Assembly (NCBI GenBank): GCA_902801425.1
Contig: CADCIQ010000032.1
Coordinates: forward strand, 1 to 37,583
DNA from: an uncultured Bacteroidales bacterium
GTDB lineage: Bacteria > Bacteroidota > Bacteroidia > Bacteroidales > Bacteroidaceae
Reading direction: 5' to 3'
DNA: 37,583 bases
In this document: one piece after another, positions 1 to 37,583 of the stretch
Position numbering within the stretch: the stretch's first letter is position 1
Layout: every line of letters begins with the position of its first letter
Notes under the pieces: generated by a model
Told to the model about the DNA's origin: nothing
What the model saw: only the letters and a program-made list of their open reading frames with translations
The model's database searches: none
Translations under genes and position numbers: made by a program

Positions 1-1
1 G

Positions 2-76
2 AAACTTGGACTGCTAACATTGCCTAAGGCAGAGCCTAAGAAGAGAGGGAGAAAGCCTAATCCAAAGAGTGTATAG
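2..76 (+). CDS. C-terminal end of a protein cut by the window edge
   Basis: An open frame enters from the left edge and stops at the TAG at 74-76. The 24 visible residues end in a basic, proline-rich tail (KKRGRKPNPKSV), resembling an AT-hook-like or DNA-binding tail. Too little is visible to name a family; a transposase or nucleoid-associated protein is possible but unproven. Confidence 0.45.
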   Translation, partial: KLGLLTLPKAEPKKRGRKPNPKSV

Positions 77-104
77 TACAACTGATTGGGAAAGTTTTAA
101 TTAA

Positions 105-219
105 ACTATAATTTTGCGTTTTTGTTAGGCTGATTTGGCATAATTCATGGAAAATAGGTGTGTTTTTACAAATTTCCACTCATTTTTATTTGCATTAAAA
201 AAAAAATGCTTATATTTGC
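105..219 (+). repeat. Upstream-region repeat, copy 1
   Basis: About 115 bp ahead of the toxin-antitoxin operon resemble 867-982 ahead of the nuclease gene. Best matches are AATTTTGCG near the start, TTTTTACAAATTT followed by CACTCATTTTT in the middle, and the promoter box TATATTTGC at the end. Identity is moderate (estimated by eye). Confidence 0.6.
189..218 (+). promoter_or_regulatory. Bacteroidetes-type promoter of the toxin-antitoxin operon
   Basis: TTTG at 189-192 and TATATTTG at 211-218, separated by 18 bp, match the Bacteroidetes -33 TTTG / -7 TAnnTTTG consensus. The ATG at 239 lies about 20 nt downstream. Confidence 0.7.
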
Positions 220-238
220 TCCCTAAAAACATTTGACT

Positions 239-505
239 ATGACAACACTACAACTTAATGCCGAGTTATTAAGGCAACTTAGTTACATCGCAGATGATGA
301 GACTTATTTGCGAAAGGCAATCAATACTATCAAACACTTGGTTGCAGAAAAGACTATTGCCGAAAACGAGTCGGTTGGAATGGTTTCAGAGAAACCGCAT
401 AGTGAGTATCTGAACGATATTCAGGAGATGTGCGATAATGTTAAGCTCATTAAGGCTGGTAAACTAAAGGGACGTCCTGTCGAAAGTTTGCTTGATGAAC
501 TATAA
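239..505 (+). CDS. Antitoxin of a RelE-type toxin-antitoxin pair
   Basis: Small acidic, helical protein of 88 residues ending ..GRPVESLLDEL. It is called the antitoxin mainly from context: it directly precedes, and overlaps by 11 nt, a RelE-family toxin gene, the usual antitoxin-first order of relBE-like pairs. It would bind and neutralise the toxin and probably autorepress the operon promoter. The ATG at 239 is preferred over a TTG two codons upstream. I see no clear ribbon-helix-helix or HTH signature, so its DNA-binding fold is unassigned. It is likely co-transcribed with the toxin from the promoter at 189-218. Confidence 0.65.
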   Translation: MTTLQLNAELLRQLSYIADDETYLRKAINTIKHLVAEKTIAENESVGMVSEKPHSEYLNDIQEMCDNVKLIKAGKLKGRPVESLLDEL

Positions 506-833
506 GATCGTTACATATCCGCAGTTTGAAAAGGAACTTAAGAGACTTGCAAAGAAATACAAGTCGCTTAAGAGTGATTTCGTGACTTTCCTACAAGAAT
601 TACAGGAGAATCCGAATGAAGGAGCACAATTAGGTCATGGATTGCGGAAAGTACGAATGAGCATAGCCTCAAAGGGTAAAGGTAAAAGTGGAGGTGCAAG
701 AGTCATTACTCTTACAGCCATTGTTGATGTAGAAAGCACAGAGATTGGTTTGTTGTACGTTTACGACAAATCAGAGAGAGAATCCATAACCGACAAGGAA
801 ATACAGAAGATCATTAAGGCAAACGGTTTGTAA
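495..833 (+). CDS. RelE/ParE-superfamily toxin
   Basis: A protein of 112 residues with the small basic RelE-type architecture: an N-terminal YPQFEKELKRLAKKYKSLKSD helix region, the central motif RKVRMSIASKGKGKSGGARVIT, a strand GLLYVYDKSE, and a C-terminal helix EIQKIIKANGL. Proteins with the 'KIRMAI.SKGKGKSGGARVIT' block are usually annotated as RelE-like mRNA endonucleases, so it probably cleaves ribosome-bound mRNA when released from its antitoxin. The ATG at 495 overlaps the antitoxin end; a TTG at 492 is the only alternative close by. Family assignment is firm; the biochemical activity is inferred. Confidence 0.85.
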   Translation: MNYKIVTYPQFEKELKRLAKKYKSLKSDFVTFLQELQENPNEGAQLGHGLRKVRMSIASKGKGKSGGARVITLTAIVDVESTEIGLLYVYDKSERESITDKEIQKIIKANGL

Positions 834-866
834 TAAGTGATATTACAATACAATATGCTTGATAAG

Positions 867-982
867 AACTGAAATTTTGCGATTTTACCAAGTCCATTTT
901 GTAAAAAACAAGAAAAACAAACGTGCTTTTACAAATTTTCACTCATTTTTTTGGCGTTAAGAAAGAATATTCCTATATTTGC
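867..982 (+). repeat. Upstream-region repeat, copy 2
   Basis: Second copy of the 105-219 sequence, here ahead of the orphan nuclease gene. It includes TTTTACAAATTTTC, ACTCATTTTT and the promoter box TATATTTGC in the same order and spacing. Confidence 0.6.
950..981 (+). promoter_or_regulatory. Promoter of the HsdR-N/DUF4357 nuclease gene
   Basis: TTTG at 950-953, a 20-bp spacer and TATATTTG at 974-981 form a full Bacteroidetes promoter. The leader to the ATG at 1091 is about 100 nt, and I see no gene in 834-1090. Confidence 0.75.
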
Positions 983-1090
983 AATGTCGTAACTATTGTA
1001 AGTGATTAAATAATGATTATTTACTCTGATTACGAACAAATAGCCTCATAACGTATTATCAAGTAATAATAAAAACCTAAAGTAAAAGAT

Positions 1091-2554
1091 ATGCTGGAGA
1101 AATGGAATCAATTTGTTTATGATTTGATAGAATCAAAAGCAAAAAACATAGAAGAAGAACCATACCATGCACTCATTGAGAATCAAATGCAATTATTAGG
1201 ATGGGCTAAATACAGAAAAGAGATTCTTCATAAACAAAATGTTGCTATAGGTCGAACATATATTCAGCCAGACATTCTTATTGAAAAGGATGGAGAAGTC
1301 CAGTTTGTCATAGAAGTAAAACGTCCTGTATATACGCAGACAAAAAAGGATATAGACCAACTTGTATCTTATATTCGACAGATGAAACAGAAAGTTGGCA
1401 TCTATATCGGAGAACATATTGAGGTGTTCTATGATAAACCAGGTGAAAAAGAGGCTATTTCTGTAATTACCATCCCATTAGAACTTGACAACAAACGTGG
1501 TGCACGATTCGTAGATCTCTTCTCACGCGAGAAATTCACTGAACAATCTATTGTTAGTTTTTGTGAAGAATGCATAGAAGAAAAACATCGCCAAGAAAAT
1601 CTTAATAAGGTTAAAGAGAGTTTGATATCTGATGCTCAAACACAGATAATGGAGGCTCTTAAACCTTATCTTGTAGAAAAATACAATGGAACTTTTACGG
1701 AGGAAGAAATACAAGATATGCTTTCCTCTGTTCATTTTAATGCCTCTACAAATGTAGATGAACAACAAAAAAAAGAATCCTATTCTACAACCTCCATACC
1801 TTCTACCGAGGATTCATTATCAGTTAAGCGCCCTAATGACCCTACAAAATATTCAATCAATGGATTTAATTGTCCAACGAAAGGTATCTTTGTACATATG
1901 TTAGTAAAGGAATATGTCCATCAGCATCCAGAAAAAACTTACGATGAACTTGAACATGTTTTCCCTGCAAAACTCCAAGGATCATGTGGTGTTATTCGAA
2001 CATTAGATTATATTTGTGCTAAGAAATATAAAGGCAGAAGATATTTTACAGAAGCCGACAAAGTATTACAAAGTAGTGACGGTATTAAATTTGCGGTAAG
2101 CACACAATGGAGTGTACACAACATTCCAGATGTGGTAAAATTAGCCAAAGAGTTAGGTTTTAACGTCACCACATCAGAAGACCAACACACCTTATCCAGC
2201 AATAAAGATTTTGCGTTAAAAGCTGAAAATAACCAAATCCATTGTATACTAACACGCGGAGGCATAGAAGCGAAAGGTATTTTCTACACAAATGATAAGT
2301 CGTTAATACTTTTGAAAGGAAGCAAAATTAACCCCTATAATTCCCCAAGTTTTACAGGCAAAGACTTGGAAAAAAGAAAGAAACAACTTGAACAATATAC
2401 AGAAGAAAACAATGGAAGTGTGTATATGAAAGAAGATGTTATCTTTGAAACACCAAGTGGAGCCTCTGTCTTTTGTGTGGGTAGTTCCTCCAATGGATGG
2501 AAAGATTGGAAAGATGAACATGGAAATGAACTAATGAAATATCGAGGCAATTAA
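1091..2554 (+). CDS. Orphan PD-(D/E)XK nuclease (HsdR N-terminal-like) with C-terminal DUF4357
   Basis: A 487-residue protein. Residues about 20-150 resemble the N-terminal nuclease domain of type I restriction R subunits: P60-D61, then E75-V76-K77 (sequence FVIEVKRP), the PD-(D/E)XK catalytic pattern, followed by a conserved DQLVSYIRQMKQKVGIYIG stretch. Residues about 160-240 are charged, possibly helical. A middle region (about 255-345, GIFVHMLVKEYV to TRLDYICAKKYKG-like) is unassigned. The C-terminus (about 385-487) fits DUF4357: GIEAKGIFY, LLKGSKI, FETPSGASVFCVG and SSNGWKDWKDEHG. No helicase or methylase partner is adjacent, so it is not a classical type I R subunit. Sitting between two toxin-antitoxin pairs, it probably has a defence role, but the target is unknown. 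Confidence 0.8.
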   Translation: MLEKWNQFVYDLIESKAKNIEEEPYHALIENQMQLLGWAKYRKEILHKQNVAIGRTYIQPDILIEKDGEVQFVIEVKRPVYTQTKKDIDQLVSYIRQMKQKVGIYIGEHIEVFYDKPGEKEAISVITIPLELDNKRGARFVDLFSREKFTEQSIVSFCEECIEEKHRQENLNKVKESLISDAQTQIMEALKPYLVEKYNGTFTEEEIQDMLSSVHFNASTNVDEQQKKESYSTTSIPSTEDSLSVKRPNDPTKYSINGFNCPTKGIFVHMLVKEYVHQHPEKTYDELEHVFPAKLQGSCGVIRTLDYICAKKYKGRRYFTEADKVLQSSDGIKFAVSTQWSVHNIPDVVKLAKELGFNVTTSEDQHTLSSNKDFALKAENNQIHCILTRGGIEAKGIFYTNDKSLILLKGSKINPYNSPSFTGKDLEKRKKQLEQYTEENNGSVYMKEDVIFETPSGASVFCVGSSSNGWKDWKDEHGNELMKYRGN

Positions 2555-2629
2555 TTTAAATGGGGATTAATAAGTTTTCCACATTTATCCAATAGCGCCC
2601 CCCGAATTGGCAAAGTTCTAATATAAAAA

Positions 2630-2735
2630 TGCTTTTGCCCATTCAGGGCGAATAAATCCCGTTGGGCATAATACCACAGGGCGATGCCCTGGGCTATGTG
2701 CTTTTGGACTTTCAGCCCGTCTTTCGGATAAATGT
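2630..2735. repeat. REP-like palindromic intergenic element
   Basis: Closely packed short inverted repeats: GCCC-ATTCA-GGGC at 2637-2649, CAGGGC-GAT-GCCCTG at 2677-2691 (flanked by CATA/TATG, which extends the stem), and GGACTTTCAGCCC at 2706-2718. The pattern resembles interspersed palindromic repeats of Bacteroidales intergenic regions. It covers most of the non-coding stretch 2555-2760; nothing else is recognisable there. Confidence 0.55.
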
Positions 2736-2756
2736 GGAATCAGATAGTGATCTAAA

Positions 2757-2818
2757 AAACGCAAAAGACACGAAGACGCAGAGGTTAATAATCTCCGCGT
2801 CTTTGTGTCTTTGCGTTT
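2757..2818. repeat. Long imperfect hairpin, left copy
   Basis: Arms 2757-2783 and 2793-2818 (ending ..GACGCAGAG and starting CTCCGCGTC..) pair around a 9-nt GTTAATAAT loop. A shorter version recurs at 3846-3889. It could act as a bidirectional terminator. Confidence 0.65.
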
Positions 2819-3004
2819 GAAATAAAAAAGACGATTCTCGGATGACGGAAAGCACTTGGTTCGTACTCTAACAAAGAAAAAGACTAAAAACGCAAGAAAT
2901 CGTTATAGTTTTCTTATTAAAGCCCTCTATTTTGTTAAAATATCTAAAAATATAACTATATAATAAGGTGTACGCAATTTTTTGTTTACTTTTGCGCCTC
3001 AAAA
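2769..3004 (+). repeat. 236-bp direct repeat, left copy (upstream of higBA)
   Basis: Matches 3848-4083 at a constant offset of 1079 bp. The last 125 bp are nearly identical, including the promoter box TACTTTTG at 2987-2994; the middle 50 bp are more diverged. It places a copy of the topA upstream region ahead of higBA. Confidence 0.85.
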
Positions 3005-3103
3005 AAAAGAATTTGAGAGATTTGCCGAAGATGTCTATTGTTAAAAAAACACAACGAAACAATTTATTCCACGATTTTAGTGGATTATCTCAATATTATT
3101 TAT

Positions 3104-3111
3104 TACTTTTG
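3104..3111 (+). promoter_or_regulatory. Possible higBA promoter -7 box
   Basis: TACTTTTG fits TAnnTTTG, 24 nt before the higB ATG. No good TTTG lies 19-21 bp upstream, so the call rests on the -7 box alone. The copy at 2987-2994 could also serve. Confidence 0.45.
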
Positions 3112-3135
3112 CACCGAACAAATTAATGTGTGCTT

Positions 3136-3453
3136 ATGGAGATAAGATTCGAAAAGGAATATTTGCGTGAGCTATATGAGAAAGGACATTGTTCTGATAA
3201 GAAACATAGGTTACAACCGCAGATTGCATCAAAATACAGAAAAACAGTCGATTTGTTGGAGTCCACTTCTGTAATGGAAGACTTGTTCCGTTTTCGTTCC
3301 TTACACTTCGAGGCTCTTCGTGGTAATAAGGACGGTTCTTATTCTGTGAGAGTGAATGACCAGTATAGGCTTGAGTTTAAACTTGACCTTATCAGCAAAG
3401 AACCGATTGTCACTCTTTGCACACTTACAGAATTGTCAAATCATTATAAATAA
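3136..3453 (+). CDS. higB: HigB-like toxin (RelE superfamily, plasmid-maintenance killer type)
   Basis: A protein of 105 residues with the HigB pattern: SKYRKTVDLLESTSVMEDLFRFRSLHFEALRGNKDGSYSVRVNDQYRLEFKL is the diagnostic core (F..LHFE.L.G...G.YSVRVN.QYRL.F). The family cleaves ribosome-bound mRNA. The toxin gene precedes the antitoxin gene, the reversed order typical of higBA. The ATG at 3136 gives the family-typical start MEIRFEKEYLRELY; a GTG two codons upstream is less likely. It probably shares one transcript with higA, whose ATG is 8 nt after this stop. The pair lies between the two 236-bp direct repeats. Confidence 0.88.
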   Translation: MEIRFEKEYLRELYEKGHCSDKKHRLQPQIASKYRKTVDLLESTSVMEDLFRFRSLHFEALRGNKDGSYSVRVNDQYRLEFKLDLISKEPIVTLCTLTELSNHYK

Positions 3454-3461
3454 ACATATCT

Positions 3462-3779
3462 ATGGCAAACATGATATACGGCTTTACGCCTACACATCCG
3501 GGAGAGGTGCTAAAGGATGAGATTGAGGAGCGCGGCATTCAGCAGAAGGTTCTGGCTGAGAGTATGGGCATTTCATATAAGGTGCTTAACGATATTCTCA
3601 ATGAACGCCGCCCTGTTACCACAGATACAGCAATGATGTTTGAGGCAGCCCTCGATATTCCTGCTACTACCCTACTTCAGTTGCAGATGAAGTATAACTA
3701 CCAGAAGGCAAAGAATAACCCTACTCTTGCTGAACGTGTGGCTTCTATCCGTAAGATGGCGGCTTCTGTGTTGTGGTAA
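3462..3779 (+). CDS. higA: HigA-like antitoxin (XRE family HTH)
   Basis: A 105-residue protein of the HigA family. It begins with the signature THPGEVLKDEIEERGIQQKVLAESMGISYKVLNDILNERRPVTTDTAMMFEAALDIPATTLLQLQ, a helix-turn-helix spanning about residues 26-65. It should bind and neutralise HigB and repress the operon by binding its promoter. It starts 8 nt after the higB stop. The residues after the HTH (about 75-105) form a helical tail. Confidence 0.9.
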   Translation: MANMIYGFTPTHPGEVLKDEIEERGIQQKVLAESMGISYKVLNDILNERRPVTTDTAMMFEAALDIPATTLLQLQMKYNYQKAKNNPTLAERVASIRKMAASVLW

Positions 3780-3847
3780 TAGTTAGAGTTAAAGGTTAGA
3801 GGTCAGAGATTAGGGATTAGAGGGATAAGAGAGATTAAGAAATTAAA
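3780..3847. repeat. Low-complexity TTAGAG-like spacer
   Basis: Imperfect repeats of GTTAGAG / GATTAGGG units. Similar simple sequence occurs at 18844-18885 and 9610-9708. No gene is seen. Confidence 0.5.
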
Positions 3848-4083
3848 CACAAAGACGCAGAGGTTAATAATCTCCGCGTCTTTGTGTCTTTACGTTTGAA
3901 ATAAAAAAGATAATCCGCGAATAACAAAAAGCACTTGTTTCTTCATTTCGCTAAGATAAAGACTAAAAACGCAAGAAATCGTTATAGTTTCCACATTAAA
4001 GCCCCCTGTTTTGTTAAAATATCTAAAAATATGACTATATAATAAGGTGTACGCAATTTTTTGTTTACTTTTGCGCCTCAAAA
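3848..4083 (+). repeat. 236-bp direct repeat, right copy (topA upstream region)
   Basis: Counterpart of 2769-3004. It contains a hairpin (3846-3862 with 3872-3889) and the promoter box ahead of topA. It is probably the ancestral copy, because topA is a core gene. Confidence 0.85.
4066..4073 (+). promoter_or_regulatory. Likely promoter of topA-aroK-speA
   Basis: The -7 box TACTTTTG lies about 30 nt before the topA ATG. No TTTG is evident at -33. Confidence 0.55.
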
Positions 4084-4102
4084 GAACAAACATAGAAATA
4101 TT

Positions 4103-4567
4103 ATGCAAGAAAACTTGGTAATTGTGGAGAGCCCGGCTAAGGCTAAGACCATTGAGAAATTCCTTGGCAAGGACTATAAGGTGATGTCCAGCTACGGACA
4201 CATCCGCGATCTAAAGAAGAAGGAAATAAGCATTGATCTCGATACCCTCATGCCGGTATATGAAATACCTGACGAGAAGAAGCGCGTGGTCAATGATTTG
4301 AAGGCTAACGCCAAAAATGCAAAGAAGGTTTGGCTGGCATCCGATGAGGACCGCGAAGGAGAGGCTATCTCATGGCACCTTTGCGAGGTTCTCGGACTTG
4401 ACGAGAAAAAGACAAGCCGAATCGTGTTCCATGAGATTACGAAGAATGCTATTCTTGAGGCTATTCAGCATCCACGTCAGGTTTCAACCTCTCTCCTGTG
4501 CTTTGGCGTAAGGTTAAGCCATCACTCTCAGCAGGTCGCGTGCAGAGTGTGGCTGTACGTCTTATAG
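4103..4567 (+). CDS. TopA N-terminal fragment (Toprim domain)
   Basis: The reading frame as written gives 154 residues. The first ~126 are genuine TopA; the rest is out-of-frame sequence after the deletion. It lacks the active-site tyrosine and should not function alone. Confidence 0.6.
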   Translation: MQENLVIVESPAKAKTIEKFLGKDYKVMSSYGHIRDLKKKEISIDLDTLMPVYEIPDEKKRVVNDLKANAKNAKKVWLASDEDREGEAISWHLCEVLGLDEKKTSRIVFHEITKNAILEAIQHPRQVSTSLLCFGVRLSHHSQQVACRVWLYVL

Positions 4568-6366
4568 TAGAACGCGAGCGCGAGATTCAGGCGTTCAAGT
4601 CTGAGCCTTATTTCCGCATCAACGCTATCTTTGCCATCAAGGATGCTGCGGGCAACACAAGCGAGATACGTGCAGAACTTGACAAGCGTTTCACCACGCA
4701 CGAAGATGCTGTTGCTTTCCTTGAGAAGTGTCGCAAAGCTAAGTTCACTATCGACTCTATTAGCAAGAAGCCTCTCAAGCGTACTCCAGCCCCTCCTTTC
4801 ACCACCTCTACCCTTCAGCAGGAAGCAGCGAGAAAGCTCGGTTTCACCGTGTCACAGACCATGATGGTTGCCCAGCACCTCTATGAGAACGGTCATATCA
4901 CATATATGCGTACCGACTCAGTGAACCTCTCACAGCTCTGCATCGGCACATCAAAGGATGCTGTCATCAAGATGTATGGCGAGGAATACAGCAAGCCACG
5001 CAATTACAGCACCCACACCAAGGGAGCACAGGAAGCCCACGAGGCTATCCGCCCAACATATATGGAGAATACATCCATAGAGGGTACGCTTCAGGAGCGT
5101 CGTCTCTATGAACTTATCTGGAAGCGCACAGCCGCTACACAGATGGCAGATGCCCAGATTGAGAAAACAACCGTGAACATCAGCGTTTCTGATACTGACG
5201 AGCAGTTCATCGCAACTGGTGAGGTCGTAGTCTTTGACGGTTTCCTCAAGGTGTATCGCGAGTCTGACGGTGATGACGACAACGACAAGAACAACGAGGA
5301 GGCAGGCTCTATGCCAGCTTCAATGAAGGAGGGCGACACAATCGAGCGAGTACAGATCACATCACTTGAGCGTGCATCAATGGGACCTATCCGCTATACT
5401 GAGGCATCACTCGTTCATAAGCTTGAGGAACTTGGCATTGGCCGTCCATCTACATACGCCCCAACAATCTCTACCATTCAGCAGCGTGAATACGTTCAGA
5501 AGGGCGATAAGAAAGGCGAGGAGCGCGAATACACTATCGACACTCTCAAGGGCAATAGCATCAAGGCTTCAAAGAAGACCGAGATGGTTGGTTCAGAGAA
5601 GGGTAAGCTCCTTCCTACTGACATAGGAATCGTGGTTAACGACTTCCTTATGGAGTATTTCCCTGGCATCATGGACTATAACTTCACAGCTAATGTCGAA
5701 GAGAAATTTGATAGTATTGCCGAGGGCAAGGAGAACTGGTCAAAGATGCTCAAGGACTTCTACAAGGACTTTGCCCCTGAGGTAGAGAAAACTATCAACT
5801 CACGTTCTGAACATAAGGCAGGTGAACGCGTTCTCGGTGAAGACCCAAAGAGCCACAAGCCAGTATCTGTAAAAATAGGTCGTTTCGGACCTGTCGTACA
5901 GATTGGTAGTGCAGAGGACGAGGAGAAGCCACGCTTCGCACAACTGCCTAAGGATAAGAGTCTTGAAACAATCACTCTTGAAGAGGCACTTGAGCTTTTC
6001 CGTCTGCCTCGCACACTTGACGAGTTCGAGGGCGAAACTATCACAATCGGCGCTGGTCGTTTTGGTCCATACGTGCAGCATAACCGCAAGTACGTTTCTA
6101 TCCCTAAGGATATGGACCCTCTTACCATCACCCGTGAACAGGCTATCGAACTTATTGAGAAGAGCCGCGACCAGGAGAAACAGCGTCATGTGAAGACCTT
6201 CGAGGAAGATGCAGAACTTGAGGTGATGAATGGTCGCTACGGTCCATACATCTGCTACAAAGGCAAGAACTACCGTATGCCGAAGAATATGCACGAGCGT
6301 GCCGCTGAACTCACATACGAGCAATGTATGGAAATCGTAAACACACCGGTAAAGGCCAAGAAATGA
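4498..6366 (+). CDS. TopA C-terminal fragment (catalytic Tyr and C-terminal repeats)
   Basis: Open frame from a GTG at 4498; genuine TopA sequence extends back to about 4480. It carries LSAGRVQSVAVR, PFTTSTLQQEAARKLGF, ITYMRTDSVNLS (active-site Tyr), GAQEAHEAIRP and the C-terminal repeats, but not the Toprim metal site. The GTG is an internal Val codon of the intact gene, so independent initiation is doubtful. Confidence 0.65.
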   Translation: MLWRKVKPSLSAGRVQSVAVRLIVEREREIQAFKSEPYFRINAIFAIKDAAGNTSEIRAELDKRFTTHEDAVAFLEKCRKAKFTIDSISKKPLKRTPAPPFTTSTLQQEAARKLGFTVSQTMMVAQHLYENGHITYMRTDSVNLSQLCIGTSKDAVIKMYGEEYSKPRNYSTHTKGAQEAHEAIRPTYMENTSIEGTLQERRLYELIWKRTAATQMADAQIEKTTVNISVSDTDEQFIATGEVVVFDGFLKVYRESDGDDDNDKNNEEAGSMPASMKEGDTIERVQITSLERASMGPIRYTEASLVHKLEELGIGRPSTYAPTISTIQQREYVQKGDKKGEEREYTIDTLKGNSIKASKKTEMVGSEKGKLLPTDIGIVVNDFLMEYFPGIMDYNFTANVEEKFDSIAEGKENWSKMLKDFYKDFAPEVEKTINSRSEHKAGERVLGEDPKSHKPVSVKIGRFGPVVQIGSAEDEEKPRFAQLPKDKSLETITLEEALELFRLPRTLDEFEGETITIGAGRFGPYVQHNRKYVSIPKDMDPLTITREQAIELIEKSRDQEKQRHVKTFEEDAELEVMNGRYGPYICYKGKNYRMPKNMHERAAELTYEQCMEIVNTPVKAKK

Positions 6367-6893
6367 AGCGAATAATCCTTATCGGCTATATGGGAGCCGG
6401 AAAGACTACCGTCGGCAAGCAACTCGCCAAGGAACTGGGACTCCCTTTCTATGACCTCGACTGGTATATTGAGAGTCGTATGCGCAAGAAGATATCAGAA
6501 ATCTTCAAAGAGCGCGGAGAGGAAGGCTTTCGCATAATTGAGCGGAATATGCTTCACGAAGTGGCAGAATTCGAAGATGTAGTCATCAGTTGTGGCGGTG
6601 GAACTCCATGCTTCTTCGATAATATGGAGTATATGAATGCCAACTCCGATGTCATATACCTCAAGGCAACTCCAGAGGTGCTCTACGCTCATCTTCAGAT
6701 GGGTAGGTCGGTACGCCCTCTTATTGCCAACAAGACAAAGGACGAACTCCTCGCCTTCATCAAGGAACAGCTTGCATATCGTGAGCAGTTCTATCTGAAG
6801 GCAAAGCATGTTCTGGACGTAACCCTCATGGAGAGTCCGGAGAAAATATCTATCTCTGTTGAAAAAGCAAAAGAACTAATTGAACAGAAATGA
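6363..6893 (+). CDS. aroK: Shikimate kinase
   Basis: A 176-residue kinase that phosphorylates shikimate at the 3-hydroxyl in the chorismate pathway. Visible motifs: P-loop GYMGAGKTTVGK (residues 8-19), the DLDWYIE shikimate/Mg site, the ISCGGGTPC glycine-rich shikimate-binding loop, and the lid arginine in GRSVRPLI. The ATG at 6363 overlaps the topA stop by 4 nt (ATGA), and the stop overlaps the speA start in the same way, so the three genes form one translationally coupled operon. Confidence 0.95.
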   Translation: MKRIILIGYMGAGKTTVGKQLAKELGLPFYDLDWYIESRMRKKISEIFKERGEEGFRIIERNMLHEVAEFEDVVISCGGGTPCFFDNMEYMNANSDVIYLKATPEVLYAHLQMGRSVRPLIANKTKDELLAFIKEQLAYREQFYLKAKHVLDVTLMESPEKISISVEKAKELIEQK

Positions 6894-8782
6894 AGAAATG
6901 GACGATAGAAGACTCTAAGGAGATCTACAACATCAAAGGCTGGGGCGTTAACTTCTTCGGAGTGAACGAGAAAGGTCATGTATATGTCACGCCTAAGAAG
7001 AATAATGTTCAGGTGGATTTGAAGGAAGTGGTCGATGAACTGGCTGCTGCCCACATTTCCGCACCTCTGCTGCTGCGTTTCCCCGACATTCTTGATACAC
7101 GTATCCAGTCAACGGCTGCGTGCTTTGAGAAGGCAACCAAGGAGTATAACTTCAAGGGTGACCATTATATCGTGTTCCCTATCAAGGTGAACCAGATGCG
7201 ACCTGTCGTTGAGGAGATTATCTCGCATGGTGCAAAATATAACATCGGACTTGAGGCTGGCTCTAAGCCTGAGCTTCACGCCGTTCTTGCACAGCACATG
7301 GATTCTGACTCTATCGTGATCTGTAACGGTCACAAGGACCAGAATTTCATCGAGATGGCTTTGCTTGCACAGAAGATGGGCAAGCGTCTGTTCCTCGTTA
7401 TCGAGAAACTTCCAGAACTTCGCATAATCGCTGAGACAGCCGCAAAGCTCAACGTGCGTCCGAACCTCGGTATCCGTATCAAACTCGCTTCTTCAGGCGC
7501 AGGAAAGTGGCAGGAAAGCGGTGGTGATGCCTCTAAGTTCGGTCTTAACTCATCAGAGCTTCTTCTCGCACTTGAGATGCTTGACCAGATGGGACTTCGT
7601 GATTGTCTGAAACTCATCCATTTCCATATCGGTTCGCAGATTACCAAGATTCGCCGTATCTCAACAGCTCTTCGTGAGGCTGCCCAGTATTACGTACAGT
7701 TGCATCAGATGGGCTTCGGCATTGAGTTTGTGGATTGTGGAGGTGGACTTGGCGTTGACTATGACGGTACACGTTCAAGTAATTCAGAGTCATCGGTAAA
7801 CTACTCAATACAGGAGTATGTGAACGACTGCGTATATACCTTCGTTGATGCAGCCGACAAGAATGAGATTCCCCACCCTACCCTTATCTCTGAGGGTGGT
7901 CGCTCTCTTGCAGCACATCATTCTGTTCTTATCCTTGATGTGCTTGAAAGCGTGAGTGCTCCACAGATGCCAGAGGATTTCCAGCCAGGTGAGAATGACC
8001 ATCAGCTTGTTCACGACCTTACGGAGATATGGGATAAACTCTCCATTCGCTCTATGCTTGAGGACTGGCATGATGCAGAAGACATTCGCGAAGAGGCTCT
8101 TGACCTCTTCCGTCATGGTATTATCGACCTAAAAACTCGCGCGCAGATTGAGTCTCTCTATTGGGCTATCACTCACGAGGTTTCAGAACTGGCACACCAC
8201 CAGAAGCACGTTCCTGATGAGCTTCGCAGTCTTGACAAGCAGATGGCAGATAAGTATTTCTGCAATTTTTCTCTCTTCCAGAGCATGCCTGACTCATGGG
8301 GTATTGACCAGCTCTTCCCTATCATGCCTATTCAGAGGCTTGACGAGCAGCCAACACGCTCAGCACAGATTCAGGATATCACCTGCGATTCCGACGGTAA
8401 GGTGGCTACTTATGTAAATGGCGGTCAGCAGACAAGCTACCTGCCTTTGCATCCTGTCAAGCATGGCGAACATTATTATATAGGTGTTTTCCTTGTCGGG
8501 GCATATCAGGAGATTCTCGGTAATATGCACAACCTCTTCGGAGATACCAATGCCGTTCATATCTCTGTTGATGACAAGGGATATCACATTGACAAAACTA
8601 TTGATGGTGAGACCGTTGCCGATGTATTGGAATATGTTCAGTACTCACCAAAGAACCTTGTCCGCCGTCTTGAGATCTGGGTAGCAAAGTCAGTCAAGGA
8701 AGGCAAGATCACGCTCGAAGAGGGTAAGGAATTTATCTCTAACTATCGTGCAGGCCTTTACGGCTATACATATCTTGAATAG
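6890..8782 (+). CDS. speA: Biosynthetic arginine decarboxylase
   Basis: A 630-residue PLP enzyme of the SpeA (alanine-racemase-fold) family, converting arginine to agmatine for polyamine synthesis. Recognisable features: VFPIKVNQMRPVVEEI (PLP-lysine segment), GLEAGSKPEL, HFHIGSQI, EFVDCGGGLGVDYDG (phosphate-binding glycine loop), ISEGGRSLAAHH, and the C-terminal NLFGDTNAVH. The length is typical. It overlaps the aroK stop by 4 nt and lies 26 nt before argB, placing arginine use beside arginine synthesis. Confidence 0.95.
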   Translation: MKKWTIEDSKEIYNIKGWGVNFFGVNEKGHVYVTPKKNNVQVDLKEVVDELAAAHISAPLLLRFPDILDTRIQSTAACFEKATKEYNFKGDHYIVFPIKVNQMRPVVEEIISHGAKYNIGLEAGSKPELHAVLAQHMDSDSIVICNGHKDQNFIEMALLAQKMGKRLFLVIEKLPELRIIAETAAKLNVRPNLGIRIKLASSGAGKWQESGGDASKFGLNSSELLLALEMLDQMGLRDCLKLIHFHIGSQITKIRRISTALREAAQYYVQLHQMGFGIEFVDCGGGLGVDYDGTRSSNSESSVNYSIQEYVNDCVYTFVDAADKNEIPHPTLISEGGRSLAAHHSVLILDVLESVSAPQMPEDFQPGENDHQLVHDLTEIWDKLSIRSMLEDWHDAEDIREEALDLFRHGIIDLKTRAQIESLYWAITHEVSELAHHQKHVPDELRSLDKQMADKYFCNFSLFQSMPDSWGIDQLFPIMPIQRLDEQPTRSAQIQDITCDSDGKVATYVNGGQQTSYLPLHPVKHGEHYYIGVFLVGAYQEILGNMHNLFGDTNAVHISVDDKGYHIDKTIDGETVADVLEYVQYSPKNLVRRLEIWVAKSVKEGKITLEEGKEFISNYRAGLYGYTYLE

Positions 8783-8808
8783 TTTTTCATAGGACAAAAA
8801 GAAAGGAA

Positions 8809-9609
8809 ATGAAGAAAATCACTATAGTAAAGGTAGGAGGCGCAGTAGTTGAGGATGCTGCTCAGCTTGATGCTCTCCTTGAAAACTTCAGCAAGATTGA
8901 AGGTCCAAAGATTCTCGTACACGGAGGTGGTCGTCGTGCCACTAAGGTAGCCGCTTCTCTCGGCATAGAAAGCGTTATGGTAGGCGGTCGCCGCGTTACC
9001 GATGCAAAGATGCTTGAGGTTGTGACAATGGTTTACGGCGGTCTCGTCAATAAGAACCTTGTAGCCAAGCTTCAGGCAAATAAGGTAAACGCAATCGGTC
9101 TTACAGGCGCAGATATGGATGTTATCCGTTCGCACAAACGTCCTTTGAAGAAAATGGAAGTTGACGGCGAGGAAAAGATGGTTGACTTCGGTTTCGTAGG
9201 CGATGTGGATCGTGCTGACGGTAAGGCTCTCGCAAGTCTCATCCAGCAAGGCGTAGTACCCGTCATCGCTCCTCTAACACACGATGGCGAGGGAAATATC
9301 CTCAACACCAACGCTGATACAATGGCTTCAGAGACAGCCAAGGCTCTTGCTGCAGAAGGTTATGAGACTACCCTCATCTACTCTTTTGAGAAGAAAGGCG
9401 TACTCAGCAATCCAGATGACGATGATAGCGTTATCCCAACCATTAACCACGCAGATTTCGAGCGCTACAAGGCTGACGGCACTATCTCTGGCGGTATGCT
9501 ACCAAAGATTGAGAATGCCCTCGCAGCAGTTGATGCTGGCGTTTCAAGGGTTATCATCACCCTCGCCACAGCCATTGACGGCAATCACGGCACTATCATC
9601 AGCAAGTAA
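8809..9609 (+). CDS. argB: Acetylglutamate (or succinylglutamate) kinase
   Basis: A 266-residue amino-acid kinase for the second step of arginine synthesis. Motifs: KVGGAVVED, LVHGGGRRAT, VGGRRVTDAKMLEVV, NAIGLTGADMDVI, INTNADTMA-like (ILNTNADTMAS), and SGGMLPKIENALAAVDAGV. In Bacteroides the pathway is known to run through N-succinyl intermediates, so the natural substrate here may be N-succinylglutamate; the sequence alone does not settle that. The gap of 26 nt after speA suggests co-transcription. A tandem repeat and a hairpin terminator follow. Confidence 0.93.
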   Translation: MKKITIVKVGGAVVEDAAQLDALLENFSKIEGPKILVHGGGRRATKVAASLGIESVMVGGRRVTDAKMLEVVTMVYGGLVNKNLVAKLQANKVNAIGLTGADMDVIRSHKRPLKKMEVDGEEKMVDFGFVGDVDRADGKALASLIQQGVVPVIAPLTHDGEGNILNTNADTMASETAKALAAEGYETTLIYSFEKKGVLSNPDDDDSVIPTINHADFERYKADGTISGGMLPKIENALAAVDAGVSRVIITLATAIDGNHGTIISK

Positions 9610-9708
9610 GGGCTAAAGTCAAAGGGCTAAAGTCTAAAGACAAAGGACTAAAGTCTAAAGACAAAGGGCTAAAGTCTAAAGACAAAGGTCTAAGGTCTAA
9701 AGGCGAAA
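9610..9708. repeat. 21-bp tandem repeat after argB
   Basis: One 14-bp partial unit, then about four units of GGGCTAAAGTCTAAAGACAAA at 9624, 9645, 9666 and 9687, the last diverged. The units have no spacers and are not CRISPR-like. The array begins immediately after the argB stop. Confidence 0.85.
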
Positions 9709-9761
9709 GTCATTGTTATTAGAGTTTTTTGTAGCAAAAGTGTAAAAATAAGTTAAAAAGG

Positions 9762-9790
9762 AAGGGCAAATGTAACTTTTGCCCTTTTAT
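9762..9790 (+). terminator. Hairpin terminator after the argB operon
   Basis: AAGGGCAAA (9762-9770), loop of 7 nt, TTTGCCCTT (9778-9786), then TTATTAT. It lies just before the sigma factor gene, in its likely promoter/leader (AACTTTTG at 9774-9781 is one base off the -7 box). Confidence 0.6.
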
Positions 9791-9814
9791 TATAGTCTTT
9801 CAATCAGAGCACAG

Positions 9815-10336
9815 ATGAAGAATATCAGTTTCAAGACCGACGTACTTCCTATGAAGGACAAGCTCTTCAGGCTTGCCTTCCGCATCACGCTCAACCAGCA
9901 GGATGCAGAGGATGTTGTGCAGGAGACGCTGATAAAAATCTGGAACCGGCACGATCAATGGGACGAGATAGAATCCCTCGAAGGCTGGGCGTTGACAATA
10001 GCGCGCAACATGGCGCTTGATATCCTTCGAAAACAGGACATTCATCGCACGGTCTCTTTGGATGAACCTCTTTCCTCTAACACCCATCACCTGACACACA
10101 CTACCCATACTCCGTATGAGCAGATGATGGAAAAGGAACGCATCGCAATGGTTCGCGACTTGATGAACTCTCTACCCGAGAAACAGCGTACAGCTATGCA
10201 GCTTCGCGATTTCGAGGATAAGTCGTACAAGGAAATCGCCGCTATCATGCAGATAAGCGAAGACCAAGTGAAGATAAACATCTTCCGAGCACGACAATTC
10301 ATCAAGAAAAGTTATGATTCACTACAAAACAGTTAA
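9815..10336 (+). CDS. ECF-type RNA polymerase sigma factor
   Basis: A 173-residue sigma-70-family protein of the extracytoplasmic-function type. Region 2 is LFRLAFRITLNQQDAEDVVQETLIKIWNR..SLEGWALTIARNMALDILRK. Region 4 is LMNSLPEKQRTAMQLRDFEDKSYKEIAAIMQISEDQVKINIFRARQFIKK, an HTH for the -35 element. The ATG at 9815 gives the common Bacteroidetes start MKNISFKTDVLPMKDKLFRLA; earlier in-frame codons are non-coding leader. The next gene, 43 nt downstream, encodes a probable anti-sigma factor. Confidence 0.92.
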   Translation: MKNISFKTDVLPMKDKLFRLAFRITLNQQDAEDVVQETLIKIWNRHDQWDEIESLEGWALTIARNMALDILRKQDIHRTVSLDEPLSSNTHHLTHTTHTPYEQMMEKERIAMVRDLMNSLPEKQRTAMQLRDFEDKSYKEIAAIMQISEDQVKINIFRARQFIKKSYDSLQNS

Positions 10337-10379
10337 GTTTGATGTGGTATCTCTCCGCATTACCCAAAACAAAGACAAT

Positions 10380-10856
10380 ATGGACTATAAATACATAGAA
10401 CAACTATTAGAGCGCTATTTCAAGTGCGAGACCTCTTTGGAAGAGGAACGTATCTTGCGCACATTCTTCTCACAGAAGGACGTGCCTGTGACTCTGTTGC
10501 CTTATCGCGACTTGTTCATGTATGAGCAGTCTGGCATGGAAGAAGCGCACCTTAGCTCTGATTTCGATGAGCGTATGCTTGCTCTCATCGACGATGAGCC
10601 AAAGCATGTAAAGGCACGCACAATAACCATGCAAAGCCGCCTCCGCCCTCTCTATAAGGCTGCCGCAGTAGTAGGTATAATCCTTTCTCTCGGACTTGCT
10701 GCACAGATGCCATACCAGCGCGAGGCACTTCAGGACGCACAACAGTTCGCTGCTTCACACTCGAAGGACTCAATCACAATCAACACAGCCAACAGCGTTG
10801 CTATGGCTGACTCTTCAAAGATTGACTCCACAAAGGCGTCCACATTACTCAGATAA
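10380..10856 (+). CDS. Probable membrane-bound anti-sigma factor
   Basis: A 158-residue protein: a cytoplasmic N-terminal region starting MDYKYIEQLLERYFKCETSLEEERILRTFF, one membrane segment (about residues 91-108, LYKAAAVVGIILSLGLAAQ) and a Ser/Asp-rich extracytoplasmic tail. 'LL.RYF...TSLEEE..L..FF' is a common N-terminus of Bacteroidetes anti-sigma or regulatory proteins paired with ECF sigma factors. I assign it from this motif, the topology and its place right after the sigma gene. The ATG at 10380 is preferred over upstream in-frame starts that overlap the sigma gene end. Confidence 0.7.
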   Translation: MDYKYIEQLLERYFKCETSLEEERILRTFFSQKDVPVTLLPYRDLFMYEQSGMEEAHLSSDFDERMLALIDDEPKHVKARTITMQSRLRPLYKAAAVVGIILSLGLAAQMPYQREALQDAQQFAASHSKDSITINTANSVAMADSSKIDSTKASTLLR

Positions 10857-10938
10857 TTTCTAAGCTTTTAAATAATTTTCTTGTTTACTAAAACTCAGTT
10901 GTGATAGCTTGTGAAAACTAATCCAACTGATTCCAGAT

Positions 10939-10977
10939 AAGTTGAAAGTTGCAGGCTTAAGCCTCTTCTTTCAACTT
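10939..10977 (+). terminator. Hairpin after the sigma/anti-sigma operon
   Basis: AAGTTGAAAG (10939-10948) pairs with CTTTCAACTT (10968-10977), with an inner AGGCTTAAGCCT palindrome in the loop. Confidence 0.6.
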
Positions 10978-10997
10978 TCTGCTATTATATACACAAC

Positions 10998-11021
10998 AAA
11001 AAAGCCGCCCTTACGGACGGC
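10998..11021 (-). terminator. Rho-independent terminator of the minus-strand lipoprotein gene
   Basis: On the minus strand GCCGTCC-GTAA-GGGCGGC is followed by TTTTTT. It lies 22 nt past the lipoprotein stop and can also stop transcription from the left. Confidence 0.85.
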
Positions 11022-11042
11022 TATTTCTATAATGATGAACTA

Positions 11043-11471
11043 TTATTTTGCGGAATCATTATTCTCTTTGTTCTCCTTAGACTGAGGAACAAGCATATAT
11101 TCTTTTTCTGCAGGTGCGCTGGCACAGTTTGTAGCGCAGTCAATAGCCAATCCGATCAAACCACCGATAAGTATATTTCCGAAAGCCCAACCATTTATCT
11201 TTCTCTTTAATACAATATCATCGAAAGTGTGATTCTGCGAAGTGATTTGAATATGCTGACCGTTAATTTTACGGCGACTCACCTTTACTACAGCTGGCAG
11301 AACCACACCTGTGTAAGTCTGTTTCTCTGTTTTTATATTTACAGGCTCATCAATGTCTCCCTTGATAGTGATACTTGGATCACCACCAGAAACGATAGTA
11401 GCACATGATGAAAGCATACAAGAAGCAACAACTGCTGCAATAATAGATTTACAAACTCTAAACTCTTTCAT
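11043..11471 (-). CDS. Small lipoprotein with glycine-zipper-like segment
   Basis: A 142-residue secreted lipoprotein. A signal peptide ends in the lipobox LSSC (C23). The mature part begins CATIVSGGDPSITIKGD, has a short beta-rich PEGA-like segment (TGVVLPAVVKVSRRKINGQHIQI), and a hydrophobic glycine-rich stretch WAFGNILIGGLIGLAIDCATNCA near residues 94-116. The layout resembles bacterial lipoproteins of the 'CATI..G....V.I' type with a C-terminal GN..iGG..G..iD motif. Function unknown; likely envelope-associated. Confidence 0.75.
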   Translation of the reverse strand: MKEFRVCKSIIAAVVASCMLSSCATIVSGGDPSITIKGDIDEPVNIKTEKQTYTGVVLPAVVKVSRRKINGQHIQITSQNHTFDDIVLKRKINGWAFGNILIGGLIGLAIDCATNCASAPAEKEYMLVPQSKENKENNDSAK

Positions 11472-11653
11472 AATAATAATATAGTATTTGTTTATTTCTT
11501 AGATAACTGTCACTAACAATATGGAAGTCCACACGTTTTTGATATTATGAAAACCAACACTTTCCGTTATATCACAAACCGTCTCTATCCATTTAGCTTA
11601 TCATTTTGACATAAAATCCGTCTATAACAGAATCTCAAGCCAAAAAAACGCTG

Positions 11654-11684
11654 CAAAGATACAATTTTTTCCTCAATAAACAAA
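11654..11684 (-). promoter_or_regulatory. Promoter of the 11043-11471 lipoprotein
   Basis: Minus strand: TTTG (11681-11684), 19-bp spacer, TATCTTTG (11654-11661). This implies a leader of about 175 nt before the ATG; nothing recognisable was seen in it. Confidence 0.65.
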
Positions 11685-11800
11685 AAAAACACAAAAATTT
11701 TGTATTTTCTAATGACATCTTGTGAAAATCGTCCTTTCTGTCTAGTATTGTCTATTATTTTTGACCATATAATTAAAAACAAAAAATATTCAAAGAAATA

Positions 11801-11832
11801 TTTGGTGAAATGAGAAAGAATGATTAATTTTG
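11801..11832 (+). promoter_or_regulatory. Promoter of the coiled-coil/nuclease operon
   Basis: TTTG (11801-11804), a 20-bp spacer and TAATTTTG (11825-11832) match the consensus exactly. The leader to the ATG at 11930 is about 90 nt. Confidence 0.78.
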
Positions 11833-11929
11833 CAATCGAAGGGTATAATATTAATAGCACCCCCAAAACATGTATTCATAAGAATGCATCTCATACGTAA
11901 ATTCTATACCTAATTAACTTCATCTATCT

Positions 11930-12583
11930 ATGACTATAAAAGAAAGCCTAACCAAAATACTTCTTGGAAGAAACATAAACAAAGAACTGGCAACAGCCGT
12001 AGAGGAGAACCATAAGGCACATGACGAGTATAATAATGCTTGTCAAGATAATAATGCGCTCAAAGAAAGACTGAGCGACTTAACTGAATCTTTAAAATCA
12101 CGTACCGAAAGTCTCGCATCTTTAATAAAGGAAAACGAAAGACTCGACTCACATCTTTCACAATTAATGGAAATCAAAGCAATAGATGAAGCACAAGAAT
12201 CGTTAGAAAACATATTAAATGACTATAAGACTAAATTGAACAATTTAAAGGCCAATTTAAATAATAATGAACAAGAACATTATAAACTTCAAAGGCAATT
12301 GGAAAAAATCCAAGATGAAAAGATAAATTTAGATTGTGATATAGAGATACTAAATCAAAAAATAGAATCATCAAAGAAAGAGAGAGAACAACAAATAGGA
12401 AACATATTAAATCAACGAAAAAATATCAAAGAAACCCTTGCTACTCATAAAGAAAAGTGGCAAGCGAATATAGAAGAATTTAATATAAAGATAGTAAATG
12501 CTAACAAGCTAGATCTCTTGGAATTACGACATAAATGTGATGATTACGAAACAAAAATTAAAAACGCTATTGAAACAAAATGA
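11930..12583 (+). CDS. Coiled-coil protein, first gene of a candidate defence operon
   Basis: A protein of 217 residues, almost entirely heptad-patterned coiled coil from about residue 17 to 210 and rich in K, E, N and L. No enzyme motif is visible. Its N-terminus (SLTKILLGRNINKEL) resembles that of the next gene (QIIRFILGRDTNAIL), and both then have QDN(N/S)A(L/I)K about 25 residues later, so the two proteins probably share a docking or oligomerisation module. The stop overlaps the next start by 4 nt, indicating translational coupling. A-rich codon use (AAA, AAT, ATA) differs from the core genes and suggests acquisition. I do not recognise a named family. Confidence 0.7.
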   Translation: MTIKESLTKILLGRNINKELATAVEENHKAHDEYNNACQDNNALKERLSDLTESLKSRTESLASLIKENERLDSHLSQLMEIKAIDEAQESLENILNDYKTKLNNLKANLNNNEQEHYKLQRQLEKIQDEKINLDCDIEILNQKIESSKKEREQQIGNILNQRKNIKETLATHKEKWQANIEEFNIKIVNANKLDLLELRHKCDDYETKIKNAIETK

Positions 12584-15500
12584 TGAAACAAATTATTCGA
12601 TTTATATTAGGAAGGGACACAAACGCCATCCTAAACAAGATTCAGTCATACAAGGATGAGACTTCCCAAATCGAGTCTCAACATAAATCCTTGTTACAGG
12701 ATAATAGCGCAATAAAAAAGAGTATAGACAACTGTGAAAAAAATGTGCATACTATCTCACAAGAAATAGATCAACAAAATAGTAAAATATCTGAGAAACG
12801 TTTTAAATGCGAAACATTAGATAATATCACCAAAACAAAGGAAGATATTTCTGACTATGAGAAAAGAATGAATGAATGCACAGCAAACATTCACAGATTA
12901 AAGCAATCTGTAGATTCTCTTATTGAAGAGATAAACAAACAGAATGAGCGTAAATCTGAACTGGAAGCCCGATACAAAGAGCTCAATACAGACATAAATG
13001 AAACAATTACAAACATTGATGAGTACAGAAGTGTCAATTCTGAAATAAAGAATATTCAGGATTGGCTTCTAACGCATAGTGCCGAATTAACAGGCATTCA
13101 GAAGAAAATCAACACCCGCATACAAGAAATAGAAGATACTGAGCAAAGGATTGATATAACAAACAACGATCCTAAAGCCAAAGAGAAAAAACAAAATGTC
13201 AGCATTCCCATCGAAGATAATGATAAACCAGAAACGAAGGCTGTAAAAGATTCTGTACAAAGGGGAAGTGAAAATTCTTTCCCAAATGAATCCGTAGAAG
13301 GAAAACGAAAGAAGCGTGATAGGAAAATCAAAGAGATTTTCGACATGAAAACAGGTGAAACCATCTTGGCTGATCAATTCTTTGAACAGCCAATAAACGA
13401 ACTTGTAAGATGGCGTTCTATTTTTCAAGAATGCATATCAAAAGACGAACACCGTTTCATTTGCCCGAACTGCCTTGAGCAGATTCGCATATCTGGTCAA
13501 GGTGACGAGCGCGGTATTCCTTCCATTTTCACCCACAAAAATGATAGCGTAGATTGCACTAAGACAACAACAGGACTTTCAGTAGAAGAAATCAATAAAA
13601 GAAAATACAGTCTGGTTGGTCAAAGCTTACGTCACAAAGAGCTGAAGAACATTATTAGTGATTTTTTAAAAGACGAAGGAAGCGTAGCCATTGGGATTAA
13701 GAATGTAGAAACAGAGAAACGTGTTTATAGTTCACTTCCATATTTCAATTGGAGACAACCAGACATACAGATTGAATACAAAGACTGCAAAATTGTGTTT
13801 GAGATTCAACTTTCAACCACATTTCTCAGCGTCATTACGGAGCGTGATACCTTCTATCGTCTAAACAACTATTACATCATCTGGGTATTTAATTTCGATG
13901 ATAACAAGAAATACGTTGACTTAAACAATCTGGCAATAAAAGATATATATTTCGCAAACAAACGCAATGCTTTCATCTTTGATCAGGATGCATCACAATG
14001 GAGCAAAGAAAGAAAACAACTCGTACTAAAATGCAACTGGGTTGATACAAATTCACAATGGCACTATCCCAATACGTCAGAACGCATTGGTGGAGAACCT
14101 GTGACACTTGAACAACTAAAGTTTGATGAGCAAAGTCTAAAGCCTTATTATTTTGACGCGGAAAAGCCATACTTTGAGGAACATCCCGAAATGGCAGAAC
14201 GTTTTGCAGTTGAGCAACGAACAAGGGAAGAATATATCAAAGAGTTAGAGCAAAAAGCAGCCGAAAAAGAGACAAATCGTCAAACTGCTATTGAGAAGAT
14301 GAAAGCAACTGGAGAAAGTGTTATTGCGTATAAGGAAAAGACAAAATTCGGTTTCAAATATGGAACGACTGATATTATTGAACCACATTTCACTTCTTGC
14401 GAAGAAAGAGATAATGGCACATTCATCGTTGGATATAACAAAAAGAAAGGATTGGTGAATCAATATGGAGAGATAATTCGAGAATGTAAATATGTAAACA
14501 TACATTCTTTATCAGGCAATGCCTATCTTGCTGAAGACCTAAATTATTTCTGGCTATGCAACATACAATCTTACTTTAGAGGGCGCACAACAGGCGACAA
14601 AGTAATATCCACCCAAACTAACAAAAGAGTTGAAAAGGTTGAATTATTTCATCGCAATGGGGCATCTCCCTTCTGTCGTTTCTATGTATTAGACGGACAT
14701 AAATTATTGGCAGAAATAGATTGTAATAATGTTTTCGTAGATATTGATGGAAATAAGATCGTCGATGAACAATTCATAAATATGAGATTCTTATCGGACA
14801 ACATGATTCGTGTTCAACGGAAAAGAGATCATCTATGGAATGATATGGACTACGATGGAACATTTCTTTCTAATTGGACTAAATACATAAGCATAGAACA
14901 ATGGGGAAATGGACTTCAAATTGGGGAATATCAAACAGAAAAAAACTGGTATTCGTATAGTAAAAAATATTTCGATATTATTAGTACCAATGGTCAAATT
15001 ATATCTGGTGGTATCTCATCCATCGGAAAACTAATCAATGGCAAGGCTCAAGCAATCATTAATGGAATTCAAGCAGAAATTGGAGCAAATGGAGAATTAA
15101 TACCGGAGCAAGAACTTCAATTCCCCAACAATTATACAGCTATAAAACGTCTTGGTTATTGGAAACTAACGAATCAGGAAGGAAAGGATATCATAACCTA
15201 CAAAGAAAACATCAGCAGCATAAATTATCTCAATAATGATTTGTTCATTATAAAAAAACATAATAAATTTGGTCTTGTAGGTTCTAATGGCATCATTATC
15301 CAATGCCAATACGACTCCTTTGTCCCTTGGGCATCGGGAATATTTAAAGTATGCAGCAATGGATACCAAGAACTAAAAGACGAATCAGGCAAAGCTATAG
15401 GTAATAGATATAATGAAATAGGAAATTTAGAAGATGACAAAGCAAAAGTTTGTTACAGAAAAGCAACAGGACATATTGATGCAAAAGGTATGCCTATTCC

Positions 15501-16179
15501 TGATGTTGAAATAAAACTGACAGACGGTTTCGTAAAATATGGATTTATGATGAAATGGGGTCTAAAAGATTCTGTCGGTAAAAATGTTTTAAACTGTGAA
15601 TATATGGATATAACATCATTTCATGGATATTACTATGCAATTACATTAGATGGAAAACTTAAAAGAACAAATACAAAAACACAAAATGTTGTTCCCGTAA
15701 AAGGACGTAAGATAAAAGAAACAAAAAGTAGCATCATATATAATGTCGGAAATATGAATCTCTTAGTTCGTCTAACTATGGCTAAAAAAATATGGAATGA
15801 CCAAATACCAGATACAGCTGATTTGCTAATCACACATATAAACAAAGAACACAAAAAAAGTGGACGATACCATTATACCAATCTTCACATATATGCAAAA
15901 CCATATTCTCAACAAGAAAAAGAAATGGAATCAAACAACAATAAAAAAATTGATATAGATGAGATTGTAAACGGAGTTATTGTTAAGGTCAAGAATGGAA
16001 GTGCCATTGTTAAACTTGATGATGGAGCAACCATTTTTATACATAAAAGTTACTTTAATAACAATGTAATTAATGGTGAAAACAAAGGGCATAATATAAC
16101 AGTCAAAATGATTGGATTTGATAATGTACACAAAAAAGAAAAATGGGAGATAATAGAATTAAGTGCTCCTCAAGTGTAA
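12580..16179 (+). CDS. Multidomain coiled-coil / CoiA-like nuclease / WG-repeat / S1-domain protein
   Basis: A protein of 1199 residues. About 5-195: coiled coil preceded by the ILGRDTN motif shared with the upstream protein. About 198-256: charged linker. About 285-450: nuclease-like domain resembling CoiA and DUF6035 proteins: C295-P-N-C298, FTHK (H319), DC (C326), LVGQSLRHKELK, QPDIQIEYKD (D395), FEIQLS (E408-I-Q410) and ERDTFYRLNNYYIIWVF. The D..ExQ pattern fits a PD-(D/E)XK-fold variant, and the Cys/His set may bind zinc. About 585-1090: WG-like repeats (TKFGFKYG, KKGLVNQYG, NKFGLVGSNG, MKWGLKDSVG). About 1125-1199: S1/OB fold (GVIVKVKNGSAIVKLDDGATIFIHKSYF). The architecture suggests a nucleic-acid sensor-effector. 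Function is inferred, and I know of no characterised system with this order. Confidence 0.78.
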   Translation: MMKQIIRFILGRDTNAILNKIQSYKDETSQIESQHKSLLQDNSAIKKSIDNCEKNVHTISQEIDQQNSKISEKRFKCETLDNITKTKEDISDYEKRMNECTANIHRLKQSVDSLIEEINKQNERKSELEARYKELNTDINETITNIDEYRSVNSEIKNIQDWLLTHSAELTGIQKKINTRIQEIEDTEQRIDITNNDPKAKEKKQNVSIPIEDNDKPETKAVKDSVQRGSENSFPNESVEGKRKKRDRKIKEIFDMKTGETILADQFFEQPINELVRWRSIFQECISKDEHRFICPNCLEQIRISGQGDERGIPSIFTHKNDSVDCTKTTTGLSVEEINKRKYSLVGQSLRHKELKNIISDFLKDEGSVAIGIKNVETEKRVYSSLPYFNWRQPDIQIEYKDCKIVFEIQLSTTFLSVITERDTFYRLNNYYIIWVFNFDDNKKYVDLNNLAIKDIYFANKRNAFIFDQDASQWSKERKQLVLKCNWVDTNSQWHYPNTSERIGGEPVTLEQLKFDEQSLKPYYFDAEKPYFEEHPEMAERFAVEQRTREEYIKELEQKAAEKETNRQTAIEKMKATGESVIAYKEKTKFGFKYGTTDIIEPHFTSCEERDNGTFIVGYNKKKGLVNQYGEIIRECKYVNIHSLSGNAYLAEDLNYFWLCNIQSYFRGRTTGDKVISTQTNKRVEKVELFHRNGASPFCRFYVLDGHKLLAEIDCNNVFVDIDGNKIVDEQFINMRFLSDNMIRVQRKRDHLWNDMDYDGTFLSNWTKYISIEQWGNGLQIGEYQTEKNWYSYSKKYFDIISTNGQIISGGISSIGKLINGKAQAIINGIQAEIGANGELIPEQELQFPNNYTAIKRLGYWKLTNQEGKDIITYKENISSINYLNNDLFIIKKHNKFGLVGSNGIIIQCQYDSFVPWASGIFKVCSNGYQELKDESGKAIGNRYNEIGNLEDDKAKVCYRKATGHIDAKGMPIPDVEIKLTDGFVKYGFMMKWGLKDSVGKNVLNCEYMDITSFHGYYYAITLDGKLKRTNTKTQNVVPVKGRKIKETKSSIIYNVGNMNLLVRLTMAKKIWNDQIPDTADLLITHINKEHKKSGRYHYTNLHIYAKPYSQQEKEMESNNNKKIDIDEIVNGVIVKVKNGSAIVKLDDGATIFIHKSYFNNNVINGENKGHNITVKMIGFDNVHKKEKWEIIELSAPQV

Positions 16180-16187
16180 ATATGGTA

Positions 16188-16230
16188 AGTCCGTTGTAGT
16201 TCCGTTGTAAATCCGTTGCAAGTCCGTTCC
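16188..16230. repeat. 11-bp tandem repeat (TCCGTT units)
   Basis: Four imperfect units of about AGTCCGTTGTA. The following 16231-16290 is rich in GAGCGAAGG/GCGGAGG-like units. Similar pieces recur at 31531-31604 in a partly inverted arrangement. Confidence 0.6.
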
Positions 16231-16340
16231 AGCTCCAATCGAGAGAGCGAACCCAGAGCGAAGGCACAGCGGAGGCATAACGAAGGCAGAAGGAAACTTT
16301 CTTTATACAACAGGACTTATACGGCAAAAGTAAAAAAATA

Positions 16341-16538
16341 AAAGTTTTTGCGAAGGGGGTTACACCCGACGCTAAAAATCGGCTTTTAGGCGTTGATAAT
16401 CAAGAACTTATAACGGGTGTAACCCCCTCTGAAAATCGAGATTGATTTTAGAGGGGGTTACACCCATTCTTAGTCTCTGATTATCAAGATATTACACCAC
16501 AAAATCAGGGATGGGTGTAACCCCCTTCGCAAAACTTT
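16341..16538. repeat. Nested long palindrome 1
   Basis: Outer arms 16341-16367 and 16513-16538 differ by a single-base indel. An inner hairpin pairs 16415-16437 with 16444-16465. The 13-mer GGGGGTTACACCC thus appears four times in alternating orientation. Between arm and hairpin is another imperfect stem near 16369-16393. It lies between the convergent nuclease and MATE genes and may terminate both. Confidence 0.85.
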
Positions 16539-16555
16539 TGAAAAAATTATTGGGG

Positions 16556-17929
16556 CTACTTTACAAAACCTTTGTTAGCCCACTTAAAGCTATTCCAACG
16601 AGACACAAAGATAGCACCACGAATATTCTCGTCAAGGACAAAGGCAAACCACATTCCAATAAGTCCGAAGCCGAACACAATACCGAAAAGATAGCCAAAT
16701 CCAACACCAACGAGCCACTGTACGATGATTCCAAGGTAGAATGGAAAGAATATATCACCAGTTGCACGAAGCGTGTTTGTAGCCCATATATTGATACATT
16801 TTCCGACCTCAAGCAATACATCCACCCAGAAACACCAGCATACAAGTTTGGCGATGTCCTCGTTATCCGTGAGTGAATCGGCAATTAAAGGTCCACATAA
16901 TGCACATAATACGGAGAATGTAAGGGTGATAGCTGCCCCTCTATGCCACGCAAACTTACCTATGACATAAGATGCCTGTGTCTTCTCAACGCCTGTTAGA
17001 TGTCCCACCATGATAGAGCTACCCTGAGCAATACAGATAGCATAGAGATATACGAACATCACCACGTTTCCAACATAAATACGAGCCGTGAGAGCCTCAT
17101 TGCCTATCATGTTGATGAAATAGATGATAGTTAGCTGCTGAAGGTTGTAGGAGATGTTCTCGCCGGCAGAAGGAAGTCCGATCTTCAGGAGCCTACGCAT
17201 CTCAGATACAGGGAACGGACGGAACAAGCGCAATGGGAAACTTGGTATGAGCTTACGGTTGAGCATCACGATAAGCATGAGCATAGAGACCGTGCGCGAG
17301 ATACTTGTTGAGATAGCTGCACCCTCAGCACCAAGGGCAGGCATACCGAACTTACCAAAGATGAGTGTATAGTTGCCGATGATATTAAGGATATTAACCA
17401 CTACAATGACAAGCATAGGATAGATAGGCTTGTTTGCAGCTCGGAGAATAGCACTTATGGTTGTAGTTATGGCTTGCGCAAAGGCAAGAGAGCCTACAAT
17501 CTGGAGATATGGCTTTCCATAGACCATAAGCTCAGGGCGAAGTCCCATAGCCAGAAGCACAGGCTCGGCAAAAAGAAAGAGTAACAGACTCGACATCAAA
17601 CCCATAGTGAGATTGAGCATAAGAGCCACACCACTTACCTTGATAAAGCGATCCTGTAGCTTTGCACCAAAATACTGGGAGCACAAAACCGACGTACCAG
17701 CATTGATGATAGTGAAAAGCAGGAATACAAGTTGCAGAATCTGGTTGTCCATTCCCACAGCTGCCACAGCATCGTCACTATGCTGAGACAGCATAAAAGT
17801 ATCCACACCACCGAGAAGGAATGTGAGTAGGGTTTCAAGCAGAATAGGCAATACAAGCTTATTCAACTGACGTTGTAGTTTAATCTCTATTCTTTTCTGA
17901 TTGTCGTTGTTATCCATATCTTTTTTCAA
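16556..17929 (-). CDS. MATE-family multidrug/cation antiporter
   Basis: A 457-residue inner-membrane protein with about 12 hydrophobic segments. Its N-terminal half contains the MATE hallmark LPILLETLLTFLLGGVDTFMLSQ...AVAAVGMDNQI, and there is an internal copy in the second half (LLKIGLPSAGENISYNLQQL). The family exports drugs or metabolites using a Na+ or H+ gradient; the substrate is unknown. The start at 17929 (MKKDMDNND) is the longest reasonable; a second Met four codons later is possible. The stop is 17 nt from the nested palindrome. Confidence 0.92.
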   Translation of the reverse strand: MKKDMDNNDNQKRIEIKLQRQLNKLVLPILLETLLTFLLGGVDTFMLSQHSDDAVAAVGMDNQILQLVFLLFTIINAGTSVLCSQYFGAKLQDRFIKVSGVALMLNLTMGLMSSLLLFLFAEPVLLAMGLRPELMVYGKPYLQIVGSLAFAQAITTTISAILRAANKPIYPMLVIVVVNILNIIGNYTLIFGKFGMPALGAEGAAISTSISRTVSMLMLIVMLNRKLIPSFPLRLFRPFPVSEMRRLLKIGLPSAGENISYNLQQLTIIYFINMIGNEALTARIYVGNVVMFVYLYAICIAQGSSIMVGHLTGVEKTQASYVIGKFAWHRGAAITLTFSVLCALCGPLIADSLTDNEDIAKLVCWCFWVDVLLEVGKCINIWATNTLRATGDIFFPFYLGIIVQWLVGVGFGYLFGIVFGFGLIGMWFAFVLDENIRGAIFVSRWNSFKWANKGFVK

Positions 17930-17939
17930 AAACTGGATA

Positions 17940-17947
17940 CAAAGTTA
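17940..17947 (-). promoter_or_regulatory. Probable -7 box of the MATE gene
   Basis: TAACTTTG on the minus strand, 10 nt before the ATG at 17929, so the leader would be very short. No TTTG is evident at -33. Confidence 0.5.
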
Positions 17948-18036
17948 CAAAAAAATAATTTCAGCACCGAAGAATTGTCAATCTTTCGATGTTGAAATTA
18001 TTGCAAATCAAGGTTATACGAATGAAATTGAGAAAG

Positions 18037-18843
18037 TTACGCTCTTTTCATCATACGATTAAGTAGTAAAATACAAGGAATTGCAACAATAGTTGAAACT
18101 ATAACCGAAAAGGTAAGAGCCATGTCATTATTTCCAAAATATTCAATCAGCCTTGCATCAGTTCTGACATCAGGAAATATCCACACAAGCAAGAATGCAA
18201 CGGAATTATTAACCAAATGATAAAGTATTCCCGGTATTATACTGCCAGTACGATAGTACAGCCATCCAAGCAATAATCCGCCAAAGAAAGCATGGGGAAT
18301 CTGAGCGGGATTGAAATGTATCGCAGCAAAGAACATGGCAGAAATTGCGATTGCTATCCATGCTTTTTTATTCGTGAGCTCACCGAAACTATTCTTCATC
18401 CATTCCAAGAGAGCACGAAGTATGGCACCACGAAAAACGACCTCTTCGACTAACGGAGCAGCAATACCTATTACGATATATCCCTCTGGACTTCTAAGTA
18501 GTTTATCGAAAGTGTCAGCAAGTATATCCTTCGTCCATTCATCAGGCAGAAGTTCAAGCATCCATGTAGAAGGCAGTATAAGAGTCAAGGAAAGTAATGA
18601 AACTAACCCTAACACGCCCATAGGCTTTGAACTGATATAGTTGCCCGAAACAGGACACCACTTCATCCACATGAAGGTTGCAAGTGTTATTACAGAATAA
18701 AGGATGGTGCTTAATAGCGTATGCAGAACGACTGTATCATAATTAGCACCAGCAAAGAAAGGCATCATGGCGTATTTCACCAATAATGCCGATAACGCTT
18801 GGCATACTAAGAAATATCCAACAAAGAGTAAAGCGTATTTCAT
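18037..18843 (-). CDS. CPBP-family intramembrane metalloprotease
   Basis: A 268-residue membrane protein of the CPBP (CAAX protease/ABI) family. The three catalytic motifs are visible: E133-E134-VVF-R138, H176 in FFAAIHF, and H209-LV-N212-N213. About eight membrane segments surround them. Members include CAAX proteases and bacteriocin-immunity proteins; the substrate here is unknown. It lies 23 nt after ribF in the same direction, separated by a TTTAGAG-type spacer, so co-transcription is likely. Confidence 0.9.
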   Translation of the reverse strand: MKYALLFVGYFLVCQALSALLVKYAMMPFFAGANYDTVVLHTLLSTILYSVITLATFMWMKWCPVSGNYISSKPMGVLGLVSLLSLTLILPSTWMLELLPDEWTKDILADTFDKLLRSPEGYIVIGIAAPLVEEVVFRGAILRALLEWMKNSFGELTNKKAWIAIAISAMFFAAIHFNPAQIPHAFFGGLLLGWLYYRTGSIIPGILYHLVNNSVAFLLVWIFPDVRTDARLIEYFGNNDMALTFSVIVSTIVAIPCILLLNRMMKRA

Positions 18844-18866
18844 CTCAAAGTTTAGTAGTTTAGAGT

Positions 18867-19865
18867 TTAGTGATTAGAGTTTGCCTTGAAAAACCTTCTT
18901 CTTGTCAAAGGCAAGGCATCAGGGTGCATGAGGTATTCATTTGCCTCAAACGCATCTTCTGACAGTTGTCTGGCAAGCTCTGATATTGTATCAAAACGAC
19001 GCTCATTCCTTAGTTTCTTACAAAATTCCACACGTATCTTCTTTCCGTAGATATTCTCACGGAAACGGAATATATTTGTTTCAAGCGTTAGTTCGTTCAC
19101 ACCGTATGTGGGACGATGACCTATATTCATCATTCCATGATGCAACTGCATATCTCCTTCAACCCTAACCTTTACGGCATAGACTCCACCAACAGGAATT
19201 ATCTTCAGCGGATCAATATCAAGATTGGCAGTAGGAAAGCCTATCTTCCTGCCTTCGTGAAAGCCTTCAACAACAGTTCCCTCAACACTATAAGGATGCC
19301 CAAGACATTCAGTAGCCTCATCTACCCTACCGTCGGCAAGCAATTCCCTTACCAATGTAGATGACACTCGCTTGCCATCTGAAATCTCAAAAGGGTCACA
19401 TTCTACCACCTCAATACCGATAGCCTTGCCATAGCGCACATAGTCCTCAAAGCCCTCGTCCTTGTTCTTCCTGCCAAAACGATTGTCATAGCCAAGAAGC
19501 AGGAGGCGAACTCCAAGCTGTTTATGAAGTATTTCCTTCATAAAGTCATCTGCGGACATAGATGCCATTTCCTTGTCAAAACGCAATACGGCACAAACAT
19601 CCACACCAACTCGTGACATTATCAGTCTTCGCTCATCAACGGTGGTGAGCATATTCGGAACAAAATCCTTATCAAAGACCGTGCGAGGATGGCGATCGAA
19701 AGAGATAGCCATAGATTGAGCAAACCCTCTCTCCCTAGCCAACATACAAAGGCGACGGAGCACATGCTGGTGACCCAGATGTACTCCATCGAAATGCCCT
19801 ATTGTTGCCGCACAAGGTACAGGAACAAAGGTTCCTTCAGTATATGGAACTGTTATGCTTATCAA
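18867..19865 (-). CDS. ribF: Bifunctional riboflavin kinase / FAD synthetase
   Basis: A 332-residue enzyme making FMN and FAD from riboflavin. The N-terminal nucleotidyltransferase has AATIGHFDGVHLGHQHVLRRL, and SFDRHPRTVF; the middle has LLLGYDNRFGRKNKDEGF and SSTLVRELLADG. The C-terminal riboflavin kinase domain has GRKIGFPTANLD, GVYAVKV, and MNIGHRPTYG. No ATG is available near the expected start. A TTG at 19865, 3 nt after the upstream stop, gives an N-terminus of the right length, so TTG initiation is the best choice. Confidence 0.93.
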   Translation of the reverse strand: MISITVPYTEGTFVPVPCAATIGHFDGVHLGHQHVLRRLCMLARERGFAQSMAISFDRHPRTVFDKDFVPNMLTTVDERRLIMSRVGVDVCAVLRFDKEMASMSADDFMKEILHKQLGVRLLLLGYDNRFGRKNKDEGFEDYVRYGKAIGIEVVECDPFEISDGKRVSSTLVRELLADGRVDEATECLGHPYSVEGTVVEGFHEGRKIGFPTANLDIDPLKIIPVGGVYAVKVRVEGDMQLHHGMMNIGHRPTYGVNELTLETNIFRFRENIYGKKIRVEFCKKLRNERRFDTISELARQLSEDAFEANEYLMHPDALPLTRRRFFKANSNH

Positions 19866-19868
19866 ATC

Positions 19869-21041
19869 CTATTTTGCAAGAAGACCCTTAATCTCTGCAT
19901 CCAGATCCTTAATCTGGGCATCACGCTTATGAAGCGCATTAGCACGACTGATAAGGAAGAATGTAGGGATGCTCTGAACATTATATCGTCCGAGATACTC
20001 TGACTGAAGATTGTTTGGATCATGCACGTTAATCCAAGGAAGGGCAGCGGTCTGAGTCTTCCAGAAGTGTTCATCAGGATCTACTGATACCTGATAGATT
20101 TCAAGTCCCTGGGCGTGATACTTGTTATAAACCTCACGAAGCTGCATGATACGCTGAGTACTGTTAGGAGCAGAGAATGCGTGGAAGTCGAGAAGAACTA
20201 CCTTACCCTTCAGTTCTGTAAGAGAACGACGATTGCCGTGGTTATCAACCAAAGGCACATCGATAATATCAGATACAACGACCTTTGAAGGATCTATGCC
20301 TGCGCCTTGCTGCTTCGCCTGAAGAATACGCTGTGTCTTCATTCCCTCGATAGCGATGTTATGGAGGTTCTTGCCACGCTCAGCCTCTGGATAATATGTA
20401 TCCCAGCTTGTAGCAACGGCACCAAACACACGCATATCCTCTACACTCTCGTGAGGATTGAAGATAAGACGATTGCCGAGAGCCTGGAAAAGAGCAAAGT
20501 AAGCGTATGCCTTGTTTGGCTCCTTGAAGATATAGTTGAGCTTTACATTCTCCTTATAAGCGGTTACAAGTTTCTCAAGACTATCCGCAGTCTCTTTCAT
20601 GCCAATAGAATTGTTCTTGTTCAAGGCAATAGCCTGATTGAGCAGATTAATCTGCAAGAGAGAGAGTTCCTTGATCTTTGCACAGTTCTCAGAACCACTA
20701 ACCTCATACTTAACTGCCATTGTTGGATATGAAGCCTTGAACTCAACCGTCTCAGTAGAGTCTATACTTACATTTATGATACTGTTCTTGATACGGAGAC
20801 GATAGAACTCTGGAGCTGAAGGCTGTTCACCTGAGAAGTCGAACTTACCATCAGATGAGAGTTTCACAGAGTCAACGACAACAGGTCCGTCAAGACTCAT
20901 ATTCTCGAAATAAAGTACGGAATCCTGTGCATCGGTAATATTACCGGTCACATGAAACTTATTCTGCTGGCAAGAGGCAAAAGCCACTACCATTGCTGCT
21001 ACGGCGGTGCATCGTGCGATGCGAGAAATAATATGATTCAT
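19869..21041 (-). CDS. TlpA/thioredoxin-like lipoprotein (DUF4369 type) without the CxxC pair
   Basis: A 390-residue lipoprotein (signal peptide, lipobox FASC, C24). Residues about 28-115 form a DUF4369-like beta domain (FHVTGNITDAQDSVLYFEN). About 120-245 is helical, and about 258-390 is a thioredoxin fold with the cis-proline loop SIPTFFL (P359). The redox motif normally reading WCxxC is replaced by AFSAPNSTQR (288-297), with no cysteine, so disulfide exchange is not expected. The EIYQVSVDPDEHFWK segment is a Bacteroidales subfamily trait. It starts a minus-strand group with ribF (3-nt gap) and the CPBP gene. Confidence 0.88.
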   Translation of the reverse strand: MNHIISRIARCTAVAAMVVAFASCQQNKFHVTGNITDAQDSVLYFENMSLDGPVVVDSVKLSSDGKFDFSGEQPSAPEFYRLRIKNSIINVSIDSTETVEFKASYPTMAVKYEVSGSENCAKIKELSLLQINLLNQAIALNKNNSIGMKETADSLEKLVTAYKENVKLNYIFKEPNKAYAYFALFQALGNRLIFNPHESVEDMRVFGAVATSWDTYYPEAERGKNLHNIAIEGMKTQRILQAKQQGAGIDPSKVVVSDIIDVPLVDNHGNRRSLTELKGKVVLLDFHAFSAPNSTQRIMQLREVYNKYHAQGLEIYQVSVDPDEHFWKTQTAALPWINVHDPNNLQSEYLGRYNVQSIPTFFLISRANALHKRDAQIKDLDAEIKGLLAK

Positions 21042-21055
21042 TTTTAAAATTATTA

Positions 21056-21180
21056 GGCCTCTCCTCCCGCCCTCCCCCGTAGGGAGGGAGCCGATTCGCT
21101 AATGGAGGATCAGCAAACAAATATCGATTACCCTTCGCCTTCCAGCTCCCTCCCTACGGGGGAGGGCGGGGGGAGAGGCC
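21056..21180. repeat. GC-rich inverted repeat, locus 1
   Basis: 36-bp arms at 21056-21091 and 21145-21180 match at 35 of 36 positions around a 53-bp loop. Each arm has a small inner palindrome (CTCCCCCGTAGGGAGGGAG). It lies in the probable leader of the TlpA-like gene. Confidence 0.88.
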
Positions 21181-21199
21181 GTTTTCTAATTTTCGACTG

Positions 21200-21230
21200 C
21201 AAAGTTACACCAAATCAGCTAAAAAACAAA
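21200..21230 (-). promoter_or_regulatory. Promoter of the TlpA-like/ribF/CPBP group
   Basis: Minus strand: TTTG (21227-21230), 19-bp spacer, TAACTTTG (21200-21207). The roughly 150-nt leader contains the inverted repeat at 21056-21180. Confidence 0.7.
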
Positions 21231-21315
21231 ATATTATTATGCTTTTCTTCTTTGTCTGCGTGCTAATAATAATTAAATAATGAATGGAAAAGTACTGAAT
21301 TAGCGAAAATATCAG

Positions 21316-21323
21316 TACTTTTG
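21316..21323 (+). promoter_or_regulatory. Promoter -7 box of the DUF4294 gene
   Basis: TACTTTTG ends only 9 nt before the ATG at 21333, implying a nearly leaderless mRNA. Confidence 0.55.
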
Positions 21324-21332
21324 CCTTTCGAA

Positions 21333-21974
21333 ATGAGATTTTCACGTTTCTTCATATCACTAATACTATGCATCCTGTCTCTCTCTGCCCATGCACAGAA
21401 GGAGAAAAAAATCAATCCAGAGGATCGCATTGTTGACATGGACAGTCCTACGTTCGTGCCAATGGTTCGTGTGTCTAAGGTCTTTGATAACGGCGACAGC
21501 ATCCAGTATGTCGAGATGAACAATGTGTATGTATATAGTCCCATCGATTTCAAGGACGAACGCCAACGAAAATCATACAACCGCCTTGTATATAACGTGA
21601 AAAAAGTGCTTCCGATAGCCAAGGAAGTGAACCGTGCCGTACTCGAAACTTACGAATATCTCCAGACTCTTCCAGATGATAAGGCTCGTAAAGAGCACAT
21701 GAAATATGTGGAGAAGAGCCTTATGGCAGAGTATAAGCCTCGAATGAAGAAACTCACATACTCTCAAGGCAAGCTTCTCATCAAACTCATCTATCGAGAA
21801 ACCAACTCTTCCAGCTACGAGCTTGTTCAGGTCTTCTTTGGACCTACTCGTGCAGGTTTCTATCAAGCCTTTGCCTGGGTTCTCGGAGCCAGCCTGAAGA
21901 AAGCATACGATCCCAATGGAGTGGATCGTCTCACGGAAAGAGTGGTTAGACAGGTAGAGTCGGGACAGTTGTAA
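21333..21974 (+). CDS. DUF4294 secreted protein
   Basis: A protein of 213 residues with a signal peptide (MRFSRFFISLILCILSLSAHAQ). The mature core GDSIQYVEMNNVYVYSPIDFKDERQRKSYNRLVYNVKKVLPIAKE...YEYLQTLPDDKARKEHMKYVEKSLMAEYKPRMKKLTYSQGKLLIKLIYRETNSSSYELVQ matches the DUF4294 family common in Bacteroidetes. It is probably periplasmic, function unknown. The ATG at 21333 is chosen because it begins the signal peptide; upstream TTG codons lie within the promoter box. Confidence 0.85.
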   Translation: MRFSRFFISLILCILSLSAHAQKEKKINPEDRIVDMDSPTFVPMVRVSKVFDNGDSIQYVEMNNVYVYSPIDFKDERQRKSYNRLVYNVKKVLPIAKEVNRAVLETYEYLQTLPDDKARKEHMKYVEKSLMAEYKPRMKKLTYSQGKLLIKLIYRETNSSSYELVQVFFGPTRAGFYQAFAWVLGASLKKAYDPNGVDRLTERVVRQVESGQL

Positions 21975-21979
21975 GGAAC

Positions 21980-22172
21980 GGCCTCTCCCCCCGCCCTCCC
22001 CCGTAGGGAGGGAGCCAGATAGCTTTTGGGGGAATGCTCTAATAAATATAAAATGTGGATAGGCTTTATTGGCTTATCCACATTTTGCTTTCTATTAAAA
22101 AATTGCTCTTTATGCTTACCCTCATGGTCGAATCGGCTCCCTCCCTACGGGGGAGGGCGGGGGGGAGAGGCC
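21980..22172. repeat. GC-rich inverted repeat, locus 2
   Basis: Arms 21980-22016 and 22135-22172 are nearly identical to locus 1. They fill the gap between two convergent genes and enclose a terminator hairpin. Confidence 0.88.
22050..22086. terminator. Bidirectional terminator between DUF4294 and PAP2 genes
   Basis: AAAATGTGGATA (22050-22061) pairs with TATCCACATTTT (22075-22086). Confidence 0.8.
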
Positions 22173-22177
22173 TCACT

Positions 22178-23158
22178 TTATGCGTAGCACTTATTCCATA
22201 TATACTTCAACAGAAAGAACACAGCGATTGCAGAGAAGAAACCTGCGATTGCATCGACTGCATAATGAGGGAGGAGATATACCGTACTCATGCAAAGGAA
22301 GATCCAAGGAATAGCCCAGATAAGTGCAAACTTCCATTCCTTTAGCCAGAGGGCGATAATCATAACAAGCGTAGAAACACCAACGTGAGAACTTGGGAAG
22401 GCCGCCGTTGGGCGTTCACCTGTTGCGTGGGCAGTCTGTACAAGTCCACGGAAGAAACCATCCTCCCAACCTGGAACAGGAAGGGCTTCCGTATGATTGG
22501 CAAAGTATGTGCCTACTTCCGGGAAGTTGCCCCTTGCAATCTCATCAACGCCTACAGCAAGATAGTAATACTGAGGACCAGCAACAGGGAAAAGCACAAA
22601 CACCACATAATATACGAAGAAAGATGTAATCAATATGAATGAAACCTTCTGGAAATCCTCATATCGCTTGAAGAACACATAGAACGTAAGCGAAACAAAC
22701 ATAAGGAAATAGAGCGAATAGCCCATAGCCATCAATTCCGATACTATATGCCCTGGATATGCCTTGTTCCAAAGAAGAGCCGGCTGAAATCCGAACAACT
22801 TCTGATCCCAGTTGGCAAACACATGGTCGAGATTCTCAAAATGGCAGTTTAGCACATAGGTATCAGGATACCACCAGCTCAATGTCACTAAAAGCAGCCC
22901 TATACGTGCCAAAGCCATAACCCTGCAAGGCCACACCCTATACACAAGCCATAATGCCACGGTAAGCAGTACAACCCTGACACGCCACCATATCAAAGCC
23001 TCTGGATTTGACAAAGAAGTAGAAGTGAAGAGGATGACGAACAAGGTGAAGATTGCATAGATAACCATGCCTATTTCCACAGGAAACAGCCATTTCATCG
23101 GTTTCTTCTCACCACTTTTCAGAAACAAATCTGATAATTTATAATTATTTTTACCCAT
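22178..23158 (-). CDS. PAP2/AUR1-like membrane phosphatase or head-group transferase
   Basis: A 326-residue multispan membrane protein with PAP2-superfamily motifs: GERPTAAFPSSHVGVSTL and YLLPHYAVDAIAGF (catalytic histidines). The region VFANWDQKLFGFQPALLW recalls the AUR1/inositol-phosphorylceramide-synthase-like branch. It may therefore transfer a phospho-head group to a lipid or dephosphorylate one. It starts directly at the end of the upstream SDR gene (no gap), so the two form an operon. That pairing would suit sphingolipid or phospholipid remodelling in a Bacteroidales cell; this is inference. Confidence 0.82.
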   Translation of the reverse strand: MGKNNYKLSDLFLKSGEKKPMKWLFPVEIGMVIYAIFTLFVILFTSTSLSNPEALIWWRVRVVLLTVALWLVYRVWPCRVMALARIGLLLVTLSWWYPDTYVLNCHFENLDHVFANWDQKLFGFQPALLWNKAYPGHIVSELMAMGYSLYFLMFVSLTFYVFFKRYEDFQKVSFILITSFFVYYVVFVLFPVAGPQYYYLAVGVDEIARGNFPEVGTYFANHTEALPVPGWEDGFFRGLVQTAHATGERPTAAFPSSHVGVSTLVMIIALWLKEWKFALIWAIPWIFLCMSTVYLLPHYAVDAIAGFFSAIAVFFLLKYIWNKCYA

Positions 23159-24154
23159 TTACAACCAACCGTTAGCCTTATACCACGCGATAGCCTCCTT
23201 AACACCACGCTCAAGATTATACTCTGGCTTGAAGCCAAGATCACGCTTTGCAGGAGTGATATCGCACATCCAGTTACGCTGCTTCAGTATGTTGAACTTA
23301 TCATTATTCAGCGCACTCATCTTACCCGTCATCTTCATCCAACGGTCACCTACGGCTGTCACTATCCTCAGAACCCATATAGGAGCCTTGATGCGGATAA
23401 GGAACTTTATACCAAGTTCTTTCTGAATAAGGTCAGAGAATGTAACGGACTCATAAACATCACCGTCACTCAGGAAATACGCTTTTCCCACGCATTCATC
23501 GCGCTCCATCGACTTGAAAACAGCCTGTACAAGATCCTTAACATAGATGAAAGTGATATCCTGACGGTCATATCCCACGGCAAAGTCACTATGCCCCTTG
23601 ATGCTCTTTGCCATAAGGAAATAGTCGGTCTCACGAGGTCCATACACACCTGTCGGACGCAGAACCACCAGAGGGAGGTCCTTTTGCTGAAAGAGCCATT
23701 TCTCTGCTTCATACTTACTCTTTCCGTATGCCGTATTAGGCTGCGGAGTATCAGTATCGAGAATCTCTGTATGAGGCATCTTTTCACGAATAGCACCAAA
23801 GACACTAAGCGAAGACAAATAAACGAACCTTTTCATCGGCTGATTAGTAGCCTTCAAGGCATTCACGAAGTTCTTTGTGCCTTCGGTATTCACCTTGAAG
23901 AAATCCTCTGCCTTGATGCACTTGGTAGCACCAGCCGCATGTACCACATAGTCGAAGGCATGATCAGCAAGGGCAGTCTTCAACTGCTCCACATCCCCAA
24001 GGTTAAGGTCAAGGAAATTGATACGCTCGTCCTTCAGGTATTTCCTGTTGGTACTCTTACGTACTGCAGCCCATACCTCAAGTCCGCGACTCAAAGCCTC
24101 CTCTACTATAAAACTGCCTATGAAGCCCGATGCTCCTGTGATTAGAATCTTCAT
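23159..24154 (-). CDS. NAD-dependent epimerase/dehydratase (extended SDR)
   Basis: A 331-residue Rossmann-fold enzyme. It has the NAD(P) motif TGASGFIG (residues 6-13), HAAGATKC, a catalytic YGKSK (YxxxK), LRPTGVYGPRE, and FIYVKDLVQA. Related SDR proteins include dihydroflavonol-4-reductase-like enzymes and the bacterial reductases of ceramide synthesis. With the PAP2/AUR1-like gene next to it, a lipid-linked ketone reduction is a reasonable guess, but substrate cannot be read from sequence. Confidence 0.88.
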   Translation of the reverse strand: MKILITGASGFIGSFIVEEALSRGLEVWAAVRKSTNRKYLKDERINFLDLNLGDVEQLKTALADHAFDYVVHAAGATKCIKAEDFFKVNTEGTKNFVNALKATNQPMKRFVYLSSLSVFGAIREKMPHTEILDTDTPQPNTAYGKSKYEAEKWLFQQKDLPLVVLRPTGVYGPRETDYFLMAKSIKGHSDFAVGYDRQDITFIYVKDLVQAVFKSMERDECVGKAYFLSDGDVYESVTFSDLIQKELGIKFLIRIKAPIWVLRIVTAVGDRWMKMTGKMSALNNDKFNILKQRNWMCDITPAKRDLGFKPEYNLERGVKEAIAWYKANGWL

Positions 24155-24173
24155 AATGTTATAATATTTTTTG

Positions 24174-24205
24174 CAAAGTTAATAAATTTCTCCTCATTTT
24201 ACAAT
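24174..24205 (-). promoter_or_regulatory. Promoter of the SDR-PAP2 operon
   Basis: Minus strand TAACTTTG (24174-24181), with an ATTG at 24202-24205 about 20 bp upstream (3 of 4 bases of the -33 box). Confidence 0.6.
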
Positions 24206-24261
24206 TAAAACTACATAAAAATCGCACTATTGGCAAATTAATAAAAAATTAACATCCAAAA

Positions 24262-24294
24262 ATTGTATATTCTCAATTTTATTTCGTATGTTTG
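24262..24294 (+). promoter_or_regulatory. Promoter of rnr
   Basis: ATTG (24262-24265), 21-bp spacer, TATGTTTG (24287-24294). The leader to the ATG is about 180 nt and contains the long inverted repeat at 24313-24454. Confidence 0.65.
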
Positions 24295-24312
24295 CAGAAT
24301 AATTTAATAAGG

Positions 24313-24454
24313 AGCCCCTAACCCCTTCCCTTCCCCCGCTCGGGGGAAGGGAGTAGTTACACTTTTTTTCGCAGCGTTTTTGCGACAAGAAGTTTAATTG
24401 GAAATACTATCCACTCCCTTCCCCCGAGCGGGGGAAGGGTTGGGGTTAGGGGCT
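24313..24454. repeat. GC-rich inverted repeat in the rnr leader
   Basis: 42-bp arms (24313-24354, 24413-24454) are near-perfect complements, with a 58-bp loop. Each arm also contains CCCCCGCTCGGGGG or its equivalent, a small palindrome. The sequence is related in style to, but distinct from, the elements at 21056, 21980 and 35038. Confidence 0.88.
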
Positions 24455-24480
24455 ATTCTACTAAAAAACAAAAGAACAAT

Positions 24481-26727
24481 ATGGGCAAAGGAAAGAAAGC
24501 CGGTAAAAGGCTAAACAAGAAACAAATGGGTGCTCTGCTGGAAGAATTCTTCCGCGAGAATCCAAGTAAGGCATATTCATTCAAAGAGATATTCCACAAA
24601 TGCCATCTCGACACTCATCCGTTGAAGATGCTTGCTATTGACGTGCTTGAAGAAATGACATGGGATGACTTCCTGTCTCGTGCAAGTGAGAACTCATACA
24701 AGCTCAACGAGAGCGGTTCTGTTCTTGAAGGCACTTTCATCACTAAGTTCAATGGCAAGTGTTCTTTCCTTCCTGACGGTTCTGACAAGCCCATATTCGT
24801 GGCAGAGCGTAACTCTATGTGGGCTTTGAATGGTGACCGTGTCAAGGTCTCTATGATGGCACGACGTGCAAAGCATATTCGCGAGGCACAGGTTATCGAG
24901 ATCATCAAGAGGGCAAAGGATCAGTTTGTCGGTGTTATCAAGGCTGATCGTGAACTTACCTATCTCGTACCAACCGACCCAATGACGGTTAGTATCTTTA
25001 TTCCGAAGCGCAAGCTGAAGGATGCCAAGGATGGTGATAGAGCCGTTGTTAAGGTAATAGAATGGCCTGATGCAGAGCACAGAAGTATTGTGGCAGGTGT
25101 TGTCGATGTTCTCGGACAGCAAGGCAACAACGATGCAGAGATGAACACTATCCTTGCTCAGTACGGTCTTCCATACAAATATCCAAAGGCTGTGGAGGAT
25201 GCAGCTGACAAGATAAGCGATGAGATTACGCCCGATGAAATCGCCCGTCGTGAGGACTTCCGCGATGTCTTCACCTGTACTATAGACCCTCACGATGCAA
25301 AGGATTTTGACGATGCCCTCAGTATCCAGCGTCTTGACAACGGTCTGTGGCAAGTAGGTGTTCATATCGCCGATGTTAGCCATTATGTAACGGAAGGCTC
25401 TGTAATTGACAAGGAAGCAAAAGAACGTGCCACGAGTATCTATCTCGTGGATCGTACCATCCCTATGCTTCCAGAGCGACTCTGTAACTATATCTGCTCA
25501 CTTCGCCCTGACGAGGACAAACTCGCATATTCCGTTATCTTCAATCTCGACAACGAGGCAAAGATAAAGTCTTACCGCATCGTCCATACCGTTATACGAA
25601 GCAACCGCCGTTATGCCTATGAGGAGGTACAGGAGATTCTTAACGCTAACCTCAACCCAAATCCTGCCGTTGAGTTGCCAGAACTCCCTATGGCTGATGC
25701 CGATGAAATCGAGAAAAAAGAGGCTAAAGGTGAGCTGAAGGGCGAGAATGCCTATCTTCTCCTTACTCTCGACCGTCTTGCCAAACTCCTTCGTGCGCAG
25801 AGATTCAAGAATGGTGCCGTGAAGTTCGACCGTGAGGAGATGCGCTTCGACATCGACGAGACCGGCAAGCCTATCCGTTGCTACTTCAAGCGTTCAAAGG
25901 ATGCCAACAAACTCATCGAGGAGTTCATGCTTATTGCAAACCGTACAGTAGCCGAGAGTGTGGGTAAGGTGGCAAAGGGCAAGGTTGCCAAGACTCTGCC
26001 TTATCGTGTTCACGACGATCCAGATCCACAGAAACTCGAAACTCTCAAGTCTTTCGTTGCCAAGTTCGGATATAAGATGAAGAGTACAGGTACAAAGGGT
26101 GCTACGGCTCGTTCTCTCAATCAGCTTATGGATAGCGTCGAGGGCAAGAAGGAGTCTAATGTCATCCAGCTTGTCGCCCTCCGTGCAATGATGAAAGCGA
26201 AGTATTCCGTTCATAACATCGGTCACTTCGGTCTCGCATTTGACTACTACACGCATTTCACCTCTCCAATCCGCCGTTATCCCGACACAATGGTTCACCG
26301 CCTCCTCACACGTTATGAGCAGGGAGGAAAGTCGGCCAATAAGGATAAGTACGAGGAACTTTGTGAACATTCAAGTGAGATGGAGCAGATAGCAGCCAAT
26401 GCCGAGCGTGACTCTATCAAGTATAAGATGGTGGAGTTCATGAGTCAGTATATCGGCTATGAGTTTGATGCACATATCTCAGGTATCACCAGCTACGGCA
26501 TATATTGCGAGATTGACGAGAACCATTGTGAAGGTATGGTGCGTATCGAAGACCTTGACGATGACTACTACGAGTTCGACGAGAAGAACTACTGCCTCAT
26601 CGGTCGCCGTCGCCACCACACCTACCAACTCGGTGATGAGCTTCGCATCAAGGTAGCTAAGGCAAATCTTGAAAGGAAGCAACTCGATTTCGTGCTTGCT
26701 GAAGATAAAGGGAAAGCAAAGAAGTAA
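24481..26727 (+). CDS. rnr: Ribonuclease R (RNB-family exoribonuclease)
   Basis: A 748-residue 3'-5' exoribonuclease. In order: an N-terminal helical/winged region, cold-shock domains (GTFITKFNGKCSFLP.., FVGVIKADRELTYLVP), the RNB catalytic core (CTIDPHDAKDFDDALSI, with the metal-binding aspartates), VGVHIADVSHYV, SIYLVDRTIPMLPERL, HFTSPIRRYPDTMVHR, and a C-terminal S1 domain (GYEFDAHISGITSYGIYCEID). Length and order are typical. The last 23 codons are duplicated in diverged form at 29892-29960, on the far side of the R-M genes. Confidence 0.95.
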   Translation: MGKGKKAGKRLNKKQMGALLEEFFRENPSKAYSFKEIFHKCHLDTHPLKMLAIDVLEEMTWDDFLSRASENSYKLNESGSVLEGTFITKFNGKCSFLPDGSDKPIFVAERNSMWALNGDRVKVSMMARRAKHIREAQVIEIIKRAKDQFVGVIKADRELTYLVPTDPMTVSIFIPKRKLKDAKDGDRAVVKVIEWPDAEHRSIVAGVVDVLGQQGNNDAEMNTILAQYGLPYKYPKAVEDAADKISDEITPDEIARREDFRDVFTCTIDPHDAKDFDDALSIQRLDNGLWQVGVHIADVSHYVTEGSVIDKEAKERATSIYLVDRTIPMLPERLCNYICSLRPDEDKLAYSVIFNLDNEAKIKSYRIVHTVIRSNRRYAYEEVQEILNANLNPNPAVELPELPMADADEIEKKEAKGELKGENAYLLLTLDRLAKLLRAQRFKNGAVKFDREEMRFDIDETGKPIRCYFKRSKDANKLIEEFMLIANRTVAESVGKVAKGKVAKTLPYRVHDDPDPQKLETLKSFVAKFGYKMKSTGTKGATARSLNQLMDSVEGKKESNVIQLVALRAMMKAKYSVHNIGHFGLAFDYYTHFTSPIRRYPDTMVHRLLTRYEQGGKSANKDKYEELCEHSSEMEQIAANAERDSIKYKMVEFMSQYIGYEFDAHISGITSYGIYCEIDENHCEGMVRIEDLDDDYYEFDEKNYCLIGRRRHHTYQLGDELRIKVAKANLERKQLDFVLAEDKGKAKK

Positions 26728-26753
26728 TATATAACATATCTCAATCACATAGG

Positions 26754-26791
26754 TTCCAGCTTCTTAGAAAAATCTTTGAAGCTGGAATTTT
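26754..26791 (+). terminator. Rho-independent terminator of rnr
   Basis: TTCCAGCTTC (26754-26763) pairs with GAAGCTGGAA (26778-26787), followed by TTTTCT. The rest of 26792-26990 shows nothing recognisable. Confidence 0.85.
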
Positions 26792-26993
26792 CTAATGACA
26801 AAAAGAAATAAACAAATATCTTAAAGTCATTCTTATAGAAACCATTATTGTCACTATCTACGTTGTTTCGCTGTATTAAAAAAAACTTTTCAAGGAGAGA
26901 ATGAAGCATTCAGAAAAATATCGTGAGTTAGACTCTTCTATTAAATATTTGTAAAATTTGGAGTGAACCGAGCATATTACCATTTTTTATTTG

Positions 26994-27001
26994 TAACTTT
27001 G
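26994..27001 (+). promoter_or_regulatory. Probable promoter -7 box of the R-M operon
   Basis: TAACTTTG, 17 nt before the methylase ATG. No TTTG at the right -33 distance was seen. Confidence 0.55.
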
Positions 27002-27018
27002 CAAAAATAAGAAAAAAT

Positions 27019-28884
27019 ATGGCAAACGAGGCTAAAACATCGCAGCTTTTTAGAAAGCTCTTGAAAGAAAAGGGATACTACGATGACAAAGATATCATCG
27101 TAGAAGAGCAGCAAACCGACAATAAAAAACTGGCAAAACTCTTGCAAAATGCTTCAAAATCAGGCGCAGGCAAGGGATTCCCTGATTTCATCATTACTTG
27201 TGGTCGTTATCCTGATCTTGTAATCCTGGTGGAGTGCAAGGCAGACACAAAGTATCATGAGTCGGCGACACTTGATTCATTTCGTGAGTATGCCATCGAT
27301 GGTGCATTGCTATATGCATCGTTTGTATCAAAGGAGTATGATGTCATTGCCATTGGTTTTAGCGGTGAGAAGGCTTCATTAACAAGGCAGAGTCACTATA
27401 TCCAGTTAAACGGCGAGAAGGATTACCATCAACTTTTCAACGAGGGGGAACTGCTCGATATAGACAGCTACCACCATGGCTTGATGCAGAGCACCTTTAA
27501 ATTCAATCAGGATTTCAACAAATTGATTGACTATACAAAGGAGGTGAACGAGGAACTTCAAAACAAGAAAATCAAAGAGCGACTACGTGCCTTGCTTATC
27601 AGCGGAATCCTGATAGCTCTGAAAAACGAACGGTTCAAGGCTGAGTATAAAAATTACCATACAACTCAATTGCTTGTTTGCAATCTGTTTAATTCTATCG
27701 TTGCTGAACTTGAAAAGAGTGACGTGCCGGAAAGAAATAAAAAATCTCTTATAAAAGGCTTTGAGTTTATCACAACAAATCAAAGTATCAATAATCCCAC
27801 GGCGGAAGGAAAAAGGTATCTGACCGACCTAATTTCAAATTGTAACAGCAGAATCAATGGTTTTAATGTCACCCATAAGTATATCGATACAATCAGCCAG
27901 TTCTATGTAGAGTTCCTGCGCTATGCCAACAACGACAAGGGATTGGGAATCGTGCTTACTCCTCCACATATTACTGAGCTTTTCTGCGAACTGGCACAGA
28001 TTGACAAAGACAGCGTGGTGCTCGATAATTGTGCTGGAACTGGCGGATTCCTAGTCAATGCAATGAAGAAGATGCTGGAGGATGCTAATAGCGACATTTC
28101 CAAGGAGCAGCACATCAAAGATTGGCAACTCGTGGGCATAGAGTTCGATGAGGAAATTTACACATTATTGATTTCTAATATGATCGTACATCGTGATGGT
28201 AGAACAAACATCTTCTGGGAAGACTGTTTCCAGACAGAGAAGAATGCCATAAAGGAAAAGTTCCATCCCACGGTGGGATTGCTAAATCCACCTTATAAAA
28301 ATAAAGGCAAGGGAATCGAAGAACTTGAATTTGTGTTGAACAATCTATCCATGTTGGAAAAGGGAGGTATATGTATCGCTATTATGCCCATGAGTTGTGT
28401 GATAGACACAAAAGGAGAATCCTATCTACTCAAGAAGAAAATACTTGAAAATAACACACTTGAAGGTGTATTATCAATGCCAGAGGAGCTGTTTTATAAC
28501 TCAAAAGTGAATACTGTTACATGTGCAGTAATCATTAAAGCAGGTTATAAGCATCCAGCAGGTTATAAGACCTGGTTTGGCTATTGCCGTAATGACGGTT
28601 TTGAGAAACGAAAAAACAGAGGAAGAATAGACGTTAATCACACATGGCCTGATATCAAGAAAAAGTGGGTGAACGCCTTTTTAAACAGAGACGAGATAGA
28701 AGGGTTCAGCATAAAGCAGCACGTAACAGCAGAAATGGAATGGTGTGCAGAGGCATATATGACGACCAACTATGACCAACTGACAGAAGACGATTTTCTG
28801 CAAACCGTAAGGAACTACTATCTTTTCGGTCTGAAATGTGCGCAATCACAGGATGATGAACTTAAAGAGGAGGAACTGCAATGA
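27019..28884 (+). CDS. Fused endonuclease / N6-adenine methylase, BcgI-like A subunit
   Basis: A 621-residue protein. The N-terminal ~150 residues carry a PD-(D/E)XK nuclease: GKGFPDFII (P55-D56), then LVECKAD (E72-C-K74). Residues ~290-560 are a gamma-class N6-adenine methylase with SAM motif LDNCAGTGGF (L335-) and catalytic NPPY (423-426), and a C-terminal region. Size and order match BcgI-type (type IIB/IIG) RM subunits, about 640 residues as I recall, rather than a plain type I HsdM. It pairs with a specificity subunit overlapping by 4 nt. Such enzymes methylate and cut, with BcgI cutting on both sides of its site. No separate HsdR gene is present, consistent with fusion. Confidence 0.85.
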   Translation: MANEAKTSQLFRKLLKEKGYYDDKDIIVEEQQTDNKKLAKLLQNASKSGAGKGFPDFIITCGRYPDLVILVECKADTKYHESATLDSFREYAIDGALLYASFVSKEYDVIAIGFSGEKASLTRQSHYIQLNGEKDYHQLFNEGELLDIDSYHHGLMQSTFKFNQDFNKLIDYTKEVNEELQNKKIKERLRALLISGILIALKNERFKAEYKNYHTTQLLVCNLFNSIVAELEKSDVPERNKKSLIKGFEFITTNQSINNPTAEGKRYLTDLISNCNSRINGFNVTHKYIDTISQFYVEFLRYANNDKGLGIVLTPPHITELFCELAQIDKDSVVLDNCAGTGGFLVNAMKKMLEDANSDISKEQHIKDWQLVGIEFDEEIYTLLISNMIVHRDGRTNIFWEDCFQTEKNAIKEKFHPTVGLLNPPYKNKGKGIEELEFVLNNLSMLEKGGICIAIMPMSCVIDTKGESYLLKKKILENNTLEGVLSMPEELFYNSKVNTVTCAVIIKAGYKHPAGYKTWFGYCRNDGFEKRKNRGRIDVNHTWPDIKKKWVNAFLNRDEIEGFSIKQHVTAEMEWCAEAYMTTNYDQLTEDDFLQTVRNYYLFGLKCAQSQDDELKEEELQ

Positions 28885-29888
28885 AAATGCAACGACTTGA
28901 TGAACTTTTTGAAGTACGCAACGGCTTGGCTTCGCAAGAGGTTGTTCGTTTCCCCCATCAATTGAATGACAATTGGGTCCCCTATATCCGTCCCTCGTTC
29001 AGACAAGAAACGAGTATTGATGCATATGTAAACAAGTTTCTTGTCCCATCGGATTGCTTATATCCTAAAGATACACTATATGTATCAACTGATGGGCAGG
29101 GAAGCCACACTTATGCATATGTCTCTGTTTCCGAATTTGTACCAAACTCCAATGTTTCTGTCCTCATTCCTCTTGCAGAAATGTCGTTGGACGAGAAATT
29201 GTATTATGCGTTCTGTGTTACCAAAAACCGATTTAAATTCTCTTACGGACGTAAGCCTAAAGGAGATAAATTGAAAGAAATCATGCTTCCTGCAAGAAAT
29301 GAGGTACCAGCTTTTGTCAAAGGAATCTTTGAAGAACGTATAAGCGAAGACTTGTTAAACTCTATAGATTTATCAACACTTTCCGATAAAGCTACAGACA
29401 CATCCCATTTTCGCGACCATGTTCCTCTAAGCGAACTATTTGATGTTGAGAATGGAGTAGCAGCTACAGGTTTGATACGTTCTGTCGAGAAAAAAAACGA
29501 GAACTGGATTCCATTTATCCGCCCCAGCTATCGTCAGAGTACTAGCATTGATGCTTACGTTAACAAGTATTTGATACCACAAGAAAAAATTTATCCTAAA
29601 GGAACGCTGTACGTTTCTACAAACGGACAAGGTAGCCACACTTACAGTTATGTTTCTGTTTCAGAATTTGTACCAAATTCTGATGTGGCTGTGCTAAAGC
29701 CGAAACGGCCAATGACACTTCGCGAGAAACTCTTCTATGCAATGTGCATCTCCAAAAACCGCTTTAAATTCTCATATGGGCGTAAACCCAAGGGGGAAAA
29801 GTTGGAAAACATAATGTTACCACTTTCAATCAGTCAGGTATATAATGACATGGCATTAGTAGATTACTTGCGTAAACTATCTTTGTAA
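28881..29888 (+). CDS. DNA specificity subunit (BcgI B-like) with two near-duplicate recognition domains
   Basis: A 335-residue S-type subunit. Residues 6-137 and 183-314 are two copies of one target-recognition domain, about two-thirds identical by hand count and of equal length. Shared blocks: RPS(F/Y)RQ, TSIDAYVNK, TLYVST.GQGSHTY, YVSVSEFVPNS, KNRFKFSYGRKPKG, IMLP. A helical spacer (about 140-180) joins them. It should set the DNA target of the fused nuclease-methylase, whose stop it overlaps (ATGA). BcgI B has a similar length (about 340 residues, as I recall). Because the domains are so alike, the two half-sites may be the same, giving a palindromic recognition sequence; this is inference. 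Confidence 0.85.
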   Translation: MKMQRLDELFEVRNGLASQEVVRFPHQLNDNWVPYIRPSFRQETSIDAYVNKFLVPSDCLYPKDTLYVSTDGQGSHTYAYVSVSEFVPNSNVSVLIPLAEMSLDEKLYYAFCVTKNRFKFSYGRKPKGDKLKEIMLPARNEVPAFVKGIFEERISEDLLNSIDLSTLSDKATDTSHFRDHVPLSELFDVENGVAATGLIRSVEKKNENWIPFIRPSYRQSTSIDAYVNKYLIPQEKIYPKGTLYVSTNGQGSHTYSYVSVSEFVPNSDVAVLKPKRPMTLREKLFYAMCISKNRFKFSYGRKPKGEKLENIMLPLSISQVYNDMALVDYLRKLSL

Positions 29889-29891
29889 GTA

Positions 29892-29960
29892 CTCCGTATC
29901 AAGGTAGCAAAGGCAAATCTTGAAAGGAAGCAGCTCGACTTTGTTCTCGCGGAGAATTAA
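29892..29960 (+). pseudogene. Duplicate 3' end of rnr
   Basis: 69 bp encoding LRIKVAKANLERKQLDFVLAEN then a stop, in the same frame as rnr codons from 26641. Eleven or so of 66 bases differ, almost all synonymous; only the last codon changes (Asp to Asn). No start is present. It marks the right edge of the R-M insertion. Confidence 0.9.
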
Positions 29961-29987
29961 ATTATAAAATGAACAATGAAAAGTGAA

Positions 29988-30048
29988 AAATACAAGTTAC
30001 CGTTCCTGATTATGGCTCTTAGCAGCAAAAGGAGGTACTTGTATTTTT
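29988..30048 (+). terminator. Terminator after the R-M block
   Basis: AAATACAAGTTACC (29988-30001) pairs with GGTACTTGTATTT (30034-30046), followed by a T-run. Confidence 0.75.
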
Positions 30049-30149
30049 TTTACTTATATATTCAATGAGGGAACAGAGAATTTTAGATGTATGTTTCTGA
30101 AAATGGCAATATACTATACTGCTAAAATATGATTATAAAATAAATAACA

Positions 30150-30803
30150 ATGAATATTTTAGAAAAACTATTTGGAAAGTCAAAGTCTAATGAAAAATTC
30201 GAACTTAAAGGCAACCTGTCGAACACGAGAACTGTAAATGAATGGAAATCTATCAACAGGAATGAGGCTAATTGTTCTTTTAAACTATACAAAAAGCAAT
30301 ATATTGATACTCTTCTTAAATCGAATGGTTTTTATAAGTATAAAACAAATGCATACATTAGGCGTAATAAGGTTGATGTCTTAGAGTTTATAGAATTTCA
30401 GAAAGAAAGATACGGATATAGTACCTTTACCGTCAATTATGCCTTAGTACCACTTTACATACACTATGATTTCCCTAATTACAATGCAAGGGAAAGAATT
30501 GGAATTTTAATATGCGACAAGGATATATGGTGGGATTATGCCAACGAAAAAATAGCGAAAATCAGTTTTGAGAATGTAGCAAAAGCTATTAAGATGTTCG
30601 TTATACCCTGGTTTAAAAGTCATTCAAATGACGAGGCAATTAAGAACATGTTACTGGCTGAACAGGATAAACGGCGTAAAATTGGATGGAATTTGTCTTT
30701 AGATCAGCAAGTCTGGCTTGAAATGGTAGATCATCGCAATGATTGTAGCAAAACAATTGAAGAAAACATAAAACTATTCGGTTTACCCAAAAGCCTTATG
30801 TGA
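30150..30803 (+). CDS. DUF4304-like protein
   Basis: A protein of 217 residues with no signal peptide or membrane span. The segment YKKQYIDTLLKSNGFYKYKTNAYIRRNKVDVLEFIEFQKERYGYSTFTVNYALVPLYIHYD fits DUF4304 (long motif K..L...GF....  ..R...  vv..i.fQks.. ...FTVN.g). The residues after it are charged and helical. Function unknown. AT-rich composition and position after the R-M block suggest accessory DNA. I found no clear promoter upstream. Confidence 0.7.
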   Translation: MNILEKLFGKSKSNEKFELKGNLSNTRTVNEWKSINRNEANCSFKLYKKQYIDTLLKSNGFYKYKTNAYIRRNKVDVLEFIEFQKERYGYSTFTVNYALVPLYIHYDFPNYNARERIGILICDKDIWWDYANEKIAKISFENVAKAIKMFVIPWFKSHSNDEAIKNMLLAEQDKRRKIGWNLSLDQQVWLEMVDHRNDCSKTIEENIKLFGLPKSLM

Positions 30804-30810
30804 AAATTCT

Positions 30811-31024
30811 GGAGGTTTTGAGGCTACACCGTTGCACCTTTGCTGATACGAGCACAAATTTCAACTGATTATCAGCAAATTAGATGCGGTGCAACAGTAG
30901 CAAAACCGTTACACCAAAAGGTGTAACAGTTTCGGGACTGTTGCACCCAAGATAAACATTTGTACTCCAATGCGTTACATGACTCAAAACAGCAAAGGTG
31001 CAACGGTGTAACCTCAAAACCTCC
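30811..31024. repeat. Nested long palindrome 2
   Basis: Outer arms of 35 bp (30811-30845, 30990-31024) match at 34 of 35 positions. Inner arms GGTGCAACAGT (30888-30898) / ACTGTTGCACC (30937-30947) enclose the perfect GTTACACC-AAAA-GGTGTAAC stem (30908-30927). It begins 8 nt after the DUF4304 stop. Confidence 0.9.
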
Positions 31025-31087
31025 ACACTTTTTTATTTCTACATAGGGTTGCACCGTTTCAAGCGCTGAGACTGAGAGAAGATAAAA

Positions 31088-31496
31088 TCAGAAAAAACTT
31101 TTTCGCAATAATCCTACATACCTACATTAACACCTTTGTAACTCCCACACGCTTAGCTCGTTACACGGATTTCAAATATCGTGCAAACCTACACTAAACC
31201 TACACTCATCCTACACTATTTCTGCATTTTAATGCAGAAAATTAATAATTTATAATGAATAATGAGTAATTGGAATAGTACTATGAGCGCTCATTTTCAA
31301 TCTAAATTATCAATTATCCATTATTAATTATCCATTAACCTGAATTTCATGAAAAATTCAGGTTGGGGTGTAGGTTTAGTGTAGGATTAGTGTAGGTTTA
31401 GCATATATTTGAAAACGCTGCAAGTTTTTGTGCTTCAACAAATTGCACGGATGGCTGTGTAGGTATGTAGGATTATTGCGAAAAAGTTTTTTCTGA
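31088..31496. repeat. Nested long palindrome 3
   Basis: Outer arms of 39 bp (31088-31126, 31458-31496) are perfect complements about 330 bp apart. Inner arms 31185-31217 and 31368-31400 carry three copies of a CCTACACT-type unit and its complement. Within lie TTCTGCATTTTAATGCAGAA (31220-31239) and CCTGAATTT/AAATTCAGG (31339-31362). No gene is seen in 30804-31638. Confidence 0.9.
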
Positions 31497-31530
31497 ACCT
31501 GTATTTTCATTTTTCACTATTAATTTCTCA

Positions 31531-31604
31531 TTCGCTTCAGCTCCGCTTCTCCTTCGCTCTTCCTTCGCTATAAGTCCGTTCCAAACTCGGTGCAAGTCCG
31601 TTCC
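31531..31604. repeat. Mosaic of short TTCGCT and TCCGTT units
   Basis: CTTCGCT / CTCCGCTTCTCC units followed by two AAGTCCGTTCC units, related to 16188-16290. It lies beside nested palindrome 3, as the first copy lies beside palindrome 1. Confidence 0.5.
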
Positions 31605-31638
31605 TTAGAATGGGAGTTGAATGGGATTTGGTAGGGAT

Positions 31639-32598
31639 TTACATAGGAATTGCATGGGAAGAAGAAAGAACTGGTCGCCCTTGCTCTATTCTCACGGATA
31701 TTGAGTCGGTCAATAGAGTACCATCGCCATGAAAAGTGAGGCGGGCAATCATGGATTCTCTCGACTTCGGGTTCTTCTGGTCAAAGACAAAGTTACCAAT
31801 ACTGTAATATACCGGCATAGTGCCGATAGTGTCGATAGGCTGAAGGATATGTGGATGATGTCCTACGATGGCAGAGACACCAGCTTCGGATAGTCGGTGG
31901 GCAAGGGCACGCTGACGGATGCTTGGATAGGGCTGAAACTCAACTCCCCAATGCAGCACCACCACGATGTGAGTATCGGGGTATTTACTGCGGAAATTGC
32001 CGATTTCATCGAGCAATTCATCCTCAGAGGGCTGAGCTATTCCAGGCTTGTCGTCGATTCTACACCAGTTCTCTATCGTGAGAGTGGTGGCATTGAACAG
32101 AGCCACGCTTATACCATCCTTCTCAATAAGGACAGGCGAAATCTGTTCCTTGAAGTTGCAGCCATAGCCTAATGGGGTAATACCAGCATCAGTAAGGTGA
32201 CGGGCTGTAGCTTGCAGCCCTCGCCTACCCTGATCATTGGTATGATTGTTAGCCATTGCAGCATGAGTGATACCTACCTTTTTTAAGTCCTTTGCCCAAC
32301 GAGCATCACCACGGAAGATATATTTCTTATTCACAGGCGACACGGTATCTGTGAGAGGGCATTCAAGATTCACTACCACAGCATCAGCCTCACGGAATAT
32401 GGGCATTACTCCCTCGAAGAGATAGCTAATGCCCCTGTGCTCAGCTATGTGGCGAACTCCACGATCGAGTAACACATCGCCTGTGAAGAGTATAGTGAGG
32501 GAAGCCCCCCCAGCCCCCGAGGGGGAGATTGGGGGTGTGGTGGGTGAGCATGAGGCAAAGGAAATGAAAAATGAAAAGTGAAAAATAAACGACTTCAT
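31639..32598 (-). CDS. CapA-family metallophosphatase-like lipoprotein
   Basis: A 319-residue lipoprotein with a start at 32598 chosen so that the signal peptide MKSFIFHFSFFISFASC ends in a lipobox (C17). The fold is the CapA/PGA_cap metallophosphatase: FTGDVLLDRGV, NLECPLTD, ANNHTNDQGRRGL, VVLHWGVEFQPYPS, VGHHPHILQP, YYSIGNFVFDQ. Members belong to poly-gamma-glutamate capsule systems, but the true activity of many is unknown. A linker (PTTPPISPSGAGGA) is encoded by a GC-rich repeat remnant. It is probably co-transcribed with the DUF3160 gene 46 nt upstream. Confidence 0.85.
   Translation of the reverse strand: MKSFIFHFSFFISFASCSPTTPPISPSGAGGASLTILFTGDVLLDRGVRHIAEHRGISYLFEGVMPIFREADAVVVNLECPLTDTVSPVNKKYIFRGDARWAKDLKKVGITHAAMANNHTNDQGRRGLQATARHLTDAGITPLGYGCNFKEQISPVLIEKDGISVALFNATTLTIENWCRIDDKPGIAQPSEDELLDEIGNFRSKYPDTHIVVVLHWGVEFQPYPSIRQRALAHRLSEAGVSAIVGHHPHILQPIDTIGTMPVYYSIGNFVFDQKNPKSRESMIARLTFHGDGTLLTDSISVRIEQGRPVLSSSHAIPM
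32503..32541. repeat. GC-rich repeat remnant inside a coding region
   Basis: CCCCCCAGCCCCCGAGGGGG with a partial second arm GATTGGGGGTGTGG. It lies in frame in the CapA-like gene and encodes its post-lipobox linker. Confidence 0.55.
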
Positions 32599-32644
32599 TA
32601 CCTTAACCGCCATCGCCCAGCACCTATCACTCATCAGTCCAGAT

Positions 32645-35027
32645 CTAACATCCTGCACTATAGAAAACCTCCTCATTATGCTTTTGCTTCTTGTCGAGGA
32701 TAAGAGGTTGCATCCACAACGGACGTGCAGGAGCATCACCCTTTTCAAGCCTCTTCTGCCATTCTTCGTCGGTATAGCGTTGATTAAGTGGATTGACGAA
32801 CTCATAAGATATCCGCATTACCAGTAGCCTCAGAAAGTATTCCGCTCTTCTTGCAACCAAGCACATTACGGGTAAACACATCAGCCACAAGAGCCACAGA
32901 ACGGTCTGCACCCTTCACCTCATCCCAGCGACCAAGTTCTGAATCAGGTTCTATGACACTCAGCGTGAACCATTCAAGAGAGCTTCCCATGTGTCTTATC
33001 TCTCCATATTCCTCCTCGCTGAGCATCTTGCCTGCAAGTTCCTTCTTTGAAACCTTAATGCAGAAATCCATATAGTCTTCGAGGGTTGAGGTACGACTTT
33101 GCAGAGCCTCAGTCATAAGTCCGTTCTTTGTCAGAAGCGTCTTTGTCAAATCAAGCATATCCTTCATCTTTTGCCAAAAGGCAAGATTAGGCTCTACATA
33201 TCCCATACGGATAGGATCAGGGAACTCGCCACCACCACCACACTCTGCACAGATAGGTTGTTCGGCATAGAGGATGGCATCATGTTTCAGTTCTGCCCAT
33301 GAGGCAAGTGCCGTGTTGAGATTCTTACGCTGCCATGAGTCTGTCTTCATATAGTCAGGATAGTCCTTGTTCGTTTTCTGGAGCTGCACGAGGCATTGCA
33401 TCCACTTATTATACATAGACTTATCCCAATCGGCGAATTTCGACATCTTCGCCTTCATCTTCTTCATCTCATCGGCATAGCCTTTCCAGTTATCTGCATC
33501 CTGATAGTAGTCAGCGTTGAGTCTGTCAGCAGCATCAACACCGAAAGCAGAGAATACGTGGAGTCCGCGAGGGAATGGCACCTTGGAATTGGCCTTTTCA
33601 TCGAACATACGGCTGAGCACATATCCATCAGGCGTATATCTCTGTGGCATGAAGTTCATCTTATTCTCACAATCCTTTGATGGATTCTTCTCATTTTTCT
33701 CAGGAATCTTCGAGGTGATACGATTGCGAGTCTTAAACAGAGAGGCAAGTCTTGTATTGATATCCTTTTGGGTAGAGGCATCCACCACCTTTTCAAGTGT
33801 CATTATCTTCTTGGCGGTTAGATAGTCAGCCACATCAACAACGGCTACGTTATCAGGTTCACCCATAAGGAAGTCGAGGGTCTTATACACACCAAGTCCC
33901 TCTTTTGCCACATTCTTGTCAATACTATTAAGCAGATATGCCATCATGGCAGCTTGCTTGACTGCCTGTTTCTGTTCGCTACAGAAGGTGAAGGTCTGCA
34001 ACCACATCATAGCCCTGAAATATCTTTCTGACTGTTGATTACGGGTATAGTGACCGCGAGGCTTGAAGAGGTCGTAGTTGAAAAGAATCCCCTTACTCAT
34101 CATTGGAGACATAGCAGCCGTGTAGCTGAAGACATTAGAAATCTCCTGCTCAGCCTTATCCTTATATGAAGTTGGAACATCAAGTTTCTCACCAGTAAGG
34201 AGTTCGTTTGCCACAGAGAAATAAGCCGCATTAAACTCAGACAAATCCTTTATCTCTGCATCGGAAGAGCTGGATGCTATCTCCATCGCCTTCTTATACA
34301 TAGCCACGTTCAGCGCACTCATACGAGGCACGAAACAATGTTTCTCAAGCGACTTTAGCACATACGAGAAATACATGTGATATGCCTGAAGGAATACATC
34401 TGTGGTGATATAGCTTGGCATCATGTTATACTCATTCTGCTCGTAAATATTGAAAAGCTGCTCATTCTTCGTTGGGATGACGGTAAAGTTATGATGTGCC
34501 AGATGACTAAGGAACGGTTTATCCACCTCCTCCATCTGGAACATATTAACCGTCATAGCTGGATTTGCAAGTTTAAGTCCATCTACATCCGTAATCTGCA
34601 ACTTCTGCAACTCCTTGATACGCGCATCTATACGCATTATAAACCCTCTTTCCTCCTTAGAGATTCCTGCCTTGTTGAAGTCAAGAAGCGCATTGTAATC
34701 GTGCTTCTCCAGATAGTCATAGCAGCGGTCGGTGTACCACTTCGTCTTTTGAGAAAAGAAAGTGTTGAGGTCTTCTTCCATAAACCACACACCTTTGAGT
34801 GCATACGGATAGTGACGGAGTATGCGCAGCTCCATCAACGTCATATCACTTATGTCCATTTTAAGGTCAATCTTCTTTGGCAGAAGACTATCAGTAACAA
34901 GGAATGAATGTGGATTGAACTCCACGTTGATCATTTCCATTGCCTCTTCAGGCGAGCCCTTACGCACTTCTGTGCAAGATGTCAGCAGCAAGGCTGCTGA
35001 GAATAAGAGAAGGATAGATTTTTTCAT
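32645..35027 (-). pseudogene. DUF3160 lipoprotein, frameshifted near the C-terminus
   Basis: A lipoprotein (signal MKKSILLLFSAALLLTSC, C18) of the large DUF3160 family, about 740 residues in the first frame (to the stop at 32802). The frame runs normally to GCKKSGILSEATGN, then stops. From about 32815 another frame continues with SYEFVNPLNQRYTDEEWQKRLEKGDAPARPLWM and ends at 32645, matching the usual DUF3160 tail. The family segment between (EIYVVV...LTRGA.F) is absent, so some 20 codons appear lost (not a multiple of three). The start at 35027 is chosen for the signal peptide. Function of the family is unknown; it is likely outer-membrane or periplasmic. Confidence 0.8.
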
Positions 35028-35037
35028 GTTAAAAAAC

Positions 35038-35178
35038 GGCCTCTCCCCCCGCCCTCCCCCGTAGGGAGGGAGCCGGTTCGCAGTAGGCACATTGATATTT
35101 ATATTTGTTTTTACTTTTCATTATTTAGTTTTGAGCCTTCCGGCTCCCTCCCTACGGGGGAGGGCGGGGGGAGAGGCC
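35038..35178. repeat. GC-rich inverted repeat, locus 3
   Basis: 39-bp arms (35038-35076, 35140-35178) matching the locus 1-2 type. The right arm lies inside the end of the upstream lipoprotein gene. Confidence 0.88.
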
Positions 35179-35711
35179 ATGTACTTCAACCCAAACCCCT
35201 TCAACTGATACAGCACTTCAATCGTATCTCCATTATCTTTGCGCTCCCAGGTATGTACGAGATTGGGCATAGAATCTGTCTCTACCTTGAAGTCTATGAG
35301 AGGACACCCCACTCTTGAACCGAGCCAAAGCGGACGGATAAACCGTCCTTTGTAGAGATGGAAGATGAACAGTCGTTTGTCTTTCTCTGGACGGTAGCGC
35401 GTAGTTTTTATAGTTCCTACAAGCACTTCAGGTATGCTATCACCCGTCATATCACCACAAGTAAAGCGATACACAGGATAGTCAAGTTTCCATGTATCTA
35501 CCACGCTGTCACCCTTGACGTGCTCAATACGGTTTGTAGAATCTGTTACCGCCACAAGTCGAAGAACGCCTTCGCCAATAGAAGAACTATAACGGAAGGT
35601 CACAGAATCTACTTGCACCAAGCTATATTCGCGTTCTATCCCCTTCTGCCTACACCCAATAAGGGAGCAGAGCACGCATACCGTCATTATCGTCTTAGCA
35701 ATCAAGCGCAT
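35121..35711 (-). CDS. Small lipoprotein with a C-terminus encoded by a repeat
   Basis: A 196-residue lipoprotein: signal peptide with lipobox LIGC (C20), a beta-rich domain including YRFTCGDMTGDSIPEVLVG (a short FG-GAP-like motif), and IFHLYKGRFIRPLWLGSRVG. The last ~17 residues, PPALPRREGAGRLKTK, come from the right arm of the inverted repeat, so the protein's natural end has probably been extended by the repeat. Family not recognised. The ATG at 35711 is 9 nt after the ATPase stop, so they are co-transcribed. Confidence 0.78.
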   Translation of the reverse strand: MRLIAKTIMTVCVLCSLIGCRQKGIEREYSLVQVDSVTFRYSSSIGEGVLRLVAVTDSTNRIEHVKGDSVVDTWKLDYPVYRFTCGDMTGDSIPEVLVGTIKTTRYRPEKDKRLFIFHLYKGRFIRPLWLGSRVGCPLIDFKVETDSMPNLVHTWERKDNGDTIEVLYQLKGFGLKYMASPPALPRREGAGRLKTK

Positions 35712-35720
35712 CTCGTTGTC

Positions 35721-36848
35721 TTACCCGCAATATGTCTGTTTGAACCATAGTTTATACAAAGGGTCAACAAATACGAGTTTCCCGTCCTGTTTCTCCAATA
35801 TGTCGAGTTTTATTAATACGCCTTTGTTTCTTGTGATTGTCTGTGGACCGCCAAGATTGAAACGCTTTACCACTTCATTGGAGTTTAGCCTTTGTTCACC
35901 AACAACAATGGCACGAAGCATGGCTATCTGCGAGAGTGCAAGCTTATCAGTCTCAGATTCAAAGACAGGCATGTTTGTATCAATAACGCTCTGCAACTGT
36001 CGGTAAAAAATCTCCTCGGTCACAGAAGTTTCCGTATCTGCCCAAACAAAGAAACTCATCTGCTGAACGTACCAGGAGTGATTCTCCATAGACTCACAAA
36101 TTCTTGTTGCCCATTCCTTGGAAATCTCCTTGCCTGTTTGCTTAAAAGTGTTTACAATATATTCAACCCAATATTCCGTTGCTATCTTCTTCAGATATAA
36201 GGTCTGTCCAAAACGATAGAATGGTTTGTTGGAATTGGTAAAGATATCCATCAGCATATGGCGTTTGCTGCCATACAGACAATAAGTAACATCCTGCTGA
36301 TGTTGCCATACGGAACGAAGCATACCTTCCATATTAGACCATTCTGGGAAGTCAGCCAAGCGTTGAAACTCATCAATGCACATAATGATGTGTACACCTT
36401 TCTGCTCAGCTATCACTTGCGGAAGATTAAGAAGATCCTCCACGCTCTTGGGACTTTCTTTCTGTTTCAGGTCAACCTCAACCTCGACAAAAGACCCTTT
36501 TATTTTAAAACTTGCGCTGAAGTTCTGGAGATACCTCTTGATATACTCCAGTCCCTTGTCAAAAGTGGAGGCTGCACTATTCACAACAGCCGAGGCGAAG
36601 GCGTTATAGAAATCCTTCTCGCTGTTGAGTCTGAAAGCATCGATGAAGCATACAAGCATATTACTGTTTTCTGCTTGCATCTCCTTCATAGTAGCCTTGA
36701 CAAGTGATGATTTTCCCCATCTTCTGGGGGAAATCAACGTTACGTTGACACCATTGCCAAGAAATGTCTTTAACTGTTTACGGTCTTCTATCCTGTCGAT
36801 AAAATTCTCGTCCTCAGCAAGTTCACCATAAATAAAGGGTCTTTTCAT
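35721..36848 (-). CDS. P-loop ATPase (archaeal-ATPase-like family)
   Basis: A 375-residue ATPase. Walker A reads SPRRWGKSSLV (S40-V50), and Walker B HIIMCIDEFQRLADF; the N-terminus (YGELAEDENFIDRIEDRKQL) and C-terminal region (about 310-375, winged-helix-like: LRAIVVGEQRLNSNEVVKRFNLGGPQTITRNKGVLIKLDILEKQDG) fit the ATPase_2/'archaeal ATPase' group of STAND-like proteins common in Bacteroidetes and archaea. Role unknown, though such genes often sit in mobile or defence-like settings. It leads the minus-strand group with the lipoprotein, DUF3160 and CapA-like genes. Confidence 0.85.
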   Translation of the reverse strand: MKRPFIYGELAEDENFIDRIEDRKQLKTFLGNGVNVTLISPRRWGKSSLVKATMKEMQAENSNMLVCFIDAFRLNSEKDFYNAFASAVVNSAASTFDKGLEYIKRYLQNFSASFKIKGSFVEVEVDLKQKESPKSVEDLLNLPQVIAEQKGVHIIMCIDEFQRLADFPEWSNMEGMLRSVWQHQQDVTYCLYGSKRHMLMDIFTNSNKPFYRFGQTLYLKKIATEYWVEYIVNTFKQTGKEISKEWATRICESMENHSWYVQQMSFFVWADTETSVTEEIFYRQLQSVIDTNMPVFESETDKLALSQIAMLRAIVVGEQRLNSNEVVKRFNLGGPQTITRNKGVLIKLDILEKQDGKLVFVDPLYKLWFKQTYCG

Positions 36849-36873
36849 AAACTGAATGATTTGGTTCTACATG

Positions 36874-36881
36874 CAAAAGTA
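36874..36881 (-). promoter_or_regulatory. Promoter -7 box of the ATPase operon
   Basis: TACTTTTG on the minus strand, 25 nt before the ATG at 36848. No clear -33 TTTG. Confidence 0.55.
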
Positions 36882-36962
36882 CAAAATTATAAGTACAGTT
36901 GATATAAGAACTCTTATAATTTTTGTTAATTTAACATTCCTTCCCCCAAATCTGACAAATAA

Positions 36963-37027
36963 TTTCGCCTTTATTTCACACCTAACTTTCAAAAACAATG
37001 AAAGAAGGCTATGAAACAAAGGCGAAA
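36963..37027. terminator. Long terminator hairpin
   Basis: TTTCGCCTTTATTTCA (36963-36978) pairs with TGAAACAAAGGCGAAA (37012-37027) with one mismatch; a CTTTCA/TGAAAG stem lies inside. It ends the minus-strand small ORF and may work both ways. Confidence 0.75.
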
Positions 37028-37048
37028 ACCAAAATTACAGGTATCAAG

Positions 37049-37198
37049 CTACCTCATAAATGAATTACTACGACGCACATTCGTGCACCACCTATTCATC
37101 GTGACCTTATCACGAAGAAATTGCTGTGTCTGCCAGATATTAAGCCGCTTGTTTTCAGCTTCCGTCTGGGCTTTCTGAGTATTGTTAAGGTCTTTCAT
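37049..37198 (-). CDS. Putative 49-residue basic protein
   Basis: A short ORF, MKDLNNTQKAQTEAENKRLN onward, rich in K, R, N and Q, ending NSFMR. It has an ATG, a -7 box (TATATTTG) about 25 nt upstream and a terminator hairpin downstream, so it looks like a real transcription unit. No family recognised; the central IWQTQQFLRDKVTMNRW may be helical. Confidence 0.5.
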   Translation of the reverse strand: MKDLNNTQKAQTEAENKRLNIWQTQQFLRDKVTMNRWCTNVRRSNSFMR

Positions 37199-37222
37199 AT
37201 TAATATAGTTATTAGTCATTTG

Positions 37223-37230
37223 CAAATATA
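37223..37230 (-). promoter_or_regulatory. -7 box of the 49-residue ORF
   Basis: TATATTTG on the minus strand, about 25 nt before the ATG at 37198; no clear -33 element. Confidence 0.45.
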
Positions 37231-37321
37231 TGAAATAATATCCATATTAACGAAAAAAAACTCAACAATCATCACGAGTACCCTAACATTTGCTTAATTC
37301 TGCAAAGCGTACTTAACAATC

Positions 37322-37583
37322 CTAAGCAAGGAATGCCTTGGCAGAGCCGAATTTCAGGAACATATCAAGGCGCACAGGGATATGCTTGGCATCATCAGTA
37401 ACGAAGAAACGCACTATCTCCTTGTCTTTATTACCGTCTTTCTCTACATACGAAAGAACAAGACAGTTGTACTTTGTGCCGTTGTCTGCCTTCACCTTAT
37501 CCTTACCACGATAGATGAGCTTTGCCTTTGTAAGTTCAGAACCACCCGTGATGTCTATGTTTACCACATGACCTTCTTTCCAG
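37322..37583 (-). CDS. DUF3108-domain protein, C-terminal part (runs off the window)
   Basis: The open frame continues to the window edge, so this is a partial gene whose start lies beyond. Visible: WKEGHVVNIDITGG, AKLIYRGKDKVKADNGTKYNCLVLSYVEKDG, EIVRFFVTDDAKHIPVRLDMFLKFGSAKAFLA, the C-terminal beta-strand region of DUF3108, a family of secreted Bacteroidetes proteins of unknown function. A GTG in the visible part is internal, not the start. Confidence 0.82.
   Translation of the reverse strand, partial: WKEGHVVNIDITGGSELTKAKLIYRGKDKVKADNGTKYNCLVLSYVEKDGNKDKEIVRFFVTDDAKHIPVRLDMFLKFGSAKAFLA

Follow-up and report, generated by a model that had tools for sequence, protein, structure and literature searches.

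Two genes, A and B, lie in tandem on the forward strand of a contig from an uncultured, gut-type Bacteroidales bacterium, of which the whole stretch analysed (37,583 nucleotides) is called the window here. Gene A (11930..12583) encodes a coiled-coil protein of 217 aa with the N-terminal motif KILLGRNINKEL, as judged from the list of open reading frames, the alignment of relatives and its periodicity. Gene B (12580..16179) encodes a protein of 1199 aa in which a coil is followed by DUF7830, a DUF6035/CoiA-like nuclease domain, WG repeats and an S1-like domain. The A stop codon and the B start codon overlap in an ATGA sequence (12580..12583), which is kept in 3/3 full-length relatives. At the sequence level this arrangement agrees with the translational coupling that a first-pass annotation of the DNA had proposed.

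The same annotation had assigned the pair its own consensus promoter. The element TTTG-N20-TAATTTTG on the forward strand at 11801..11832, ending 97 bases 5′ of the A start codon, follows the Bacteroides-type promoter consensus. The strict pattern was found three times in the window compared to 0.28 expected from shuffled sequences, which bears out the assignment; one of the three matches falls within gene B. A generic sigma-70 promoter scan of the window gave 24 matches with 23.4 expected and so carries no information. Both genes are GC-poor (A 0.30, B 0.34; whole window 0.416), and the sequence of the pair is rich in A.

Domains and conserved residues of protein B

The N-terminal motif FILGRDTNAIL and the coiled coil of B span approximately residues 1-190 (12580..13149) and were recognized by periodicity (residues 18-190) and by matches to SMC and Rad50 coils. 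The heptad-range periodicity of B residues 18-190 was equalled by 0/300 shuffled sequences and that of A residues 20-217 by 1/300. The control segment B 250-560 was equalled by 205/300 shuffles, but the control B 566-1199 also gave 0/300 (at the limit of the range examined); the periodicity test is therefore not specific. ATPase head domains of the SMC, Rad50 or JetC type were matched in neither A nor B, only coil stretches. Protein A gave weak coil-type matches only in Pfam, PADLOC and NCBIfam, and a PADLOC scan of B matched nothing apart from coils.

Downstream of the coil, Pfam and alignments place a zinc-ribbon-like DUF7830 domain at residues 259-331 (13354..13572; 32.4 bits, cut-off 27.5), which may bind zinc through C295, C298, H319 and C326. 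It is followed by the nuclease domain at residues 347-526 (13618..14157), where DUF6035 (PF19500) scored 47.7 bits against a curated cut-off of 22.6 and CoiA_nuc (PF06054, residues 392-463) 27.6 bits against 20.3. The core residues D395, E408 and Q410 are encoded at 13762-13764, 13801-13803 and 13807-13809. Together with the four Cys/His residues they are invariant in 7/7 aligned B-family proteins, and the PD and E-x-Q elements are retained in 16/17 divergent rows of a core alignment. These sequence comparisons support the assignment of the core as a CoiA-like nuclease. Three relatives were joined to the core alignment. The distant L037 and L089 have lost all of D, E and Q, and in L088 Q is missing; nuclease activity is therefore not expected to be universal in the family. 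Neither B nor the core alignment retrieved a meaningful relative in sequence searches of the PDB.

A presumed WG-repeat region covers residues 566-1110 (14275..15909), but Pfam matched WG_beta_rep (36.9 bits, cut-off 25.6) only at residues 904-928 (15289-15363), the remaining extent being deduced from the alignment. The S1/OB-like domain at residues 1125-1176 (15952..16107) scored 20.3 bits, below the Pfam cut-off of 22. Of the domain order first read from the sequence, the Cys/His cluster, the nuclease core and the WG part thus stand above cut-off, whereas the S1 part does not.

Pairing of A and B

Three other genomes of the same genus (L030, L031, L032) carry full-length B relatives of about 50% identity. 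In 3/3 of the full-length relatives A lies directly 5′ of B (4/4 counting the window), so that the co-occurrence of homologues in conserved order, which had been set as a test, was indeed found. The B proteins of the paired loci form one clade with 100/100 support. Intact A is present in 4/398 genomes of the genus (apparently Prevotella), each time immediately 5′ of a full-length B, and no intact A without B was found among the 398.

The two proteins open with a similar motif, as had been noticed at the outset. This N-terminal likeness was equalled by 2/2000 shuffles and recurs in the relatives. A QDN(N/S)A(L/I)K block that had also been taken as a sign of assembly fared differently: the three closest relatives do not share it, and it was rejected as an assembly motif. 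A correspondence between the coils came from L032, where A lacks residues 97-156 and B residues 95-146 as compared to L030. That A and B are both short of 50-60 residues at a matching point of the coil suggests that the two coils run in register. The placement of the L032 gaps varied with the gap setting when the window was the reference, and L031 is a counter-case, with an A protein 23 residues shorter than that of L030 and a B protein nearly unchanged. Overall, A and B probably act together. Coil-bearing B proteins without A occur in 7/10 other genomes, which indicates that A is not essential to the B family.

Domain scans, which took in a set of 7 additional B-family proteins, showed weaker minor domains in the paired relatives: no WG or S1 match was obtained for the B proteins of L030 and L031. 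In L031 DUF7830 also scored below its cut-off of 27.5, with 26.0 bits.

Neighbourhoods and comparison with described systems

A defence role had been proposed from the A-rich composition and from other nuclease genes in the window. The composition was confirmed, but the genes concerned, a type IIG restriction-methylation gene (27019-28884) and a DUF4357/HSDR_N-like gene (1091-2554), each lie about 9-11 kb from the pair. On one flank topA, shikimate kinase, speA and argB intervene; on the other flank a transporter was read by eye as MATE-type. A defence island in the window was considered and rejected, as the restriction-type genes are located beyond these housekeeping genes and the transporter. 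No TOTE-type primase, TBP or S1CSD domain was matched in 11 window proteins scanned with Pfam and no PDC-M16 component in 10 scanned with PADLOC, and the host genome (86.5% complete) contains no DUF1848, S1CSD-TOTE-1 (PF22708) or PDC-M16B. The 3′ flanks (5-14 kb) of MATE homologues in five genomes (G602, G623, G641, G594, G588) held no other window gene at E<=1e-10. Around the pair in L030, L031 and L032, the flanking sequence retrieved contained A and B but no further window gene. Synteny therefore yields no clean empty site.

The relatives were found in a different setting. Coil-bearing B was counted in 10 other genomes by matches at E<1e-100. A DUF1848 gene is located nearby in 6/10 (L030, L031, L034, L035, L036, L086), PDC-M16A/B with TOTE-named domains adjoins B in 2/10 (L032, L085), a TOTE primase-helicase in 1/10 (L033), and in L087 the neighbourhood ends at the contig end. 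For background, DUF1848 occurs anywhere in 38/200 genomes, 5 of which were already counted with coil-bearing B, and PDC-M16B in 15/130. The DUF1848 loci contain DEAD or UvrD helicases, sometimes with TerB; the helicases of L031 and L035 have WG-like repeats under the cut-off. The neighbours appear exchangeable, since PDC-M16 genes that are 77% and 60% identical adjoin B proteins from two different clades. A defence role is thus backed weakly by the window context and better by the neighbours of B relatives, rather than by the original argument from window genes. The PDC-M16 and DUF1848 loci are themselves candidate defence systems.

The pair had been considered to represent no described system. 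In agreement with this, it has no model in Pfam, NCBIfam or PADLOC, but coil-less relatives of B with the nuclease, WG and S1 parts do exist. L007 and L043, from other Bacteroidales, contain DUF7830, DUF6035/CoiA_nuc, WG and S1 in the order of B, all above cut-off. They differ from B by having no N-terminal coil, stronger WG matches (14 stretches in L043) and a C-terminal S1 domain scoring 35.6 bits (L007) and 71.3 bits (L043) as compared to 20.3 in B; directly upstream of L007 no A-type gene was recognized. B also exceeds both cut-offs for the DUF6035 and CoiA nuclease-like families and keeps their PD...ExQ pattern. DUF6035-type relatives were found in 32 of 72,556 plasmid records, 23 of the 32 being annotated as ‘DUF6035 family protein’. 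In three of these, of 614, 470 and 1466 aa, the nuclease starts within 20 residues of the N-terminus. These three plasmid members thus have no N-terminal coil, which the pair adds together with gene A.

TOTE-named domains (AEP-TOTE, TBP-TOTE and S1CSD-TOTE conflict systems) adjoin coil-bearing B in L032, L085 and L033, with TBP-TOTE below threshold, but none matches A or B. Similarly, both components of PDC-M16, a PADLOC candidate, adjoin the pair in L032 and a single-chain B in L085, whereas A-B matches none of the PDC-M16 models. In contrast to the PADLOC entry RTasDUF1848, no reverse transcriptase domain was found among the Pfam-scanned neighbours of B relatives. A limited literature search found nothing on WG repeats with CoiA, a conflict system or a phage nuclease, nor on TOTE conflict, DUF1848 in defence, TerB combinations or PDC-M16; DUF6035 was mentioned in passing. 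Reported E. coli phage defence systems include a CoiA-domain protein as well as coil-nuclease and propeller-nuclease proteins (PMC9519451). The likeness of this CoiA-type domain to that of B is one of description, not of sequence, and the passages on it mention no A partner or WG/S1 part.

Proposed function and alternative explanations

We propose, with a probability of about 0.58, that A-B is a two-gene, horizontally moving nuclease module directed against invading genetic elements, its targets most likely being invading DNA or RNA. In the suggested mechanism, A would pair in parallel with the N-terminal coil of B, beginning at the common motif, and the resulting coil would hold one or more copies of the zinc-ribbon and the predicted CoiA-like PD-(D/E)XK nuclease. 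Sensing could fall to the WG and S1-like parts, as arms that dock on a nucleic-acid intermediate or a partner helicase, and recognition would trigger metal-dependent cleavage via D395, E408 and Q410. The absence of WG and S1 matches in the B proteins of L030 and L031, with the sub-threshold S1 match in the window, weakens the case for such arms. In relatives the module may act as the effector of the adjoining helicase-centred conflict loci (DUF1848 with DEAD/UvrD; PDC-M16/TOTE), while in the window it would act without helicase neighbours.

An accessory role in DNA repair or recombination, like that of the competence protein CoiA, appears unlikely. The nuclease would then trim intermediates while the coil acts in SMC/Rad50 fashion, which is consistent with the CoiA_nuc match above cut-off, the coil similarity and the RecQ-like, DEAD and UvrD helicases adjoining relatives. 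The lack of an ATPase head, the low GC of the pair and neighbours that differ at most loci argue otherwise, as does the sporadic distribution, the nuclease part being matched in 15/398 genomes of one genus. Moreover, plasmids and viral contigs carry DUF6035 relatives, and another lies at the end of a phage genome. The mobile occurrences could instead mean that the pair serves an integrative element, plasmid or prophage, for exclusion of rivals or processing of its own DNA, and not host defence as such. The plasmid records, three viral contigs matched with the 17-row core alignment (scans with the B alignment, a 4-row core and the A alignment gave no viral match) and a relative located terminally in a Vibrio phage genome, a few kb from the integrase, fit this explanation, as does the position of L007 downstream of genes read by eye as mobilization genes. 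We nevertheless regard it as quite improbable, as close relatives adjoin defence-type genes and inspection of the window by eye revealed no integrase or mobilization gene.

The small-then-large gene order with overlap and the finding of intact A solely beside B would also suit a toxin-antitoxin-like pair, in which A restrains a host-toxic nuclease B that is freed during infection. Such a role seems unlikely as well, given that a Pfam scan matched no DNA-binding domain in A, that A is missing from 7 of the 10 other genomes that carry a coil-bearing B, and that the common motif and the paired coil deletion are more in keeping with a structural partner. It is very improbable that A-B is a non-catalytic RNA-binding or scaffold complex in which the WG and S1-like parts do the work, leaving the nuclease fold as a relic or as a module for binding. 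The loss of D, E and Q in L037 and L089, the latter with 12 WG stretches, points in that direction, but the catalytic-type residues are all kept in the window and in 6 other aligned B proteins, and WG and S1 are precisely what fades in the paired clade.

A more specific version of the nuclease module proposal is that A-B serves TOTE/DUF1848-type helicase conflict systems as a swappable and so far undescribed effector, in which the nuclease is carried on a matched-length heterodimeric coil, WG repeats dock on helicases with WG-like repeats of their own and the module also works alone, as it would here. We consider this version tentative and on balance doubtful; the fading of WG and S1 in paired relatives lowered its rating. 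If true, the helicase-centred candidate systems (PDC-M16/TOTE and DUF1848 loci) would gain a common, directly testable effector, with effector and helicase parts exchanged as cassettes. The CoiA-like nucleases, for which an E. coli defence case is reported (PMC9519451), would gain a coiled-coil form made of two proteins, in Bacteroidota. The module is separable from the helicase operon: G861 retains an operon of the kind seen beside B relatives, with A reduced to a stub and B absent, and the window has A-B alone.

Coupled genes and domain organisation of B

Gene A (11930-12583) encodes a 217-aa protein and gene B (12580-16179) a protein of 1199 aa, the start of B overlapping the end of A by ATGA. 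This overlap, which is kept in three relatives, bears out the translational coupling proposed in the first-pass annotation. The same annotation had given the pair its own promoter. The promoter-type sequence TTTG-N20-TAATTTTG at 11801-11832 fits the Bacteroides promoter consensus, and the strict pattern occurs three times in the window vs 0.28 expected, with one of the three lying inside B. The GC content is 0.30 for A and 0.34 for B vs 0.416 for the window, which is one entire 37,583-base contig of a draft genome (3.93 Mb, 86.5% complete, 6% contaminated).

In a Pfam profile scan B exceeded the cut-offs for DUF7830, DUF6035, CoiA_nuc and WG_beta_rep. The DUF6035 and CoiA_nuc matches agree with the putative nuclease core read earlier as D395..E408-x-Q410, and these three residues, together with the proposed Cys/His cluster (C295, C298, H319, C326), were unchanged in 7/7 aligned B-family proteins. 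Over 17 divergent DUF6035 members three ribbon cysteines, one histidine (H109, alignment numbering) and the proline preceding the D were invariant, and D, E and Q were retained in 16, the exception being the relative at L037. L089, joined to the alignment later, has likewise lost D, E and Q, and L088 has kept D and E and lost Q. The relatives at L037:9096-13124 and L089:8932-12330 may be inactive nucleases; the latter has 12 WG stretches, and a SLFN_AlbA_2-type gene near the former is 58% identical to one adjoining B in L033.

WG repeats may be propeller-like. The WG part that had been assigned to B was upheld; its C-terminal S1 domain remained sub-threshold at 20.3 vs 22 bits. Among relatives WG was above cut-off in L005, L033, L034, L035, L043, L085, L089 and L007, and S1 in L007 and L043. 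Neither was found in the B proteins of L030 and L031, the two paired relatives scanned, and the WG and S1 parts thus fade within the paired clade.

Distribution of the pair and its relatives

A B-family alignment search gave matches at E<=1e-10 in at least 32 of 398 genomes of the genus, a lower bound because at most two candidates were scored per genome. The nuclease part was matched in 15 of these (11 at E<1e-100), and the other 17 matched the WG part alone. At family level B was matched in 4/201 genomes at E<=1e-10, and at order level DUF6035 in 9/393, the window's own genome being included in both counts. Full-length relatives, about 50% identical, occur in G686, G720 and G702 (loci L030, L031 and L032), and in all three A directly precedes B with the identical 4-base overlap, the conserved order that the first-pass annotation had proposed as a check. 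With an alignment of A, intact copies were found among the 398 genomes in these three and the window only, which were detected by construction since the alignment was built from the four paired copies; a 31-residue match occurred in G861, and no unpaired intact A was found. In a nuclease-core tree of 21 rows the four paired B proteins formed one clade (100/100), with a 2101-aa single-chain protein from L005 as its sister (98/97). The latter (L005:6348-14201) combines a coil of great length with the nuclease and WG repeats. It is followed by a 432-aa ORF that has no Pfam match and aligns with the C-terminal part of B; its neighbours are WYL, a DEDDh-type exonuclease (PDC-S48-like) and a 404-aa gene of no assigned family.

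Members of the wider family occur on 32 of 72,556 plasmid records (again 32 with the nuclease core alone), on 1 of 50,697 phage records and on three viral contigs. The DUF6035 protein of the same-genus genome G849 had the same score as the one on plasmid pE2-28 of Prevotella sp. E2-28. Four contexts were inspected: a Prevotella plasmid; in Pontibacter, a site next to a RES/Xre toxin-antitoxin pair and an AbiEii-type gene; in Acidovorax, a site a few kb away from a type I restriction subunit; and one end of a Vibrio phage genome, where the integrase lies a few kb away. Directly before the nuclease-WG-S1 protein of L007 stands a 350-aa gene (L007:6910-7962) with no Pfam or PADLOC match, possibly a partner of that variant; genes upstream of it resemble mobilisation genes by eye.

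Coiled coils, gene neighbourhoods and likely role

Only coil-type models of Pfam, PADLOC and NCBIfam matched A, and weakly. Heptad-range periodicity as high as that of B 18-190 was reached by 0/300 shuffles, and that of A by 1/300. One control stretch behaved as expected (205/300); the WG region also beat 300/300 shuffles, at the range edge, so the periodicity test alone is not specific. A hydrophobic stretch and an LLxGxDI-like motif stand at the start of both proteins. Over residues 1-60 the local similarity of A and B scored 55 vs an average of 27 (sd 5.2) for shuffled sequences, of which 2/2000 scored as high. The motif recurs in A and B relatives and also in single-chain forms, L005 and L033 among them. 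The common N-terminal motif was confirmed; the QDN(N/S)A(L/I)K block, also put forward as shared, did not recur in relatives.

Compared with L030, L032 is short of 60 residues in A (97-156) and of 52 in B (95-146). With the window as reference, three of four gap settings placed a gap of 50-54 residues in A, with its end at 146, and B lacked 95-146 at the strictest setting only. Such paired deletions, a single event noticed post hoc, would be expected if A and B formed a parallel coil in register; L031 is a counter-case, its A being 23 residues shorter than that of L030 with B nearly unchanged.

Coil-bearing B proteins (N-terminal coil, E<1e-100) occur in 11 genomes including the window's, and in 9 of the other ten, whose neighbours were compared, conflict-type genes adjoin B. 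Since L034 and L036 have common flanks and count as one location, about eight locations remain. L030 carries DUF1848, a 1371-aa DEAD/RecQ-like helicase, a 132-aa coil-like protein, a 182-aa protein, A, B and a SLFN_AlbA_2 gene; L031 carries DUF1848, a UvrD-like helicase (WG-like N-terminus, below cut-off), TerB, A and B. L032 carries TerB, PDC-M16B (DUF7017 and S1CSD-TOTE), PDC-M16A (TBP-TOTE below cut-off), A and B; in L085 a single-chain B is followed by PDC-M16B and PDC-M16A. L034 and L086 share B, a methyltransferase-like gene, a UvrD-like helicase, one more gene, DUF1848 and an AlbA_2-type gene, and L036 holds a similar set that has partly diverged. L035 has an ADP-ribosylglycohydrolase, B, DUF1848 and a 1893-aa DEAD helicase (WG-like part below cut-off), L033 has B, a SLFN_AlbA_2 protein, a small gene and a TOTE-type primase-helicase, and in L087 the contig ends inside B. 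As background, DUF1848 occurs anywhere in 38/200 genomes of the genus and PDC-M16B in 15/130, mostly as weak matches.

Between L032 and L085, PDC-M16B is 77% and PDC-M16A 60% identical, even though the B proteins beside them belong to different clades; the parts are exchanged. G861 retains DUF1848, the 132-aa coil-like gene and a helicase that shares 83% identity with the L030 one; its A is a stub, and the B-family search found no B there. The window is the reverse, with A-B and without the remaining operon genes, and its incomplete genome (86.5%) gave no DUF1848, PF22708 or PDC-M16B match.

Gene coupling, pairing, domain order, conserved catalytic-type residues and exchangeable neighbours are established from sequence. 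A-B appears to be a CoiA-like nuclease that has its own coiled-coil partner and belongs to a set of conflict modules open to exchange; the most likely candidate role is defence. A and B would assemble via parallel coils, the WG and S1-like parts may act as sensors, and the B nuclease would cleave invader nucleic acid. A-B could also be a swappable effector of TOTE/DUF1848-type helicase systems, its WG part docking on the helicases; we consider this rather unlikely, and the less likely since WG and S1 were unmatched in the two paired relatives scanned. Precedents come from PMC9519451, whose list of E. coli defence systems has one protein with a CoiA domain, one in which a coiled coil accompanies a DNA binding/cleavage domain, and one that fuses a beta-propeller to a nuclease domain of the Mrr family.

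Other features of the window

Just past the B stop codon lies a tandem repeat of 11-base period in four overlapping copies (16187-16236). Between B and a MATE-type gene, nested inverted repeats cluster at 16341-16539, with 27-nt arms (93% complementary, 145 nt apart), 42-nt arms and four copies of GGGTGTAACCCCCT or its complement. The cluster resembles a small palindromic or MITE-like element; the GGGTGTAACCCCCT motif was found in 3/167 loci searched, all three covering this site itself. DNA topoisomerase I (4061-6366) is in two frames, a 168-aa N-terminal ORF and a 622-aa remainder, the split reflecting a frameshift that is either genuine or an error of the draft assembly. A type IIG restriction-methylation gene (PADLOC E 6.8e-181) is followed by an overlapping 335-aa gene (together 27019-29888) that could be its specificity partner. 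Finally, a 487-aa protein encoded at 1091-2554 matches DUF4357, HSDR_N weakly and the PADLOC candidates PDC-S14/PDC-S57, and a perfect Bacteroides-type promoter pattern lies ahead of its gene at 950-981.
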